NCBI RefSeq assembly: GCF_015775515.1
Contig: NZ_CP065383.1
Span: 124,001-188,000, forward strand
Length of the DNA: 64,000 nt
Direction: 5' to 3'
Source of the DNA: Atribacter laminatus
Lineage (GTDB): Bacteria; Atribacterota; Atribacteria; Atribacterales; Atribacteraceae
The first letter of the stretch is position 1. Every line of letters starts with the position of its first letter. The notes under the pieces are model-generated. The model had not been told where the DNA came from and did not search any database. It was given only the letters and a program-made list of their open reading frames with translations. This document shows, in pieces, positions 1 to 64,000 of this stretch. A program made the translations under genes and the position numbers.

Positions 1-329
1 TCTAACTGTCGAGAAGAAACGCCAAGATCAAACAAAACTCCATGAATAGTTACAACTTCTTCTTGATGAAGAATTTCTGCTATCGCCGAAAAAGATCCGT
101 GAACCAGTTTTACCCGGCTTCCAAAATCGGCCAATACTTGCCCTGCTGCATCAATAGCTTCTCGGTCACGATCGATTCCAATTAAAACTGCCTGCTGAGT
201 AGTTTTTTCCAATATTGCTTTGGCGTGACCTCCACCACCAACCGTTGCATCGACATAAACACCCTTGGGGTCGGTAATCAAGTACTGAATAACTTCGGCA
301 ACCATTACCGGTTGATGATAGTGAAACAC
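1..329 (-). CDS. rsmH: 16S rRNA (cytosine1402-N4)-methyltransferase RsmH, N-terminal part
   Basis: Partial gene running off the left edge; about 109 N-terminal residues are visible. The start is GTG at 329, one base after the mraZ stop, and the product begins MFHYHQPVMVAEVI. The SAM-binding motif VDATVGGGGHAKAIL and the following IGIDRDREAI and FGSRVKLVHGSFS segments are the RsmH (MraW) signature. RsmH N4-methylates C1402 of 16S rRNA in the ribosomal P site. The mraZ-rsmH order is the usual start of the dcw (division and cell wall) cluster, so ftsL, ftsI and mur genes are expected beyond the edge. The only uncertainty is the missing C-terminus. Confidence 0.95.
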   Translation of the reverse strand, partial: MFHYHQPVMVAEVIQYLITDPKGVYVDATVGGGGHAKAILEKTTQQAVLIGIDRDREAIDAAGQVLADFGSRVKLVHGSFSAIAEILHQEEVVTIHGVLFDLGVSSRQL

Positions 330-330
330 C

Positions 331-762
331 TCAGATCCCCGTATCCATAATTTCTTCAGTTATATCTTCATATTTTCCTTCGACTTCTGCGGCATGTTGA
401 TCCCAAAGCGATTCCGACCAAATTTCCATTCTTTCTCCAATTCCAACCGTGACCACTTTTTTATCAATTTCTGCATATTCTCTTAAATGACGGGGAATAG
501 TAATACGTCCTTGAGCGTCTATGGTTTCTTCACTGGCATTGGCTAAGAAAATCCGGGCAAACTCTCTTCCTGCCTTCTTTGCCATAGGAAGAGATGCAAT
601 TTTCCCAGCTAAAACCTGCCAGGTTGTTTCTGAAAAAACAAATACACAATTTTCTATCCCTTTGGTAACATAGAGGGTATTGGATAAATCTTTTCTGAAT
701 TCATTGGGAATGATGAGCCTTCCCTTATTGTCAACTGAATGTCGATATTGTCCTAAGAGCAA
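331..762 (-). CDS. mraZ: Transcriptional regulator MraZ
   Basis: A 143-residue protein with two AbrB/MazE-like swapped-hairpin halves: MLLGQYRHSVDNKGRLIIP near residue 1 and DAQGRITIPRHLREYAEI near residue 82, each ending in the conserved GRxxIP motif. MraZ forms ring-shaped oligomers that bind repeated sites upstream of its own gene and represses the dcw cluster in species where it has been studied. The start is TTG at 762, chosen because AGGAGGGG lies five bases upstream. rsmH follows after one base. The matching operator repeats and promoter lie directly upstream (780-844), which supports autoregulation. Confidence 0.95.
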   Translation of the reverse strand: MLLGQYRHSVDNKGRLIIPNEFRKDLSNTLYVTKGIENCVFVFSETTWQVLAGKIASLPMAKKAGREFARIFLANASEETIDAQGRITIPRHLREYAEIDKKVVTVGIGERMEIWSESLWDQHAAEVEGKYEDITEEIMDTGI

Positions 763-779
763 TCGGACCCCTCCTGACT

Positions 780-826
780 ACCACTTTTCTCCACTTTCCC
801 CCACAATTTACCACAAATATACCACT
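780..826 (-). promoter_or_regulatory. MraZ operator: five GTGG direct repeats
   Basis: On the minus strand GTGG[T/G/A] occurs five times; the top-strand CCAC cores start at 781, 791, 801, 811 and 822, so the spacing is 10, 10, 10 and 11 bp. Known MraZ sites in gammaproteobacteria and mycoplasmas are TGGG- or GTG-type direct repeats at about one helical turn. The array covers the -10 box and the leader just ahead of the mraZ ribosome site, a natural position for autorepression. Confidence 0.75.
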
Positions 827-844
827 CTTTTTCTTTTTTGTAAA
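816..844 (-). promoter_or_regulatory. Promoter of mraZ-rsmH
   Basis: Minus strand TTTACA (839-844) and TATATT (816-821) are separated by exactly 17 bases. The predicted start of transcription is near 809, inside the MraZ repeat array. Sequence-based prediction only. Confidence 0.6.
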
Positions 845-985
845 TGCAATTCACTATTTTTTAAAAAAAATTTAAATTTTTTACAACTATTTGCTGGCTT
901 CTGGTTTTTTTTGTGGGAGTTATTGCACAGGAAAAAGGCTGAGGGGGATTTTGGCGAAAAGCGCCGAGGGGGAGACTTTTTGGTT

Positions 986-1475
986 CCTTCTCCCTTGATG
1001 GGAGAAGGTCAGGATGAGGGTGAAACCCAAGATTCGACATGCCATGGCATGTCGCTACATTAAAATTCTTTAGTAAGGGCTGGATTTATCATGCCCGTGG
1101 ATTTTTAGAATAGACCTTCATGATACTATGCAGCGCTAGATGTGGATGAAAATATATATTCAAGAACCAATTTCCCCCTTTAGCAAAGGGGGTTAGGGGG
1201 ATTTGAATTTTTTACTGCTCCGTCATTGCGAGGAATCCAACCGTTTTTTGGTTGGACGACGTGGCAATCTCATCCGGTATCTCTGTCATTCTGAGGAGTC
1301 CGGTGTTTTTGCCGGACGACGTAAGAATCTCATCATTTTCAACACCACAATTCAACACATAATAAAAAATGAATCATGAGATTGCCACGACCTCAAAAAA
1401 CCAGGTCTCGCAATGACAGATTGAGCTGATGAGATCCTCACGGCTTCAAAAAACGAAATTTCAGGATGGCACAAC
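986..1475. repeat. Intergenic repeat cluster (hairpins and palindrome)
   Basis: The 750-base gap between mraZ and the PHP gene has no credible gene. It holds a 9-bp hairpin CCTTCTCCC/GGGAGAAGG (986-1008), a perfect 20-bp palindrome (1035-1054, second copy at 48241), CCCCCTTT/AAAGGGGG (1174-1192), two H-family hairpins in plus orientation (1221-1276 and 1284-1334) and one or two in minus orientation (1375-1418, degenerate copy to about 1475). The H copies share GTCATTGCGAGG and CGTGGCAATCTCATC outer arms but different inner stems. The stretch 984-1022 recurs inverted at 15065-15104. Confidence 0.8.
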
Positions 1476-1593
1476 ATTTTTTAAATTCTTTGGTAGGGGC
1501 TTAATTGAACGAGCCTGTAAACATTTTAAACAGACAATTAAAAAAGGGAAAATAAAGAGGGCTTGAAAACCTCAGGAGCAAAACATTCTCAAA

Positions 1594-2340
1594 TTACTCT
1601 TTAGGGAAAAAATCTCTCCCATCCATATGATAAATCGCTTTTTTAAACTCCGCCCAACAGGGACGGTTCATACGAAATTCGGTATACACCAAGCCGACTT
1701 GAGGTAAGACATGAGCATCCGAAAAGCGAACCAAGCGATAGTCATCTAACTTCAACTTCGAACGGGCATTGGAAGTTGATGTAGCCGATGAAATTTCCAA
1801 AACTGGAAAAGGGGGATAAGGCGGGAGAAAGCCCAGTACTCCAATAATGCTGTAAGCACTTCGATCGACATGGGATGGAATAATGACCCCATCCTGGATT
1901 ACCACCAACTGATATAGCTCTTCAACAGTCAGCGAAAGAGGAAAAGTTAAAAGTTCTTTTTTCTTTTCCACAATCTGCCCGGCAACGTTAATGACCCACT
2001 CTTCACCCCAAAGATTTTCATCAAGAGGTATTGGCTGAAAAAACTGCTGTAGAACTTGATAGAAGGAAAAAATTTTTTGATAAGAGGGGAAAAAAGTAAG
2101 AAAATGAATCTCTTCTCGAGTTTCAACCTCCATGCCCGGGATGACCCAAATCCCAAATTGCTCGCCTAAAGAAATAGTGACTTGTACATTCTCACACGAG
2201 TTGTGATCGGTAATTGCTATGATGTCTAAGTGTTTTTCTAAGGCCTCCAAAATAATACAATGGGGCAACATGTCCCGCTCAGCGCAAGGAGATAATACGC
2301 TGTGGATATGAAGATCGGCACGGTAGAACCTTTCAGGCAT
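1594..2340 (-). CDS. PHP-domain metal-dependent phosphoesterase
   Basis: About 248 residues. The PHP signature is clear: RADLHIHSVLSPC near the N-terminus (HxH metal ligands), ITDHNSCENV, a central SHVDRSAYSI and a late FSDAHVLPQVG, matching the four PHP metal motifs of the YciV/TrpH-like group, which hydrolyse phosphoesters. Substrate unknown. The ATG at 2340 is preferred to an upstream TTG at 2364 because PHP proteins start shortly before the HxH motif; it overlaps the preceding DRTGG gene by 8 bases, so translation is probably coupled. Last gene of the long operon. Its repeated neighbours (DRTGG, hydrogenase-like, HATPase) suggest a role in the same signalling module, which is inference. 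Confidence 0.85.
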   Translation of the reverse strand: MPERFYRADLHIHSVLSPCAERDMLPHCIILEALEKHLDIIAITDHNSCENVQVTISLGEQFGIWVIPGMEVETREEIHFLTFFPSYQKIFSFYQVLQQFFQPIPLDENLWGEEWVINVAGQIVEKKKELLTFPLSLTVEELYQLVVIQDGVIIPSHVDRSAYSIIGVLGFLPPYPPFPVLEISSATSTSNARSKLKLDDYRLVRFSDAHVLPQVGLVYTEFRMNRPCWAEFKKAIYHMDGRDFFPKE

Positions 2341-2686
2341 GTTTTTTGGTTCCGTGAATACCAAACTTGGTTAACACCTCCACTGCTTGATAACTGGTTA
2401 ATGTAGTTCGCAAAAGGGTAATTTTTTCCTTTTTGGCTTTCTCAATCGTCTGGGGATCAACTTCTTGAAAATTACTGATAACAATGCAAGGCATACCCAC
2501 CAATACGGCAACGGCAATGATGTTTGGATGAGAGTGAATAGTCACCCAAACACTCCCTTCACTGGCATTGGCAATACAATCACTGAGTAAATCGCTACAA
2601 TATCCTCCGGTGATTTCACTGTTAATGAGGTCACCCTCACAGAGAACTTCAGCTTCGAGTGGTTTTACAATTTCACTGACTTTCAA
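2333..2686 (-). CDS. DRTGG-domain protein (first copy)
   Basis: 117 residues, essentially a single DRTGG domain: MKVSEIVKPLEAEVLCEGDLIN, then GGYCSDLLSDCIANASEGSVWVT and a central IIAVAVLVGMPCIVI segment. DRTGG domains occur between CBS and kinase or phosphotransacetylase domains and are thought to sense ligands; stand-alone copies accompany hydrogenase-like genes in clostridia and Thermotogota. It overlaps the hydrogenase-like gene by 14 bases and the PHP gene by 8. A paralogue lies at 4554-4907, so the operon carries a pair. No catalytic residues are evident; a sensory or regulatory role is likely. Confidence 0.85.
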   Translation of the reverse strand: MKVSEIVKPLEAEVLCEGDLINSEITGGYCSDLLSDCIANASEGSVWVTIHSHPNIIAVAVLVGMPCIVISNFQEVDPQTIEKAKKEKITLLRTTLTSYQAVEVLTKFGIHGTKKHA

Positions 2687-4013
2687 TTTTCTTTTTTCCT
2701 CCTTCTTCGCTCATGGTTTGGGGAACACGATTAGCTAAATCAAAAATTTCTTTGGATATTTCACATAATTTTTCTCGTAACAGGAAGGGACAATCAATCT
2801 CTTGGGCTTTCCCCCTGACAATATCTTCGGCAAGTGATCGGCAGGTTGGACAGCCACAGGCACCGCAATCAAGGGCGGGAAGTTTTTCCAGTATTTTTTC
2901 AATTTGCTGGTATTTTTCAATTGCCTTCCGATAGTCATTATCCAGCTTCAACACATCCCGAATCTCATAGGGTTGAATTCGCTGGAAAGCTTTCTCCTTT
3001 CTCCACTCTTCTAACTGATGTTGTTCTGGAGGTCGAGAAGTTGAATACTTTTTGATCAAATGATTGACGTTGACTTTAGCAATAAAGGGATTCTGAACGG
3101 CAAAAACTCCTCCAATACAGCCTCCCACACAGGCTTGGGCTTCACAATAGATAACCTTTTTGAGTTCTCCCATTTCTATCTTTTCAAAAACTGAAATCAC
3201 GTTATGAATCCCATCCACTGCCATATATTCCCCTTCCCCCAGGGATTCTTGTTCTCCTCCCGAGCGGGCCCACCCAATACCCTTCCAGGAAGCCAGTTGG
3301 CAAGATGACTCTTCGGGAAGATTGTCGATATCGTTGATCAAGCGTGGATAAATGCTCGACATCGATATAGCGCCATCAATCCGTTCTAAGGTTCCGCTTG
3401 AGCGTCGGACTTCCATAACCTTGGCCGGACAGGGAGTAATGAAAAAGACTCCAATTTCTTCAGGTTTAAGGCCCTTTTCCATAGCTTGCTTTCGAGCTAT
3501 TTTAGCCGCTAAGCCCAAAGGCGAATCGAGAGGAAGGAGATTGTCGATCAGTGAGGGAAATTGGACCTCTACCAACCGTACTACGGCTGGGCATGCCGAT
3601 GAGATAACTGGTAGAGCTAACTTGGGTTTCTTGAGGTATCGATCTATTTCATCAGCCAAAATCTCAGCTGCCCAAGCCACTTCAAATACTTCATCAAACC
3701 CCAGCCTTACCAAACCGCCCAACAACTTATTGAGTGATAGATTTCCTTTAAACTGGGCATAAAAAGCCGGCGCTGGTAAGGCTATTGTATATTTAAAATC
3801 TTTTAACAATTCCAGTGAATCTGTTTGGCCGTATTTAGCGTGATTCGGACAAGTTCGGATGCACTCACCACAATCGATACAGCGATCTTCATCGATTCGA
3901 GCTTTCCCCCTCTTCACTCGAATGGCCTCAGTCGGACATCTTCGAATACAATGAGTACAGCCCTTACATTTTTCTTCATCTAAAAGGACTGAATGAAAAA
4001 TTTCTGGATTCAT
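2673..4013 (-). CDS. [FeFe]-hydrogenase-like iron-sulfur protein (probable sensory type)
   Basis: About 446 residues. Order: two 4Fe-4S clusters (CKGCTHCIRRCP and CIDCGECIRTCP, residues 15-60), a hydrogenase large-subunit domain (about 75-340), and a C-terminal 4Fe-4S domain with CGACGCPTCRSLAEDIVRG. The H-cluster motifs are altered but all four cysteines remain: SSACPAVV, ITPCPAKVMEV, and ACVGGCIGGV. Catalytic group A enzymes have TSCCP, MPCxxK and ExMACxGGC, so this looks like a group C/D sensory or non-evolving form. No PAS domain or accessory subunits are present. Start at 4013 (ATG, GAGGGTG nine bases upstream) rather than the GTG at 4022. It sits between the HATPase and DRTGG genes. Confidence 0.85.
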   Translation of the reverse strand: MNPEIFHSVLLDEEKCKGCTHCIRRCPTEAIRVKRGKARIDEDRCIDCGECIRTCPNHAKYGQTDSLELLKDFKYTIALPAPAFYAQFKGNLSLNKLLGGLVRLGFDEVFEVAWAAEILADEIDRYLKKPKLALPVISSACPAVVRLVEVQFPSLIDNLLPLDSPLGLAAKIARKQAMEKGLKPEEIGVFFITPCPAKVMEVRRSSGTLERIDGAISMSSIYPRLINDIDNLPEESSCQLASWKGIGWARSGGEQESLGEGEYMAVDGIHNVISVFEKIEMGELKKVIYCEAQACVGGCIGGVFAVQNPFIAKVNVNHLIKKYSTSRPPEQHQLEEWRKEKAFQRIQPYEIRDVLKLDNDYRKAIEKYQQIEKILEKLPALDCGACGCPTCRSLAEDIVRGKAQEIDCPFLLREKLCEISKEIFDLANRVPQTMSEEGGKKKIESQ

Positions 4014-4074
4014 TGCTATCACCCTCTTTTCTTTTGTCGGAGAAAATATGGGTGTGAATTCCCCCTAAATAAAT

Positions 4075-4554
4075 TTATGACATTTCTTTTTGATCAGGAA
4101 GAGACGAACTCAATCGGGATGAATCAAGCCAAAAAGTCATCATCACCTTGGTCCCTTTCCCCACCTGAGTTTGAATGTCTATTTGGTTTGAACACTTCCT
4201 CATATTCGATAGACCATACCCTGCTCCGAAACCCATCTCTCGAATATGAGCTGGTGCTGTTGAAAACCCCTCTTGAAAGGCTAAATCAACATCAGGGATC
4301 CCCGGTCCTTCATCCTCAAGAACCACCTGAACGTGGTCAGGATAAATCGATGTAAAAAATGTTCCCCGATAGGCATGGATCACCACATTCATCTCAGCTT
4401 CATAGGTTGCAATTACCACCCGTCGGATGAACTGAGGAGGTAAGCCAGCTTGTTGGAGGATGTTTTTAAGCTCACTGGATATCCCTCCAGCGGTCGAAAA
4501 ATCGCCTCCAGTTATTTCCTTTTTAATTTCAATATGGGGTTGGTGTGGGTTCAT
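4075..4554 (-). CDS. Anti-sigma-factor-type serine kinase / HATPase
   Basis: 159 residues forming a single GHKL ATPase domain of the RsbW/SpoIIAB type. N box EAEMNVVIHA (about residue 53), G1 box DEGPGIPD and G2 box GFGAGYGLSNM are all intact, so ATP binding is expected. Such stand-alone kinases phosphorylate STAS anti-anti-sigma proteins or bind sigma factors; neither partner lies in this window. Start ATG shares one base with the stop of the upstream DRTGG gene (TAATG). This trio of DRTGG, HATPase and hydrogenase-like genes is recurrent in anaerobes and points to redox or hydrogen signalling, which is inference. Confidence 0.85.
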   Translation of the reverse strand: MNPHQPHIEIKKEITGGDFSTAGGISSELKNILQQAGLPPQFIRRVVIATYEAEMNVVIHAYRGTFFTSIYPDHVQVVLEDEGPGIPDVDLAFQEGFSTAPAHIREMGFGAGYGLSNMRKCSNQIDIQTQVGKGTKVMMTFWLDSSRLSSSLPDQKEMS

Positions 4555-4907
4555 TACTTTACTTCGCTACAGCCTCGAGCTCCTCCCCGGTATAATCTCC
4601 CACAGGATTCAAACATAGGGAGTCGAGTGGTTAAAAGGGGTATTTTTTTGATGGTTGCTAATTCAATGGTTGCATTATCCGGTCTTTTACCACGAACAAA
4701 AACAATACCAATGAGATCACTCATTTCAGCCGTCCGGATAACTTGTGAGTTGGTAAGACCGGTGAGAAGGAGTGACTTTTCTTTAGTAAAAGCCAGAACA
4801 TCGCTTAAAAGATCACTCCCGCAAAACGAGGTCGGTACAATATCTAATAATTCTTCTCCAGTTAATACTTCAGCCTGTAGAAGGTCCTTGATTTCACGTA
4901 GGGTCAT
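4554..4907 (-). CDS. DRTGG-domain protein (second copy)
   Basis: 117 residues, paralogous to the gene at 2333-2686: MTLREIKDLLQAEVLTGEELLD, CGSDLLSDVLAFTKEKSLLLTG and a central VRTAEMSDLIGIVFVRG-type segment. The ATG follows GGAGAGGT at about seven bases. It lies 14 bases after the SPOR gene and overlaps the HATPase start by one base. The two copies have clearly diverged, so they may bind different ligands or form a heteromer. Function not known from sequence. Confidence 0.85.
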   Translation of the reverse strand: MTLREIKDLLQAEVLTGEELLDIVPTSFCGSDLLSDVLAFTKEKSLLLTGLTNSQVIRTAEMSDLIGIVFVRGKRPDNATIELATIKKIPLLTTRLPMFESCGRLYRGGARGCSEVK

Positions 4908-4921
4908 CGGAATACCTCTCC

Positions 4922-5518
4922 TTACTGACCGATAAAGGCATCAATTCCTTGTGACTTTACTCTTTGTGCTGCTTCAGATGCCTCCTGTTTGGTTTTAAAG
5001 CCGTAAATTTTTACTTTATACAAATTTGCTGATTTTTCAACGGTTGCCCCAAACCCCATCTCTCGAAGAGAATTCACCATATTATTGGCATTCGCTTCGC
5101 TGGAAAATGCTCCCGCCTGTAAATAAAAACTTCCAGCTGGAGGCGGCGTCGACTGAGGAGGAACCTCTGTTGGTTCCGGTTGGGATGGGGGTAGTGCTGG
5201 TGTTGCTAAAGCCTCTCCTTGTGCAGCTGTTACTAATGGCTTTTCTTGGATCAATTCTCTCTCTTCTTCTATTATCAACCCCTCTTGAATTTGACTAGTT
5301 GCTGTCATGTCTTCAAATTCTTCAGGATAATCGCTTTCAACGAAAGGTCTTTCCACTATTTGAGTTGTTTCTTCTTTGACTCCTCCATGAAGGAGAAGCT
5401 GAGTATAGGCATCCAAGTCTCCCCGTGCCATAAAAAAAGCCAGCATTACCACTAAAAAACCACCGAGAAGAAGAACAATCAACTCAACTGGGTCGCGCCT
5501 TTTTCGAAATTGTTTCAT
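4922..5518 (-). CDS. Membrane-anchored SPOR-domain protein
   Basis: 198 residues. A short basic cytoplasmic tail (MKQFRKRRDPVE) precedes one transmembrane helix (LIVLLLGGFLVVMLAFFMA, residues 13-31), then a Pro/Glu/Gln-rich linker (about 40-125) and a C-terminal SPOR domain (FYLQAGAFSSEANANNMVNS to the end). SPOR domains bind denuded septal peptidoglycan, so an FtsN- or DedD-like role at division is plausible, although no FtsN-specific motif is visible. The ATG overlaps the valS stop by four bases (ATGA). Confidence 0.85.
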   Translation of the reverse strand: MKQFRKRRDPVELIVLLLGGFLVVMLAFFMARGDLDAYTQLLLHGGVKEETTQIVERPFVESDYPEEFEDMTATSQIQEGLIIEEERELIQEKPLVTAAQGEALATPALPPSQPEPTEVPPQSTPPPAGSFYLQAGAFSSEANANNMVNSLREMGFGATVEKSANLYKVKIYGFKTKQEASEAAQRVKSQGIDAFIGQ

Positions 5519-8178
5519 TGGTTCATTATCCCCTCTATTAATTTCTGGAGGCGTTGAGCCTCGATTAATAATTTCTCTAATCGAATCTGGTCTTTCTCTA
5601 TTACTTCTTGGGGAGCTTTCTCCAAGAAATCGGGTTTTTCAAAACGTTTTTGAATTCTTTCCACATCCTCACAAAGAACTTTATGCTTTTTATTTAACCG
5701 CTGGAGCTCACGATCAACATCAACTAACCCTTCGATCATTAAAAAGATATCTATCCCATCAACTTGTCCCGTCACGGCCCCATCTGGTTTGAATAATTCA
5801 ACGTCCGTTTTTATTATCTCACATTTTGCCAGTTGTTCAATGTATCCTAAATGTTTCTCAATAATTTCTCGGTTATCCGATTGATGAAAACCGAGCTGAA
5901 CCCGGCAGGTTTCAGCGGGAGAAATCTCCAGTTCTGCTCTTAAAAATCGTATCTCTCGTATTAAATTCTGGATTGACCTGATGACTTTCTCACTCTGATC
6001 GTTGAACCACAATTTTTCTGAAACTGGCCAGTCGGATACGATAAGGGCATCATTTTCATTTCTCATCGGGAGAGAGTGCCAAATCTCTTCAGTAATAAAC
6101 GGTGCAACTGGATGAAGAAGCTGAATAATTCCCGAAAGCACTTGGACTAAAACCGACTGAGTCTTTCTTTTTTCTTCTGGACTCCCTTGGTAGAGGTCTT
6201 TTTTGCTCCACTCGATATACCAATCACAGAACTCACCCCAAATAAAATCATAAATGATTTGCACATATTCACCAAATCGATAATCATCAAGAGCGAGACT
6301 GGCCTGTTCGACGGTTTGTTGAAATCTGGACATTATCCAGCGATCTTTCAAACTGAGATGAGTTTCATTATTCAATTCGATTGGAGCAAAGTCCTCTTCA
6401 AGGTTCATCAAAACAAAGCGGGAAGCATTCCAGATTTTATTCATGAAATTTCTCGAGGCTTCGATTCTTTCCATGGAGAGATGAATATCCCGACCCTGGA
6501 CCGTCAACCAAGCAAGAGCAAAGCGCAAAGAATCCGAACCCAGCTGGCGAGCAACCTCGAGGGGATCAATGGCATTGCCTGATGATTTACTCATTTTCTT
6601 CCCATAGGCATCCCGGACCAAAGGAGTGATGTAAACCTTCTGAAAAGGAACATCCTTCATAAACTTCAAACCCATCATAATCATCCGAGCAACCCAGAAA
6701 AAGATAATATCGAATGCCGTGATTAAAACCGAGGTGGGATAAAAGGTTTTGAGATCGGAAGTTACTTCCGGCCATCCCAAGGTTGAAAAAGGCCAAAGAG
6801 CCGAACTAAACCAGGTATCGAGAACATCTTCATCCTGAACCACCTTTCCGTTGCATTTCGGACAATAATCGGGTTGCCCTCGGTCGGCAAAATAATGACC
6901 ACATTCCTGGCAATAAAAAACTGGGACTCGATGCCCCCACCATATCTGCCGTGATATGCACCAATCTCGAATATTATTCATCCATTCAAAATATATTTTA
7001 TTCCATCGTTCCGGGATAAATTCAACCCGACCTTCTTCAACTGCCTGAATCGCCGGTTGAGCTAAATCTTTCATTTTCACAAACCACTGTTTGGAGACTA
7101 ACGGTTCCACCTGAGTATTGCATCGATAACAGTGACCAACTGAATGAGAATATTCTTCAATTTTTTCAATGAGGTCCAAGCTCTTCAGCTTTTCGACAAT
7201 TGCCTCTCGGCATTGCTCTCGGGTCATACCGGCAAAAATACCAGCATTTTGGTTCATCACCCCGTGAGGATCGATAACCGCAATTGCTGGAAGGTGATGT
7301 TTTTTCCCTAAATCAAAATCATTCATATCATGGGCTGGTGTTACTTTGAGAACCCCGGTTCCAAACTGCGGGTCAACATATTCATCCTGGATGATACCCA
7401 TATCTCTTCCGATAATAGGAAGGATGACGGTTAAATTGGCCACTTGGCGGTATCTTTCATCATCGGGATGAATAGCTAAAGCCACATCTCCCAAAATGGT
7501 TTCCGGCCGGGTGGTGGCAACCACCAAGTACTCACCAGGATGCCCTTTGATCGGATAACGGACATAATACAAAAATGATGGAACATCTCGGTAATCAACC
7601 TCAATATCAGAAATAGCTGTTTCGCAACGGGGACACCAGTTAACGATATACTCTCCTCGATAAATCAACCCTTCATCAAAAAGTTGCACGAACACTTCTT
7701 TTACAGCTGCCGATAATCCCTCATCAAAGGTAAACCGTTCTCGGGTCCAATCACAGGAAGCACCCATGCTTTTCAGCTGTTTGACAATCCGGTCGTGATA
7801 TTGGTCTTTCCACTGCCAAACCCGCTGAATAAATTCTTCTCGCCCTAACTGATGGCGGTCTAACCCTTCCTTAGCCAGCTGTTTTTCAACCACATTTTGA
7901 GTAGCTATGCCGGCGTGATCGGTCCCTGGCAACCAGAGAGCTTGATCGCCTTTCATCCTCCGGTAACGAGTGATAATATCATGAAGAGTCAGGTTGAGAG
8001 CATGACCCATATGGAGAAAACCGGTCACATTGGGAGGTGGAATAACCATACAAAAAGGCTTGGAACGCTGTGGATCGGGAGAGAAATAACCGTTTTTTTC
8101 CCAATATTCATACCATTTTGTCTCAGTGTGAGAAGCGTCATATACCTGCGGAATTGGTGTTCGATTATTCATTTTCAT
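5515..8178 (-). CDS. valS: Valyl-tRNA synthetase
   Basis: 887 residues, normal length. Class I motifs are intact: PPPNVTGFLHMGHALN (HIGH, about residue 48) and KKMSKSSGNAIDP (KMSKS, about residue 530). The editing domain has the ATTRPETILGDVA loop; a zinc-binding stretch CQECGHYF...CPKCNGK follows; the C-terminal coiled-coil arm begins near VDVDRELQRL. It charges tRNA-Val. It lies eight bases after clpX and overlaps the SPOR gene. Nothing unusual seen. Confidence 0.97.
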   Translation of the reverse strand: MKMNNRTPIPQVYDASHTETKWYEYWEKNGYFSPDPQRSKPFCMVIPPPNVTGFLHMGHALNLTLHDIITRYRRMKGDQALWLPGTDHAGIATQNVVEKQLAKEGLDRHQLGREEFIQRVWQWKDQYHDRIVKQLKSMGASCDWTRERFTFDEGLSAAVKEVFVQLFDEGLIYRGEYIVNWCPRCETAISDIEVDYRDVPSFLYYVRYPIKGHPGEYLVVATTRPETILGDVALAIHPDDERYRQVANLTVILPIIGRDMGIIQDEYVDPQFGTGVLKVTPAHDMNDFDLGKKHHLPAIAVIDPHGVMNQNAGIFAGMTREQCREAIVEKLKSLDLIEKIEEYSHSVGHCYRCNTQVEPLVSKQWFVKMKDLAQPAIQAVEEGRVEFIPERWNKIYFEWMNNIRDWCISRQIWWGHRVPVFYCQECGHYFADRGQPDYCPKCNGKVVQDEDVLDTWFSSALWPFSTLGWPEVTSDLKTFYPTSVLITAFDIIFFWVARMIMMGLKFMKDVPFQKVYITPLVRDAYGKKMSKSSGNAIDPLEVARQLGSDSLRFALAWLTVQGRDIHLSMERIEASRNFMNKIWNASRFVLMNLEEDFAPIELNNETHLSLKDRWIMSRFQQTVEQASLALDDYRFGEYVQIIYDFIWGEFCDWYIEWSKKDLYQGSPEEKRKTQSVLVQVLSGIIQLLHPVAPFITEEIWHSLPMRNENDALIVSDWPVSEKLWFNDQSEKVIRSIQNLIREIRFLRAELEISPAETCRVQLGFHQSDNREIIEKHLGYIEQLAKCEIIKTDVELFKPDGAVTGQVDGIDIFLMIEGLVDVDRELQRLNKKHKVLCEDVERIQKRFEKPDFLEKAPQEVIEKDQIRLEKLLIEAQRLQKLIEGIMNQ

Positions 8179-8186
8179 TCCTTTCT

Positions 8187-9449
8187 TTATGCTGGCTTAT
8201 CTTGAATGAGTTGATTATCCACATCAATATCGGCGGTTTGATTTTTTAAAACCGTGTCTTTATCAATTGTTACTTTTTTAATATCTTTCCGATCAGGACA
8301 TTCAAACATTACTTTGGTCATGAGCTTTTCCATGATAGCCCGTAAACCACGGGCCCCGGTCTTTTTTTCCATGGCCGCAGTGGCTATTTGCTTTAAAGCA
8401 CCATCAGTAAAACGGAGGTCAACCCCATCGAGATGGAGAAGGTGCTGATATTGTTTTAGCAGGGAATTTTTTGGCACGGTTAAAATCCGAACTAAATCTT
8501 CTCCATTGAGCTCATCCAAAGCACAGATAATGGGAATTCTCCCTACCAATTCAGGAATCAAACCAAACTTCATTAGGTCATGCGGTTGGACATCGATTAA
8601 TGGATTTTCTTGAAGTTTTGCCTGATTGGCCTCAAACGCTCCAAAACCGATTTTCTTTTCCTTCATCCGAGCCTCAACGATCCGATCCAATCCTACGAAA
8701 GCTCCACCACATATAAATAAAATATTGGTGGTATTCATCGGAATAAATTCTTGATGAGGATGTTTTCTCCCTCCTTGGGGAGGGATGTTGGCAATGGTAC
8801 CCTCCAAAATTTTTAGCAGAGCTTGCTGCACTCCTTCTCCCGAGACGTCGCGGGTAATGGAGGGATTCTCGGATTTCCGAGCAATTTTATCAATCTCATC
8901 GATATAGATTATTCCCTTTTCGGCCTTTTTCAAGTTAAAATCAGCATTTTGCAGAAGCCGAAGCAGGATATTTTCAACATCTTCGCCGACATAACCTGCC
9001 TCAGTAAGGGTGGTAGCATCAGCAATTGCAAAGGGGACATTCAGCATCTTGGCTAAGGTTTGGGCTAAAAGAGTTTTCCCCGAACCAGTTGGTCCAATCA
9101 TTAGAATATTACTTTTTTCTATTTCAACTTCATTCTCATTCTGGGAAAAAAGAATTCTCTTGTAATGATTATAAACTCCAACCGAGAGGGTTATCTTGGC
9201 TCTTTCCTGGCCGATGACATACTGATCCAAGAATTTTTTCATCTCCATCGGTGTCGGCAGTTTTCCCATATTGAATTCCGGTTGCTTTTTGTTATTCTTG
9301 GTTTCTTCGCGAATCACATCATTACAGAGATCAATGCATTCATTACAAATAAAGACTCCGGGGCCGGCAATCAGTTTTTTTACATCCGCCTGCGGTTTCC
9401 CGCAAAAAGAACAGCGGATTTTTCCTTTTTCATCATCATAACGTGCCAT
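8187..9449 (-). CDS. clpX: ATP-dependent Clp protease ATP-binding subunit ClpX
   Basis: About 420 residues. N-terminal zinc-binding domain [13 protein letters not shown]...CNECIDLC, Walker A GPTGSGKT, Walker [11 protein letters not shown], pore loop GYVGED, and the IGF loop (KKIGFGA) that docks on ClpP. ClpX unfolds proteins and feeds them into ClpP. The ATG at 9449 ([10 protein letters not shown]) is preferred to the one at 9461, which lies directly on its GGAG; it overlaps clpP by 14 bases. Order tig-clpP-clpX is the ancestral arrangement. Confidence 0.97.
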
Positions 9450-10074
9450 TCCCGCTTGCATCTCCTTTTTTCTCTTTTTTTGGTAGGATAACTTGGTCTA
9501 CCAAACCATATTGTTGTGCCTCTTCTGCCGACATGAAGTAATCCCGTTCAGTGTCTTTTTTTACTCTATCTAATGGTTGGCCGGTGTGGCTAGCCAAAAT
9601 GCTATTGAGTTTTTCCTTAATTTTGATCATCTCACGGGCTTGAATTTCAATATCAGTCACCTGACCTTGGGCACCGCCTAATGGTTGGTGAATCATCACC
9701 CGTGAATTAGGTAAAGCCATTCTCTTTCCCTTGGTACCGGCAGCTAAAATCACTGCTCCGCCGCTGGCAGCCATTCCAATGCATATTGTCGATATATCCG
9801 ATTTGAGGTACTGCATCGTATCATAAATAGCCAGTGTTGAAGATACCGACCCTCCTGGACTATTAATGTAAAGATTAATATCTTTTTCGGCACTTTGAGC
9901 ATCGAGAAACAGCAGCTGGGCGATGATGAGATTGGCAATCACATCATCGATCTCTGTCCCGAGAAAAACAATCCGATCAATTAACAAGCGGGAATAAATA
10001 TCATAGGACCTTTCTCCCCGTGGGGTTTGTTCAACAACAATAGGAACCAAGTAATTATTTTTTAAATCCTGCAT
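9436..10074 (-). CDS. clpP: ATP-dependent Clp protease proteolytic subunit ClpP
   Basis: 212 residues. Catalytic triad visible: Ser in [12 protein letters not shown], His in [10 protein letters not shown] and Asp in [10 protein letters not shown]-terminal [21 protein letters not shown] is the axial pore and processing region. The usual AASMGA is AASGGA here, a conservative change next to the nucleophile. Tetradecameric serine protease working with ClpX. The ATG shares one base with the tig stop (TAATG). Confidence 0.97.
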
Positions 10075-11384
10075 TATTCCATCATCTCCTCTTCTGGATC
10101 TTCAAGGGCTTTCCACTGATCGATATTGAGCGGTTCTTCCATCTCCTTAACCTTCACTTTTTGCAGGATATCTAAAATCAATTTTTGCTGGAGCTTTTGG
10201 TCCATCAAGTCATCCATCTTGTTATTCTTCTCTAAAATCTGTTTGACATCCTCTACTTCTTTTCCGGCTCTCTGAGCAATTCTTCCCAGTTCTTCTTTCA
10301 TTTCTTCTTCGCCGACCGAAATACTATTTTTATCGGCATACTCCTGAAGAACAAACATTTTTTTCAATTGCCAAAGAGCCTGTTTCCGGAAATCCTTTTC
10401 AATACTCTCAAAATCGGTATTGGTAATTTCCATATACCTCTCGAGAGTCATTCCATCTTTTTTGATATGTTCAATAAAATGATCAATTTGGTGCTTGGCT
10501 TCATGGTCAACCAATACACTGGGAACCGCTATTTCGGATTTTTTAGCGAGAACCGCTACTGCTTCCTTCTCCATGCGAATCTGCACCAAATCCTCAGCCC
10601 ATTTCTCCAAGGATTCTCTGGTTTTCAAACGCAACTCATCAATAGTTTTCAACTCAGGATTGAGTTGGGTTAAGAATTCTTCATTCAATTCAGGAATTTC
10701 TTTTCTCATAACCTCGGTTACAGTAAATTCCATCTCTTCGGCTGGCTTGCCGACTTCGGTTTCCTGGGGGCGAAATTTTCCCGTTTCACTCTTTTTCAAT
10801 CCGATGACTGCCCGACTCAATACCGATTCGCTCTCTGCAAAACCTGCCATGACCGCATACTCTTTATCATCAATTTTTACCTTGACCATATCACCGGTTT
10901 CAGCCGGAAGGTCTTCTTTTTCTTTCCAGGTCCCTCTTGATTTTTGGATGCCTTCGATTTCTTTATCAACGTCGGAATCGCGAATAACTACTTTGTGCTT
11001 GCGGATTTCAATATCTTCCAGGTTAGCGAGGGTGGTCTGGGGTTTTTCTAATATTAATGCTTTAAATACTAACGGTTGCACTTCATCCACTGTTACTAGG
11101 TCAATATCCGGTTCGCCAAAAAGAGTGAGTTTTTCTTCTTTGATTACCTCACTCAAAGCGTCGGGAACTAAGCTTCGAGCTAATTCATCCTTGATAAAAT
11201 TCTGATTGAGATGACCCTTGAGAATAGCCCGTGGGGCTTTCCCCTTCCGGAAACCAGGAACCGCTACTCGAAGGCTCGCCTCTTTATAAATATTTTCCAG
11301 TTTCTCCTGGACTTTTTCCTCTTCAATGGTTATTTCGTATTCATAAAGATGTTTTTCCTTTTCTTCCTTTTTAAATTGAACCAT
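10074..11384 (-). CDS. tig: Trigger factor with a shortened PPIase domain
   Basis: 436 residues. The N-terminal ribosome-binding domain has the signature GFRKGKAP (about residue 44). The helical C-terminal chaperone domain covers about 240-410 and the tail is acidic (DPEEEMME). The middle FKBP-type domain is reduced: from GDMVKVKI to EIPEL there are about 70 residues against roughly 90 in E. coli, and the aromatic active-site residues around the usual IPGFE motif are absent (AVIGLKK instead). Chaperone activity is expected; prolyl isomerase activity is doubtful. First gene of the long operon; ATG follows AAGGTGG. Confidence 0.93.
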
Positions 11385-11497
11385 GATACTTCCACCTTTC
11401 CAATCTGAAAATCGAATTAAATTATCCCTCTGAGGGCAGAGAACTGATCTCTCTATGTGAACTCAAAAGAAGGACGATCATCACATTTAATCTGAAG

Positions 11498-11526
11498 ATT
11501 TTACCATTATTTACCAATTATGTGAA
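11498..11526 (-). promoter_or_regulatory. Candidate promoter of the tig-clpP-clpX operon
   Basis: Minus strand TTCACA (11521-11526) and TAAAAT (11498-11503) with a 17-base spacer, giving a leader of about 105 bases before tig. A reasonable but not perfect sigma70-type match. Confidence 0.4.
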
Positions 11527-11578
11527 ATGCACTTTGGGATGGGTTTATTCCCTACTCGCATCATCCTGCAAATAAACA

Positions 11579-11614
11579 GAAAAAATATACCTCGATTTCC
11601 ATCATCGAGGTATA
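11579..11614 (-). terminator. Intrinsic terminator between the ABC operon and tig
   Basis: 11-bp perfect stem (11586-11596 with 11604-11614) around a 7-base loop; on the minus strand it is followed by ATTTTTTC. It would stop transcripts from the upstream ABC genes before the tig promoter. Confidence 0.7.
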
Positions 11615-11800
11615 AAATCCAGCACAATTCCTCACTATAATTTTCTGACGACTTTCAGAGATATTATAAATATATTCATTCCGCCATGCAACTCAAGCTG
11701 GTAAATTGCTTCCTTTTCATTTTCTATGCTCCCCCTCCCCCCTCCCCCCCTCTCCCCCTCGTTCCTTTGACCGTGAGAATCTCATCTGACATTGAGGGTG

Positions 11801-12277
11801 TCATCCTGAGCCCTCGCTTTTCGAGGGCGTGAGGTTCTCATCAACCAAATCCGTCATTGCGAGGAGGCTAACCGTCTTTTGGTTAGACGACGTGGCAATC
11901 TCATCCGGATCATCTTTATTATTTTTTTTCTCTCCTCCTCGCCCCATCTCCCCCTCGCCCTCTCGTTTCTTTAGCCGTGAGGATCTCATCTTTTCGTTTT
12001 ATTCTTAATTCCTCTAAACCGTAGCTTTTTAATAAATTCGAGAATCAAGACCTGGCCCCAATTTTGGTTATCATTGTAGGGGCAGACCTATGTGTCTGCC
12101 CTAATTAGGTTTTCCCCATTGTCTATCCATCAATTGCACCTAGCTTCATTCCAAACGATTACACATTGTTAAAACCCATTCGGGTTATATTGGTAACAAA
12201 AGGATATGATTTGATATGGGGGAGGAAAAGCAATTTTCTCCTTTTCTCCGCTTATATATGGATCAAGACCTAATCCC
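11801..12277. repeat. Repeat cluster: two H hairpins, a GGGCAGAC hairpin, two B repeats
   Basis: The gap 11527-12292 has no gene. It holds H hairpins at 11801-11842 (inner stem GCCCTCG/CGAGGGC) and 11851-11906 (CTAACC/GGTTAG), a GGGCAGAC/GTCTGCCC hairpin at 12080-12101, and two minus-oriented B repeats: 12035-12059 (AATTCGAGAATCAAGACCTG then GCCCC) and a diverged one at 12257-12277, 15 bases past the stop of the ABC permease gene. Confidence 0.75.
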
Positions 12278-12292
12278 AAGATTTGCGCTATG

Positions 12293-13030
12293 TTACATAA
12301 TCCAACGTCGCTTAATATTACGGAGGCTTAATATAAACAAACCAACACAAAATAAACCAAGCAGTATCAAATCGAATGAATACGGGATAGAATGAATTCC
12401 TCGAATCGCCCCATGAAGCAGGTCGGCTCCGTAGGTAAGAGGAAGTAAATAGGAAAGAGGCTGTAAAAAAAGAGGTAATTTGTCAATCGGGAAAAAGAGT
12501 CCACAAAGGAAAATCATGGGAAAACGGAAGAAGTTTGAAAATGTTTGAGCTTCGAATACCTCACTGACTGCTACTGCAATAAATAAACCAAGAAAGGTTG
12601 ATGCCACTGCAATTAAGAATATTGCCGGTATAAAAATTACCCACATAACCTGAGTGAGGTCAGTGATAAAAGCAGCCATTATTACCGGAACGAAAGCATT
12701 AGCCATTCCAAATAAAATTGCTCCACTGGTTTTTGCGAGCATCAGAACCTCAAATGGAATAGGAGCAAGAAGAAGACGGTCAAATGAACGGTTCTTTTTC
12801 TCAAAAGTAACAGTCACGGCTAACATGGATGTCGTTCCAAAAAGAATGGAGAGGGCCACCACACCAGGAAGGAGGGTTATAATCTCTTCTAATCCACTAC
12901 CCGATCTTAAGAAAAACATTGATGTCCATGCTAAAGGAAAAATTATACCCCAGCTAATATTAGGTGGCTTTAAATAGTAGGTCCGCATATCTTTTAACAA
13001 AATATTCCAAAAAGCTGTCCAGAACTTCAT
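12293..13030 (-). CDS. ABC-2 type exporter permease
   Basis: 245 residues, six hydrophobic segments typical of ABC-2 membrane proteins (NatB/DrrB/YhaP type). The central ALSILFGTTSMLAVTVTFEKKNRSFDRLLLAPI is the usual cytoplasmic loop with the FExxxRSFDRL element, and LCGLFFPIDKLPLFLQPLSYLLPLTYGADLL is the conserved C-terminal half. Partner of the ATPase gene immediately upstream (4-base overlap). Export of a drug, lipid or ion is likely; substrate cannot be read from sequence. Confidence 0.9.
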   Translation of the reverse strand: MKFWTAFWNILLKDMRTYYLKPPNISWGIIFPLAWTSMFFLRSGSGLEEIITLLPGVVALSILFGTTSMLAVTVTFEKKNRSFDRLLLAPIPFEVLMLAKTSGAILFGMANAFVPVIMAAFITDLTQVMWVIFIPAIFLIAVASTFLGLFIAVAVSEVFEAQTFSNFFRFPMIFLCGLFFPIDKLPLFLQPLSYLLPLTYGADLLHGAIRGIHSIPYSFDLILLGLFCVGLFILSLRNIKRRWIM

Positions 13031-14013
13031 TGGCTTCCACCCTCTATTTTTTCCTTTTCTTTGCGCATGGCGCCTGCTTCAATCCCGGTTATTTTTACGA
13101 ATATATCTTCAAGAGAAGGTCGAATCTTACGAGCTTCGGTGACTTCGGTACCATGATCTTCCAGAAAGCGAATTAAAGGACCAACTCGAATTGGTTGGTT
13201 GGACTCTACCCGGATTACACTTTGATTCAGGAAAGAGAATTCCAGTTCCGGAAAAGCATGAGACAGTTCATCTATCATCGAAATTAAGGTGTTTGAACAG
13301 GAAACCTCCATAATTTGTTTCTCTTTAAAGGGTTGGAGCAGGTTTTTTACGGAATTAATTCGTACAATTTTTCCAGATACAATAAAGGCAATTCGGTCAC
13401 ACAGCCTTTCGGCTTCTTCTATATAATGAGTAGTGAGGAAGATTGTTGTTCCTGCTGAGTGGAGATTAGCTATCAATTGACGAATTTGTCGAGCACTGGC
13501 TACATCAATTCCAGTGGTAGGTTCATCGAGAAAAAGAATTTGTGGGTGGTGGATTATCCCTGCCGCTATGGTGAGCTTTCTCTTCATCCCTTTCGAATAT
13601 GTTCCAAATTTTCTTTGACCTGCCTCAGCAAGGTTGAACTCTTCCAAGAGTTTTTGAGCACGAACTTCTCGTTCAACTTTTCCCAAACCATAGAGTGCAG
13701 CACAAAAACAAAGATTTTCAAATCCGGTGAGCTCGGGATAGAGATTACTCTCATCGGGAACAACACCAATCAGATATTGAGCAGCTTTTGGATTATGGGT
13801 ACAGTCAATATTGTTGATTATAATTGTTCCCGAATCAAGACGAGCTAAGCCGGTGAGTATATTAATGGTAGTTGTTTTACCAGCTCCGTTTGGTCCAAGG
13901 AAACCAAAGAGCTCTCCCTTGAAAATGTTGAACGAGACTGAATCAACAGCTTTAATATCACCAAAATATTTAGTCATATTTTGCACTTCAATGATCGGAG
14001 CGCCTTTAATCAT
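13027..14013 (-). CDS. ABC exporter ATP-binding protein
   Basis: 328 residues. Walker A GPNGAGKTTT (about residue 40), signature YSKGMKRKLT, Walker B ILFLDEPTTGID and switch histidine in FLTTHYIEEAERLC are intact. A C-terminal regulatory extension of about 100 residues (from KQIMEVSCSN) is typical of DrrA/NatA-type subunits. Start ATG at 14013 follows GGAGGGG by five bases. Forms a two-gene exporter with the permease and is preceded by an ArsR-type regulator on the same strand, which may control it. Confidence 0.92.
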   Translation of the reverse strand: MIKGAPIIEVQNMTKYFGDIKAVDSVSFNIFKGELFGFLGPNGAGKTTTINILTGLARLDSGTIIINNIDCTHNPKAAQYLIGVVPDESNLYPELTGFENLCFCAALYGLGKVEREVRAQKLLEEFNLAEAGQRKFGTYSKGMKRKLTIAAGIIHHPQILFLDEPTTGIDVASARQIRQLIANLHSAGTTIFLTTHYIEEAERLCDRIAFIVSGKIVRINSVKNLLQPFKEKQIMEVSCSNTLISMIDELSHAFPELEFSFLNQSVIRVESNQPIRVGPLIRFLEDHGTEVTEARKIRPSLEDIFVKITGIEAGAMRKEKEKIEGGSQ

Positions 14014-14373
14014 ACATTCCCCTCCAAGTTATCCTATTCAAGGGCTCTTGGTTTTTATTTAAGATAAAAATATCTGCACCCAATGTCCCCTTTCAACCAC
14101 CGACCCTTAAGCTGCCAACTAAGTGGTTAGACACATCTCAACTCCGAAATGAATTCAGCTTTTCTTCCGTATGTTTTGTTCCATCGTACTTTTTTGTCTC
14201 AGTATCAAATATTCGATTTCTATTAAATATCCTTCCCCAAATGGATTTAGGTAATTTCTAACCCAATGGAATCTCGCACAATAGCATCAGGGTCTTTCAA
14301 AATCTTCATGTTATTTTATAAAATCTCTTCCTTTCAAATTAAGTTATGAACCACATGCTGAATCGGTTAAAAT
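14014..14373. other. Gap of 360 bases between the ArsR gene and the ABC operon
   Basis: No gene or known repeat is visible. It contains the GGAGGGG ribosome site of the ATPase gene and is otherwise AT-rich leader. An ABC promoter is expected here, but no box pair was convincing. Confidence 0.5.
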
Positions 14374-14661
14374 CTACTCATCTTCTTTTGAGGTGCTTTT
14401 TTTAAAAAGATTTTTTGCAATTACTTCCCATTCTGATAAAGTTTCTTCGTTAATATGGTAATGGACAAAATAGCCCTTTTTTTCTCCAATGACAAGATTA
14501 GCGTCGCGTAGAATCCGAAGGTGCTGCGAGATGGCTGCGTTAGTAACTCCAAGAAAGTGAGCCAGTGCATTAACGCACAAAGATTGGTTTTTTAGCAAAT
14601 CGATTATGCGAAGACGAGTTTCATCTGAAAGTACTTTAAATATTCGTGCCGCTTTATCCAT
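14374..14661 (-). CDS. ArsR-family winged-helix repressor
   Basis: 95 residues. Winged-helix core: ARIFKVLSDETRLRIIDLLKNQSLCVNALAHFLGVTNAAISQHLRILRDANLV, then the wing GEKKGYFVHYHINEE. The recognition helix NAAISQHLRIL is standard. The ELCVCEL metal motif of ArsR/SmtB is replaced by SLCVNAL with a single cysteine, so classical As/Cd/Zn sensing through alpha-3 is unlikely. Inverted repeats directly before the start suggest autoregulation. Confidence 0.9.
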   Translation of the reverse strand: MDKAARIFKVLSDETRLRIIDLLKNQSLCVNALAHFLGVTNAAISQHLRILRDANLVIGEKKGYFVHYHINEETLSEWEVIAKNLFKKSTSKEDE

Positions 14662-14672
14662 CTAAAATGTAC

Positions 14673-14704
14673 CTTAATATATATTTAAGTATTTACGCAA
14701 ATAC
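14673..14704 (-). promoter_or_regulatory. Candidate operator of the ArsR-family gene
   Basis: Two inverted repeats share a boundary: CTTAA-N7-TTAAG (14673-14689) and GTATTT-ACGC-AAATAC (14689-14704), 11 bases upstream of the ATG. TATAGT and TTGATT follow further upstream (about 14703-14729), so the repeats lie on the presumed promoter and leader. Consistent with self-repression by a dimeric winged-helix protein. Confidence 0.5.
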
Positions 14705-14962
14705 TATAATAAATAAATAGAAAAATCAAGTTTAAATGATAATCTTTAAATTTCTCTTGCCAGGTTTTCACAAATCATCATTAGTCGGTTATTTTTACAG
14801 TATAATCAAGAATGAAACCATCTTCTCACCGCTAATCTACCCTACTTACCTCCCTGCTCTTTCTCCCATTTGCTTCTTCGATATTATGCTCCCCCCTCGG
14901 CGCTTTCCGCCAATACCCTCTCGTTCCTTTGGCCGTGAGCATCTCATCTTTTTCTTTTCTTT

Positions 14963-15475
14963 CCTCTCCCCTGGTGGGAGAGGATTAAGGTGAGGGGGGG
15001 GAACCTGAGCATCTCTTCAAGGCTTAATGAAAAAACACCTAACCTGGATTTCATCCTGGGCTTTTCACCCTCATCCTGACCTTCTCCCATCAAGGGAGAA
15101 GGAATCTAAATCCGTTATTGCGAGACCTCGTTTTTTGAGGTCGTGGCAATCTCATTCATAAAAATTGTGAAGCGTGAGCCGTGGATCGTAAGCAGAATAA
15201 AAAAATCCCTCTTTCCCATCTTGCTAAAGAGGGAGATTGATTTTTATCGAGATAATACTGTAAACAGTAAAAAAATAATCAAATATTGAACCGGATTTGA
15301 AAAACGACGTGCCTGATAAATCAATCCCCTACAAGAGATTTAAAAATGCCGTCATCCTGAGCCCTCGCTTTTCGAGGGCGTGAGGATCTCATTCTTTATC
15401 ATTTAATAGTTTTTTCATTTTACTTATTACACAACACCAATGCTTTATAAAATTCAAGAATCAAGACCTGGCCCC
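14963..15475. repeat. Intergenic repeat cluster upstream of the defence island
   Basis: The gap 14710-15499 carries no gene. Items: CCTCTCCC/GGGAGAGG hairpin (14963-14983; inverted copy at 40272), CCTTCTCCC/GGGAGAAGG hairpin (15080-15102; inverted copy of 986-1008), H hairpins at 15112-15157 (inner stem GACCTC/GAGGTC) and 15351-15394 (GCCCTCG/CGAGGGC), TCCCTCTTT/AAAGAGGGA (15206-15234) and a B repeat in minus orientation (15451-15475) 24 bases past the HNH gene stop. Confidence 0.75.
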
Positions 15476-15499
15476 TGAAGTTTTTGTAATCCTTATATT

Positions 15500-16531
15500 T
15501 CACAGTATTTCCCATCTCTCGACTCCTCTTTGCAGAGCTATCGTTTCAACTGCTTCAGATAGAGTTGAAAAAGCACGAGTTTCCCAGTTTTCAAGTGACG
15601 GTCTGCTCCCCAGTAGAGTTCGTCTCAACTCGGTTTGAAACCTCTGTGGTGCCTCCTGATATAATATTTTCCAATAATGAATGATTCTATCTTTACTGGA
15701 ACGAAGAATTGGAAGGGTGACAATTCGATCTCTCTTTTGGTGGTTAATTTTGGGATCAGATGGTAAAAGGTTCCAAAGATCGTTATTATTCCAGATAGAA
15801 AAAGGGATGACATGATCAACATCAAAACGAGTTTGAGATAAAGGAATTCCGCTCCACACACAGGTTAGGCCAATGACTTTTTTATAGACATTTTTTGCCA
15901 AAGAAACATTTCTCTCATTTTTAGGTTGAATAATTAATAGGGCAAGAATTTCAGGGATTGAAACTTCACGCTTGGCAAATTCATAACTCAGTTCAGCCCA
16001 TCTTAAAATAATGGCTTCTCCAATCCAGTGTCCGACCAGACACATTTCACGCCACAAGCTGGCTGGGAAAATAACTCTTCCCAAACTATTAATCAAATCA
16101 GTTGATATCAGGCATTGTTTCATTCTTTTGTTTCCTTCAAATTTAAAGACTCGTTCGATATCTTTCAATGAACCTCCCGAATATTCGACCGGACCCTTGA
16201 CGATGGTATTTGCAACACTATTCACCGTCTCAGCTAAGTAATGAATCTGCATTGGATTCAATGTCCCGTTTTGGAAACAGGCAAAAAAGGCATCTAATCC
16301 TCCTGGTTGGAAAGAACCAATCAATTCAAATAAATCAGACCGGAAAGCCGTCCCTTTCGCTCGCGATCCAATTCTCATTTCTGGTAAAGGAAGAGATGTA
16401 TTGACTATCGACCAATAGTAATAAATCCATCTCTCAACAATCAAGCCCAAAGGTATACTTATTCGATTATTGGAAATAAAACGAGCATGATGGAAAGAAG
16501 ATTGGGATATTTCACACAAAGCCCGCAGCAA
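15500..16531 (-). CDS. HNH endonuclease-domain protein, start codon unclear
   Basis: 343 residues from a TTG at 16531. The C-terminal third has the HNH motif: DVDHVIPFSIWNNNDLWNLL followed by SDPKINHQKRDRI, with the H, N and second N/H metal positions. The rest is a helical region of unknown family. The real N-terminus is probably further upstream: the 24 codons between 16603 and 16532 are open, in frame and protein-like (PIDQIESIINRDKK then LALLRALCEIS) but contain no ATG, GTG or TTG and begin directly after the TAG of the methyltransferase gene, which is in the same frame. Either a start is lost, a rare start is used, or the TAG is read through. A defence role is likely from context. Confidence 0.75.
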   Translation of the reverse strand: MLRALCEISQSSFHHARFISNNRISIPLGLIVERWIYYYWSIVNTSLPLPEMRIGSRAKGTAFRSDLFELIGSFQPGGLDAFFACFQNGTLNPMQIHYLAETVNSVANTIVKGPVEYSGGSLKDIERVFKFEGNKRMKQCLISTDLINSLGRVIFPASLWREMCLVGHWIGEAIILRWAELSYEFAKREVSIPEILALLIIQPKNERNVSLAKNVYKKVIGLTCVWSGIPLSQTRFDVDHVIPFSIWNNNDLWNLLPSDPKINHQKRDRIVTLPILRSSKDRIIHYWKILYQEAPQRFQTELRRTLLGSRPSLENWETRAFSTLSEAVETIALQRGVERWEIL

Positions 16532-16603
16532 AGCTAATTTGTATGAAGCAGTCTTTTTATCACGATTTATTATTGATTCTATTTGATCTATTGGACGGCT
16601 ACC

Positions 16604-17224
16604 CTAGTCTCCACCAGAACAAAAGATCGATGTGGTCCAATTGATAGCTCGACCTAAGCCGTCTTGGCTTTTTTCATTTTTTAACAGATGAAATCTAAGC
16701 CTCTCAAATAGAAGGGATATTTCGGCAGGTTCCCGATCCACATATAGGCGTTGGTCATCGTGGCTTTGTCCCCCATCAGCTGGAAAAGAACAGATAAAAA
16801 TTCCTTGGTTCTTGAGCATAGAGCGAATTTGATAGGCAAAATCAAAAAGCTCATTATCTGGAATATGCATTAGTGTGGCAATACATACAATTACATCAAA
16901 TTGTTCTTTCAATAAAGGGTTTTCTGGTTCCAGGGGAAAAACAGCTCTTTTGAAGAGAATACTGTGAGACATTCCATGCTTTTCTATGATTCGCTTTGCT
17001 TGGTGCAGCATTTCATCACTTGCATCAGTAGCGGTTACCTTATCGGCTATACTCGCCATAAAAACAGCATCCAGACCACATCCACAACCAATTTCCAATA
17101 CACTACCACCGAGTGGGATCCATTGTCGTAAAATTCTTTGTAACTCAGATCTATCAGCTCGAAGATACCGAGCAGTTAATTCTTCAGCATTTTGATTGTA
17201 AAAATCAATGGTTTCAAGATGCAT
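16604..17224 (-). CDS. Class I SAM-dependent methyltransferase
   Basis: 206 residues from ATG 17224 (GGATC seven bases upstream). The SAM motif GGSVLEIGCGCGLDAVFMA, followed by KVTATDASDEMLHQAKR and FDVIVCIATLMHIPD, is a typical Methyltransf_11/25 fold. No DNA-methylase DPPY or SPPY motif, so a small-molecule, tRNA or protein substrate is more likely than DNA. It ends in TAG and is followed in the same frame by the HNH protein (see that entry), so the two may form one split or read-through protein. Confidence 0.85.
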   Translation of the reverse strand: MHLETIDFYNQNAEELTARYLRADRSELQRILRQWIPLGGSVLEIGCGCGLDAVFMASIADKVTATDASDEMLHQAKRIIEKHGMSHSILFKRAVFPLEPENPLLKEQFDVIVCIATLMHIPDNELFDFAYQIRSMLKNQGIFICSFPADGGQSHDDQRLYVDREPAEISLLFERLRFHLLKNEKSQDGLGRAINWTTSIFCSGGD

Positions 17225-17424
17225 AAGAAGATCCAAAATTTTTAATAAAACTGTAATACTATTTTAAACTATAATTTGAAATCTTGTTATTCGTGAAAAT
17301 ACTCTCTCCTTTGGCGTTTCATCGTTCATAGTCATTATCATTCTTATAAATTCATGAATAAAGACTTTATTCTAAAAGATTAACGCTATTATAGGCTATT
17401 GATTATTATACTGTTATCTTAGCA

Positions 17425-18213
17425 TCACCTATTATTCCATTTCATACTATAACGAATTCTTCTTAAATCCTCCCCCTTAGTAGGTTTACGAAATACAAAC
17501 ATATGTTCATGCATTATCATCAGAAAATTATAATCTCCAACTTTTCTTTTCCAATAGGGTGTTGATTGACAATTGTGTTGTACCTTGATTATATCTTCTT
17601 TTAGGGCAAAGCCATTTTTTAAGAATAATTCCAGTACATAATAAGAAAGAGGGATATAGTGCTGGGCTTTCCTAGTATCCCCAATTAGTATGGCGCAATA
17701 AGTGTTTTCTTTTAATACCCTATAGAATTCTTTAATACCTTGTTCTAATTCTTGGCAAAATTTATCAACACTACTAATGTTAGAAAGGTCATCAGATATT
17801 TTTCCCTCAGAATACTTAATGATGTTAAGGTATGGTGGGTGAGTGAGAATTAGGTCAATACTATCATCATTGATTCCATTTAAACTTCGTACGTCTCCTA
17901 AATCAACTGTTTGTGGGAAAGAATTCGGATATTCAAACTGTAAATTATCAGTGGTAATACGAATAGATTCTGGATTAATATCTCTACCAATTCCTCGGCG
18001 ATGTAAGACTTTAGTTTCAATAAGAGTTGTTCCCCCACCAACCATAGGGTCAAGAACTGTATCTCCTTCTTGAGAATAACGTAGGATAATATTACGAGCT
18101 ATTTGTGGAGCAAAATTACCCCGAAAGCTTGGATTATGAGTATACCAAGTACCTCTTTCTGGAACAGACCAAACCGTAGTGTTTTCTAATTGGAAACTTG
18201 TAATATCTGACAT
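17425..18213 (-). CDS. DNA methyltransferase, second methylase of the DpnII-type system (DpnA-like)
   Basis: 262 residues from ATG 18213 (MSDITSFQLENTTVW). Beta-class order: catalytic motif LTHPPYLNIIKYS (an SPPY-type motif IV with His in place of Ser) comes after the SAM motif DPMVGGGTTLIETKVLHRRGIGRDIN. In DpnII and MboI systems a second N6-adenine methylase of this class protects GATC in single-stranded or hemimethylated DNA. It overlaps the endonuclease gene by 28 bases, so the three genes form one operon. GATC specificity is inferred from the neighbours. Confidence 0.85.
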   Translation of the reverse strand: MSDITSFQLENTTVWSVPERGTWYTHNPSFRGNFAPQIARNIILRYSQEGDTVLDPMVGGGTTLIETKVLHRRGIGRDINPESIRITTDNLQFEYPNSFPQTVDLGDVRSLNGINDDSIDLILTHPPYLNIIKYSEGKISDDLSNISSVDKFCQELEQGIKEFYRVLKENTYCAILIGDTRKAQHYIPLSYYVLELFLKNGFALKEDIIKVQHNCQSTPYWKRKVGDYNFLMIMHEHMFVFRKPTKGEDLRRIRYSMKWNNR

Positions 18214-19127
18214 AGGATTTTCTCTAAAAGCCCCTTTCTTGCAAAATGTAAATTGAGTGGATAATCTATCATTTCTAATCCCTTTCGGATTTGATTTTTT
18301 TGACCTTTCCAGCCAAAACCATCGGTTATCCAAATAAAATAAAAACCATTTTCAAGTAATTCATTCTGCCGGTTAATATATGAGTCAACAATTTCTTGAG
18401 GTTTTGAACCCGTTCCGGAAAAGAAGTTAACTTCAATATTGACAATTTTATTCTTATCCCCGACTAGAATGAAATCGGCTTTTCGATTAAGAAGTGAAGT
18501 TGAAATCTCAAGATCATAATGATCTTTAAGATATCTGAAATATTTTTGATTTTCAATCTGAAAGGGTAAGTTTCTTCGTTTTACTATTTCCTGGATAATA
18601 GGACCCACAACAAGTTCCATTGCTTCTCCGCTTCGATTCTTACGAGCATGGGTATCTAAGCCCACCTCTACTCCGGTCACATAATCTTGAATATTTTGAC
18701 AACTCATGTTTTGAAAATAGTCTTTGAGTCCAGTTCTTTCAAAAAATGTTATCAACTCTTCTATCTCTTGGTTTGATAGCGATCGTTTTTTAAAATTATG
18801 CACAACTGTATCAGAATCAGCATCGGTAAAATCTTTAATGACTTTTATCTTTATATCACGTATAGCAAGCAGTAATGGAATAACAGGGAGTACTTCCGGA
18901 TAATCAGTTACCACTTTACGAAGAGTCAAATTAAAATTAGGACAATGAACGAGGGAATTTAAAAGATTTAATTCAATTCTATATTTTTCTACATTTTGTT
19001 TGATCTTTTCCCAGTTAACAAAAAATTTATATCCTCGGTTAGTATCAACAAGAGTATCATGAAAATAATCCACTAAATCATCGAAGGATTTATTGCTGAA
19101 GAAACTCTGATAGAGAGATAAATTCAT
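18186..19127 (-). CDS. Type II restriction endonuclease, DpnII/MboI family
   Basis: 313 residues. The order Dam-type methylase, this gene, second methylase is that of the DpnII operon, and the N-terminal YFHDTLVDTNRGYKFFVNWEKI and the central GVEVGLDTHARKNRSGEAME followed by LPFQIENQKYF match that family as I know it. The catalytic part is probably the RKADFILVGDKNKIVNIEVNFF segment (PD-(D/E)xK-like, D...ExN). Expected to cut unmethylated GATC. Start ATG overlaps the Dam-type gene by four bases. Confidence 0.88.
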   Translation of the reverse strand: MNLSLYQSFFSNKSFDDLVDYFHDTLVDTNRGYKFFVNWEKIKQNVEKYRIELNLLNSLVHCPNFNLTLRKVVTDYPEVLPVIPLLLAIRDIKIKVIKDFTDADSDTVVHNFKKRSLSNQEIEELITFFERTGLKDYFQNMSCQNIQDYVTGVEVGLDTHARKNRSGEAMELVVGPIIQEIVKRRNLPFQIENQKYFRYLKDHYDLEISTSLLNRKADFILVGDKNKIVNIEVNFFSGTGSKPQEIVDSYINRQNELLENGFYFIWITDGFGWKGQKNQIRKGLEMIDYPLNLHFARKGLLEKILCQILQVSN

Positions 19128-20068
19128 CCTACTTTTTCTCCATAGTTGCGAATAATCAATTCATTGATTTCTCCACGTCGATTTGCATTACAGTTAATAA
19201 ATCTCTTTGCAGGAACTCTTTCTATAAAATATCCTTTATAAAGTTCATCAAAAAAAATATCTTCTGGTTTTTCGTTTTTTGGATCGGAATTACTTTGGAT
19301 AAGGAATGCACCACGCTTATCCATTTCTCGAAAATACTGAGCTAGTCGCTTCTGATCGTTTTCAGAAAAACCTTCTTTAGAATAGGATGTAAAACTGGAA
19401 GTTGAATTAATTGGTCGATAAGGAGGATCAAGGTACACTAAGGTTCCATTTTGAATAAATTGAGTAGAAAGGAAAAAGTCTCCACAAATAATTTCTGTAT
19501 CTTGAAGAGCATAACTTGCTTCATTTATGGTTTTTTTATCACATATCGCTGGATTTTTGTAACGACCAAAAGGCACATTAAAGTCACCTTTCTTATTCAA
19601 ACGGAAAAGGCCATTATAACAGGTTTTATTAAGGAAGATCAGCCAGGATGCTCTTTCTATCCAATTCTGATTGAAGTGAATATAGTCTAAGGATTTTCTC
19701 TGAGTATTATATTGGTTCCGAATTTGATAGAAATATTTACTCCTATTTTCCTCAGAAAGCTTGAGATAGTCATTTTGTAATTGTTCAAGCCTTTTGATAA
19801 GTAACAAAGGTTCTTTTTGAACAACTCGATAGCCTAAGATAAGTTCGGGATTAGAATCGATTAGATACGACTCGTTGATATGAAAGTGTTTCTTGAGAAA
19901 GAAAAACACTGCTCCACTTCCAATAAAAGGCTCAACATATCTATCGATCTGGAGACTTAAGAGTATGTGTATTGGGAGGCGTGTAACTATAGCATTTAAA
20001 AGTTGAGTCTTCCCTCCTGCCCATTTTAAAAAGGGCTTGGATTGTATTCTTCCCTCAATAACTTTCAT
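19124..20068 (-). CDS. Dam-family N6-adenine DNA methyltransferase (GATC)
   Basis: 314 residues, alpha class. PFLKWAGGKTQLL (SAM contact, residue 12), VEPFIGSGAVFFFLKK (motif I), and catalytic VYLDPPYRPINSTSSF (DPPY, about residue 215) are intact, with NKTCYNGLFRLNKKGDFNVPFG in the target-recognition region as in Dam, DpnM and MboA. First gene of the restriction operon; it should methylate GATC and protect the host. Confidence 0.93.
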   Translation of the reverse strand: MKVIEGRIQSKPFLKWAGGKTQLLNAIVTRLPIHILLSLQIDRYVEPFIGSGAVFFFLKKHFHINESYLIDSNPELILGYRVVQKEPLLLIKRLEQLQNDYLKLSEENRSKYFYQIRNQYNTQRKSLDYIHFNQNWIERASWLIFLNKTCYNGLFRLNKKGDFNVPFGRYKNPAICDKKTINEASYALQDTEIICGDFFLSTQFIQNGTLVYLDPPYRPINSTSSFTSYSKEGFSENDQKRLAQYFREMDKRGAFLIQSNSDPKNEKPEDIFFDELYKGYFIERVPAKRFINCNANRRGEINELIIRNYGEKVG

Positions 20069-20292
20069 GTTTTATTCACCGAGGTTATTTATCCTCTTTT
20101 ATTTTAAATCATTTATTATGAGTAAAACTTATTTATCAATGTTTTTTAAATTGCGGTTAGAAAAATAGGGTTATGGCAACTCTCTTTCAGAAAACTTATT
20201 ACAACTATTTAAATTATACCTGTAAATTTTTCTGGAACAACCCATTTACGAACATTTACAACATAACAGTTAAGTCCAAATAATCACAGGGC

Positions 20293-20668
20293 GGGGTCTA
20301 TTATACAATTTAAAGAGGATAACGAGACATCCTCCGATAAAATGTAAGATGTTTTAAACAAAATTGTGGCTGTTGGGGTTGGTTATCCAGGGAACTGGGT
20401 TCACTTGACTCTAAAATTCCAACTTCGTTTTTTTATTGTTTCAGTCAATAATATAGGAACGAGGTACATGTCATGATACACAACCTCCTCCCCCTCATAC
20501 CTCATAAAGAAAAAGAATCCGTTGCCGTTCCACTCTCACAGATCTGACAATATCCTAACCAAGAATGAGCATGAGGTTATTCTATTTTTATAAAACAGTA
20601 GAACCGAGATCATCTTCCTCAAGCCACGTCTATTATTTTTTATACAATTCAGGAATCAAGATCCAGCC
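20293..20668. repeat. Element A, uninterrupted copy (about 376 bp, non-autonomous)
   Basis: Begins GGGGTCTATTATACAATTT and ends with a minus-oriented B repeat (20646-20668). Internal landmarks: GGATAACGAG, GGTTATCCAGG followed by ACTGGGTTCA, TTTTTTTATTG and ATAAAGAAAAAGAATC. Both ends start with GGGGTC when read inwards on the full-length copies (here the right end has drifted). Another copy at 34474-36383 is split by an IS4-family element; shortened copies are at 25086, 29226 and 38563. No coding capacity seen. The rest of the gap 20069-20292 shows nothing beyond the leader of the restriction operon. Confidence 0.75.
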
Positions 20669-20686
20669 TTCAGATTCTCACTTGTT

Positions 20687-21181
20687 TTATCTATATGGCT
20701 CTAATATAAATCGAGCTCTCTCTAATCTCAAAATCTCAAATGGATTAATACACTTAATGCCTAGACCGATGCAGGCATTGGGAATCTTAATCTTCTTGTA
20801 TGAAGTTGATGCAATCTCATGGGTAACTATAGTATGCTTGTGGGCCAATGCATAAGCTACTAAATAATAATCAGCAACCTGGAAAAAGGTATTTACAGCG
20901 GTAGGCTCATAATTTTGACTGGTAGCCCAATCGCTGACTTTGCTGAGAACAGATAACATAGCGTTATCTGGCTTGAGGAAGAAATCTGGACTGCATTTCG
21001 CTACCCAATCTGTAAGTTCATCGTCACCTGCTTTGATTTCATCACTAACTCTTTCGATACTAAAAACTTTTCTTGAAACATTGTTAAACGTAAGCCAGTC
21101 CCAAAAAGCTGGACAGAAATCGAGACCATAGTGAAGGTTTTTTGCCTGTATGAAAACATTGGCATCAAGTAAATATGCCAT
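20687..21181 (-). CDS. DUF4411 PIN-like toxin
   Basis: 164 residues. MAYLLDANVFIQAKNLHYG carries the first acidic residue of a PIN-type active site; DFCPAFWDWL, RVSDEIKAGDDELTDW and a late ADYYLVAYALAHKHTIVTHE supply the further acidic residues. DUF4411 proteins form toxin-antitoxin pairs with XRE-ImmA/IrrE proteins, and exactly such a gene lies upstream with a one-base overlap (TAATG). A ribonuclease toxin is the expected activity. A B repeat begins 18 bases past its stop. Confidence 0.85.
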   Translation of the reverse strand: MAYLLDANVFIQAKNLHYGLDFCPAFWDWLTFNNVSRKVFSIERVSDEIKAGDDELTDWVAKCSPDFFLKPDNAMLSVLSKVSDWATSQNYEPTAVNTFFQVADYYLVAYALAHKHTIVTHEIASTSYKKIKIPNACIGLGIKCINPFEILRLERARFILEPYR

Positions 21182-22323
21182 TATAGTACTCCTAAAAAGT
21201 GTCCGAGTTCATGAAAGGTTGATATCTTCGATAAACCCAGCATACGGAAGGCGTCACGATAAAGTGTTTGTCCTTCAAGAGTATTTGCGATAAGGGCACG
21301 GGCAAAACGTTTTCCTACCCTTGCTACTTGGGTTCGATAAAAATCACCACCACTTGTTTTTGGAATCCCTTGAAATTTTTTCAATTCCTCATTATATGTT
21401 TTCTTAAATTGTTCCCAGGTTAAACCACCAATATCATAGATTCGGCGTAAGATAACCAGAGTACTCACCTTATAAATTCGAGCCAGACGGTTCGTTTCTG
21501 TTGTTAAATCAGCATCTTTTTGGTATTCAATTTTTAGCGATTCAAATGGCACTAAAAACTCAGCAGCAACTTGGTTACACCAAACTTCGATTTCATGTGA
21601 AGGAGATGAGGCTAAGCTTACATCTGACAATGCACTTTCACCAAGCCAAAGATGTGCAAGCTCATGTGCCAGGGTAAACATCTGTGCTGACTTGCTATCC
21701 GCGCTGTTGATGAATATCAGAGGTGCAAGGTTGTCCACTAGTGCAAAACCTCGAAATTCTTGGGGATCTAGCTTTCTCCTTGTATTACTTCCAACGATAC
21801 CGCTCATCATAACCAGCACACCAAGATTTTCAGCCTTTTCGCTGAAATAGTGAAGGGCTTCAGTCCAACTTGTCATTTGTCGGCGCTCCTCAACATCAAA
21901 CCTAAGCATCTGTCTCATGTTAGCTGCAGTAATCTCAATATTACTTATAAGATTTGATGATGCTACGAACTTACAACCCCTCTCGCCAACAGAACGCGCA
22001 TAATCTCGATACCATTCTTGACGTTGCTGGCAGATATATATGACATCGAGTAAATCAGGGCTGGGGTGGGTTTTGCGTTCTTGATACATGGTACGAAAAT
22101 CGGGAATTGGAATCCGCTCTACAGGAGTTTTGGCTAGGAAGAAAAACCCAATCGGGGTACGAGTAGCTTTGGCATAATCCTCCAATTGTTTGAGCGTTGG
22201 ACTCAACTCTCCCTTTTCCCAAAGATCGAGTTTTGGAAATAATTTTTTCAAACTTTCTAGGCTCCGACCGGTTCGTTCGCGTGCCCAGAGCAGTATTTCG
22301 GGCTTAACCGTTACGCGGTTCAT
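21181..22323 (-). CDS. XRE-HTH / ImmA-IrrE metallopeptidase antitoxin
   Basis: 380 residues. N-terminal XRE-type helix-turn-helix (WARERTGRSLESLKKLFPKLDLWEKGELSPTLKQLE has to be read in parts; about residues 10-45), then an ImmA/IrrE (COG2856) domain with the zinc motif HELAHLWLGESA near residue 220 and EVWCNQVAAEFLVP downstream. It pairs with the DUF4411 toxin in known type II systems and probably represses the operon. ATG preceded by TTGGAGG at five bases. Confidence 0.88.
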   Translation of the reverse strand: MNRVTVKPEILLWARERTGRSLESLKKLFPKLDLWEKGELSPTLKQLEDYAKATRTPIGFFFLAKTPVERIPIPDFRTMYQERKTHPSPDLLDVIYICQQRQEWYRDYARSVGERGCKFVASSNLISNIEITAANMRQMLRFDVEERRQMTSWTEALHYFSEKAENLGVLVMMSGIVGSNTRRKLDPQEFRGFALVDNLAPLIFINSADSKSAQMFTLAHELAHLWLGESALSDVSLASSPSHEIEVWCNQVAAEFLVPFESLKIEYQKDADLTTETNRLARIYKVSTLVILRRIYDIGGLTWEQFKKTYNEELKKFQGIPKTSGGDFYRTQVARVGKRFARALIANTLEGQTLYRDAFRMLGLSKISTFHELGHFLGVL

Positions 22324-22540
22324 GGATCCTCCAACTTGACATTGCCTTTTCTACTAACGATGTAAAACATTATTTCAATTTTAATTAGTTTTTCGATCCT
22401 CGCTATCTTTTAGATAAGATAAGAAATATTATTTCTTGCTACTCTATGGCAAAATTTCAGATCTAGATCGTAATTCTATTATATCTTAATAACCAAACAA
22501 TGACAGATATAAATCACCCTAAAATCTCATTACCAATCCA

Positions 22541-22597
22541 GCTGGATTGGTTATCCAGAAAACTGGGTTCACTCTGGCTCTTGAATTGCCACCCTTA
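22541..22597 (+). repeat. Fragment of element A
   Basis: GGTTATCCAG followed by AAAACTGGGTTCACTC and TTGAATTGCCACCC matches the internal part of element A (compare 20379 and 29331). Only this fragment is recognisable in the gap 22324-22625. Confidence 0.6.
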
Positions 22598-22625
22598 TAT
22601 TTAGCTCCATTTTTCTGGATATATT

Positions 22626-22790
22626 TTATGAAAATAAAAAAAAGAGAATCCCACCTAAAAAAAGAGCAGGATAAATTCCAAAAATACTTAACGGGATTAA
22701 CCAATCATAATCGGGTTTTGAAACTCCAACTGCAAACATGATGAATGGGATAGCCAGGATAAAATGAATAATATAATCAACTATTCCCAT
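22626..22790 (-). CDS. Small two-helix membrane protein
   Basis: 54 residues from ATG 22790, with AAGGAGG six bases upstream, one of the best ribosome sites in the window. The product starts MGIVDYIIHFILAIPFIMF, has a short polar turn VSKPDYDWL, then a second hydrophobic helix PLSIFGIYPALFLGGILFF and ends FLFS. Two membrane segments with a Lys-Pro-Asp-Tyr-Asp turn. No family recognised. Its position in the defence island, between a toxin-antitoxin pair and an unknown gene, raises the possibility of a membrane effector or a holin-like toxin, but that is speculation. Confidence 0.65.
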   Translation of the reverse strand: MGIVDYIIHFILAIPFIMFAVGVSKPDYDWLIPLSIFGIYPALFLGGILFFLFS

Positions 22791-22945
22791 TTTTAACCTC
22801 CTTGATAAATATATCGATCCTTAATTTCTTTTTTTATTCTTCATGTAGAGTTACAAATTAAAGGGGTTAGGTCTTGGTTTTATGTTCACTCATTTCCCAA
22901 CCCCTTATCATTTTAATGTGAATATAACTCAACTGCTGCTATGAT

Positions 22946-23575
22946 TTATCTTCCATAAGTCCAAAGAATCATATCAATTTTTCTCGGTGTCCACGTTTCA
23001 GTTTTAAAAGTGCTATTTAATTCACTTGCTTTAAGACGCATAATTTTAATGAGAATTAACCCATCTTTCAAATTTAAAGATCCTGGATTCATCTTTTGAA
23101 CTATTGAACATTGTGGTAGGTCATCTATACCACAAAGAGCTTTTACGACAAATTGGTCTACAGTACCAAAATATTTTGGAAAAAGAAGGGATAATAATCC
23201 AGATGCACCAGCTATTCCCAAACCTTTAATTTCACTTGTAATTCTGAGCCCTTCTTCAATATTATTTAAATTAAATGAAAACAAATTCTTCTTAATGTTT
23301 TCTAAAGACTTCATACCATTTATTTTATATTGCTTAAAAAATTTAGTTGTTGAAGCATATCGATTTGGAGCTGTGTATTTCCATTTGAAATATTTGTTTA
23401 AAAGAAAATTGTAAAATTCATCAGTGTTCATGTTTTTCACAACATCAGGATTTAATTCATCGAGTTCTTTTTCTAAATTTATATTGGTAGGTTTAACGAA
23501 TTTCCAGTAATTATCTAATGCTTGCATCCATTCGTCTTGTGATTGACATTCCCATAGCTTATCAACTTTTAACAT
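22946..23575 (-). CDS. Unknown protein with a helix-hairpin-helix-like segment
   Basis: 209 residues, not confidently assigned. The segment TSEIKGLGIAGASGLLSLLF followed by PKYFGTVDQFVVKALCGI (about residues 108-150) resembles the helix-hairpin-helix and Pro-x-x-F-x-x-x-D region of base-excision glycosylase-like proteins, and the end TPRKIDMILWTYGR is a common terminal motif in such hypothetical families. No catalytic Lys-Asp pair can be assigned safely. Sits in the defence island between a small membrane protein and DUF4145; ATG preceded by AAAGGAGGACAAAGG. Confidence 0.65.
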   Translation of the reverse strand: MLKVDKLWECQSQDEWMQALDNYWKFVKPTNINLEKELDELNPDVVKNMNTDEFYNFLLNKYFKWKYTAPNRYASTTKFFKQYKINGMKSLENIKKNLFSFNLNNIEEGLRITSEIKGLGIAGASGLLSLLFPKYFGTVDQFVVKALCGIDDLPQCSIVQKMNPGSLNLKDGLILIKIMRLKASELNSTFKTETWTPRKIDMILWTYGR

Positions 23576-23635
23576 CCTTTGTCCTCCTTTTCTTGGGTCA
23601 TGAACTTAGGCACTTATTCCTTATAGAATAGTTAA

Positions 23636-24073
23636 TTAAATTTCTGTGAACCATTGTATTGAAACTACTTTTAGCGATAAAATTCCCTTAAGAAGGATAT
23701 CTAAAGCCCGGAAGGAATCTGTGGCTTCCTGTCTTCCTGGCAGTATTTCAGAATGAGCGCTTAGGTTTCCATTCATGTATATAGTTAACATAGCATCCCT
23801 CTCTTTATGTTTTAGAAAACGACCGCACCCATTTATAAGCTCCATTAAACTTTTGTTGGAATTAATATAGTTTCTTCCGGTCAATTTTTTATCCACCTCT
23901 TTTAATGCTACTTCCAGAACAACCCGACACATGATGCAACAAGAATTATAAAGATCACTATGGTAACTAACATAAACTTCTCTATAACGTTTTTTTAACC
24001 AATTCGGTAAATTAACAAATCCAAAAATTTCTTTGTTTTCTCTTTTTGTTTTTACTGCATACATCGGATTCAT
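23636..24073 (-). CDS. DUF4145-type protein
   Basis: 145 residues. FGFVNLPNWLKKRYREVYVSY then SCCIMCRVVLEVALKEVDKKL and LKHKERDAMLTIYMNGNLSAH follow the pattern of DUF4145: a helical domain with an R..LE.. motif and a NxxAH near the end. DUF4145 proteins are often found next to or fused to restriction systems. Function unknown. The start could be 24073 or 24064; the AAGGGG ribosome site fits the second slightly better. Confidence 0.7.
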   Translation of the reverse strand: MNPMYAVKTKRENKEIFGFVNLPNWLKKRYREVYVSYHSDLYNSCCIMCRVVLEVALKEVDKKLTGRNYINSNKSLMELINGCGRFLKHKERDAMLTIYMNGNLSAHSEILPGRQEATDSFRALDILLKGILSLKVVSIQWFTEI

Positions 24074-24141
24074 ATCCCCTTTCTTGGTTGAACTTGAAAA
24101 AATGGATATTACCTCACGATAATGCTTATTTAACCTCCTTT

Positions 24142-24678
24142 CTATTTTTTTTGTTTTCTTTTTGTTTTAGTTTGCTTTGGTTGTTCTTTTTTCGATTTTG
24201 TTGGTTTTTCACTAGACATTATTCCAAAGGTTTCCATTAACTTTTTCTTTCCCTCTTTTTGCCTTCTCTCGTGCTCAGACCAACCTTGTTTTACTAGTTC
24301 TTTTCCTTTTTCAAACCAGGTTGGATCATCAGCCCACATTGTTTTTAATATCTGTAGTCCAGTTTCTCCTTTCAAAGAGAAATATTCAGGATCTTCCTGT
24401 CGAATGACCATGATCATTATTTCTGCTTTTTCGAGAGCACTACCAGGAAGAATTTGTAGATAATGGTTTAAAGCTCTTTCTACATATCTGTTAAGACCGG
24501 TTTCTACTAACATACTTAGTTCATAAGCTTCATTTTCCAGTTCATTCATATTTTGCATCTTTTCTTTCAATGCTGTAACAATGATAGAGCCCATACCCTC
24601 CCCATCACCCAATGTTTCCATAGCTTTATTAAATACTTCTTCGTCCTCATCACGTATGTAAATAGTCTTTTTTCCCAT
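24142..24678 (-). CDS. Ribbon-helix-helix-like protein with a basic tail
   Basis: 178 residues. The N-terminus MGKKTIYIRDEDEEVFNKAM followed by GMGSIIVTALKEKM fits a short beta strand plus two helices (MetJ/Arc or AbrB-like DNA binder used by copy-number and transfer regulators). The middle is acidic-helical; the last 25 residues are very basic (TKSKKEQPKQTKTKRKQKK). ATG follows AAAGGAG. Autoregulation is likely since palindromes overlap its strong promoter. A decayed second copy of the promoter and first codons lies just upstream at 24778-24837. Confidence 0.65.
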   Translation of the reverse strand: MGKKTIYIRDEDEEVFNKAMETLGDGEGMGSIIVTALKEKMQNMNELENEAYELSMLVETGLNRYVERALNHYLQILPGSALEKAEIMIMVIRQEDPEYFSLKGETGLQILKTMWADDPTWFEKGKELVKQGWSEHERRQKEGKKKLMETFGIMSSEKPTKSKKEQPKQTKTKRKQKK

Positions 24679-24697
24679 GGTTGTCTCCTTTCTATTA

Positions 24698-24740
24698 GCC
24701 GTATATGGCTATTATATCATTTTTATACGTATACTGTCAA
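24698..24740 (-). promoter_or_regulatory. Strong promoter with palindromic operators
   Basis: Minus strand TTGACA (24735-24740), 18-base spacer, TATAAT (24711-24716). The spacer contains the palindrome TATACGTATA (24724-24733) and the leader contains GCCGTATATGGC (24698-24709, arms GCC/GGC). Drives the ribbon-helix-helix-like gene. Confidence 0.75.
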
Positions 24741-24777
24741 GTAGCTTTATATTTTATTTTTATTCAATCTCGCAAGA

Positions 24778-24837
24778 TCAAACCTTGATTCTTGTTTTGC
24801 CATCATCATCGAGGATGTAAATAGGTTTTTTTCCAAT
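24778..24837 (-). pseudogene. Remnant of a second ribbon-helix-helix gene, cut at a B repeat
   Basis: Reading from 24837 the frame gives (I)GKKPIYILDDDGKTRIKV and stop, against MGKKTIYIRDEDEEVF of the intact gene. The start codon is ATT instead of ATG. Its ribosome site (AAGGAGATAACC) and a TTGACA-N17-TAGAAA promoter about 75 bases upstream are also copies of those of the intact gene. Similarity stops where a B-like repeat begins (24776-24799). Confidence 0.65.
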
Positions 24838-25736
24838 GGTTATCTCCTTGAGTATGTATATGTATATGTGTACTTTTCTACCATTTTTCTAATGTATTGT
24901 CAAGTAGCGGTATAAAAAAATATAAAAACTTTTTTTGTCTTTAAAAATTATAAGAAGCAATGGTGAGGTACTGAATAATTAGGCAAGAATATGCGGGGAT
25001 TAGGCCTTGATTCTTGAATTTCGGAGTATTGGGATTCTGGGAAAAGATGGAAAGATGAGATTCTCACGTCATTCGAGAGTATGCTGGGGTCTATTATACA
25101 ATTTAAAGAGGATAACGAGGCATTCCCGGATAAAAAGGACGATGTTTCAGAGTAGTCAGAGGGGGTCAGGTCTTGATTCTTGAATTTTCTGGGGAATTGG
25201 AACATTAGGGAAAGATAAAAGATGAGATCCTCATGCAGGAAAGCACCACATAGAATGACGGATTAAAGGCACGCTCCCCTAACCACCCTCAATGGGGGAA
25301 TAGACTGAACATTTCCTCTCCTTAGGAGGGGTGGCGCTTCGCAACGGGGATGATGCCTTTCGTTTTTTCCTGATTTTTTTTAGAAAATAATATAGAAAAA
25401 GAGGAGATCCTCATGCCCCCCCCCTCGACGTCTTCCTCTATTGATATATGGGAGTCTGGACGTGAGTTTAGAATTTTAGTTTTTTTCTCACTTCTTTTTG
25501 ATAATCATATAGTTATGTTGAAACATAAGGGATGGAGATTTCGTCTCAATAGCATGGACTAAGAAAAGAATAATTGATAAATAATTGGAGATGAAGAAAA
25601 AGCAATAGCAATGACAAGAACAGCTGGAATGGTTTTAAGCAACTCGACTTAATACCTGGATGTATTCACCGAATCCCTAATCCTACCCAATCAATGATTT
25701 TATATGACTTTTTTAACTTCAAAGATTATTAATCAA
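24838..25736. other. Gene-free stretch with A and B repeats
   Basis: No gene seen. B repeats at 24995-25022 and 25162-25188 (plus orientation), a left-end piece of element A at 25086-25160, H-like arms near 25050-25075 and 25206-25240, and GGGG-rich REP-like sequence at 25260-25370. The rest to 25736 is AT-rich with nothing recognisable. Confidence 0.6.
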
Positions 25737-26874
25737 TTAACATTGAATCGGATAATCGCCACACTCTTTTAAGGCATTCGAAATTGCTCCAAAAGCCATT
25801 TCCCATCTTTCCATGGGATAGCTCTCGGTGCAGCCAATCATGAAGTTATCGCCAGGAGCAACGCTTTTAAGCATTTCTATGGTATATTCCTTTATTTCCT
25901 TGGCATCGGCAGTAGCTAGTAACGTACCAGGAAAATTAATCCAAATTATCTTTATCTTTCCACATTTTCATGGCGTCAGTAACCGATAGATCACCCATTG
26001 GGGGAGGAGTAAATGCCTCAATGATGTCAATTTTTGTTTCCTTTATCAGGTGAACAAGATTTTGTAAATTGCCATCCATATGCACTGCATAAACTTTTCC
26101 CTTTTTGTGCAGAATCTCAGCCATTTCATTATAAAAAGGAATATAAAATTCTTGAAATAAATCAGGAGGAGTAAGCATGCTGGTGAGATTTTCAGCAGAC
26201 CAAAAGAGTTGGGCTGGCGCCTCAGCTGCTAATCGGTATTTCCTTCTTAAATTTTCATACAACACTTCGTAGAGTCTTCGAAATTTCTTTGGATTGCTAT
26301 CATATTCAAGATAGCACCTTTCAATTCCCATCAGTTGGTACAGGAGGGTTTGAAAGGGAGATTGACCCAGGTTAGCCATTATAAAGCCATCTGAACCGAT
26401 TAATTTCTCGGTTTTTATAAATTCTTCAAAGTTCGGACTAAATTGCATATTTTTATAAATAAATTCCAAAATCTCATAATCAGATTCAGACTGAAATGGA
26501 AAACCAGTTACCCATGAAAGCATTTCTTGGTCAATCTCGCTCCCAAACTTCTGAATGAGATCACCAGGAGTAGGAAGACTGTTTATAAAAAGTTCATGCT
26601 TTGTCGAGACCTCTCCACGAGGTGTACTAAACTTTCTGATTATTACATTTCTTCCATTGTCACTTCCAAGAAGATAGTGACTCTCCTCAGTCACTTTGAC
26701 CTCCGGCATTGTCACTTTACAAATCGGAAAGTGCTGGTAAATCAAGGTTAATTCCTCGTTCCTGAATCTCCGTTCAGTTTCACCCCAGGGTGGATAGGAT
26801 GCATACATTGTCCAGGGTATTTTATCAATTTTTTTATGATGAATAACAGCAGCAATTCTTTCCTTCTTATTCAT
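25737..26874 (-). pseudogene. URO-D superfamily (methyltransferase-like) gene, frameshifted
   Basis: The main frame (26874 to 25936) gives 312 residues starting MNKKERIAAVIHHKKIDKIPW, with MDGNLQNLVHLIKETKIDIIEAFTPPP near its end, a PF01208 (uroporphyrinogen decarboxylase/corrinoid methyltransferase) pattern. It stops at DAMKMWKDKDNLD. In the next frame the coding continues WINFPGTLLATADAKEIKEY to GDYPIQC and stop at 25737, which is the normal C-terminal domain of this family. One inserted or lost base near 25945-25955 explains it. Such proteins in anaerobes are usually methyl-transfer enzymes rather than haem enzymes. AAGGAGAAATAT precedes the ATG. Confidence 0.8.
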
Positions 26875-26921
26875 ATATTTCTCCTTAATTTATATAAAAT
26901 AACAATCCTAGGGATCAAGTC

Positions 26922-27137
26922 TTGATTCTTGAATTTTCCTCCTCTCCACAAAAGAAGGTAATGCCTAATAACCTCATTATTCCCAGATCAATATTTTAAT
27001 TTTGGAAAGATAGGGATTTTTTTAATTGAGGAAGATCTAATTTGATTATAGGGAGATGAGATTCATGCCTGTACCCTTCACCCTGGTATTCTTGAAAAAA
27101 TAGAGAATGAGAAATGAATGAAAAGCCGAGTTTCTCG
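26922..27137 (+). repeat. 216-bp direct repeat, copy 1
   Basis: Matches 37262-37477 over its full 216 bases without gaps and with three substitutions. It starts inside a B repeat (26911-26937), so B forms its left end. It contains no convincing ORF. The rest of the gap to 27638 holds another B repeat (27148-27172) and AT-rich leader of the SirB1-TPR gene. Confidence 0.9.
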
Positions 27138-27638
27138 AGAGTATGCTGGGGTCAGGTCTTGATTCTTAAATTATTTATGTTTAGTGAATTGATGAAATGG
27201 AGAAATATTGGTATCTTTGATCAGCAAATCTTTTAAAGGTTAGTTTTTATAATTGGTTTTTCCCATTGAAGATTGGCAGCTTTCCATCCCTCCTAATTTG
27301 TGGCAAATACTCCCCTCTTTCGGTTAGCCAAATTTAATAGGTTTGTTATAAGTTTCTACACTGTTATTTTAACAAATTAATATTTATTACAATTTCTTAA
27401 ATATTTGAAATAAAAATACGCTATAAATTATAATATCGGTAAGGTGGGTTGATAAATTAATAAAAAATTGGTTGAATTCCTAAAAGACGTATCAAGGAAT
27501 TCATCTTAATGGATTCTCAAATCCGTATTTATGAATTTGTTTTTTTTAATAATTTTTTCATCAACTGAATCTGAAGTTAAAGTTATTGGAAATGTCGATA
27601 ATTGATAGATAAATACCTTTAAAAGGTGGAAAAATAAG

Positions 27639-29219
27639 ATGAGTAGTCCAGGATTTTGGTTCCGCTCACCTCAGCTTGCCAATAGAAATCTTTTAGGCTT
27701 GAAGGCTAAGAATATTGAAGAAGCCCTGGCTCTGCCTGATGACCAGATTGATCTTGCCACTGCTGCTCTATTGCTATCTCAGGAAGCATCTTTAAATCTA
27801 TATCACCTCACTTTTAACCTTGAGAGTTATCGAAACCGTATCGACGAGTTGGCTCAGGTTTTGATAAAAAAAATTGGCAAAGAAAAAGATCCGCTGAAGA
27901 GCATTGAAACTATCAACCACTATCTTTTTCAAGAATTAGGTTTTGAAACCGCAGGAGAAGATGAGGAAGATCCAAAAGTCAATTTTTTGAATGTGGTCTT
28001 GGATGAGAAAAAAGGAAATGATCTTGGGCTGTCGGTTCTCTATCTGGCTCTTGCCGAGCGGATTGGCATTCCATTATTTGGTGTATACCAAAGAAGGCAT
28101 TTTGCTGTTTTCAAAGATTTTACTCATCGATCTCATCCTCAACCCCAGAAAAGGCGAATGCCTTGGTATATTTTAGTCAAACCCGATTTATTCTATGTCC
28201 GCTCCGATGATGGTCAAAAACCGATCAACTTCGATCCTGCTCAAAAAGGAACGGTTCTGGCTGATGAATATGATTGTCGAGTTTTCAAGAACGACTATTT
28301 GAAAAACCAGGTTTATCTGAAAAGTCTAGGGAAGAAGGAAACCATCGGTATTCTTCTTGTCCAGCGGGGAGCGGTTTATTGGGAAAAAGAATGGTATGAT
28401 CAGGCCATTGCTGATTGCAGTCTGGCTCTGACAATAAATCCAATGGATGACAGGGCCTACTATATTCGAGGAGTGTCTTACCATGATAAAGACCTCTCCG
28501 ATCAGGCCATGGCTGACTATACTATGGCAGTGGAATTAAACCCCAGATATCCAGAAGCTTTTCATTACCGGGGAATGGCCTATGCCAATCAAGGTCTTTT
28601 TGATAAAGCAATTATCGATTACACTGAAGTTATAAAATATGACCCGTCAAATACCCAGTTCTATATTGAACGGGGAAGGATTTATTACAGCCAAGATCGC
28701 TTTGATGAAGCGATTGTCGATTTTACCAGCGCTTTGGAGCTCAATCCAGAATTGTTTGAGATATATAGTTTCCGGGGAGTCACCTATACTAAAATAGATC
28801 GCTTTGATGAAGCGATTGCTGATTTCAACCAGTCACTGGAAGTTAATCCTCATTTTGCCGATGCTTATAACAATCGTGGCTTAGCTCATTATGAGAAGGA
28901 TTGCTATGATCAAGCCATCGTTGATTTTAATCAGGCTTTGAGGTTCAGTCCACAGAATGATGGATATTATTATAACCGAGGCCTTGCCTTCTCCATGAAA
29001 GGATTTTTAGATCAGGCTTTAGCTGATTTCAATACAGTTCTGGAGCTCAACCCAAGATTTATTATGGCTTTCTATTCCCGTGCTGAGATCTATGAAAAGA
29101 TGAGTTACTGGAAAGAAGCTATTGGCGATTATAAGGTATTTCTTCGCTTTGCTTCAATGCAACATGGCCCCTATATTGAGCAAGCCAAAGAAAGAATACA
29201 AGCCTTAAAGGAAAAATAG
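27639..29219 (+). CDS. SirB1-like transglutaminase-fold and TPR protein
   Basis: 526 residues. Residues 30-240 are SirB1-like: IETINHYLFQELGF, DPKVNFLNVVLDEKKGNDLG and LSVLYLALAERIGIPLFGV, where the usual Cys of the transglutaminase triad is not evident, as in most SirB1 proteins. From about 245 on, eight to nine TPR units of 34 residues follow (for example FDEAIVDFTSALELNPELFE), each with the W/Y-A-P spacing. A scaffold for protein interaction is likely. No signal peptide. AAAAGGTGG precedes the ATG. A TPR-type array this regular can recombine. Confidence 0.85.
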   Translation: MSSPGFWFRSPQLANRNLLGLKAKNIEEALALPDDQIDLATAALLLSQEASLNLYHLTFNLESYRNRIDELAQVLIKKIGKEKDPLKSIETINHYLFQELGFETAGEDEEDPKVNFLNVVLDEKKGNDLGLSVLYLALAERIGIPLFGVYQRRHFAVFKDFTHRSHPQPQKRRMPWYILVKPDLFYVRSDDGQKPINFDPAQKGTVLADEYDCRVFKNDYLKNQVYLKSLGKKETIGILLVQRGAVYWEKEWYDQAIADCSLALTINPMDDRAYYIRGVSYHDKDLSDQAMADYTMAVELNPRYPEAFHYRGMAYANQGLFDKAIIDYTEVIKYDPSNTQFYIERGRIYYSQDRFDEAIVDFTSALELNPELFEIYSFRGVTYTKIDRFDEAIADFNQSLEVNPHFADAYNNRGLAHYEKDCYDQAIVDFNQALRFSPQNDGYYYNRGLAFSMKGFLDQALADFNTVLELNPRFIMAFYSRAEIYEKMSYWKEAIGDYKVFLRFASMQHGPYIEQAKERIQALKEK

Positions 29220-29225
29220 ACAATC

Positions 29226-29390
29226 CTAGGGTCTATCATACAATTTTGAGAGGATAACGAGGCATCCCCGGATAAAATATGCTATGCTATTTGAGACGGG
29301 GGTGTGGCTGTTGGGGTTCGTTATCCAGGAAACTGGGTTCACTCGACTCTGAAATGCCGCCCTCGTTTTTTTATTGTCCCGTAACATCTG
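29226..29390 (+). repeat. Left part of element A beside IS110
   Basis: Starts GGGTCTATCATACAATTTTG, continues GGATAACGAGGCATCCCCGG and GGTTATCCAGGAAACTGGG, and is recognisable to the TTTTTTTATTGTCCC block, after which it passes into the leader of the IS110 transposase. It begins seven bases after the TPR gene stop. Confidence 0.7.
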
Positions 29391-29490
29391 CTGGGATGGT
29401 GCCGGTCGTGTGACTGTGGCTCTGTTAATAGACGCGATGTGGGACAATAAAGAATACATCCTCAATATATCAAGCTTGGAGGCTCCGCTC

Positions 29491-30711
29491 ATGAACGAAC
29501 ACCTTCTGGTTGGCATCGATGTTGGATGTCATTCACATCAGGTTGCCATTGCAGAATCAAATGGCACACTTCTCAAAGAATTTGGGATTTCTCATAATGC
29601 CAGTGGTTTTAACTCTCTTTTTTCTGAAATTAATCATTATGAATCAACTTTGAAATGTCCAGTCATAATCGGAATGGAAGGGTTTAATGGGTATGCTCGA
29701 CCTCTTGATCAATTGATTCAACAGAAAGGCTATATCCTGTATAACATCAATAATTTAAAACTGGCTCGATTCAAAGAGCTGTTCTCTGGTCCTGCAAAAA
29801 CTGATGTGATTGTGCCCAAAAAGATTGTCGAGTTCATGCGGATTGCTCCTTCTTTCCAAGGAGAGCGTTGAGCCATCACTCAAAATCAAACCAGGAAACG
29901 GAGTGAATCAGACCCTCAAACGGCTCACTCGACGACGTCGACAGTTGGTGAATGAAAAGATCAGCATCCAGAATCGAATGCAAGGCTCTCCTTGCAATCA
30001 GTCGCTCCGGGGTTAGTTGATTTGGTGAAAAATGTTGATAGTCGCTGGTATCTCCATTTTCTCACCTGCCGTCCTTCACTCCGAAATCTCGCTACCATGC
30101 GGAAAGAGAGTCTCCTCAAGATTAAAGGAGTCGGGAAAAAGTATGCTGCAGTAATCGCTTCCTGGCAAAAAGAAGCTCATTTTTCTACTGATGTTGACTT
30201 GGTCAGTTCCATGATCATTGAGGATGCCAAACGCATACTAGCGCTTATGGAAGCCATTGCAACCATTGAAAACGAATTCGAGCCTCTCTGCGAACAATCA
30301 GATCTGGCTAGAACCATCGGAAGTATTCCTGGTTTTGGACCAATTTCTTCAGCTGAACTAGCTGGTGAAATTGACGATCTCAGTCGTTTTCCGCAAGATA
30401 TGAGCTTAGCTTTGTACCTAGGAATGGCACCACTTGATAATAGTTCAGGGAAAAAAGAAGGCTGTAAAGTTGCCAAATCAGTGAATACTCGAACTAAAGC
30501 AGCAATGATGGTTGCGGTGGCTCATCATTCTTGGCAAGTCGAAGAATCAAAGCGATACTATGAGAAAAAACGATTAGAAGGGAAAAAGCATAATCAGGCT
30601 ATCCGATCACTGGGGAGACATCTGGTGAGGGTTATTTGGTCACTCATAAAAGAAAAGCGCTTCTATGAAATCCGAGAAGAAAACGAGAGAAATATTTTAA
30701 AAATGGCTTGA
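29491..30711 (+). pseudogene. IS110-family transposase, two frameshifts
   Basis: The N-terminal DEDD domain starts MNEHLLVGIDVGCHSH (first Asp intact), continues to SFQGER and stop at 29871; the frame then shifts (VEPSLKIKPGNGVNQTLKR), and returns to the first frame near 29985 for the C-terminal Transposase_20 domain (RTIGSIPGFGPISSAELAGE, LYLGMAPLDNSSGKKE). The usual KTDVIDAKK motif reads KTDVIVPKK, so a catalytic Asp is lost as well. Inactive. The GGAGG before the ATG is intact. A B repeat follows 14 bases after the stop. Confidence 0.88.
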
Positions 30712-31038
30712 AATTTGTAGTGGGATGTTCAGGTCTTGATTCTTGAATTTGTTACGTTTTTCTTTTTTAAAGATGATAGTGGAAAATGAGTATTTTGCTT
30801 AAATCAGTATTTAAATTTGTCGTAAAAATTAAATTTATAAATTTTGATGGTCGATTTCTTTAGAAAGATGAATCTTGAGAGGTTTTTGTCTTTAGACAAG
30901 GAAACGATGCTTCCCACACCTCTCTCTTACGTCACTTTTATATCCCTCTGTCATTTACCTTTCTTTTCTTTATTATTACTGCTCTAAGTTTTATGCTATT
31001 ATTGGTTTGGGTAATTTAATTTAGGAGCGTGAAAAGCT
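30712..31038. other. Gap between IS110 remnant and hicBA
   Basis: Contains a plus-oriented B repeat (30726-30750) and AT-rich sequence. AGGAG ten bases before the hicB TTG is the only expression signal. Nothing else seen. Confidence 0.5.
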
Positions 31039-31257
31039 TTGAAATACAAGTATCGAATTCTCATTGAAAAAGACGAAAACGGTATATATATTGCTTCTTG
31101 CCCTGCTCTACAAGGATGTTATTCCCAAGGTGATACTGTCGATGAAGCGTTACAGAATATCAAAGACGCTATCCAACTCCATATCGAAGCTCGCCAAGCA
31201 CTTGGTGAACCAATACCTATTGAAATACTCATAGAAGAGGTTGAGGTTGTTGTCTAA
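31039..31257 (+). CDS. hicB: HicB-family antitoxin
   Basis: 72 residues, TTG start with AGGAG upstream. YKYRILIEKDENGIYIASCP followed by ALQGCYSQGDTVDEALQNIKDAI is the HicB fold with a partial RNase H-like strand pattern; the short form without a C-terminal helix-turn-helix. It neutralises HicA mRNA interferases. Here the partner hicA overlaps its 3' end but contains a stop codon, so the antitoxin is probably an orphan. Confidence 0.88.
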   Translation: MKYKYRILIEKDENGIYIASCPALQGCYSQGDTVDEALQNIKDAIQLHIEARQALGEPIPIEILIEEVEVVV

Positions 31258-31474
31258 AATTAAACCTGCCAAGCCTTTAGATGTTATACGTACTCTTGAA
31301 AAGCTTGGTTTTTAAAAAATTCGCCAGAGTGGAAGCCATGCCATTTTTCATCATCTCGACGGGAGGTGGACAACGGTTCCTATTCACAAAGGGAAAGATG
31401 TTGCGATAGGAACTCTTCGAAAAATTTTAAAAGATGCTAATCTAACTTACGATGAATTTAAAAAAATGAGTTGA
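31250..31474 (+). pseudogene. hicA: HicA-family toxin with an internal stop
   Basis: Frame from TTG 31250 (overlapping hicB by eight bases) reads LSKIKPAKPLDVIRTLEKLGF, stop TAA at 31313-31315, then KIRQSGSHAIFHHLDGRWTT and VPIHKGKDVAIGTLRKIL to TGA. The GSHAIF histidine motif and the VPxHxGK strand are typical of HicA double-stranded RNA-binding toxins and lie after the stop. A single base change in the codon before KIRQ would restore it. The toxin is expected to be inactive. A B repeat starts 12 bases after its end. Confidence 0.85.
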
Positions 31475-31715
31475 TAACATCCTGTAGGGGTCAGGTCTTG
31501 ATTCTTGAATGTTTAAAGGCTGTGTGGCTTGGAAAGGATAAGATTCTTACTTCGCACAATGTGCTCCCTGCAATCAGACTATGTTACAAATACCAATTTG
31601 TATCAATAAAAAAAGACCTAAATATCGAATATAATTCTTGTTTTACAAGACTTAGAGTTACTTTTTTTTGTTATAAAATTAAGAGAATAATGGCCTAAGA
31701 AAGGATACTCTTATT

Positions 31716-32267
31716 ATGGCTTATCGACCTGAGAATAGAAACCACCTGCAATTCTTGCCCCCGAGTATCGAAGAATACGTCACTCCCGATGATCCGGTTA
31801 GAGTTTATGATACCTTTGTAGAGGCTCTTGATTTAGAAAATTTAGGATTTAACCTGGATCCCCACCAAGCTGGGAATCCCGCCTATCACCCCAAGATGAT
31901 GTTAAAACTCTTAGTCTATGGTTATGCCTATGGGATCCGGAGTTCTCGAAAATTAGAAGAGGCTATCCATTATAATCTCTCCTTTATCTGGCTGACCTCA
32001 GGGCTCAAGCCCGACCATAAGACCATCGCTGAATTCAGGAGAAAAAACCGCTCACAATTAGCCGAAGTCTTAAAACAATCTGCTTATCTCTGTATAAAGC
32101 TGAACCTGATTGGGGGGAACGCCTTATTCCTTGATGACAGTAATCTTAAAGCGAATTCCTCGATCAAAAAGAAGTGGGATAAGAACAATACCCAAAAAGT
32201 CCTCAAGCAGATCGATCAACGGATCGCGGATCTCCTCAGTGAATGTGATGAGCAAGATGAGGCTTAA
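31716..32267 (+). pseudogene. IS1182-family transposase, N-terminal fragment
   Basis: 183 residues of an element protein normally about 450-500 long. Starts MAYRPENRNHLQFLPPSIEEYV and carries the DUF772 domain (YHPKMMLKLLVYGYAYGIRSSRKLEE, read in parts) and the first catalytic Asp region NALFLDDSNLKANSS. Two stops (TAA TGA) follow and recognisable sequence ends at a B repeat (32286-32311). The DDE core is missing, so it is inactive. Confidence 0.85.
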
Positions 32268-32285
32268 TGAGATAGCGAATCCGAC

Positions 32286-32452
32286 GGGTTCGGGTCTTGA
32301 TTCTTGAATTTCGGGGAATCGGACCACTAGGAAAAAATAAATGATGAGATTCTCACGTCATCCAGTGAAAGACCGGACACCTCAGAATGATTGAATGGAC
32401 AAATCAGGTTGCCAAGTCATCCCATTAAAAAGCGGTTGGATTCCTCGCAATG
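32286..32452. repeat. B repeat plus two degenerate H hairpins
   Basis: B copy at 32286-32311 continues into GGGGAATCGGACCACTAGG and GATGAGATTCTCACGTCATC, the same flank seen after other plus-oriented B copies (25162, 34305). H-like hairpins follow at 32344-32391 and 32408-32452. Confidence 0.65.
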
Positions 32453-32517
32453 CGTTTTTATATAAGTATTTTCATCCTCATCTGGTGACGTGAAATTGAC
32501 ATGAATACCTATACTTA

Positions 32518-33939
32518 CTATCGAGGGCAGACTTTAGGCAATTTCCAGGTTCCATCCAAAACTCCCCTTTTTGGCCAGTAGATTCGTAAAGTGAGATCGA
32601 ATCTTCCACTGGCAGGAACCGGAAGCCAATTCGGCTCCCATTCTGGCCCAGGTGAAGTGCTCTGTAAATAGATATCCAGCGATCCATCGGGATTGAGCTT
32701 CAATTCATTTTGCTTGCTGTTTAAATTATATCGTTTCATGGGATTCTCAACCAAATACCCCGATGAGTCATACACCGTAAGCGACCAAAATGAATAAGTC
32801 GGTGGGATTTGCCCTGGTTCAAAATGGACAACATAGTTTTTGCTGCCATCGAGGACGTCAGAGTTGCAATCTATATGAGTCACTGGGTATACAGCATCTT
32901 CAGGAAGATTGGCTCCAAGCCCAATATAAGCAATGGCAGCCCGGAACAAGTAAGACGTTCCATAAGATCCGGAATGTTGGGTCATAAATCGCCAATTATC
33001 AACAACCGGGAAGGGTATTTGGACTTGGATATTTTTTTGAGCATCCTGAGCCGCTTGACGGATGGTATCCTGGACATTCTGCTCTACACTGTGAAAGTCA
33101 AACTGTTTGCCCGGCTGGATGCCGATCTGACTCATTAATGCGACGATCGGCCAGTCTTGAATATGGGGAGGATTATCAATCATCAGTTCCGCAAAGGTTT
33201 CAAAAAAGGTTCCAGCATCCATCTGGGCTATGATTTGGGGTGGAATCATTTTACTGTTTTCTATCATTTGAGTTAGGGCAAGAAAACGAGGATCTTCCCG
33301 AGGGGCGAGTTCGGCTTGAGCGGGCAGATCCGTGGGATTTCCAATTTGCTCCAAGCGATAGCCATCTTGTATGGCGTGAAGGTCAGAATAGTCTTCTTCA
33401 TTCCCTATTTCATCCCGACAGACAATCCAGACTTGATTGGTTGGTGATTTGATTAACCTGAAATCATTGATGAATTCCTTGATTTTTGGATCGGTGGCAT
33501 CAGGAAGCTGGCCATTCCAATTGGGACCAACGATAAGGAATTGTCCTCCTTCTGAGCCGGTGGTTCGAGAACCGGGGCTGGCGAAGGTATCGGTCCACAT
33601 ATCCATCAATTGAACGAGATAGTAGTGACCTCGGGTCTGAGGAACGGTTAAGAGAATGGGACCTTCATTGAGGTTGAGCCAGGCTAACGAATACATCGTA
33701 TCCCGATTCGGTCGGACGACATCACGGTTACTGGGGGATGGAACATCTCGATAATGGAGAAACTGATTATCAGGAATATTCTGGGTGAGTTGAGTCGCTT
33801 TGGTCAAAACCATTGGATAGGCATAGATATATGTCTGGTAAGCAATGTCATAGAGACTTTCAGTAGCTCCTACGATAGAACTTAAACCGAGAAAACAAAG
33901 ACAGATTATCAATAGAATTTGAACCCTTAAATTTTTCAA
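32518..33939 (-). CDS. Secreted DUF1254/DUF1214 protein
   Basis: 473 residues from TTG 33939, chosen because GGAGGGG lies six bases upstream, while the ATG at 33966 has no ribosome site. Signal peptide LRVQILLIICLCFLGLSS ending near VGATES. DUF1254 covers about 30-170 (YQTYIYAYPMVLTKATQ, RDTMYSLAWLNLNEGP) and DUF1214 the C-terminal third (NYVVHFEPGQIPPTYSFWSL, GRFDLTLRIYWPK). Found in envelope fractions of many bacteria; activity unknown. Isolated among repeats, hence probably acquired. Confidence 0.85.
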   Translation of the reverse strand: MKNLRVQILLIICLCFLGLSSIVGATESLYDIAYQTYIYAYPMVLTKATQLTQNIPDNQFLHYRDVPSPSNRDVVRPNRDTMYSLAWLNLNEGPILLTVPQTRGHYYLVQLMDMWTDTFASPGSRTTGSEGGQFLIVGPNWNGQLPDATDPKIKEFINDFRLIKSPTNQVWIVCRDEIGNEEDYSDLHAIQDGYRLEQIGNPTDLPAQAELAPREDPRFLALTQMIENSKMIPPQIIAQMDAGTFFETFAELMIDNPPHIQDWPIVALMSQIGIQPGKQFDFHSVEQNVQDTIRQAAQDAQKNIQVQIPFPVVDNWRFMTQHSGSYGTSYLFRAAIAYIGLGANLPEDAVYPVTHIDCNSDVLDGSKNYVVHFEPGQIPPTYSFWSLTVYDSSGYLVENPMKRYNLNSKQNELKLNPDGSLDIYLQSTSPGPEWEPNWLPVPASGRFDLTLRIYWPKRGVLDGTWKLPKVCPR

Positions 33940-33990
33940 ACTACTCCCCTCCACTTCTTTGATCATTTATTTTTATTACGGAACTTATGT

Positions 33991-34701
33991 TGCCAGGTTT
34001 TGATTCTTGAATTGTTTTCATTTGAGAAACCGGTACGCTGGAGAAACTTCAGCAATCTCTTAAAAGGTGGTTTTTTCGTTGACTTTTATCTTTTGAAGAT
34101 CGGAAATGTTCACTTCCACACAATTGTATTCAAATTCCTCCCTTTTTAAGAACAGCTAATTTAAAATAAACTTACCAAAAGGTATCACAAGGTTATTTAA
34201 ACTGATTAATCTATAACACACTGTGTCAAAGATTGAAATAGAAATACACCATACATTAACATATCGGCAATGAGATTTAAAAAATCATAAAAATTTGAAA
34301 ATTTGGAATCAGGCCTTGATTCTTGAATTTTTGGGGGGATATGGATTCTGGATAAAGTTGGAAAGATAAGACCCACACGTCGTCCGGCAAAAACACCGGA
34401 CTCCTCAGAATGACGGGGAAAATTTCACCTCTTCGCCCTCTCTCCCTCGGCGTCTTCCACCAATTACGAATAGGAGTATATCAAACAATTTAAATGGATA
34501 ACGAGGCATTCCCGGATAAAAAGGACGATATTTCAGAGCGGGAATGTGGTTATTGGGTTTGGTTATCCAGGGGACTGGATTGAGTTGGACTCTCGAAATG
34601 CCACCCGGGTTTTTTTATTGTCCCTAACAAAGGCATGGGAACGGGGCAACGGAAAACATGTTATGTTATAATATACAATCTCTTCATCCATTTTCCTTAT
34701 A
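33991..34701. repeat. Repeat-filled gap with the left half of an element A
   Basis: B repeats at 33991-34013 and 34305-34330 (plus), an H hairpin at 34366-34416 that is the reverse complement of the one at 1284-1334, and the left part of element A from about 34474 up to the IS4 insertion point at 34701. No gene. Confidence 0.75.
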
Positions 34702-36217
34702 AACTCAACTTTCGCAGTTCAATAATAGTACTTTTCCTTTCAACCACGCTGGAAGACTATTCACAAAATAAGCAACTAGCTCTTTGACTCTTTCTTCTGA
34801 AAGAACGAAAATCTGTTTGATGGTCGTCTTCAGGAGCTCAAGAAGAAGAGTGAGTGCTTCCATAAGAGTGATATCCTGAATTTCATCATAGCAGGCATAG
34901 AAAAGCTCGCCAAAGGTTCGGGGATCGGTGTTTCTCCGGGCAATAACCGCGAGCATGATATAGCGGATAAAGACGATACTGGTATGGGATACCAGAGCAT
35001 CATAGGATCGAACCTGAAATTCTCGAGTGAGTTTCAAGAAGGATTTCACCATCTTGAAGAAAACCTCGATATCCCAGCGTTTCCCATAGAGGGTGACGAT
35101 CTCGTCTTCAGAAAGAGACAGATCGGTTGAAAGAAGTGCCAGCCACTGGTTTTTTTGTTTTTCACTTCGGACCAAGACGATGCGGGCATACAGGGGGTTA
35201 TCAGTCAAATTGAGATTAATCACACAAGATCCAAGGATCGGACCCTGTGGTCTTTTCTGAATCCGGTTGAAAAGAGAGGAAAGAGAAAGAACTTTTCCAC
35301 CAAAAGAATAGTAAATTTTTGGGGTGTTTTTGAGCATGCACACCACTGATAATCCGCGAAGAGCACATTTGCGGATGAGGGCTGGAAAACTGAACCAACT
35401 ATCAAAGAGAATAGTTGAGACCAAAGGACAGTGTTTCAAGGCTCCATCCAGGAGGTTGAAGAAGACATCTGGAGCTTTTTCTTGGGATTCTTTCCGAAGG
35501 TGAGCTCTTTTGCTCCGCCCATCAATGGAGGCATCCATGGGACAGAGCTGGTTTTCTTTTTGGTGAGAACTTAACAATGAAAAAGCAAAGGGAATGAATG
35601 TAGCACCATCGGTGAGTCCTAAAGTGAGCATTCTGAAACCCCGACTGAACCGTCCTTGGGCGTGATCATAGAATCGAGAGAGCCCTTCAACTTTCAAGCT
35701 CCGAGGCCGTTCATAGGGGGAATCATCCACCACCCAGGTGTAGCGTTTCAAACTGGTAAAAGGAAGGAGCGCTTCAGAGACCACTTTGGTGCTCAAGAGG
35801 AAAAGGAATTTACGCCAGTTCCCACCAGTCTTGTGGAGGAAACGGTAAAGAGTGTCTTTCTTTCCTTGAAAAATGGGATTCTTGGAGCAAAATATCCCAG
35901 AGACGTTTTTTCCGGTAAAGACAAGGAGAAAGATCATCTGAAAGACGTCTTTGACTGGGAACCCTTTCTCTTTCCGGATGGAACATTTCCGGAAAAGCTG
36001 GTTCAATTTGAACTCCTTCATAAAGGAGGAAAACATTGGGAATAGAGTCCTTTCATTTTCCAAATTTTCTGGTAGGATAGTCATGAAGACACCTCTCTCT
36101 TTGTGGTGATTGGTTTTTTTTCCTAAGTCAATTCTACCAGAAAGGAGGGGTGTTTTCATTAAAAAACCCTTTATAATCAAGGATTTTTAGCATTTATTTA
36201 TGTGCGAAAGTTGAGTT
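34702..36217 (-). mobile_element. IS4-family insertion sequence, apparently complete
   Basis: 15-bp perfect terminal inverted repeats AACTCAACTTTCGCA at 34702-34716 and its complement at 36203-36217. Flanked by ATA on both sides (34699-34701 and 36218-36220), a possible short target duplication. It splits a copy of element A: the left flank continues in CCTTAT-type sequence and the right flank in AAGAAAAAGAATC, which are contiguous in the uninterrupted copy (around 20509). Confidence 0.85.
34705..36084 (-). CDS. IS4-family transposase
   Basis: 459 residues from ATG 36084 (AGAGAGGTG six bases upstream; the frame is open 32 codons further but without a site). DDE_Tnp_1 fold: first Asp in WVVDDSPYERPRS, second in ILFDSWFSFP, and the YREK signature YGKRWDIEVFFKMVK with the catalytic Glu. 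Uninterrupted, so possibly active. The last codons (Cys-Glu-Ser) and the TGA stop lie inside the left terminal repeat. Confidence 0.9.
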   Translation of the reverse strand: MTILPENLENERTLFPMFSSFMKEFKLNQLFRKCSIRKEKGFPVKDVFQMIFLLVFTGKNVSGIFCSKNPIFQGKKDTLYRFLHKTGGNWRKFLFLLSTKVVSEALLPFTSLKRYTWVVDDSPYERPRSLKVEGLSRFYDHAQGRFSRGFRMLTLGLTDGATFIPFAFSLLSSHQKENQLCPMDASIDGRSKRAHLRKESQEKAPDVFFNLLDGALKHCPLVSTILFDSWFSFPALIRKCALRGLSVVCMLKNTPKIYYSFGGKVLSLSSLFNRIQKRPQGPILGSCVINLNLTDNPLYARIVLVRSEKQKNQWLALLSTDLSLSEDEIVTLYGKRWDIEVFFKMVKSFLKLTREFQVRSYDALVSHTSIVFIRYIMLAVIARRNTDPRTFGELFYACYDEIQDITLMEALTLLLELLKTTIKQIFVLSEERVKELVAYFVNSLPAWLKGKVLLLNCES

Positions 36218-36383
36218 ATAAAGAAAAAGAATCTTTTGAAACTTCACTCTCACAGATCTGGCTATATCCTAACCAAGATTAGGAATAAGAGTAAATTCTT
36301 GGGATGATCCAGGAGTGCAGAGATCGTCTTCCTCTAACAACGTCCATAATTTTTTATAAATTCAAGAATCAAGATCTGGCCCC
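36218..36383. repeat. Right half of the element A split by the IS4 element
   Basis: Runs from ATAAAGAAAAAGAATC through CTCACAGATCTGGCTATATC to a minus-oriented B repeat (36358-36383), collinear with 20510-20668. Confidence 0.8.
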
Positions 36384-36414
36384 AGATTTTTAACCAAATG
36401 GGAGTTGATCCCGT

Positions 36415-37272
36415 ATGAATAATAAGTTGCTAGTTATTGCCAGAGTGATTATTTTCATAAGTATTGGGTTGTGGTTTTTTACTCATAATCAAAATGCTAG
36501 CCTCCAAGAAATCGACTTAGAATCGGTAAATAATAAAAAACCAGACATTATCATAACTTCAGTTTATGATAACTACCGCGTTGATTCAGATTTGAAAACT
36601 GCCTGGGGGTTTAGCTGTCTAATCGAGACACCTGCAGAAAGAATCTTATTTGACACCGGAGGGAGCTCCGATATTCTGCCCTTTAACTTAGAGAAAATGA
36701 ACATTGACCCACGATCGATTCAAAAAATCGTCCTTTCCCATATACACGGAGACCACGTAGGTGGATTAAATGGTTTTTTGGAACAAAATAATCAAGTAAC
36801 GGTTTATATCCCTCATACCTTTCCTTCTTCTATACGAGAAATGATCATAAACCACCACGCAAAAATCCATGAAATATCCGAACCTATGAAAATTTCCGAT
36901 TTTGTGTATTCTACTGGAGAGCTTCCCGGCCCACCAAATGAGCAATCTCTCCTTATTGATTCTCAAAAAGGCGCTGTATTGATAACCGGCTGTGCTCACC
37001 CTGGAATAGTAAACATCGTTCTAAAGGCTAAAGATATTATAAAAAAAGAAACCATTTATCTTGCTTTAGGGGGATTTCATCAGCCTCCTTTATCCGTTGT
37101 CAAGGAACTGAGAAAAATCGGTGTCAAAAAAGTCGCTCCGTCCCATTGTACTGGTGATTCGGTTCGAGAAATATTTGCTGAAGAATACCAGGAAGATTTT
37201 ATTGAATTTGGAGTTGGTCAAGTTATCAAGATTAAAAAAATAGCACATCGAGGCTCAGATTTTGATTCTTGA
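36415..37272 (+). CDS. Metallo-beta-lactamase-fold hydrolase, membrane-anchored
   Basis: 285 residues. N-terminal signal anchor LLVIARVIIFISIGLWFF, then MBL motifs: VLSHIHGDHVGG (HxHxDH), ITGCAHPGIVNI, and GGFHQPP. The GCAHPGI and GGFH pattern is that of the MJ0301-like group (annotated dihydropterin-ribofuranosylaminobenzene phosphate synthase), though those are usually cytoplasmic. The last residues (RGSDFDS) and the stop come from a B repeat inserted at the 3' end, so the natural C-terminus may be changed slightly. Confidence 0.85.
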   Translation: MNNKLLVIARVIIFISIGLWFFTHNQNASLQEIDLESVNNKKPDIIITSVYDNYRVDSDLKTAWGFSCLIETPAERILFDTGGSSDILPFNLEKMNIDPRSIQKIVLSHIHGDHVGGLNGFLEQNNQVTVYIPHTFPSSIREMIINHHAKIHEISEPMKISDFVYSTGELPGPPNEQSLLIDSQKGAVLITGCAHPGIVNIVLKAKDIIKKETIYLALGGFHQPPLSVVKELRKIGVKKVAPSHCTGDSVREIFAEEYQEDFIEFGVGQVIKIKKIAHRGSDFDS

Positions 37273-37477
37273 ATTTTCCTCCTCTCCACAAAAGAAGGTA
37301 ATGCCTAATAACCTCATTATTCCCAGATCAATATTTTAATTTTGGAAAGATAGGGATTTTTTTAATTGAGGAAGATCTAATTTAATTATAGGGAGATGAG
37401 ATTCATGCCGGTACCCTTCACCCTGGTATTCTTGAAAAAATAGAGAATTAGAAATGAATGAAAAGCCGAGTTTCTCG
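37262..37477 (+). repeat. 216-bp direct repeat, copy 2
   Basis: Identical to 26922-27137 except for three substitutions and no gaps. Its first 11 bases overlap the end of the metallo-beta-lactamase-fold gene. A third, partial copy (left end only, about 50 bases) is at 38481-38530. Confidence 0.9.
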
Positions 37478-37623
37478 TATCAGGATTAATAATGACTCAA
37501 ATTGAGCAAAATGACTAAACCAGAAGGCATTACCAGTAATCCAGTTGGCAGATCTCAGGGAACCGTTGAAAAGAATAAAATCATTCTTGGGAAAGGTATA
37601 AGAAAAGGACGGTTAATTGATCT

Positions 37624-38166
37624 TTATCGTGATTCATGTGCAACGCTCAATAAAAGATCTTCTATGATTTTTAGCTCTTGGTCATTGACTTTCCCTGAAA
37701 AGAGATAGCGGATTATCCCAGCCTGATCAATGAAGATGAGATTCGATTCTCTGCTTTTTAATTGGTAATCCCGCAGCATATCTCCGGTCCAATCGGCATA
37801 GATAACTATATTGTTTTTTCGGGAATTTTGTAGGAGTTTTCTCTTCCATATGGTTTTGGTCAAGAAATTGGCACTTGATGCATTAACGACTTGGATGATT
37901 TGAAAATTTTGAAGGAGAGACAAATTGTTATCCCTAAATTGAGAGAGTTGGTGTTTTATGTCGTTATTTTTTTCGACTGCTGATCGATCCTCACAAAAAA
38001 TCAAGCTCAGGGTACCGTGGATCATTTCTAAATATAATTTTTTCCCATCAGCCGATTCAATAAAAAAAGGAGGAGCCTCCTCTCCAACTTGCCAAGAGCC
38101 AGCAGTGAAAGGAAAGATGAGAATAGCAATCTGAATAAATAGGAAAACCCAAAAAGCCTTTCTCAT
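37624..38166 (-). CDS. Secreted thioredoxin-fold-like protein
   Basis: 180 residues. Signal peptide AFWVFLFIQIAILIFPF ending near TAGSWQ, then GEEAPPFFIESADGKKLYLE, LSLIFCEDRSAVEKN, IVIYADWTGDM and NLIFIDQAGIIRYLFSGKVN, which follow the strand order of redoxin or YtfJ-like proteins. The CxxC motif is absent (one Cys only), so it is not a standard thiol-disulfide exchanger. Next gene upstream on this strand is the small membrane protein at 38724. Function unknown. Confidence 0.75.
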   Translation of the reverse strand: MRKAFWVFLFIQIAILIFPFTAGSWQVGEEAPPFFIESADGKKLYLEMIHGTLSLIFCEDRSAVEKNNDIKHQLSQFRDNNLSLLQNFQIIQVVNASSANFLTKTIWKRKLLQNSRKNNIVIYADWTGDMLRDYQLKSRESNLIFIDQAGIIRYLFSGKVNDQELKIIEDLLLSVAHESR

Positions 38167-38723
38167 TGTTACTGTGCTCTCCTTTGGTTATGAAAGTATC
38201 TTTCAAATCAAGTTCGCAATTTACTCATAACTAATACCAAAGATCCTTATTGACTCCTACGATCATTTCTTGAGAAATGGTGTTTGGTTTTAATTAACCA
38301 GGGGATGATATCAGATATTCCTTCTCGATGAAGTTTTTTTTCACGCAACTTTTTTGGGGAGTTACAGAAGGTTTTTTATCGTACGAAGGCCCAAACTGAA
38401 ATAAACGTTATTCAAAATTTTAGGTGATTTGATCCACATAATTTACATTTCTTCGCCATTTGTTGAGCAGCGAGAATTAAACCTTGATTCTTGAATTTTC
38501 CCCCTCTTCACAAAAGAAAGTAATGCCGTATGTTCTCTTTTTTCAATCAACGATCCTGTGGAGTCTTTCATGCAATTTTGAGAGGACAAAGAGGTACTTA
38601 CGGATAAAATTGACTCTCCTCTTTTAGACGGCGGTTCAAAAGCAGAATTACCGAGTTCGTTTTCCTCAAGTTATGTCCAAAATGTTTTATAAAATTCAAG
38701 AATCAAGACCTGACCCCAGATTT
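38167..38723. repeat. Gap with partial 216-bp repeat, shortened element A and B repeats
   Basis: B repeat 38473-38498 (plus) leads into a partial copy of the 216-bp repeat. A shortened element A runs from about 38562 (GGAGTCTTTCATGCAATTTT) to a minus-oriented B repeat at 38693-38717, lacking the middle part of the full-length copy. No gene. Confidence 0.7.
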
Positions 38724-38897
38724 TTACTCCCCAAACCAATGATCATCTAAAGTTGGAATATTCCCAACCGGTGCCGGAAGGATAATTAGCTGGCTTATTT
38801 GAGTTCCAATTTTAAAAATTCCACCTCGTGAATAGTCAAAGACAAAAAGCAATGTCAGTAAGATCAATACCAGCAGTAACACTCTACTCGCTCTCAT
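38724..38897 (-). CDS. Small single-pass membrane protein
   Basis: 57 residues from ATG 38897: MRASRVLLLVLILLTLLFVF, then DYSRGGIFKIGTQISQLIIL and PAPVGNIPTLDDHWFGE. One N-terminal membrane helix or uncleaved signal and a short extracytoplasmic tail. It starts three bases after the stop of the ABC-2 type permease, so the two are almost certainly co-translated. A B repeat lies six bases after its stop. Confidence 0.7.
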   Translation of the reverse strand: MRASRVLLLVLILLTLLFVFDYSRGGIFKIGTQISQLIILPAPVGNIPTLDDHWFGE

Positions 38898-38900
38898 GTT

Positions 38901-39662
38901 TTACTCTCCTGCCGGCATGACGGTATATTTTTCTAAGATCCAGGAACCGAAAAGAAAAAGGAAGAAAAAACTCAAAAAGAACGCCGTTGCGGTTGGGCCG
39001 TGAATATTGATAGTTTGAATAGCAGTAACATCTCCTAAATACTGCCAAATTCCAGAAAGAAACCAGCCATTTAACTGCAAGTTGGGAATAAAGGAAAGGT
39101 ATGGGACAAGCAGTCCAGAATAACGAATAATAACCCAACCAAAAACAAGAAAAGTCCAGATACTGATTAACCAACCTCCGGAGCGAAACACTCGACCAAC
39201 CAGATAGGAAAATTGGCTTAAAATTGCCACTAAAATTGATAGTATCGATAAAAGTATCCCGAGCTGCCACAAAACTTGATTGGGAATGGGCTCCAAAAGG
39301 GCAATTTTACTAAAGGTGATGACTCCGATAAAAATGACCACTATAAAAATTACCGTTTCTATCCATATGATAAGAAGTTTGACGCTGGTCAGGGTAATCC
39401 CTCTCACCGGAAGGGAAAGAAGGTGCGCAATGGTTTTTTTCCGCCATTCTTCTCGAAGCAAATAAAATCCGCTCGCCAAGGCATAAAAGGGAAGGAAAAT
39501 AATGGGAAGAAAACTTAATATAAAGACCAGGGTAATATCCCAAATATCCCTCCGGGTATAGAGAAAAAGATCCCAGACAACAACCAACGCAAGGAGCAGA
39601 ATAATGCTTCCCAAGGAGTTCTTCAGTTCATCTTTGAGCAATGAGCTAAACTTTGATTTCAT
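38901..39662 (-). CDS. ABC-2 type membrane protein (no ATPase nearby)
   Basis: 253 residues with six hydrophobic segments. LKDELKNSLGSIILLLALVV at the N-terminus, then FYLLREEWRKKTIAHLLSLPV, which resembles the cytoplasmic loop of ABC-2 permeases (WRxKT...LLSLP), and VIFIGVITFSKI later. The associated ATP-binding subunit is not adjacent. Followed by a small membrane protein. Substrate unknown. Confidence 0.75.
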   Translation of the reverse strand: MKSKFSSLLKDELKNSLGSIILLLALVVVWDLFLYTRRDIWDITLVFILSFLPIIFLPFYALASGFYLLREEWRKKTIAHLLSLPVRGITLTSVKLLIIWIETVIFIVVIFIGVITFSKIALLEPIPNQVLWQLGILLSILSILVAILSQFSYLVGRVFRSGGWLISIWTFLVFGWVIIRYSGLLVPYLSFIPNLQLNGWFLSGIWQYLGDVTAIQTINIHGPTATAFFLSFFFLFLFGSWILEKYTVMPAGE

Positions 39663-39760
39663 TTCTTCACCTAGTGTTTTAAAACCATACCTTCACTATT
39701 TTTTCTCATTTTTTAAGCTGCCGGTTTTGATTAACCAAACCGTCTGACAAGTAAGTTTAA

Positions 39761-39801
39761 AATAGGGGTGCTAGGATAAAAACACCCCCTATTCCTTTTT
39801 T
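39761..39801 (+). terminator. Hairpin with T-run upstream of the permease gene
   Basis: AATAGGGG (39761-39768) pairs with CCCCTATT (39786-39793), extended by two pairs across one bulged base, followed on the plus strand by CCTTTTTTAT. It has terminator form on the plus strand although no plus-strand gene ends nearby. Confidence 0.45.
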
Positions 39802-39966
39802 ATCTTTAACTCAAGGTAATAGTTTAACCTATTTTGAAAAATTTCTGAATAAGTGATCCGATAAATATGGAAATTTTTCCTCTCTTTCCATAACTCTTTC
39901 TGGAAAAAAGGCCCTTATTTTGCTTCACAATACTAGATGATAATGAAAAATATTTTTCTCAAAACT

Positions 39967-40292
39967 GCCATTACGAGGAGGCCAACCGTTTTTTGGCCAG
40001 ACGAAGTGGCAATCTCATCCACCCACTCCTTCATTCTGAGGAGCGTAGCGACGTGAGAATCTCATCCTTCACAGTATTTTAAAACTAAGACATGGGAAAA
40101 TGAGATCCTCACGCCCTCAAAAGACGAGGGCTCAGGATGACCGATTAAAGGCACACCCCCCTTTATCCCCCCTCAATGGGGGAATTTATAAGATGGTATT
40201 TTCAGGATAGACCTTCATGTTGTTCAACAGCACCAAATGAGGATGAAAATGAGTTGCCCCCTCACCTTAATCCTCTCCCACCAGGGGAGAGG
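39967..40292. repeat. H hairpins and REP-like palindromes
   Basis: The gap 39663-40428 contains H hairpins at 39967-40020 (inner stem GGCCAACC/TGGCC), 40028-40067 (short inner stem) and 40100-40142 (minus orientation, CGCCCTC/GAGGGC), a CCCCC-rich piece at 40156-40175 and CCTCTCCC/GGGAGAGG at 40272-40292, an inverted copy of 14963-14983. No gene. Confidence 0.75.
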
Positions 40293-40428
40293 AAAAAAGG
40301 AGAAAGTGTTTTTCCTCCAAGGAAGAAAACTGAAGGGGCGAGTGTGAGAGGGGATGATGAGGATGAACAAGTTGCTTCTCACAACTCACGGCTCACCCCT
40401 TACTTCATTTTTAAAAAACTATTATTGG

Positions 40429-41862
40429 TTACAAAATGACGTTTTGTTGTTTTAAAGTATTTTGTAACAGCTTGATATCAACATTGGGAAGTTTTTCAAC
40501 TCCGTCTTTCAACGAAAGAGCAGCGGCAGTTCCTGCTGCTTGCCCAATGGCCATGCTGGTTGGCATTACTCGGGTTGATGCCTGGGCATCGTGAGTTGCC
40601 GAAATACATCGGCCAGCCACCAACAAATTATTTGCCCCCTTAGGAATAAGCGACCGATAGGGAATGGTATAGGCATCATCAAGCTCGACCCAGGTTCCCT
40701 TATCTCCAAAAGGATCGTGAATATCAATAGGAAATGATCCTTTACAAATCGAATCAGTAAATTTTCTTCCTTCAATAATATCTTCACGGGTAAGAACGTA
40801 CTCACCGATTATCTTTCGGCTTTCCCTCACTCCGATCACACTCGATGAAGCAAGAATAAAACAATTTTCAAAACCAGGAATATACTTTCTTAAGGTTTCG
40901 GTGAGAGAAAACACCTGCTTTCGTGCCGACTTCTCAGCTTGAGTCAAATCTTCAACTAAATTCCCATTAATTCCATTCACTCTGGTTGCATTTATCGTCC
41001 ATTCCCCTCTTCTTAAATCAGTAAAAAAGGTCACTTGATTCCGACCTAATTCCAGCTCTCCTTTACTCTTTGCCTCGGCAATAATATTAAAAAATCCCGA
41101 TCCGGCCATGGGCTTCGACTCGTAGGTAGATAAAACCGGTTCATTGAGGACGGGCATTGACAACCATTCAAACTGGTCTTGATTTTGTAAAATATATTTT
41201 CGTGCCTTATCGGTATCAATTCCACCCAATGTGTACATAACACTAACTGGCTGGCACACTCCATCTACCTCTCGGCCGAGAACGTAATCGTAACCTGCTG
41301 CCGCAGCAACATCACCATCTCCACTGGCATCAATGACGATTTTGGAGGTAAAGATATAACGTCCCGATTTGGTTTCAGCAACAATATTTTTTATACTCTG
41401 GTTTTCCAGGGTAGCATCAGTGACCAAAGTATGAAGAAGCATTTCAACTCCAGCTTTCTCGGTCTCTACAATGAGCAAATATTTCAATATTTCCGGATCA
41501 AATACGGTGACATATCCACCCGTCCCATGGGTGTCTTGCTGACTCACCTTTCTGACAACAAGATCTCTTTTATTGTGATTTTCAAAATTAGGACAAGCAA
41601 AGGGGCCAAGAGCAGCATTGAGCGAATGCATGGTTTGAACTATTTCCCCATAAATACCATCGATAACCTTTTTATTCCCAACATAACTGGTCATAAATGG
41701 TTTCACCATACCAGCAGTCGCCATACCACCTAAGATGCCGTTTTTTTCCAGTAAAAGAGTTTGAGCGCCGTTCCGTGCACTGGCAATGGCTGCTGCACAA
41801 CCGGCAGGTCCTGCACCAACTACTATTACATCTTTTGATATTGTGTAGGTTTTTCTTGGCAC
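40429..41862 (-). CDS. FAD-dependent oxidoreductase (FAD_oxidored family), copy 1
   Basis: 477 residues, GTG start with AGGGAGG upstream. Rossmann motif DVIVVGAGPAGCAAAIASA at the N-terminus, IDASGDGDVAAAAGYDY in the middle and LLVAGRCISATHDAQASTRV then MAIGQAAGTAAALS at the C-terminus, all typical of PF12831. Paralogue of the gene at 43576 (shared FPIDIHDP-type motif). It follows a solute-binding protein gene and is probably part of the same sugar-acid or polyol pathway; substrate unknown. Confidence 0.85.
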   Translation of the reverse strand: MPRKTYTISKDVIVVGAGPAGCAAAIASARNGAQTLLLEKNGILGGMATAGMVKPFMTSYVGNKKVIDGIYGEIVQTMHSLNAALGPFACPNFENHNKRDLVVRKVSQQDTHGTGGYVTVFDPEILKYLLIVETEKAGVEMLLHTLVTDATLENQSIKNIVAETKSGRYIFTSKIVIDASGDGDVAAAAGYDYVLGREVDGVCQPVSVMYTLGGIDTDKARKYILQNQDQFEWLSMPVLNEPVLSTYESKPMAGSGFFNIIAEAKSKGELELGRNQVTFFTDLRRGEWTINATRVNGINGNLVEDLTQAEKSARKQVFSLTETLRKYIPGFENCFILASSSVIGVRESRKIIGEYVLTREDIIEGRKFTDSICKGSFPIDIHDPFGDKGTWVELDDAYTIPYRSLIPKGANNLLVAGRCISATHDAQASTRVMPTSMAIGQAAGTAAALSLKDGVEKLPNVDIKLLQNTLKQQNVIL

Positions 41863-42014
41863 TAATTTTTCCTCCCTTTAGAATCTGAGCTCATTTTGGA
41901 AATTGATTTATCAATTTCCTTTTTCTTTCATGATAAAGTCTTTTCCTAAATTTTTTTCTAACGCATCATATTTATAATCATTCACTAACATAATTTTTAA
42001 CGTTTAATAAAAAT

Positions 42015-42045
42015 TATCCCCGCCTTTATAAATAAGACGGGGATA
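42015..42045 (-). terminator. Intrinsic terminator after the solute-binding protein gene
   Basis: TATCCCCG (42015-42022) pairs with CGGGGATA (42038-42045); on the minus strand it is followed by ATTTTTATT. Lies 27 bases past the stop of the binding-protein gene, so the FAD oxidoreductase downstream is expressed at lower level or separately. Confidence 0.65.
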
Positions 42046-42071
42046 GGAATGACTACATGACTAAAACAGTA

Positions 42072-43388
42072 TTACGGTAACATCGCTTCTAATTCTTTAG
42101 CAAGCCGATCCATGCTTTCTTGAACCGGTTGGCCTCTAAAGATTACATCGTGGCAGTAATTTCCAATTAAATCAATGGCTTCATTTGATCGATCAAAGGG
42201 TGGCCAATAAACTTCAGCATAGGGCGCAACTAAAGCTTCCATTTCGGCAGCTGGATTGTTCTGGACATATTCCTCTGAATTTAAGGTTGAAACCCGAACT
42301 GGGGTATTTCCAGAAAGACCCATGCTCAAAGCACCTTTTTTAGAAGCCAAGAAACGAATATATTCCCAGGCCAAATCTTTTTTCTGAGAACCTTTTAAAA
42401 TTGCCATCGACCACAGAGCTGCTGAACCATGATGAGGACCCTGAGCTTGTAGGTCGGGAGGCAGCTCCGACTTGGTCAAAACCGCCGATCCGGCAATGTT
42501 GGATTTGGATGGATCATTAAAGGTAACACCATAGCTGGTGTTCCCGTCATAAACTGTTGATCGATTTTCCATAAACAGCTTTACTTCTTCGGCGTATTCA
42601 TAAGTATGGACATCCGGCGGAACGATTCCTTCCTGATAAAATTTCTGCATATAGGATAGTCCTTCGACGGTTCCTGGTGAATTCACGGCTGGTTTTAAAT
42701 CTTCGGTTATCAATCGAGATCCAAAATATCGTGCCCAGCGATCGAATATTTCAAAAATACTACCAATAACACCTCTCCAAGCATACCCAAAAACTTTTTC
42801 TCCATTGGAGCGGGTAAATGTACCCTTCTTGGCAATATCATAAAGCTCTGGTCCAGTTACTGTTGGTTGATAAGCCACTCCAATTTCATCCAATATCTTC
42901 TGATTGAACCATTGTATCCCGTTATAAACTACCCGGACTGGAATAGCATAGGGAACATCTTTAATTTTGGTGACCGAAAGAAGACCTTCCGGATAATCAT
43001 TGGGATAATCTTCCAGCGGTTTTTCAGCTAAATATTTATCCAATGGTTCGAGGAAATTGGCTACCCGGGGTACAAACCAGGGATCAAGAACATGAATGAT
43101 ATCTTCTTCGGTCCGGTTAAGAGGACCAAGAAGATTCAACTTTTCCTGGGTTTTGGGGTTGGGATAGGTTTGATAGACAACTTTCACATTTGGATGAAGA
43201 GCTTCAAACTCTTCGATCAAATTATCTCCTTTAGCACTCGCTTCTTGAGATGAAGCAGCATTTAAATGAACTTGATGTCCGATAACGATCAGCTCGATTT
43301 TTTCTTGCGCTACCGCCCCGAGAGAAACAATTAATAATAGAGAAAAAACAACCAATAAACAGCTAAATATCCTTTTACTATACATCAT
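42072..43388 (-). CDS. ABC transporter solute-binding protein (family 1, carbohydrate type)
   Basis: 438 residues. Signal peptide FSCLLVVFSLLLIVSLGAVAQ, then EKIELIVIGHQVH, and the family 1 signature region KIKDVPYAIPVRVVYNGIQW; later GSAALWSMAILKGSQKKDLA and WEYIRFLASKKGALSMG are typical. No lipobox Cys, so secreted or anchored by the uncleaved signal. Serves the two permeases at 45002 and 45887. The 5' leader has a 7-bp hairpin AATACCA/TGGTATT (43412-43437). No ATPase gene is in the cluster, so a shared MsmK-type ATPase is likely. Confidence 0.88.
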   Translation of the reverse strand: MMYSKRIFSCLLVVFSLLLIVSLGAVAQEKIELIVIGHQVHLNAASSQEASAKGDNLIEEFEALHPNVKVVYQTYPNPKTQEKLNLLGPLNRTEEDIIHVLDPWFVPRVANFLEPLDKYLAEKPLEDYPNDYPEGLLSVTKIKDVPYAIPVRVVYNGIQWFNQKILDEIGVAYQPTVTGPELYDIAKKGTFTRSNGEKVFGYAWRGVIGSIFEIFDRWARYFGSRLITEDLKPAVNSPGTVEGLSYMQKFYQEGIVPPDVHTYEYAEEVKLFMENRSTVYDGNTSYGVTFNDPSKSNIAGSAVLTKSELPPDLQAQGPHHGSAALWSMAILKGSQKKDLAWEYIRFLASKKGALSMGLSGNTPVRVSTLNSEEYVQNNPAAEMEALVAPYAEVYWPPFDRSNEAIDLIGNYCHDVIFRGQPVQESMDRLAKELEAMLP

Positions 43389-43575
43389 TTATCCTTCCTT
43401 TCCTTGGTCTGAATACCAAAAAAAACCAAATGGTATTATCACGATGAATCAAAAAACATTATTCCCATCGACTACTTTCCAAAACACCCCCTTCTAGCTT
43501 ATTTTTGTATATTTCCCCCTCCTTGAAAAAACAACCCTCATTCCATATAGCATAAAAATACTCATAAAAATTTGA

Positions 43576-44964
43576 TTATTGACTGATCCTTGGGATGTAG
43601 GCACCCTGCTCTACCAAGATTTTTTGTAATTTTTTCGTATCAACTTTTTTGGGAATAACACCATCTTGAAGGGATAACGCGGCGGCCGTTCCCGCTGCTT
43701 CGCCCATACCAAAGCAAAAAGGCATCACTCGAATGGCACCCAGAGCCTCATGAGTTGCCGAAACACATCGACCGGCTACCAAAAGATTATCAACTTTGAG
43801 AGGGAGCAAACACCGATAGGGAATTTCATAATGGTGCCCTCGAGGTGGTTCAAATAAACCAAAAGAACCAGCCGGATCATGAATATCAACCGGGAACCCG
43901 GCAGCAACCACACAGTCATCGAAAGGCACGCAATTATAGACATCTTCCACTTTCAATACATATTCACCCTGGATACGTCGACTTTCTCTGACACCAACTT
44001 GATCGGCTACCTCGATGATTTCAGCGTTTTCACACCCTGGAATAAAGCGCTGCATAAATTCCAAGGCTTCAAAAACTTGCCTTTGTCCTTCCATATGAGC
44101 TCGGGTTAAATCTCCGACGTTGGTGCCATCAACTCCCAGCATTCGGGTGTGGTTGATAAGCCATTCATCCCATCGGACCGTTTGATAAAAGCCAATCCGA
44201 TCGTGAGGTACCGAGTAATTCATTTCTATTCTGCCTTTTTTGATTATTTCTAAAAAACCATCTTCATCTTTCCCCACTGGAAAGCTTTTGCGAACAAAAG
44301 TAATCAACTTTTGAGAATCGACATTCCCAATCCGAAAGAAAAGCGATGATGGCTGCATTTTCTTATCCATATCTCTTCCTTTTTCCATAGGAACACCACT
44401 TTGAGCAGCAACATCGCCATCACCGGTGCAATCAATATATCTTTTGGCTCGAATAGCCTGAATTCCTGATTTATTGGCAATAAAAGCTTCTTGAATGCCG
44501 GTAATTCCGTTCGAAGACGCCGCCGTGGTTCCTAAAAAACGAGAGTATAACTTTAAATTCACTCCGACTTCCTGGCACAATTCAAAAGCGACCAATTTGA
44601 AAACATTTGGATCAAAAGGCGTAACGTGGTCATGCCCAATTTGGTGAAAGCTAGAATAAGGACTGGAAGCTGGAATATTAGCTGGGTGGATGGCTCCTCC
44701 CTTTTTCTCCATTTTGCGAACTACCTCATCAAAAATCCCTTTTACGATTTGATCCTTCCCATCACTGCTAAAACAAGTCATAAAAGGACCAACCAATCCA
44801 ATCGTTGCCATACCCCCTAAGTTGCCGCTATTTTCCACAAGAGTTGTTTTCATCCCTTTTCTGGCTGAGGATATCGCACTGGCTAAACCTGCTGTCCCTC
44901 CTCCAACCACCAAAACATCGGTTTCTTCAATCGCTGCTTCTTGTGAAAATGTAACCTTCTCCAT
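43576..44964 (-). CDS. FAD-dependent oxidoreductase (FAD_oxidored family), copy 2
   Basis: 462 residues. DVLVVGGGTAGLASAISSA (FAD site), IDCTGDGDVAAQSGVP, FPVDIHDPAGSFGLFEPPRG, LLVAGRCVSATHEALGAIRV and GEAAGTAAALS match PF12831. Paralogue of the gene at 40429. It is 37 bases after a permease gene and upstream of the binding protein, so it belongs to the transport operon. Probably oxidises the transported polyol, sugar or sugar acid; electron acceptor unknown. Confidence 0.86.
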   Translation of the reverse strand: MEKVTFSQEAAIEETDVLVVGGGTAGLASAISSARKGMKTTLVENSGNLGGMATIGLVGPFMTCFSSDGKDQIVKGIFDEVVRKMEKKGGAIHPANIPASSPYSSFHQIGHDHVTPFDPNVFKLVAFELCQEVGVNLKLYSRFLGTTAASSNGITGIQEAFIANKSGIQAIRAKRYIDCTGDGDVAAQSGVPMEKGRDMDKKMQPSSLFFRIGNVDSQKLITFVRKSFPVGKDEDGFLEIIKKGRIEMNYSVPHDRIGFYQTVRWDEWLINHTRMLGVDGTNVGDLTRAHMEGQRQVFEALEFMQRFIPGCENAEIIEVADQVGVRESRRIQGEYVLKVEDVYNCVPFDDCVVAAGFPVDIHDPAGSFGLFEPPRGHHYEIPYRCLLPLKVDNLLVAGRCVSATHEALGAIRVMPFCFGMGEAAGTAAALSLQDGVIPKKVDTKKLQKILVEQGAYIPRISQ

Positions 44965-45001
44965 GAATACTCCCTCCAGTTAAATGAAATATTTTCTCTT
45001 T

Positions 45002-45850
45002 TTATTGTTTTACTGCTCCAAAACTCATTCCTTTAATTAAATAGCTTTGCATCATCCAGGTAAGAATCATCATGGGAATTAGGTGAATGACTGCGGCTGC
45101 CAATAACATCCCCCACTGAACACCCATGAAAGATCCCATAAATTCTGACAAAATGAGCGGTGCGGTTGCCGCTCTCCTGCTGGTAAATATAAAAGCAAAC
45201 AAATATTCATTCCAGGCAAAAATTGCTGTGAAAATAATTGCTGCCACAATGCCAGGTGCCGACAGAGGAATAGTTATTTTAAAGAAGGCTTGAAAGCGTG
45301 AACATCCGTCGATGAGTGCTGCCTCTTCCAAGGCAACCGGAACATCGTCAACAAAGGTTTTCATCAACAAAGTGGTAATACTCACCATAAAAGCAGCATA
45401 AAGCATAATAAGGGTAAACTGTTTATCAACCAAACCTAAGGCATTAAAAATTGGAAATAATGGGATGACGACAATGATGGGAGGAATCATTCTGATGATG
45501 ATGGTGAAGAGGGTGGACATCCTCACCAGACGATGGGAAAAACGAGAAAATGCATAAGCGCCCAATATCGAACAAAGTATCACGACTAAAGCTGTTCCTC
45601 CAGTAACAATAAGGCTATTCACCAAATTGCCGAAATATTGAGGCCAATCCCGGATTAGCTCCTGATAATTGGTCAAAGAGTAAATACGACCAAAAAACCT
45701 TGGGGGAAAATCCCAAATATGGAGAGGCATTTTAAAAGAACCTATTATCGCATTCACTATGGGGAAAAAAGCCCACAATACTACAATTGCCAATAAAATG
45801 CCGGGAAGAATTTTATCTACAAGCAAGTTTCTTCTCTTGTGGGTTAGCAT
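45002..45850 (-). CDS. Carbohydrate ABC transporter permease, MalG type
   Basis: 282 residues with six membrane helices. The EAA loop EEAALIDGCSRFQAFFKITIP is intact (residues near 190) and the C-terminus LIKGMSFGAVKQ is the normal MalG-type end. Partner of the MalF-type permease 36 bases upstream. Confidence 0.92.
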   Translation of the reverse strand: MLTHKRRNLLVDKILPGILLAIVVLWAFFPIVNAIIGSFKMPLHIWDFPPRFFGRIYSLTNYQELIRDWPQYFGNLVNSLIVTGGTALVVILCSILGAYAFSRFSHRLVRMSTLFTIIIRMIPPIIVVIPLFPIFNALGLVDKQFTLIMLYAAFMVSITTLLMKTFVDDVPVALEEAALIDGCSRFQAFFKITIPLSAPGIVAAIIFTAIFAWNEYLFAFIFTSRRAATAPLILSEFMGSFMGVQWGMLLAAAVIHLIPMMILTWMMQSYLIKGMSFGAVKQ

Positions 45851-45886
45851 TTTTTTTCACTCCTTGCATCGAAAATCCGACAGGTA

Positions 45887-46768
45887 TCAATAAATTTTTT
45901 CATACATCCCCTTATAGATCCTTCTCACCAGAGGAACTGAAATCAAAATGGTAATAATCAACATGATGGTTGTTGTTGCTGCTCCTCTTCCAAATTCATA
46001 GTATCGAAAGGTTTGCCGGTAAAGATAAATGGGTAAAATTTCGGTTCCTCCCGCTGGGCCACCCTCGGTAAGAATCCAGATTATTCCAAATTCACGAAGG
46101 GCAAATATTATTCTGAAGGTTAAACCGACCAACAGAGCGGGTTTAATGAGTTGATATACAACGAACCGAAAGGTTTGCAGGCGATTTGCTCCATCAATTT
46201 TTGTAGCCTCAATTACTTCTTGCGGCATGGCGGTGAGAGCAGAATAGGCAATAATCATAATAAAAGGGAAGTTTTTCCAAACTGTAACGATAATGACGCC
46301 GATAAAAGAGGAAACAGCCGTTCCAAACCAGGCAATTGGTCCCAATCCAAGAAAAGAAAGAGCATAATTCACAAATCCGTAACTGGGATCTAGCATATAC
46401 CTCCACATTACGCAAGCCACGACTTCGCTGATACAATAAGGGGCAATAAGCAATGAAACCCAAAGTTTTTGGAGAGGAAACTTTCGATTTAATAATAAAG
46501 CGCTTCCCAAACCAATTATAAATTCTAAAGCGACTACTGCCACGACAAAGATTAAATTATTAACCAAAGCGTTCTTAAAAAACCGATCACGAATAATTTG
46601 AACATAATTTTGTATGCCGTTAAAAACTGGCGTGCTACCTGGCGTGTATTGGGAAAAACTCAGAATTATAGCCCATATTCCTGGAATAACAATAATGACT
46701 ACCAATAATGTTATGATAGGAACCAACATTAACATCGGGATATTCAATTTCGATTTGATTCTCATCAA
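45887..46768 (-). CDS. Carbohydrate ABC transporter permease, MalF/UgpA type
   Basis: 293 residues with six membrane helices. EAA loop QEVIEATKIDGANRLQTFRF, and the typical LTEGGPAGGTEILPIYLYRQ near the end. Forms the channel with the MalG-type subunit. The gap to the LacI gene upstream (236 bases) should hold the promoter, but no clear box pair or LacI-type operator was found there. Confidence 0.92.
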   Translation of the reverse strand: MMRIKSKLNIPMLMLVPIITLLVVIIVIPGIWAIILSFSQYTPGSTPVFNGIQNYVQIIRDRFFKNALVNNLIFVVAVVALEFIIGLGSALLLNRKFPLQKLWVSLLIAPYCISEVVACVMWRYMLDPSYGFVNYALSFLGLGPIAWFGTAVSSFIGVIIVTVWKNFPFIMIIAYSALTAMPQEVIEATKIDGANRLQTFRFVVYQLIKPALLVGLTFRIIFALREFGIIWILTEGGPAGGTEILPIYLYRQTFRYYEFGRGAATTTIMLIITILISVPLVRRIYKGMYEKIY

Positions 46769-47004
46769 TCGCTCTCACCCACTCTGTTCTTTTTCATCTT
46801 GTGACTCAATCGGCTCAATATTATTCAGATAAATGAAAGTTAAAAAAGTGATTCGGATTTTCAATTATAAAATAATACAGTTTCTTACTTAAAAAATTCT
46901 TTTTTCTTCGAGGATCAAATTTTCATTCTATAGCCGATTAATTGTATAAAAACTGCCAATTTATTTTCTCTCGTATTCACTTTTTTATATGGAAAAAACC
47001 AATT

Positions 47005-48066
47005 TTATAATTCAATTCTCACCTCCCTATTATTCATTCTTTTGCAGGTGTCACCAATAATCAGCTCGGTGGAAAGAGTGATATCCATACGAGGTCCAAT
47101 CAAATTGTTAAAAACATCGTAAAGCATTCGCGCAGCTACTCTTCCGATGTTTCTTTCACCTATTCTTATCCGGGTTACACTTTTAGGAAAAATTGAATTA
47201 ATATCTTCACCCCTATATCCAGCAATGGAAATATCTTCGGGAACACGAATTTTCTTTTCACCGAGGTAGCGAAATACACCAGCCATCTGATTCATGTCGG
47301 TAGCTATAACTGCTGAAGGCCTTTCTTTTAAAGAAAGGATTTTCTCCATCCCCCGATAGCCACCTTGAGTGGGATCTCCTTGTTCTTCAACAATAAACTC
47401 CGGTTCGATGGCTATCCCATGTTTTTTTAAAGAATCTTTAAAACCTAATAATTTATCATGGAAAGAATAAAACTCGAGAGGCCCAACTATGATGGCAATT
47501 TTGATATGACCTAAACTGATCAGATAGTCGGTAACTTTATATAAACCACCATAATTATCGACTAAAATACGATAGGGAGCGCTACGGTATCTTCCAACCA
47601 CAACAACAGTGTGACCCTTTAAAATCAGGTCTTTTATCAGCTGCTCACGAACCGGTATCCCAGCAATAATAATCCCATCGACTATTCTCTGATTGCTATA
47701 AAAAGGAAAACCTTTTCCATCTCTTATCCCTTGATAATCAGTGTGATTGATCGTTTTCAGCAATAAACTTTCATTTTGTTCATCTACTACTTCTCCGATT
47801 CCTTTTAATATTTCAAATAAAAGGAAATTGTCGAACAAAGATCCATAGTAGGATTCAGAAATAAGGGCACCAACAATGCCCAGGCGTTCGCTATGGCTCC
47901 CCAGCCGTTTGGCAAATTCGCTTGGTGAAAAGTTTAGCTTTTTAATAATTTCTAAAACCATCTGACGAGTTTCTGGGGAAACCCAAGATTTGTTGTTCAG
48001 AACTCTCGAGACCGTTGCCTTGGAAACCCCGGCTTTTTTGGCTACTTCTTCAATAGTTATTTTCAT
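47005..48066 (-). CDS. LacI-family transcriptional regulator
   Basis: 353 residues. HTH ITIEEVAKKAGVSKATVSRV at the N-terminus with hinge SPSEFAKRLG, then a periplasmic-binding-like ligand domain (LGIVGALISESYY, VDGIIIAGIPV, IAIIVGPLEFYSFHDK, DISIAGYRGEDINSIF). Likely responds to the substrate of the downstream ABC/FAD cluster. A 14-bp near-palindrome upstream (48098-48111) fits an operator for this family and suggests autoregulation. Confidence 0.9.
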   Translation of the reverse strand: MKITIEEVAKKAGVSKATVSRVLNNKSWVSPETRQMVLEIIKKLNFSPSEFAKRLGSHSERLGIVGALISESYYGSLFDNFLLFEILKGIGEVVDEQNESLLLKTINHTDYQGIRDGKGFPFYSNQRIVDGIIIAGIPVREQLIKDLILKGHTVVVVGRYRSAPYRILVDNYGGLYKVTDYLISLGHIKIAIIVGPLEFYSFHDKLLGFKDSLKKHGIAIEPEFIVEEQGDPTQGGYRGMEKILSLKERPSAVIATDMNQMAGVFRYLGEKKIRVPEDISIAGYRGEDINSIFPKSVTRIRIGERNIGRVAARMLYDVFNNLIGPRMDITLSTELIIGDTCKRMNNREVRIEL

Positions 48067-48097
48067 ATTCTTTCCTGTAACACCCTGTTATAATTCC

Positions 48098-48111
48098 TGA
48101 AAACGCTTTCA
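48098..48111 (-). promoter_or_regulatory. LacI-type operator upstream of the regulator gene
   Basis: TGAAAACGCTTTCA: central CG, arms TGAAAA/CTTTCA with one mismatch, the form bound by LacI/CcpA-type repressors. It lies about 32 bases upstream of the start codon. Confidence 0.6.
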
Positions 48112-48240
48112 GTATTTTTATTGTAATTATTCTTTAGAAAAAATCAAGGGCAGGTTGAAGTCGGTTTTGATAAAGAAAATTTTAGGAGGGTAGACATTCA
48201 AGTCATTTGGTAGCACTAGATGAAGATGAAAACAAAGATT

Positions 48241-48260
48241 CGACATGCCATGGCATGTCG
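48241..48260. repeat. 20-bp perfect palindrome, second copy
   Basis: CGACATGCCATGGCATGTCG, identical to 1035-1054; flanks AAGATT before and CTACATTAAA after are shared too. The rest of the gap 48112-48340 shows nothing. Confidence 0.85.
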
Positions 48261-48340
48261 CTACATTAAATGAAGATCTGGCTAGGTTAATCCTGCCTGT
48301 GGATTTACAGGGTAAATTACTAAAGATCTTTGGTTTCAGC

Positions 48341-48424
48341 TGGTGCGAGAGAGGGGAGTTGAACCCCTACGGATCTCTCCACTGGATCCTAAGTCCAGCG
48401 CGTCTGCCATTCCGCCACTCTCGC
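48341..48424 (-). tRNA. tRNA-Leu (anticodon UAG)
   Basis: 84 bases with encoded CCA. Acceptor GCGAGAG/CTCTCGC plus A, D arm TGGCGGAATGGCAGACGCG, anticodon stem CTGGA/TCCAG with loop CTTAGGA (anticodon TAG), a long class II variable arm and T arm GGGGTTCAACTCCCC. It begins 17 bases after the asd stop on the same strand and may be read from that operon. Confidence 0.95.
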
Positions 48425-48441
48425 ACTTTTTCACTCAACTA

Positions 48442-49461
48442 TTATACTAATTTTTTTTCAATCAGCAATTCAGCAATTTGAATAGCGTTAAGAGCTGCCC
48501 CTTTGCGGATTTGATCGCCTACTGACCAGAGAGTTAACCCGTTCGGGCAGGAAATATCTTCTCGAATTCGCCCCACATAACAATTATCTTTTCCGGATAC
48601 CAACCAGGGCATGGGATAGACTCGATTGGCTGGATCGTCCTGTACGGTGACACCCGGAAAAGCCGAAAGAAGCTCGATTGCCTTATCTCGGGTAATCTTC
48701 TTCTCAGTTTCAATATTCACCGATACCGAATGGGCACGGAGCACCGGAACCCGGACACAGGTCGCTGTTATCTGTAAATCAGGTTCGCCCATGATTTTTC
48801 GAGTTTCCCAAACCATTTTCATTTCCTCTTTGCTATAAAAATTATCTAGAAATACGTCTACCTGAGGTATGAGATTAAAAGCAATTTGATAAGGAAAAAC
48901 TCCCGCTACCATTTCTCGACCAAAAGCGTACTCTTTTACTTGATCTTCTAGTTCCTGCATCGCTTTAGCACCAGCGCCCGAAGCCGCTTGATAGCTCGAT
49001 GCTACCACTCTTTTAATTCTTCCATAATCGTGAAGCGGTTTCAAAGGAACAATCGTGACAATTGTCGTGCAATTTGGATTGGCAATAATATTTTTCTTTC
49101 TAAAATCGACAATGGCACCGGGATTCACTTCCGGAATAATCAAAGGCACATCGGGGTCCTGACGAAATGCCGATGAATTATCAATAACGATACACCCCTC
49201 TTGACCAGCGAGAGGAGCAAATTCCTTACTAATCGATGCTCCAGCGCTAAACAATGCGAAGTCCATTCCTTGAAAACTTTCCGTTGACAGAATCTCGACC
49301 GGGATCTTTTCTCCACGAAAAGTAACGATCTTTCCTACCGATCGCTGCGATGCCAACGGTTTTAATTGTTTAACCGGAAAATTTCTTTCTTCAAGAATTT
49401 TTAACATTTCCTGGCCAACTGCTCCGGTTACTCCGGCTACCGCGACATTATAGCTCTTCAT
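48442..49461 (-). CDS. asd: Aspartate-semialdehyde dehydrogenase
   Basis: 339 residues from ATG 49461 (GAGGAGG eight bases upstream; the open frame starts earlier at 49518). NADP site [18 protein letters not shown], catalytic Cys in [19 protein letters not shown], and substrate site [19 protein letters not shown]. Reduces aspartyl phosphate to the semialdehyde, the branch point for lysine and threonine. Overlaps lysC by 14 bases; last protein gene of thrC-thrB-lysC-asd. Confidence 0.96.
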
Positions 49462-50683
49462 GGATAGAGACCTCCTCATCTTCGATGAATTCTTTATGAA
49501 GCGCTTGAACAGCTTCATTGATACTCGAATTGGGAATTAAACATGATATCCTCAAATTCGAGGTACTGATCATATCAATATTAATCTCCTGCTCAGAAAG
49601 AACGTGGAACATTCGATAGGCTATATTGGGATCGCTGGCAATACCCGCTCCAACGATAGAAATCTTTGCTACTGCTTCATCCAGTTTGACCCCTTTGAAT
49701 TGAACCTTCCGGCTTAAATTGTCCACCACTTTTTTTAAGCGATTATCATCTTCTCGAGATATAACAAAAGCTACGTCTTTTTTATCTTCTCGACCTTCGC
49801 TTTGAATAATCATATCCACCGAAACCGAGCAATCAGCCAACTCTTTAAAAATAAGGGCAGCAATGCCTGGCCGATCGGGAACTTCCAGAAAAACCACTTT
49901 GATAACATTTCCATTATGGGTAATCGCTCTCACTTTGACGTCTTCCATCGATCGCATTTTTTCCACCCACGTCCCTTCTTCTTGAGAAAAAGTACTCCGT
50001 ACCTGGACTTTTACTCCATAGACCTGAGAAAAGTCCACAGAACGAATTTGGAGAACCTTGGCACCTAAATTCGCCATCTCGGACATTTCATCATAGGATA
50101 TCCGATTGATTTTCCTGGCCCGGGGCACGATCCTGGGATCAGCAGTAAATACCCCATTGACATCGGTAAAAATTTCGCAATACTCAGCAGACAAAGCAGC
50201 CGCCAAGGCACAGGCAGTGGTATCGCTTCCTCCCCGGCCTAAAGTCGTGATATCATAATCCGAACTCATCCCTTGAAAGCCGGCGACAATGACCACCTTA
50301 TTTTCATTAAGATGACGAAATATTCTTTGAGGATCGATGGTAATAATCTTCGCTTTGGTATGGAAATTCGAGGTGTGAATCCCTGCTTGGCCGCCGGTTA
50401 GAGCTATCGCTTCCTGGCCGAGAGCATTCAACGCCATGGAAAGCAAGGCGATGGATACCTGTTCTCCGGTCGACAGGAGCATGTCCAACTCTCGATCCGG
50501 GGGAGAAGGGTGAATATCTCGGGCCATTTCCATAAGACGATCGGTGGTTTTTCCCATAGCCGAAACCACCGCAACCAAACGATGTCCTTGATCCACATAG
50601 GATTTTATCCGACAAGCTACCGACTTCACCTTATCCAGATCGGCTACCGAAGATCCACCATATTTTTGAACAATAAGACTCAT
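49448..50683 (-). CDS. lysC: Aspartate kinase
   Basis: 411 residues from ATG 50683, which overlaps the thrB stop by four bases (ATGA). Kinase motif [20 protein letters not shown], then [20 protein letters not shown] (substrate site), and two C-terminal ACT domains ([18 protein letters not shown] and [20 protein letters not shown]), so end-product inhibition by lysine or threonine is expected. Confidence 0.96.
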
Positions 50684-51588
50684 AATTGTTTCACTCGAAT
50701 TCCTTGATTCTGCCAATTTACATTTTTTATAATCAGATCTTTGGTGCCCTTTTGAGCAAACAGTTCACTGATCTTTTCCTTGCCAGAGGTTGTGATCGGA
50801 TCCCGAAGCATTAAAAGAACCGTCGAGCCCGAGCCACTTATAACTGCCTCTCCCATCCCCTTCTCACGTAAGTATCCACGAACCTCAAAAAAACCGGGTA
50901 TTTTTTGCCCTCGAAAAGGCTGATGAATAGCGTCATCCAGGGCCGTAAAAAAACCTTCCCGGTCTTGACGAAAAATACTCCCCACCAAATAGGCAATTCG
51001 GGATAAATTAAATATAACATCTTCCCGTGAATAGTCAGATGGTAGAATCCTTCTCATTTCTTCAGTAGAGAGGGTATATTCTGGAATACAGGCAACGAGA
51101 TGAATATTATCAAAAAATGGAAATTTTTGATAGTGTATTTGTTCACCGTTTTTCATGGCAACCGTCAAACCACCAACCATGGCGGGAATGACATTATCGG
51201 GATGTCCTTCGATTTGGGCGGCGAAATGAATCATTTCCTCAATCGACAGTGCTCTTCCGTTCAACTCATTTACGGTAGCTACCGCCGCGGAAATACAAGC
51301 CGCACTGCTTCCCAATCCCCGGCTGACTGGAATCTGATTGAAAGCTTCAACCTCCAATCCCAGCTCGGGAAAATTCTTCCATTTTGAAATTTTTTTTATA
51401 GTTCTAAAAAAGAGATTCCGTTCATCTTCAGGGAGATAGCGTTCTCCTTCCCCACGATTTCGAATAATATATTGGTTCTCTTTTATAGTTTGAACACGAA
51501 CGGTATAAAAAATATCCAAAGCCATCCCCAATACATCAAACCCGCATCCCAAATTGGCAGTGGTTGCCGGTATGCTGACTTCAATCAT
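50680..51588 (-). CDS. thrB: Homoserine kinase
   Basis: 302 residues from ATG 51588 (GGAGAAAAG upstream; overlaps thrC by eight bases). GHMP kinase motif [20 protein letters not shown] (about residue 90), N-terminal [20 protein letters not shown], and late [18 protein letters not shown]. Phosphorylates homoserine for threonine synthase. Confidence 0.95.
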
Positions 51589-52654
51589 GCTTTTCTCCAG
51601 ATAATTCAAGGTGTTCAATGATTTTCTCTTCCGATGCCTCCAATTCTTCTATCCGATCCCGGCATTGTTCAATGGCGATATCAGGATCTTTGAGTCCATG
51701 GCCGGTGAGCACACAGACGACCGTTTCCTTTCCCTGGAAAAACCCGGCTTGATTTTTTTTCAATACACCTGCCAAAGATGCCGCCGAAGCCGGTTCAACA
51801 AACAATCCTTCTTCCCCGGCTAACATTCTTTGCGCTGCAAGAATTTCTTCATCGGTTACTGCTTCAATGCTCCCACCCGATTCATCACGGGCATTGATCG
51901 CCCCCTTCCAACTGGCGGGATTTCCAATTCGTATCGCCGTTGCAACCGTATGAGGTTTCTCAACCGGTATCCCGGTTACCAGCGGGCAAGATCCTTGGGC
52001 TTGAAACCCAATCATCTTGGGTAGGACGTTGATTTCTTTTCGGTTAAAAAGTTCCTTAAAGCCCTTCCAATAGGCAGTTATATTTCCGGCATTGCCAACC
52101 GGAAGAGCAAGATAATCCGGTACTCCTTTCATCCAATCAACGATTTCGAAAGCCGCTGTTTTTTGGCCTTCAATTCGAAAAGGATTGATGGAATTTACCA
52201 ATGCCACCGGATAATGCGAGGTTATAGAACGGACAATAGTCAAAGCCTCGTCAAAATTACCCTGGATAGCAATAACCCGTGCTCCGTGCATCAATGCTTG
52301 CGAGAGCTTCCCTAAGGCAATTTTGCCTTGAGGTATCAAGACAATACATTGAATCCCTGCTCGTCGAGCATATGCGGCAGCCGAAGCAGAAGTATTCCCG
52401 GTTGATGCACACATGATTACTTTCTTGCCTTCTTCGACCGCTTTCGCAACTGCCATGACCATTCCTCGGTCTTTAAAGGAGCCAGTTGGATTCATCCCTT
52501 CAAATTTAAAAAAGAGAGACTTTAATTTCAAATGTTTAACAATATGCTGAGACCGGATAAGCGGAGTGCTTCCTTCCTGTAAAGTCAATTCCGGAGTCCG
52601 AGGGTTTACTGGAAGATAGTCAGCAAAATGTGAAATAACACCAGGCCAATACAA
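51581..52654 (-). CDS. thrC: Threonine synthase
   Basis: 357 residues. PLP lysine in NPTGSFKDRGMVMAVAKA (about residue 60), phosphate loop LPVGNAGNITAYWKGF. The TTG at 52654 is preferred as start because AAGGAGG lies seven bases before it, while the ATG at 52660 is only one base away; YWPGVI as the N-terminus also fits the family. First gene of the operon. Homoserine dehydrogenase is not in this window. Confidence 0.95.
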   Translation of the reverse strand: MYWPGVISHFADYLPVNPRTPELTLQEGSTPLIRSQHIVKHLKLKSLFFKFEGMNPTGSFKDRGMVMAVAKAVEEGKKVIMCASTGNTSASAAAYARRAGIQCIVLIPQGKIALGKLSQALMHGARVIAIQGNFDEALTIVRSITSHYPVALVNSINPFRIEGQKTAAFEIVDWMKGVPDYLALPVGNAGNITAYWKGFKELFNRKEINVLPKMIGFQAQGSCPLVTGIPVEKPHTVATAIRIGNPASWKGAINARDESGGSIEAVTDEEILAAQRMLAGEEGLFVEPASAASLAGVLKKNQAGFFQGKETVVCVLTGHGLKDPDIAIEQCRDRIEELEASEEKIIEHLELSGEKHD

Positions 52655-52693
52655 GTTCATGCCTCCTTGATCATAATAAAATAATTGAGATAA

Positions 52694-52722
52694 AGAATAT
52701 CATAAAAACCCTTTATTTGTAA
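52694..52722 (-). promoter_or_regulatory. Candidate promoter of the thr operon
   Basis: Minus strand TTACAA (52717-52722), 17-base spacer, TATTCT (52694-52699). No leader peptide or T-box seen before thrC. Confidence 0.45.
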
Positions 52723-52767
52723 CATCTTGGTTTCTATTCAGCAAGATTTTCTTTCAGATCGGTTTCA

Positions 52768-52796
52768 TTGACAGAACAGACTAAAAATCATACTAT
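52768..52796 (+). promoter_or_regulatory. Promoter of the Rrf2-MFS operon
   Basis: TTGACA (52768-52773), 17-base spacer, TACTAT (52791-52796), about 26 bases before the Rrf2 gene and divergent from the thr operon. Confidence 0.65.
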
Positions 52797-52829
52797 TTTG
52801 ATATCCTTAGAAAGGTAGTGTGCTATCCA

Positions 52830-53246
52830 ATGAAAATTTCTACAAGAGCTCGATATGGATTACGATTATTAGTCGATTTGGCCGAACACTCAGGGAAAGA
52901 TCCGGTTAAATTAAAAGATATTTCCCGGCGTCAAAACATATCCCTCAATTACCTTCGGCAGCTTATCATGCCCCTGGAATCGAATAATATCGTTCGAAGC
53001 ATCCGTGGAAACCGTGGTGGTTATCTCTTAGGAAAAAAACCAGAAGAAATTAACCTTTTGGACATCATGAACCTTTTAGAAGGCCCAATGAATTTAGTCG
53101 ATTGTGTTCATAACAAAAACCTTTGTCAAATATCGGATACCTGTCCAACTCGAAAAATATGGGTAGAAATATCGGAAAAAATGGAGCAGTCACTTTCTCA
53201 AAGAAGTTTAAAAGATCTCATGGAAAACAATGAAATACTCAACTAA
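52830..53246 (+). CDS. Rrf2-family transcriptional regulator
   Basis: 138 residues from ATG 52830 (the frame is open to a GTG at 52818, but its ribosome site would be too close). Rrf2 winged helix MKISTRARYGLRLLVDLAEH, with DISRRQNISLNYLRQLI recognition region. Three cysteines (VDCVHNKNLCQISDTCPTR) at IscR-like positions make an Fe-S or redox sensor likely. The MFS gene follows 25 bases later and is the probable target. Confidence 0.9.
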   Translation: MKISTRARYGLRLLVDLAEHSGKDPVKLKDISRRQNISLNYLRQLIMPLESNNIVRSIRGNRGGYLLGKKPEEINLLDIMNLLEGPMNLVDCVHNKNLCQISDTCPTRKIWVEISEKMEQSLSQRSLKDLMENNEILN

Positions 53247-53271
53247 AAATTGAACAGGGGGTCAAAAAAGA

Positions 53272-54450
53272 TTGTCCAAAAACTACCTTCTTGCCCCATT
53301 TTTTTTAGCTCTCATTGTTATTGGTTTGGGGCTTTCTGGAATCGGGTCGGTCGTCCCCGAAATGTCCAAACAGTTTGGTGTCAGCTCAGCTGTGATGGGA
53401 CGGGTTTTCCTTTTCCATGGATTAGGATACTTCATTTCCATTATGGTTGCCGGTTTTTTAGGTGATATTATTCAAAAATCTCTTCTTCTTCGTTTGGGCT
53501 TGTTAATTAGTGCTTTCGGGTTTGCCGGAATTTCTTTTTTTACCAATTTTACCCCGGTCATTCTCAGTTTCATGGCAATGGGAATTGGACTTGGTTTTTT
53601 AGACTGCATGGTTAATCCAATTTTAACCGAAATTTTTACTAAAAACCCCGGAACCATTCTCAACGTTGTTCATGCTTTTTACGGCCTTGGTTCCTTGTCT
53701 GCTCCTCGTTTGTACGCTTTTTTAAGCCAACGACAATATAACTGGCAGAATTTTTACTCTATCGTGACGGTTATCACCGTGGTGGTTTTTATTCTTTTTC
53801 TTCTCCCCTTCCTCCCCAAAAGTCAGGGAAAAATGGGCTTTCGAAATATCTTAAAAATTTTTCGCTATCGAGCTTTCTGGTTTATGGGAGCGATAACCAT
53901 GTTTTATTCCGGTGGAGTGACCGTGTTGAACGGATGGATCGTGTCCTATTTTAAAGAGAAAGGACTATCCGTTCCCGTTGGAGCAGTTTACCTATCCTTT
54001 TTTTGGCTGGGGTTAATGGTTGGCCGTTTTGTTCTTTCCTGGATGGCCGATCGAATCGGACATCTCCGCATGATCCAACTCAATACCATTGGAGGAATAA
54101 TTTTTGTAATTTTAACCATCAGTCTTCCTATTTCGGCAATTCTCACGCCCACCTTCCTCTTCTTTACCGGCTTCATGCTCTCCACTATCATGCCAACTAC
54201 TCTTGCTTATGCCGTTGTCAATTATCCAGAGACAGCCTCAACGGCTTCGGGATGGGTCTTAACCAATAACGGGATTGCTACGCTCTTTTTCCCATGGTTT
54301 GGAGGGATTTTAGCTTCTTATACCAGTTTCCAAACCACCTTGTTATTAGTTCCGGTTTTGCTTGTCACCATGCTCGTTTTTCAGTGGTTATTAGCCGGGG
54401 AAATTAAAAGAACTCAAAAATCCCCAGTTAAAAGCACGGTCAGCGGTTAA
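53272..54450 (+). CDS. MFS transporter
   Basis: 392 residues, TTG start with AGGGGG upstream. Twelve hydrophobic segments; the motif between helices 2 and 3 is GFLGDIIQKSLLLRLGLL, a form of the MFS A-motif, and a second one is WMADRIGHLRMIQLN. Resembles the FucP/YbjJ-like or fosmidomycin-type group. Substrate unknown. Ends four bases from the convergent gltB3-like gene with no terminator between them. Confidence 0.88.
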   Translation: MSKNYLLAPFFLALIVIGLGLSGIGSVVPEMSKQFGVSSAVMGRVFLFHGLGYFISIMVAGFLGDIIQKSLLLRLGLLISAFGFAGISFFTNFTPVILSFMAMGIGLGFLDCMVNPILTEIFTKNPGTILNVVHAFYGLGSLSAPRLYAFLSQRQYNWQNFYSIVTVITVVVFILFLLPFLPKSQGKMGFRNILKIFRYRAFWFMGAITMFYSGGVTVLNGWIVSYFKEKGLSVPVGAVYLSFFWLGLMVGRFVLSWMADRIGHLRMIQLNTIGGIIFVILTISLPISAILTPTFLFFTGFMLSTIMPTTLAYAVVNYPETASTASGWVLTNNGIATLFFPWFGGILASYTSFQTTLLLVPVLLVTMLVFQWLLAGEIKRTQKSPVKSTVSG

Positions 54451-54454
54451 TAGG

Positions 54455-55192
54455 TTAATAGGCATATACCCTTCCATAAGGACGAGTAGTGGTAGGGAAA
54501 ACCTTGACAAAATCATCCCTTTTAAAGTCTGGTATTTCCAGGTCAAGGTCTTGAGAAAACTCGTTCAGGTAGGAAGTGATTTCGTCATAATCTCTGGGAG
54601 TCGGCTGCTCAATGCCGATTCCCAGACCAGCTTGTTCCGGCCGGAATCGACCGCGAATAAATAATTTCCCTCCGTGCATTCCCGAAGCGATGAACTTCCC
54701 CACCGGAGAACAACTTGAATCATAACCAAGACCTAATACAACAATTAAACCCCCTGCCATATACTCCCCAAGAAAATCTTGGCTTGACCCACCGATAATG
54801 ATAACTGGATAGTCGTTTAGATATGATTTCATGTGAATACCCACTCGATATCCAACATCGCCTTTAACCCATATCTTCCCACCCCTCATAGCATATCCGG
54901 CAATGTCTCGAATGTCGCCTTCAACGATAATCTTCCCCGAGTTCATGGTATTGCCAACCCCATCTTGAGCATTCCCATGGACAAGTATGGTCGCACCGTC
55001 CATAAACATTCCCAAGTCATCTCCTGGAACACCATTGATCTCGATTATTCCCTCACCAGATAAGGATCGGCCGATATAACGTTGACCGTTCACTCCTTGG
55101 AGAGAGAAATTACGAAATCCGTCTTTCCACATGGCTTCGATTTCCTGGTTAATTTCTCGGTAATGACGTCCTTGACAAGGGATAGTAGTCAT
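54455..55192 (-). CDS. Glutamate synthase GXGXG-domain protein (GltB3-like)
   Basis: 245 residues of a right-handed beta helix built from GxGxG turns: GDGATI..., then NAQDGVGNTMNSGKIIVEGD, IAGYAMRGGKIWVKGDVG, YMAGGLIVVLG. In whole GltB this is the C-terminal structural domain that links the glutaminase and FMN parts; in archaea and some bacteria it is a separate subunit. Last gene of the five-gene glutamate synthase operon; four-base overlap with the FAD oxidoreductase. Confidence 0.9.
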   Translation of the reverse strand: MTTIPCQGRHYREINQEIEAMWKDGFRNFSLQGVNGQRYIGRSLSGEGIIEINGVPGDDLGMFMDGATILVHGNAQDGVGNTMNSGKIIVEGDIRDIAGYAMRGGKIWVKGDVGYRVGIHMKSYLNDYPVIIIGGSSQDFLGEYMAGGLIVVLGLGYDSSCSPVGKFIASGMHGGKLFIRGRFRPEQAGLGIGIEQPTPRDYDEITSYLNEFSQDLDLEIPDFKRDDFVKVFPTTTRPYGRVYAY

Positions 55193-56463
55193 ACTTCAAT
55201 ACCGGCTCCTTTCACTAAATGTTTACGATACCGAGTCGGAAGGTTAATCAATCCGAAATTAGGTTCCAGTAACTTGTCAAAAAAAGCCTGAACCGGTAGT
55301 TTTTGTCGCATAAGGTTGATATAAATTCCTGATTTTTCAATATCCCCAATAAAAATCACCCCAACGATACAGTCATCTTTGATCACTAATTTCTTATAAT
55401 TTTCCCGATCCTTCTTGATTATAATTTCACAGTTATCATCGGTAGGATTCACAATCCCAGCTGATACCAGCGCTTTTTCGCCAACTTCAACCGCATTCAT
55501 AGGTAAGCTCCCTAGATAAGAAACCACCCGTCCAGACATATTCCAACCGGCAATGCGTCCTTGATTGACCGCCTCAGGCCAAATTGCTACCACATTCCTT
55601 TCGCCGGTCAATAAATGACAAGTTTCTGCAACATCACCGGCTGCATAAATTCCCGGACAGGAAGATTGTTGATATTCATCAACCAGAATCCCTCGATTAA
55701 TTTTAATGTTGGAAGAACGAAGCCAATCGACATTGGGACGGACTCCTATAGCCATAACTGCTATATCGGCTGGGATTCGACGTCCACTTTTTAAAAGAAC
55801 ATCACTCAACTTCCCTTTTTCATTTTCAAAGGATACAATTGTGTCTTCTTTGATAATATGCACTCCGGAACGAAGTAGTGATTTTTCTAAATAATAGGAT
55901 CCTTCTTCATCTAACATATTTTGCAGAAGGCGAGGTGCCAATTCGATTAAGGTAAGGTTTTTATTCATGCTCATCATGGCTTCACAGGTTTTAAGTCCGA
56001 TAAATCCTCCTCCAAGAATAACGATATTCTTGGAGGAATTTTTTTTCATAAAGGCATCGATATTCGCCATGTCCTTTCGTCGAGTAAAGGTAAAAATTCC
56101 TGGGATTTCATGACCCGAAATCTCTGGAAGGATTGGAACGCCTCCAGAAGCAATCAGCGCTTTATTGAAAGTAATTTCGGTTTCATCGGAAAGAAAAGCA
56201 AGTTTTCTATTTACATCCAATTGCTTCACTTTCGTTTCGTATCTGACTTGCACTTGACTTGATTCTTCAAGTGTTCCGTGATAAGCAATGGAGTTAATGG
56301 TTTTACCCAAACCATAGGTAATTAAAGGTCTTGAATAAACAGTCTTTTCATCAGAAATCGCCTGGATGCAACAAAAGGAATCATTCTCAACAATACTTTT
56401 GATACACCACCAAGAAGCAACCGAATAACCGACGATAAAAAAATCAGTTTCAATTTTCTTCAT
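55189..56463 (-). CDS. FAD/NAD(P)-binding oxidoreductase of the glutamate synthase cluster
   Basis: 424 residues from ATG 56463. FAD motif FFIVGYSVASWWCIKSI (GxSxAG form), NAD(P) motif NIVILGGGFIGLKTCEAMM and the late DEYQQSSCPGIYAAGDVAE are those of two-dinucleotide-domain flavoproteins (nitrite reductase/rubredoxin reductase type). In GltBD the small subunit does this job, but here it lacks the N-terminal 4Fe-4S part, which is encoded in the upstream ferredoxin gene. Likely brings NAD(P)H electrons to the FMN subunit. Overlaps the ferredoxin gene by 14 bases. Confidence 0.88.
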   Translation of the reverse strand: MKKIETDFFIVGYSVASWWCIKSIVENDSFCCIQAISDEKTVYSRPLITYGLGKTINSIAYHGTLEESSQVQVRYETKVKQLDVNRKLAFLSDETEITFNKALIASGGVPILPEISGHEIPGIFTFTRRKDMANIDAFMKKNSSKNIVILGGGFIGLKTCEAMMSMNKNLTLIELAPRLLQNMLDEEGSYYLEKSLLRSGVHIIKEDTIVSFENEKGKLSDVLLKSGRRIPADIAVMAIGVRPNVDWLRSSNIKINRGILVDEYQQSSCPGIYAAGDVAETCHLLTGERNVVAIWPEAVNQGRIAGWNMSGRVVSYLGSLPMNAVEVGEKALVSAGIVNPTDDNCEIIIKKDRENYKKLVIKDDCIVGVIFIGDIEKSGIYINLMRQKLPVQAFFDKLLEPNFGLINLPTRYRKHLVKGAGIEV

Positions 56464-56893
56464 AGCTGAGAGCCTCATTTGGACAGTTGGCGACACAAGC
56501 CGGTTCACCATCGTTTCCGCATAAATCACATTTACTGGCAATTTTGCGCTCTTTCTTTTCTCTTTGGATGACGCCAAAGGGACAACTCATAATACACATC
56601 CAGCATCCAACACACTTTTCCTCATCACAAATCACCGCCCCGCTTTTTTCATCCCGATGCATGGCACCAGTCATGCAATTCTCGATACAGGTTGCATCCT
56701 CACAATGACGACATTGCAGAGCAAAAGAAAGATATCCTTCTTCTTCCACATGAACTCGGGAAATCGGTCGAGGATATTCTTCCCGGAAAGCTTTAATAAT
56801 TTTTCCAGAACTAGAATGCTTTACCAAGCATTGAATTTCACAAAGACGACATCCAATACAGTATTCCTCATGGATAACGATTTTTTTCATCAT
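56450..56893 (-). CDS. Four-cluster ferredoxin-type electron carrier
   Basis: 147 residues. Four Cys clusters: CIGCRLCEIQC, CRHCEDATCIENC, CVGCWMCIMSC and CDLCGNDGEPACVANCP, the HycB/DmsB/PsrB-like pattern. It probably passes electrons between the FAD oxidoreductase and the FMN subunit. Start ATG 56893 shares one base with the stop of the FMN-subunit gene (TAATG); another ATG follows at 56890. Confidence 0.88.
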   Translation of the reverse strand: MMKKIVIHEEYCIGCRLCEIQCLVKHSSSGKIIKAFREEYPRPISRVHVEEEGYLSFALQCRHCEDATCIENCMTGAMHRDEKSGAVICDEEKCVGCWMCIMSCPFGVIQREKKERKIASKCDLCGNDGEPACVANCPNEALSYEEN

Positions 56894-58413
56894 TACCACC
56901 CCTCTCCAGCCGGTTTCACTCCCAATATTTGCGACTCCTCCCTAGTGAGCCCTACCGTCCTGAGATGTTCTTTATTGCCTCGCAAACTTTGAATCGAATT
57001 AACTCCCATTCCCCCAAGCATTTCTTTGATTTCAAACGCCCAAGCTCTCATAAGATTCACTAGACGACGTTTTCCAATCGAAGGATTCAACCGCTTGGTG
57101 AGATACGGGTCTTGAGTGGCGATTCCCCAATTGCATTTTCCGGTATAACATTTTTGACAGAGATGACAACCCAACGCGACCAAAGTTGCCGTTCCGATAT
57201 AAACGGCGTCAGCACCCAAAGCAATGGCTTTGATGACATCAGCACTGGAACGAATCCCTCCGGCTATAACCAATGAAGCTCGATGACGAATGCCTTCCTG
57301 ACGCAAACGCTCATCAACCTGAGCTAAAGCTAATTCGATGGGAATCCCAACGTTGTCACGAATGACTTGGGGAGCTGCTCCGGTTCCTCCCCGAATGCCA
57401 TCGATAGCGACGATATCAGCCCCGGCTCGAATGGCTCCCGAAGCGATTGCGGCGATATTATGAACTGCTGCAATTTTCACCGAGACCGGCTTTTCATAGG
57501 AAATCGATTCCTTTATAGCAAATATCAAACGCTGTAAATCTTCTATCGAATAAATATCATGATGGGGTGCCGGGGAAATGGCATCGGAACCCTCGGGGAT
57601 TTTACGAGTTTGGGAAATTTCCAATGAGACCTTCTCACCAGGGAGATGTCCACCAATACCCGGTTTCGCTCCCTGACCAATCTTAATTTCAACTGCTCCC
57701 GCTACCTGGAGATAATCCCGATGGACACCAAAGCGACCGGAAGCCACTTGGACAATAATGTTTTTTCCATAGGGATAAAAATCGGGGTGCAACCCTCCCT
57801 CACCGCTATTACAGTGGGTTCCAACTTCGCGGGCGGCTTCAACAATAGAGTGAAAGGCATTATAACTTATCGAACCATAAGACATAGCTGAAAACAATAT
57901 GGGAAGATTCAATTCCAGTTGGGGCGCCAGCTGAGTTTTAATCACCGGAAAATCTTGATTCCAATCGATATCCAGCATCTCTTCCTTTGCTCCTAAAAAA
58001 GTTTTTAATTCAATAGGCTCCCGGAGGGGATCGATTGATGGATTAGTTATCTGACTGGCATTTAACAAGAGATGATCCCAATAGATACGATAAGGTTGAT
58101 CACATCCCATGCCCGAGAGCAGTACGCCCCCGGTTTCCGATTGTTTATAGAGGTTGCGGATATGTTGAACGCTCCAATTGGCATTCGGATGAAAACCAAC
58201 TTCTCTTTTTTTAACTTCCAAGGCGTTGGTCGGGCACAGAGTAACGCATCGCTGACAGCCAACACAGCGTTCGTCTTGGCAAGAAACTGTATCGTCATCC
58301 TGATCGTAATGATGGACATCATTGGCACATTGACGAACACAGACCTGGCACGCTATGCAACGGTCGGTATCACGAATAACTTTAAACTCTGGAAACAAAA
58401 CACTTTTTGCCAT
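56893..58413 (-). CDS. Glutamate synthase FMN-domain subunit (GltB2-like) with ferredoxin domain
   Basis: 506 residues from ATG 58413 (start uncertain; a GTG at 58428 and an ATG at 58452 are in frame). Two N-terminal 4Fe-4S motifs (CIACQVCVRQC, CVGCQRCVTLC), then the FMN barrel: AMSYGSISYNAFHSIVEAA, HCNSGEGGLHPDFYPYG, GQGAKPGIGGHLPGEKVS, AIDGIRGGTGAAPQVIRDN, and the 3Fe-4S cysteines CHLCQKCYTGKCNWGIA. Converts 2-oxoglutarate and ammonia to glutamate. Overlaps the glutaminase gene by about 32 bases. Confidence 0.92.
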   Translation of the reverse strand: MAKSVLFPEFKVIRDTDRCIACQVCVRQCANDVHHYDQDDDTVSCQDERCVGCQRCVTLCPTNALEVKKREVGFHPNANWSVQHIRNLYKQSETGGVLLSGMGCDQPYRIYWDHLLLNASQITNPSIDPLREPIELKTFLGAKEEMLDIDWNQDFPVIKTQLAPQLELNLPILFSAMSYGSISYNAFHSIVEAAREVGTHCNSGEGGLHPDFYPYGKNIIVQVASGRFGVHRDYLQVAGAVEIKIGQGAKPGIGGHLPGEKVSLEISQTRKIPEGSDAISPAPHHDIYSIEDLQRLIFAIKESISYEKPVSVKIAAVHNIAAIASGAIRAGADIVAIDGIRGGTGAAPQVIRDNVGIPIELALAQVDERLRQEGIRHRASLVIAGGIRSSADVIKAIALGADAVYIGTATLVALGCHLCQKCYTGKCNWGIATQDPYLTKRLNPSIGKRRLVNLMRAWAFEIKEMLGGMGVNSIQSLRGNKEHLRTVGLTREESQILGVKPAGEGW

Positions 58414-59488
58414 AGCTAATTTTTTCACCCACCTGTCCAGAGACGACTTCACCTGCTTGGAGAGGTCTTATTTCATCCAAATCAGGAGCAATTTCACGAA
58501 TAGCCGATTCTTCGCTGGATAAATAAAAAGTTGAATCTTTCCACGCAGCGATCATGGGACGAAGTTTGATCCGATCCACTAATCCAAACATTCCCTTATC
58601 AAAACCAACAATGATACTGAAAGGACCATTTAATAGTGCACCGCCGTAAATCATCCGCAGTGAACGATAAAAAGTTTTTTCCGGTTCCGACATTAAATCG
58701 ATCTCATGCCAGAAAGGACTGGCTAAAACCGAGCCGAGAAAGGGAATGCGTATTTGGTGTTTTCGTCCGAGCAAGTCAACTAAATAGGTAATAACCTCGG
58801 TATCGGTCTGCAAATTGCAGTGATAATCAAAATTTTGTAAATAACGTCGGTTGATCCCATAAGAAGAAATTTCACCATTATGAACAACCGACCAGGAAAG
58901 CAAACCGAAAGGATGAGCACCCCCCCACCATCCGACGCTGTTGGTGGGAAATCGACCATGAGATATCCAGCAATAAGCTTGATATTCTTCCAGCCGAAAA
59001 AAACGGCCGATGTCTTCTGGATAACCAACTCCTTTAAAAATTCCCATATTTTTTCCGCTGGAAATAACATAAGCTCCCGAAATCGAAGAATTTATTTTCA
59101 TTACTAGCTTAACCACTTCATCATCTTCAGAGAAAATTTTTCCCTTCGGAAAGAGAAAGTACCTTTTAAAATAAGGATAGTTTTGGACTTCTTTGATTTC
59201 CCGAAAGGGAATCACTTCAGAGTGTTCGACTTCACATAAATTTTGGATGATATCTTCGGTCGTTATAACCGCTTGCCGATCATCATAAAGAATATGGAAA
59301 GCATAAAGATCGGGGAAATCCGGATAGATACCGTATCCCGCAAAACCACCTCCCAAACCGTTGGAACGATCATGCATAACAGCTATTGAACGGATGATTC
59401 CTTCACCCGAAATCCTAAATCCATCTTGGTTTAGAATGCCAACTACGGCACATCCAGATGGTATGCGGTAAAGTTGGTCCTCTCTCAT
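58382..59488 (-). CDS. Glutamate synthase glutaminase domain (class II amidotransferase, GltB1-like)
   Basis: 368 residues. The catalytic Cys of an Ntn amidotransferase should become N-terminal; here Cys13 in RIPSGCAVVGILNQDG is preceded by 12 residues, a propeptide to be removed. Further motifs: GLGGGFAGYGI, HGRFPTNSVGWWGGAHPFGL, SVVHNGEISSYGINRRYL, DTEVITYLVDLL (as in GltB). It hydrolyses glutamine and supplies ammonia to the FMN subunit. First gene of the operon. Confidence 0.9.
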   Translation of the reverse strand: MREDQLYRIPSGCAVVGILNQDGFRISGEGIIRSIAVMHDRSNGLGGGFAGYGIYPDFPDLYAFHILYDDRQAVITTEDIIQNLCEVEHSEVIPFREIKEVQNYPYFKRYFLFPKGKIFSEDDEVVKLVMKINSSISGAYVISSGKNMGIFKGVGYPEDIGRFFRLEEYQAYCWISHGRFPTNSVGWWGGAHPFGLLSWSVVHNGEISSYGINRRYLQNFDYHCNLQTDTEVITYLVDLLGRKHQIRIPFLGSVLASPFWHEIDLMSEPEKTFYRSLRMIYGGALLNGPFSIIVGFDKGMFGLVDRIKLRPMIAAWKDSTFYLSSEESAIREIAPDLDEIRPLQAGEVVSGQVGEKISYGKKCFVSRV

Positions 59489-59554
59489 GATTTCTTCACC
59501 TCGATCCTTCTTATAACAGCGAACAGTGATGAGAATAATTTCGCCCTATCCTCT

Positions 59555-59715
59555 CTTTCTCCCATTAAGGGAGAAAGAATCATGGGGTTGAGTCATCCAG
59601 AAGCTTCGTAATCGAAAGCCGTGAGGATCTCATTCTTTCTTCAATTTCAGCTGCCCATTTCCTCGGTTCTTCAATATCACTGCTGGTTAAAATTCAAGAA
59701 TCAAGACCTGACCCC
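59555..59715. repeat. Hairpin, degenerate H element and B repeat between gltB1 and glnA
   Basis: CTTTCTCCC/GGGAGAAAG hairpin (59555-59577), an H-like element at 59592-59636 and a minus-oriented B repeat (59691-59715) ending five bases from the glnA stop. Confidence 0.75.
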
Positions 59716-59720
59716 AAAAA

Positions 59721-61055
59721 TTACAAAATCGGGAGATAGCGTTCTACTTCATAGGGATGGACCACAGTTCGGTATTCATCCCATTCAATTTGTTTACTCT
59801 GAATTAAATATTCATAAATATGATCACCAAGAGCGTTTTTCAGCAAGCTGCTTTCGGATGCACAATCAATAGCTTCTCTTAAGCTCCCCGGGAGTGATTT
59901 GATTCGGTAGGACTCCCGATCTTTCTGACTCATGTGATAAACATCCTTTTCTATCGGATCGGGAAGTTGGTAATTGTTTTCTATGCCGGCCAGTCCAGCA
60001 GTCAACATGGCCGAAAAAGCCAAATAGGGATTGCAAGCCGGATCGGGATTTCTCACCTCAATTCGAGTCGCTTTCTCCATCCCGGGTTTATAAAGTGGGA
60101 CTCGGACCAAAGCTGATCGGTTTCGTCTTGCCCAGCAAATATAAACTGGTGCTTCATAGCCTGGTACCAGTCTCTTGTATGAATTAACCCATTGATTGGT
60201 TACCAATGCTATTTCTCGGGCATGGGTTAGAATTCCGGCAATATATTTCTTTGCCATATCAGAGAGATAATAAGTATCTTCTCCGTTAAAAAATCCATTA
60301 TGATCGCCATTGAATAAAGACTGATGGACGTGCATTCCCGACCCATTGATACCCGCCAAAGGTTTGGGCATGAAAGTGGCATAAAATCCATATTTTTGTG
60401 CAATTTCTTTGACTACGATTCGGTAGGTCATCACGTTGTCGGCCATCTTTAAAGCATCGGTATAGCGCAGATCGATTTCGTGTTGAGAAGGTGCGACCTC
60501 ATGGTGACTGTATTCAACTTTAATACCCATATCTTCTAAGGTTCGAATGGTATCCCGTCGGAGATTGGAGGCGGCATCCAAAGTAGTGAGATCAAAATAC
60601 CCCCCTCTATCCAGTGGAATAGGCTCAGTATCGCTTTTAAAATAAAAGAATTCCAACTCAGGACCGACATAAAAGGACATCCCTTTTTCGGCTAATTTCT
60701 TCAGTTTCGATTTGAGAACATATCGTGGATCTCCTTTGTAGGGAGTTCCATCCGGATTGGTGATATCGCAAAACATCCGAGCCACCTTTTCTTCACCACT
60801 TCTCCAGGGAAGGATTTGAAACGTTGAAGGATCCGGAAAAGCCATCATGTCACTTTCATCAATACGAGCAAAACCTTTGATTGAAGATCCGTCAAATCCC
60901 ATTCCTTCATTGAGGGCACCTTCTAATTCTTGGTAGGTAATGGCAAAGCTCTTTAAACTTCCCAACACATCGGTAAACCAGAGTCGGATAAATCGAACGT
61001 TGTTTTTTTCGCAGAAACTCAGAACTTCATCTTTGGTTTGCATACAACATGCCAT
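59721..61055 (-). CDS. glnA: Glutamine synthetase type I
   Basis: 444 residues, GSI-alpha size. FDGSSIKGFARIDESDMMAF near residue 55, EVAPSQHEIDLRY, NGSGMHVHQSLFNGD, and RIEVRNPDPACNPYLAFSA are the ATP, glutamate and metal site motifs. GSI-alpha enzymes lack the adenylylation site and are controlled by feedback and transcription. AAGGAGG nine bases before the ATG. Expressed from the promoter at 61226-61254, with a leader terminator in between, so attenuation is likely. Works with the adjacent glutamate synthase as the GS-GOGAT pathway. Confidence 0.96.
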   Translation of the reverse strand: MACCMQTKDEVLSFCEKNNVRFIRLWFTDVLGSLKSFAITYQELEGALNEGMGFDGSSIKGFARIDESDMMAFPDPSTFQILPWRSGEEKVARMFCDITNPDGTPYKGDPRYVLKSKLKKLAEKGMSFYVGPELEFFYFKSDTEPIPLDRGGYFDLTTLDAASNLRRDTIRTLEDMGIKVEYSHHEVAPSQHEIDLRYTDALKMADNVMTYRIVVKEIAQKYGFYATFMPKPLAGINGSGMHVHQSLFNGDHNGFFNGEDTYYLSDMAKKYIAGILTHAREIALVTNQWVNSYKRLVPGYEAPVYICWARRNRSALVRVPLYKPGMEKATRIEVRNPDPACNPYLAFSAMLTAGLAGIENNYQLPDPIEKDVYHMSQKDRESYRIKSLPGSLREAIDCASESSLLKNALGDHIYEYLIQSKQIEWDEYRTVVHPYEVERYLPIL

Positions 61056-61078
61056 TTTACATTAACCTCCTTAGTCGA

Positions 61079-61123
61079 TAAAAAAAAGGGCGCTTTGCTC
61101 CAACAACGGAGCAAAACGCCCTT
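61079..61123 (-). terminator. Intrinsic terminator in the glnA leader (candidate attenuator)
   Basis: On the minus strand AAGGGCGTTTTGCTCC pairs with GGAGCAAAGCGCCCTT (16 pairs, one mismatch) around a six-base loop GTTGTT (61102-61107) and is followed by a T-run (61080-61085). It ends about 25 bases before the glnA start, between promoter and ribosome site. Confidence 0.8.
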
Positions 61124-61134
61124 GTCTCAATCTT

Positions 61135-61201
61135 ATTGTCCAACTCTGGACAATTTTCCTTTAGAAATCAAAAACAACTAAAACTTTCTCACTAATGAGA
61201 A
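61135..61201 (-). promoter_or_regulatory. Two leader hairpins upstream of the glnA attenuator
   Basis: Hairpin 1 at 61186-61201: TTCTC-ATTAGT-GAGAA in the transcript. Hairpin 2 at 61135-61154: ATTGTCC-AGAGTT-GGACAAT. Both can be drawn with hexaloops. The loop AGAGTT has A1 and G4, as required by ANTAR antitermination proteins; ATTAGT has A1 but G at position 5, so it fits only partly. Linker is about 31 bases. Confidence 0.5.
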
Positions 61202-61225
61202 CATCTTTATGGAACTATTTGGTAA

Positions 61226-61254
61226 ATTCTAATCAAAGTGGATGTTTCTGTCAA
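61226..61254 (-). promoter_or_regulatory. Promoter of glnA
   Basis: Minus strand TTGACA (61249-61254), 17-base spacer, TAGAAT (61226-61231). Predicted start near 61219 gives a leader of about 165 bases. Confidence 0.8.
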
Positions 61255-61282
61255 TAGGAATAAGAGAAATATCTCAACTTCT

Positions 61283-61957
61283 TTAATAGCGAGTAAGGCT
61301 TAAATAAAAACGAGTCAGTAAGATTCCGATATAGGCCAAAAGAAAGGCAATAAATAGAATATTAATAAAAATTCCGACAATTGGAATCAAGCGAATCAAC
61401 CAAGTGAGTAAATACCCAATAATTAACAACGACAATGAAAGGATGAAAAAAGCAAACACTTCGGCCAGATTTTCGTAAACCATGCGGAAACTGGTTTTTA
61501 TAGCACTAAAAGGGTCGTCACCGCTGATAACTATTGCCGGTAAACAAAAAATTAATAAAAAGGCCAGAAAAAATCCAGCGAATACAAACCAAATCGAAAA
61601 GAATCCAATTAATAATCCCAAACCCAGACAAGCCAAAAGAACATCCGAATATCGGCTCTGGATGATGCGGTAAACCCGGCGAAAATCGACCCGGTTACGA
61701 TATTGATAATCCCATACCAGTGCAATAAGAAAACACGTACCGAGAAAAACGCTAAACATACCAACAATTCCCAAACCAGCAAGAGTAAAGGATTGAAAGT
61801 ATGACGATATCCACACCAATCGTCTTCCTGGAGATAGAAATAAAATAAGAGAAAATATCAATGCCGGTCCAATGGTTGGCAGAACAAACACCGGGCGGCT
61901 GATTAAGAGACGAAAACTTCCTTTGGCTTCATTCCAGAACTCTCGGCTATTAATCAT
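61283..61957 (-). CDS. Multi-pass membrane protein of unknown function
   Basis: 224 residues, five to six hydrophobic segments. FWNEAKGSFRLLISRPVFVL at the N-terminus and a middle IVISGDDPFSAIKTSFRMVY followed by helices are the pattern of DUF4013/DUF975-type proteins. AGGAGAAGAAC precedes the ATG. Upstream of glnA on the same strand but glnA has its own promoter. No role can be assigned. Confidence 0.75.
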   Translation of the reverse strand: MINSREFWNEAKGSFRLLISRPVFVLPTIGPALIFSLILFLSPGRRLVWISSYFQSFTLAGLGIVGMFSVFLGTCFLIALVWDYQYRNRVDFRRVYRIIQSRYSDVLLACLGLGLLIGFFSIWFVFAGFFLAFLLIFCLPAIVISGDDPFSAIKTSFRMVYENLAEVFAFFILSLSLLIIGYLLTWLIRLIPIVGIFINILFIAFLLAYIGILLTRFYLSLTRY

Positions 61958-62046
61958 GTTCTTCTCCTAAAAAAATATTCAGTTCTGTTCATATTACTAT
62001 CATTCACGGGTCATGACAAGTTTTTTTCTGAGAAAATTTAAGTTGA

Positions 62047-62055
62047 TGGTATAAT
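62047..62055 (+). promoter_or_regulatory. Extended -10 promoter of the TPR gene
   Basis: TGGTATAAT with a TG at the extended -10 position; no good -35 box. Confidence 0.5.
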
Positions 62056-62093
62056 AACAAAAAGAAATTTTAGTAAAAAAAGGAGGATGTGGT

Positions 62094-63152
62094 TTGAGAA
62101 ATAACTTGATGACTGGGTTTTTTATCTTAACCCTTCTTCTGTTCTTCTGTTCAACCAGTTTTGCTTTAGGTGCTTTTGACCAAGCCCAAATCTATTTAGA
62201 GAGAGGGGATGTCGACCGAGCGATCCATACTTTAAAACCATTAACCAGCTCTTCGAATGAAGATGAACTCTCTCAGGTAGTAGAGGTTTTATACACCTTA
62301 TATAGTGAAAAAGGACAAACCCAGGATGCAATTGAGGTTCTCCAAATTTTTATCGAAAAATTCCCTCGAACCCAACTAGCCTACTTATATCGTTATTGGA
62401 TTGCCAAAACTGAAGAAGAAAGCAAAAAATACCAAGAGTCTTTAAAATTATTACAAAAAATTGCCTCGGAATATCCATCAGATATCAGTGATCCTTATAA
62501 TATCCGTCAACAAGCGATGGAAGACATAGCTCTCCATCAGGAATACTACTTTGGAAACTATCCAGCCGCCATTGAGAGTTATTTAATGATTTTAACCCAA
62601 TACCCCGCTTATGAAGAGAAATCGAGAATTCTACTACAAGTTGCTAACTGTTATGAAAAAACAGATCAATTCGATAAAGCCATGGAATCTTATCAGAAAA
62701 TTCGCTTTCAAGAAACCGATCCGTATTATCTTGATCTTGCTGAGTTGAGGATTGAGTATTTGCAGTCCGATCCAACCTGGGCAAGAAAAAATGCAGCTAT
62801 TTTAATCAAAGAGCTTCGAGATGCTTTTGAAAAAAAAGATCTTAAAACTATCGAAAGTTTAGCTAAAAAAGGCGATTTTTGGACTGGACAAATGTTCAGC
62901 GAATTTGATATTGTGAGTTTTTCTCAAATTGTTCAATATTTTTCAACCTATTTAACTCAATCTCCTCTCCAAGTTCACCCCGCTCAAAAAAGAGAAAATG
63001 AGTATATTCTTAAAATTACTTCATGGGGCGATCCTGACTTTTCAACTCTTTATCTCTATATTGTAAAGGGCATTTACGGATGGGAATGGAGTAAAATCGT
63101 CCTGTCCAATCCCGAAATCGAGTGTCAGGCAAACAATTTCGGTGACACATAA
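62094..63152 (+). CDS. Secreted TPR-repeat protein
   Basis: 352 residues, TTG start with AGGAGG seven bases upstream. Signal peptide FFILTLLLFFCSTSFALG, then TPR-type pairs of helices: AQIYLERGDVDRAIHTLKPL, QTQDAIEVLQIFIEKFPRTQ, CYEKTDQFDKAMESYQKI. The pattern is of YbgF/BamD-like or Sel1-free TPR proteins. The last 120 residues are a separate domain (LITWGDPDF-like, ending NNFGDT) without known motif. Divergent from the membrane protein gene. Confidence 0.85.
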   Translation: MRNNLMTGFFILTLLLFFCSTSFALGAFDQAQIYLERGDVDRAIHTLKPLTSSSNEDELSQVVEVLYTLYSEKGQTQDAIEVLQIFIEKFPRTQLAYLYRYWIAKTEEESKKYQESLKLLQKIASEYPSDISDPYNIRQQAMEDIALHQEYYFGNYPAAIESYLMILTQYPAYEEKSRILLQVANCYEKTDQFDKAMESYQKIRFQETDPYYLDLAELRIEYLQSDPTWARKNAAILIKELRDAFEKKDLKTIESLAKKGDFWTGQMFSEFDIVSFSQIVQYFSTYLTQSPLQVHPAQKRENEYILKITSWGDPDFSTLYLYIVKGIYGWEWSKIVLSNPEIECQANNFGDT

Positions 63153-63216
63153 TATGAAATAAATTTGATATTATTCATTTTTTTTGTAAAATAGAAGGAG
63201 TTACATAAAGTCAGCT

Positions 63217-63225
63217 TGTTATAAT
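63217..63225 (+). promoter_or_regulatory. Extended -10 promoter ahead of the hisB leader
   Basis: TG-T-TATAAT at 63217-63225; start of transcription near 63231. A second possible promoter TTGATA-N16-TAAAAT lies just upstream at about 63164-63192. Confidence 0.55.
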
Positions 63226-63270
63226 GGAATACATATCGATTCAATATTGATATATAAGCCCTCGTAACAC

Positions 63271-63347
63271 CAAGCTGAATCCTCCTCAAGCTGGAGGAGT
63301 TGGATGAAACAATTCCTCTGGGGGGAGGTTTCATGCCACCTTCAGAT
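63271..63347 (+). ncRNA. Structured leader of hisB (possible three-way junction RNA)
   Basis: Outer stem CTGAA (63275-63279) with TTCAG (63341-63345); hairpin TCCTCC (63280-63285) with GGAGGA (63293-63298); hairpin ATGAAAC (63304-63310) with GTTTCAT (63328-63334) and a short inner CCTC/GAGG stack. It lies between the promoter and the hisB ribosome site (GAGGTG at 63404-63410). No known riboswitch or T-box motif was recognised. Confidence 0.4.
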
Positions 63348-63415
63348 TAAAAAAGGTTATTTAATATGAATATATTGTTCTATTCTACAATATATATAAT
63401 CAATGAGGTGATTTT

Positions 63416-64000
63416 GTGCAAAAACGAGAAGCCTTAAAAAAAAGGACAACTCTTGAAACCGATATTGAAATATATATTCATCTCGATGGTCATCAGCAAA
63501 TCAACTTTGACCTTCCAATTCCTTTTTTCCCTCATTTATTGAAAAGTATGGCATTTTTTGCGGATTGGGATCTCAATATAAAAGCTCGTGGAGATGTTGA
63601 AGTTGATTTTCACCATCTCGTTGAAGATATTGGTATTGTATTAGGAGAAGCTTTTCGAGCTGCCATTGGTGAAATAAAAAATATTCAGCGTTACAGTAAC
63701 CAGTTTATTCCCATGGATGAGGCTTTGAGCATGGTTTCTATTGATGTGGGTGGTCGACCCTTCCTCTATTACGATGTCCCAATTGGCTCTCAATTAGTTG
63801 GTGATTTTGAGGTTGCTTTGATTGAAGAATTTTTAAGAGCTTTTGCCAATCATTCACAAATTACTATACATAGCAAACTATGGTGGGGTAAAAACGGACA
63901 TCATATCTTAGAATCTCTTTTCAAGGCTTTAGGAAAAGCTTTAAAAGAAGCTGCAAAATTAAATGGTGAAACAATTCCCTCCACCAAAGGAATCATATAG
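63416..64000 (+). CDS. hisB: Imidazoleglycerol-phosphate dehydratase
   Basis: 194 residues, GTG start with GAGGTG five bases upstream. Metal motifs HHLVEDIGIVLGEAF and HHILESLFKALGKALKEA, and the end IPSTKGII fit the family. The usual TGIPFFDHML is LPIPFFPHLL, losing the Asp but keeping the His, and the following HG is FF, so the protein is somewhat divergent. Catalyses the sixth step of histidine synthesis. Stop codon falls exactly at the window edge; other his genes may follow. Confidence 0.9.
   Translation: MQKREALKKRTTLETDIEIYIHLDGHQQINFDLPIPFFPHLLKSMAFFADWDLNIKARGDVEVDFHHLVEDIGIVLGEAFRAAIGEIKNIQRYSNQFIPMDEALSMVSIDVGGRPFLYYDVPIGSQLVGDFEVALIEEFLRAFANHSQITIHSKLWWGKNGHHILESLFKALGKALKEAAKLNGETIPSTKGII

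Follow-up and report, generated by a model that had tools for sequence, protein, structure and literature searches.

The window analysed here, a stretch of 64,000 nucleotides, belongs to a 3.1-Mb genome that forms a single contig and is closest, among named relatives, to 'Candidatus Atribacteria' assemblies, whose GlnA proteins are 95–99% identical. The minus strand of the window carries glnA1, which encodes a type I glutamine synthetase, together with an upstream leader that contains hairpins and an intrinsic terminator (Table 1). Downstream lie the genes of a split glutamate synthase (GOGAT) and an adjoining oxidoreductase. Neither a promoter nor a terminator was found on the minus strand in the gap between glnA and the GOGAT genes, and glnA and these genes are probably co-transcribed. 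A second glutamine synthetase (48% identical) is located closely behind another reading frame in most genomes, and no leader of the glnA1 kind was seen upstream of it by eye.

Table 1. Features of the glnA1 locus, with positions in the window, and of the GAF-ANTAR gene, with its position in the genome.
Feature	Position	Strand	Basis
Sigma-70-type promoter of glnA, TTGACA-N17-TAGAAT	61226..61254	(-)	Consensus match; TTGACA kept in the glnA1 leaders of relatives
Hairpin 1, TTCTC ATTAGT GAGAA	61186..61201	(-)	Fold; comparison with relatives
P1, first hexaloop hairpin, ATTGTCC-AGAGTT-GGACAAT, A1/G4	61135..61154	(-)	Hexaloop listing, conservation, fold
P1-P2 linker, 5 nt (6 nt in the computed fold)	61130..61134	(-)	Indices and fold
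P2, second hexaloop hairpin, TGAGAC-AAGGGC-GTTTTG, A1/G4	61112..61129	(-)	Hexaloop listing, shuffles, conservation, fold
Intrinsic terminator, 17 bp, 4-nt loop, T-run to ~61080	61086..61123	(-)	Sequence scan and fold
Shine-Dalgarno sequence of glnA, AAGGAGG	61066..61072	(-)	Sequence
glnA1, type I glutamine synthetase, 444 aa	59721..61055	(-)	TIGR00653 over cut-off; PF00120/PF03951
Glutamate synthase, glutaminase-like domain protein	58382..59488	(-)	Domain search; strand scan of the gap to glnA
Glutamate synthase, 4Fe-4S and FMN synthase domain protein (split GOGAT)	56893..58452	(-)	PF01645
NAD(P)H-dependent oxidoreductase adjoining the GOGAT genes	55189..56577	(-)	PF07992
GAF-ANTAR gene	about G000:C1:2181246-2181932		ANTAR domain search

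The promoter matches 11 of 12 consensus positions, bearing out the first-pass annotation, and it is the sole promoter-like site within 1.3 kb; a scan of this distance found none downstream of the terminator and before glnA. TTGACA with a good -10 element is present in all complete glnA1 leaders of relatives, that of genome G012 excepted. The two hairpins that the annotation had placed in the leader, hairpin 1 and the hairpin termed P1 here, both fold as it described, and P1 has the A1/G4 hexaloop ascribed to it (A as the first and G as the fourth loop base). Hairpin 1 had been judged to fit this rule only in part, and it indeed fails the rule because its loop has the A at position 1 but an A at position 4. 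Elsewhere it is seen in just one strain, a nearly identical one with ATTGTT as the loop, and it is probably not an essential part of the leader. The terminator with its T-run is present, but its stem comprises 17 bp instead of 16 bp, and its end is ~14 nt, not 25, from the ribosome site and 30 nt from the ATG.

A listing of hexaloop hairpins beside the terminator, restricted to loops with a purine first and a G fourth (R1/G4), yields two, P1 and P2. It is these two that form the dual motif, and not hairpin 1 with P1 as the annotation had supposed; P2, lying over the terminator, had been overlooked. The loop (61123-61118) and 3' stem (61117-61112) of P2 are the first bases of the terminator 5' arm, and P2 and the terminator are mutually exclusive because they share this arm. 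RNA ending at 61112 is computed to fold into P1 and P2 at -11 kcal/mol, and RNA ending at 61082 into P1 and the terminator at -39.7 kcal/mol. The folding energy of the whole leader has a z of -7.9 relative to dinucleotide shuffles. The P1 stem has 7 bp; for P2 the pairing rule gives 6 bp and the computed fold 5 bp. By itself P2 of the window is weak (-1.8 kcal/mol, with G-U in three of its six pairs), and a hairpin of its quality arises at its place in 22% of shuffles, a frequency at which chance is possible; for these reasons the case for P2 depends on relatives. Of the dinucleotide shuffles made from the window leader, 0.25% have the dual motif over a terminator when A1 is required, and 0.55% when A or G is allowed. 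For orthologous modules that have the dual motif, the same test gives at most 1.25%, mostly 0-0.2%.

This glnA is present in 14 genomes of the phylum sample. In all but G012, wherever the contig reaches far enough, it is preceded by the promoter, an R1/G4 hexaloop hairpin, the terminator, and the start codon; upstream of glnA in G012, neither a promoter of this kind nor an R1/G4 hairpin over a terminator was found. Loss of the terminator in close relatives, set beforehand as evidence against regulation, did not occur where it was checked. Outside the phylum, the leaders of glnA orthologues (L005-L049) have no comparable terminator by eye. P2 in relatives is typically GAAC-RAAGGC-GTTC, and two successive module-terminator units occur in G006, G007, G009, G011, and G022. 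The hairpin over the terminator has a T at loop position 1 in the family of G013, G015, and G020, and no R1/G4 hairpin over the terminator was found in G017 and G023 or in the second modules of G007 and G009. In the glnA leaders of G017 and G023 (L063, L065), two R1/G4 hexaloops lie upstream of the terminator and a third hairpin, GCCT...AGGC, overlaps it, forming a three-hairpin variant.

The search of relatives and the covariation analysis that the annotation had recommended show that the module occurs across Atribacterales and that both stems covary. In a structure-guided alignment of 18 modules, whose linkers were brought to one length by N padding ahead of the pair count, G4 is found in 18/18 loops of both P1 and P2. 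Loop position 1 is A in 15/18 P1 and 15/18 P2 loops and G in the remaining 3/18 of each, and 98.6% of stem cells are paired. The covariation score reaches 0.495, whereas shuffles score 0.199 and slid controls no more than 0.141.

The leaders of G011, G022, and G024 (L061, L062, L117) are almost identical though the assemblies are assigned to different families. They may reflect one lineage, recent transfer, or mis-binned contigs, and should therefore not be counted as independent. In the close relative G005 (L053/L163, G005:C35:44000-48500), P1, P2, and the terminator survive, while glnA and most GOGAT genes are deleted and a fused remnant is left. The G005 leader was considered as a sign of GOGAT control, an idea that was dropped because deletion has removed most of the GOGAT genes as well.

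Further targets were sought in 25 genomes with a covariance model of P1 and P2 (model R1) built from glnA1 leaders alone. Its strongest matches outside glnA lie before glutamate dehydrogenase in G014, G012, G020, and G013, with E values of 6e-4 to 1.7e-3 per genome. Weaker ones precede the glutamate dehydrogenases of G011 (4.8e-3) and G015 (0.05) and a gltB-type glutamate synthase of G023 (0.2); a chance match inside a G005 coding sequence (0.0165) falls between the scores of G011 and G015. Each of these matched nitrogen-gene leaders, whose genes are identified by Pfam and NCBIfam, has an overlapping terminator and A1/G4 loops. In an enlarged model, R2, the leaders found with R1 score 1.6e-3 or better, or 5.5e-3 or better when the gltB-type leader of G017 is added, values that are partly circular because most of these leaders were added to R2. 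The best R2 match in 11 genomes outside the phylum is 0.043, and two coding-sequence matches within the phylum reach 0.008. Weak matches of either model in coding sequences (e.g., G005:C203, G032:C68, and G000:C1:501398) were dismissed as chance. In a background sample, the dual motif accompanies one of two strong terminators of the window and 3/38 in other loci, and all three of the latter are glnA or glutamate dehydrogenase leaders. The glutamate dehydrogenase loci of the window genome have neither a strong terminator nor a hexaloop pair upstream.

ANTAR-domain genes, which the annotation had suggested looking for, are represented exactly once in the window genome, by a GAF-ANTAR protein (ANTAR domain, E 2.7e-21) whose gene adjoins a metal-type ABC transporter. 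Most genomes of Atribacterales encode a single, highly similar copy. The protein can be aligned to EutV, Rv1626, and NasR, and it keeps Lys143, Tyr164, Met172, and Asn173 of EutV, of which Tyr164, Met172, and Asn173 are RNA contacts (numbering of PMC8934654); the EutV contacts Arg168, Arg175, and Arg177 are replaced. No ANTAR domain was detected in four leader-bearing assemblies, G011 (92% complete), G020, G022, and G024, and some genomes without a detected leader encode one, for which reason co-occurrence of leader and ANTAR lends weak support.

ANTAR proteins are described as stabilizing a pair of A1/G4 hexaloops, with the second lying over a terminator, and thereby allowing read-through (PMC3369931, PMC8934654); the motif rules and a link to nitrogen genes are also published (PMC3369931). 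The eut leaders of Enterococcus faecalis, targets of the REC-ANTAR protein EutV, likewise have two A1/G4 hexaloop hairpins with the second over an intrinsic terminator (PMC3369931, PMC8934654). Their linkers are 5-12 nt long, compared with 5-6 nt in the window. EutV is a phosphorylated response regulator, whereas the putative Atribacter regulator is a GAF-ANTAR protein and its target glnA. The leaders differ as well, in that relatives in Atribacterales allow G at loop position 1 and the P2 stem of the window has three G-U pairs. In predicted ANTAR nitrogen regulons, such as that of Desulfotomaculum acetoxidans, the motifs precede genes for glutamine and glutamate synthases, ammonium transporters, and P-II proteins (Ramesh et al. 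2012, PMC3369931). Compared with those, the present case concerns Atribacterota, includes glutamate dehydrogenase, and has tandem module-terminator units in some relatives. The nasF leader of Klebsiella is similar in that termination before nitrogen-assimilation genes is prevented by NasR, an ANTAR protein that also has a sensory domain (PMC3369931, PMC7496416). The sensor of NasR is a NIT domain for nitrate, whereas that of the Atribacter protein is a GAF domain.

The window leader has the features of an ANTAR target RNA: two stems of at least 3 bp, hexaloops with A1/G4 in both (AGAGTT and AAGGGC), a linker of 5-6 nt, a P2 that excludes the terminator, stems that covary, and an ANTAR protein encoded in the genome. 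It is very probably an ANTAR-type dual-hexaloop antiterminator of glnA, worked by the GAF-ANTAR protein according to nitrogen status. The annotation had raised ANTAR antitermination with a different pair of hairpins; the idea, though not the pairing, is upheld by conservation, covariation, the ANTAR gene, and the nitrogen genes recovered by blind search. Transcription would start at ~61219 and by default stop at the terminator, yielding little mRNA of glnA and probably of GOGAT. A nitrogen-status signal acting through the GAF domain would activate the protein, and the active ANTAR dimer would bind P1 and P2 on the nascent RNA. Holding P2 is predicted to block the terminator because P2 uses its 5' arm, so RNA polymerase would continue into glnA and presumably read through into the GOGAT genes.

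The same layout, a regulated terminator before glnA, would result if the terminator were under the direct control of a riboswitch, such as one sensing glutamine, with no protein involved. In cyanobacteria, glutamine riboswitches are known to precede glnA. Direct control by a ligand is nonetheless highly unlikely here, as no Rfam family matches the leader at gathering score and the conserved part, two tiny hairpins with G4 in the loop, is too small for a ligand pocket. The modules, moreover, are found singly, doubly, or with three hairpins, and the genome does encode an ANTAR protein. Rfam matches at E up to 10 are terminator-like chance matches only.

In one of two further rival explanations, a repressor or activator of glnA would use the P1 palindrome TTGTCC-N6-GGACAA as its DNA operator, with the terminator as a fixed attenuator or noisy brake. 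The stem TGTCC/GGACA is unchanged within the genus, as expected of an operator, but between genera both stem sides change (GC, CG, AU, UA, and G-U) while loop position 4 stays G. P1 therefore behaves as an RNA structure, since its stem sides change together around a fixed G4. The palindrome occurs just twice in the 3.1 Mb, P1 lies ~65 nt downstream of the expected start, and an operator is likewise highly unlikely. The least likely of the three is that the terminator serves the upstream gene (61283-61957) as its end and that glnA is unregulated and has its own undetected promoter. Intergenic terminators are common, and just 30 nt separate this one from the ATG; yet the upstream gene is separated from the terminator by a conserved promoter close to consensus, after which no promoter-like site follows. 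Hexaloops with a terminator also recur before other nitrogen genes that have different upstream genes.

Returning to ANTAR antitermination, the glnA leader is probably part of a nitrogen-assimilation regulon. There is about an even chance that nitrogen regulation in Atribacterales depends mainly on a single GAF-ANTAR protein, which would act through tandem hexaloop-terminator modules on glnA(-GOGAT), glutamate dehydrogenase, gltB, and amtB-glnK, and that in the genus of the window it substitutes for sigma-54/NtrC-type control. Sigma-54 was not found in this genus (G000, G002, G003, and G005), and P-II genes are present. Most of the other Atribacterales genera sampled do have sigma-54. In the literature searched, no paper that names Atribacter together with ANTAR was found, and nitrogen regulation in Atribacterota appears to be undescribed so far. 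ANTAR antitermination of nitrogen genes, already known, would be extended to another phylum and to glutamate dehydrogenase as a target. A regulator, its target site, and a regulon would become open to testing in a phylum that is abundant in the subsurface and has few isolates. Natural variants in the order, such as G1 loops, tandem units, and three-hairpin leaders, could help define the loop bases that the ANTAR domain needs.

The amtB leaders of G011 and G024 give very weak matches (0.2-1), and by eye they have A1/G4 hairpins over two terminators. Before amtB-glnK of the window genome (L193, G000:C1:931439-933038) lies a strong terminator, over whose 5' arm a 3-bp A1/G4 hairpin, AGC-AATGAA-GCT, may form. 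Two more A1/G4 hairpins are downstream, and the arrangement is similar in G002, G007, and G015. This amtB-glnK is a possible further target, for now only a lead. In G012 and G014 (L123, L122), glutamate dehydrogenases of different NCBIfam families have similar leaders and the same upstream gene, an apparent gene replacement under a retained regulatory leader.
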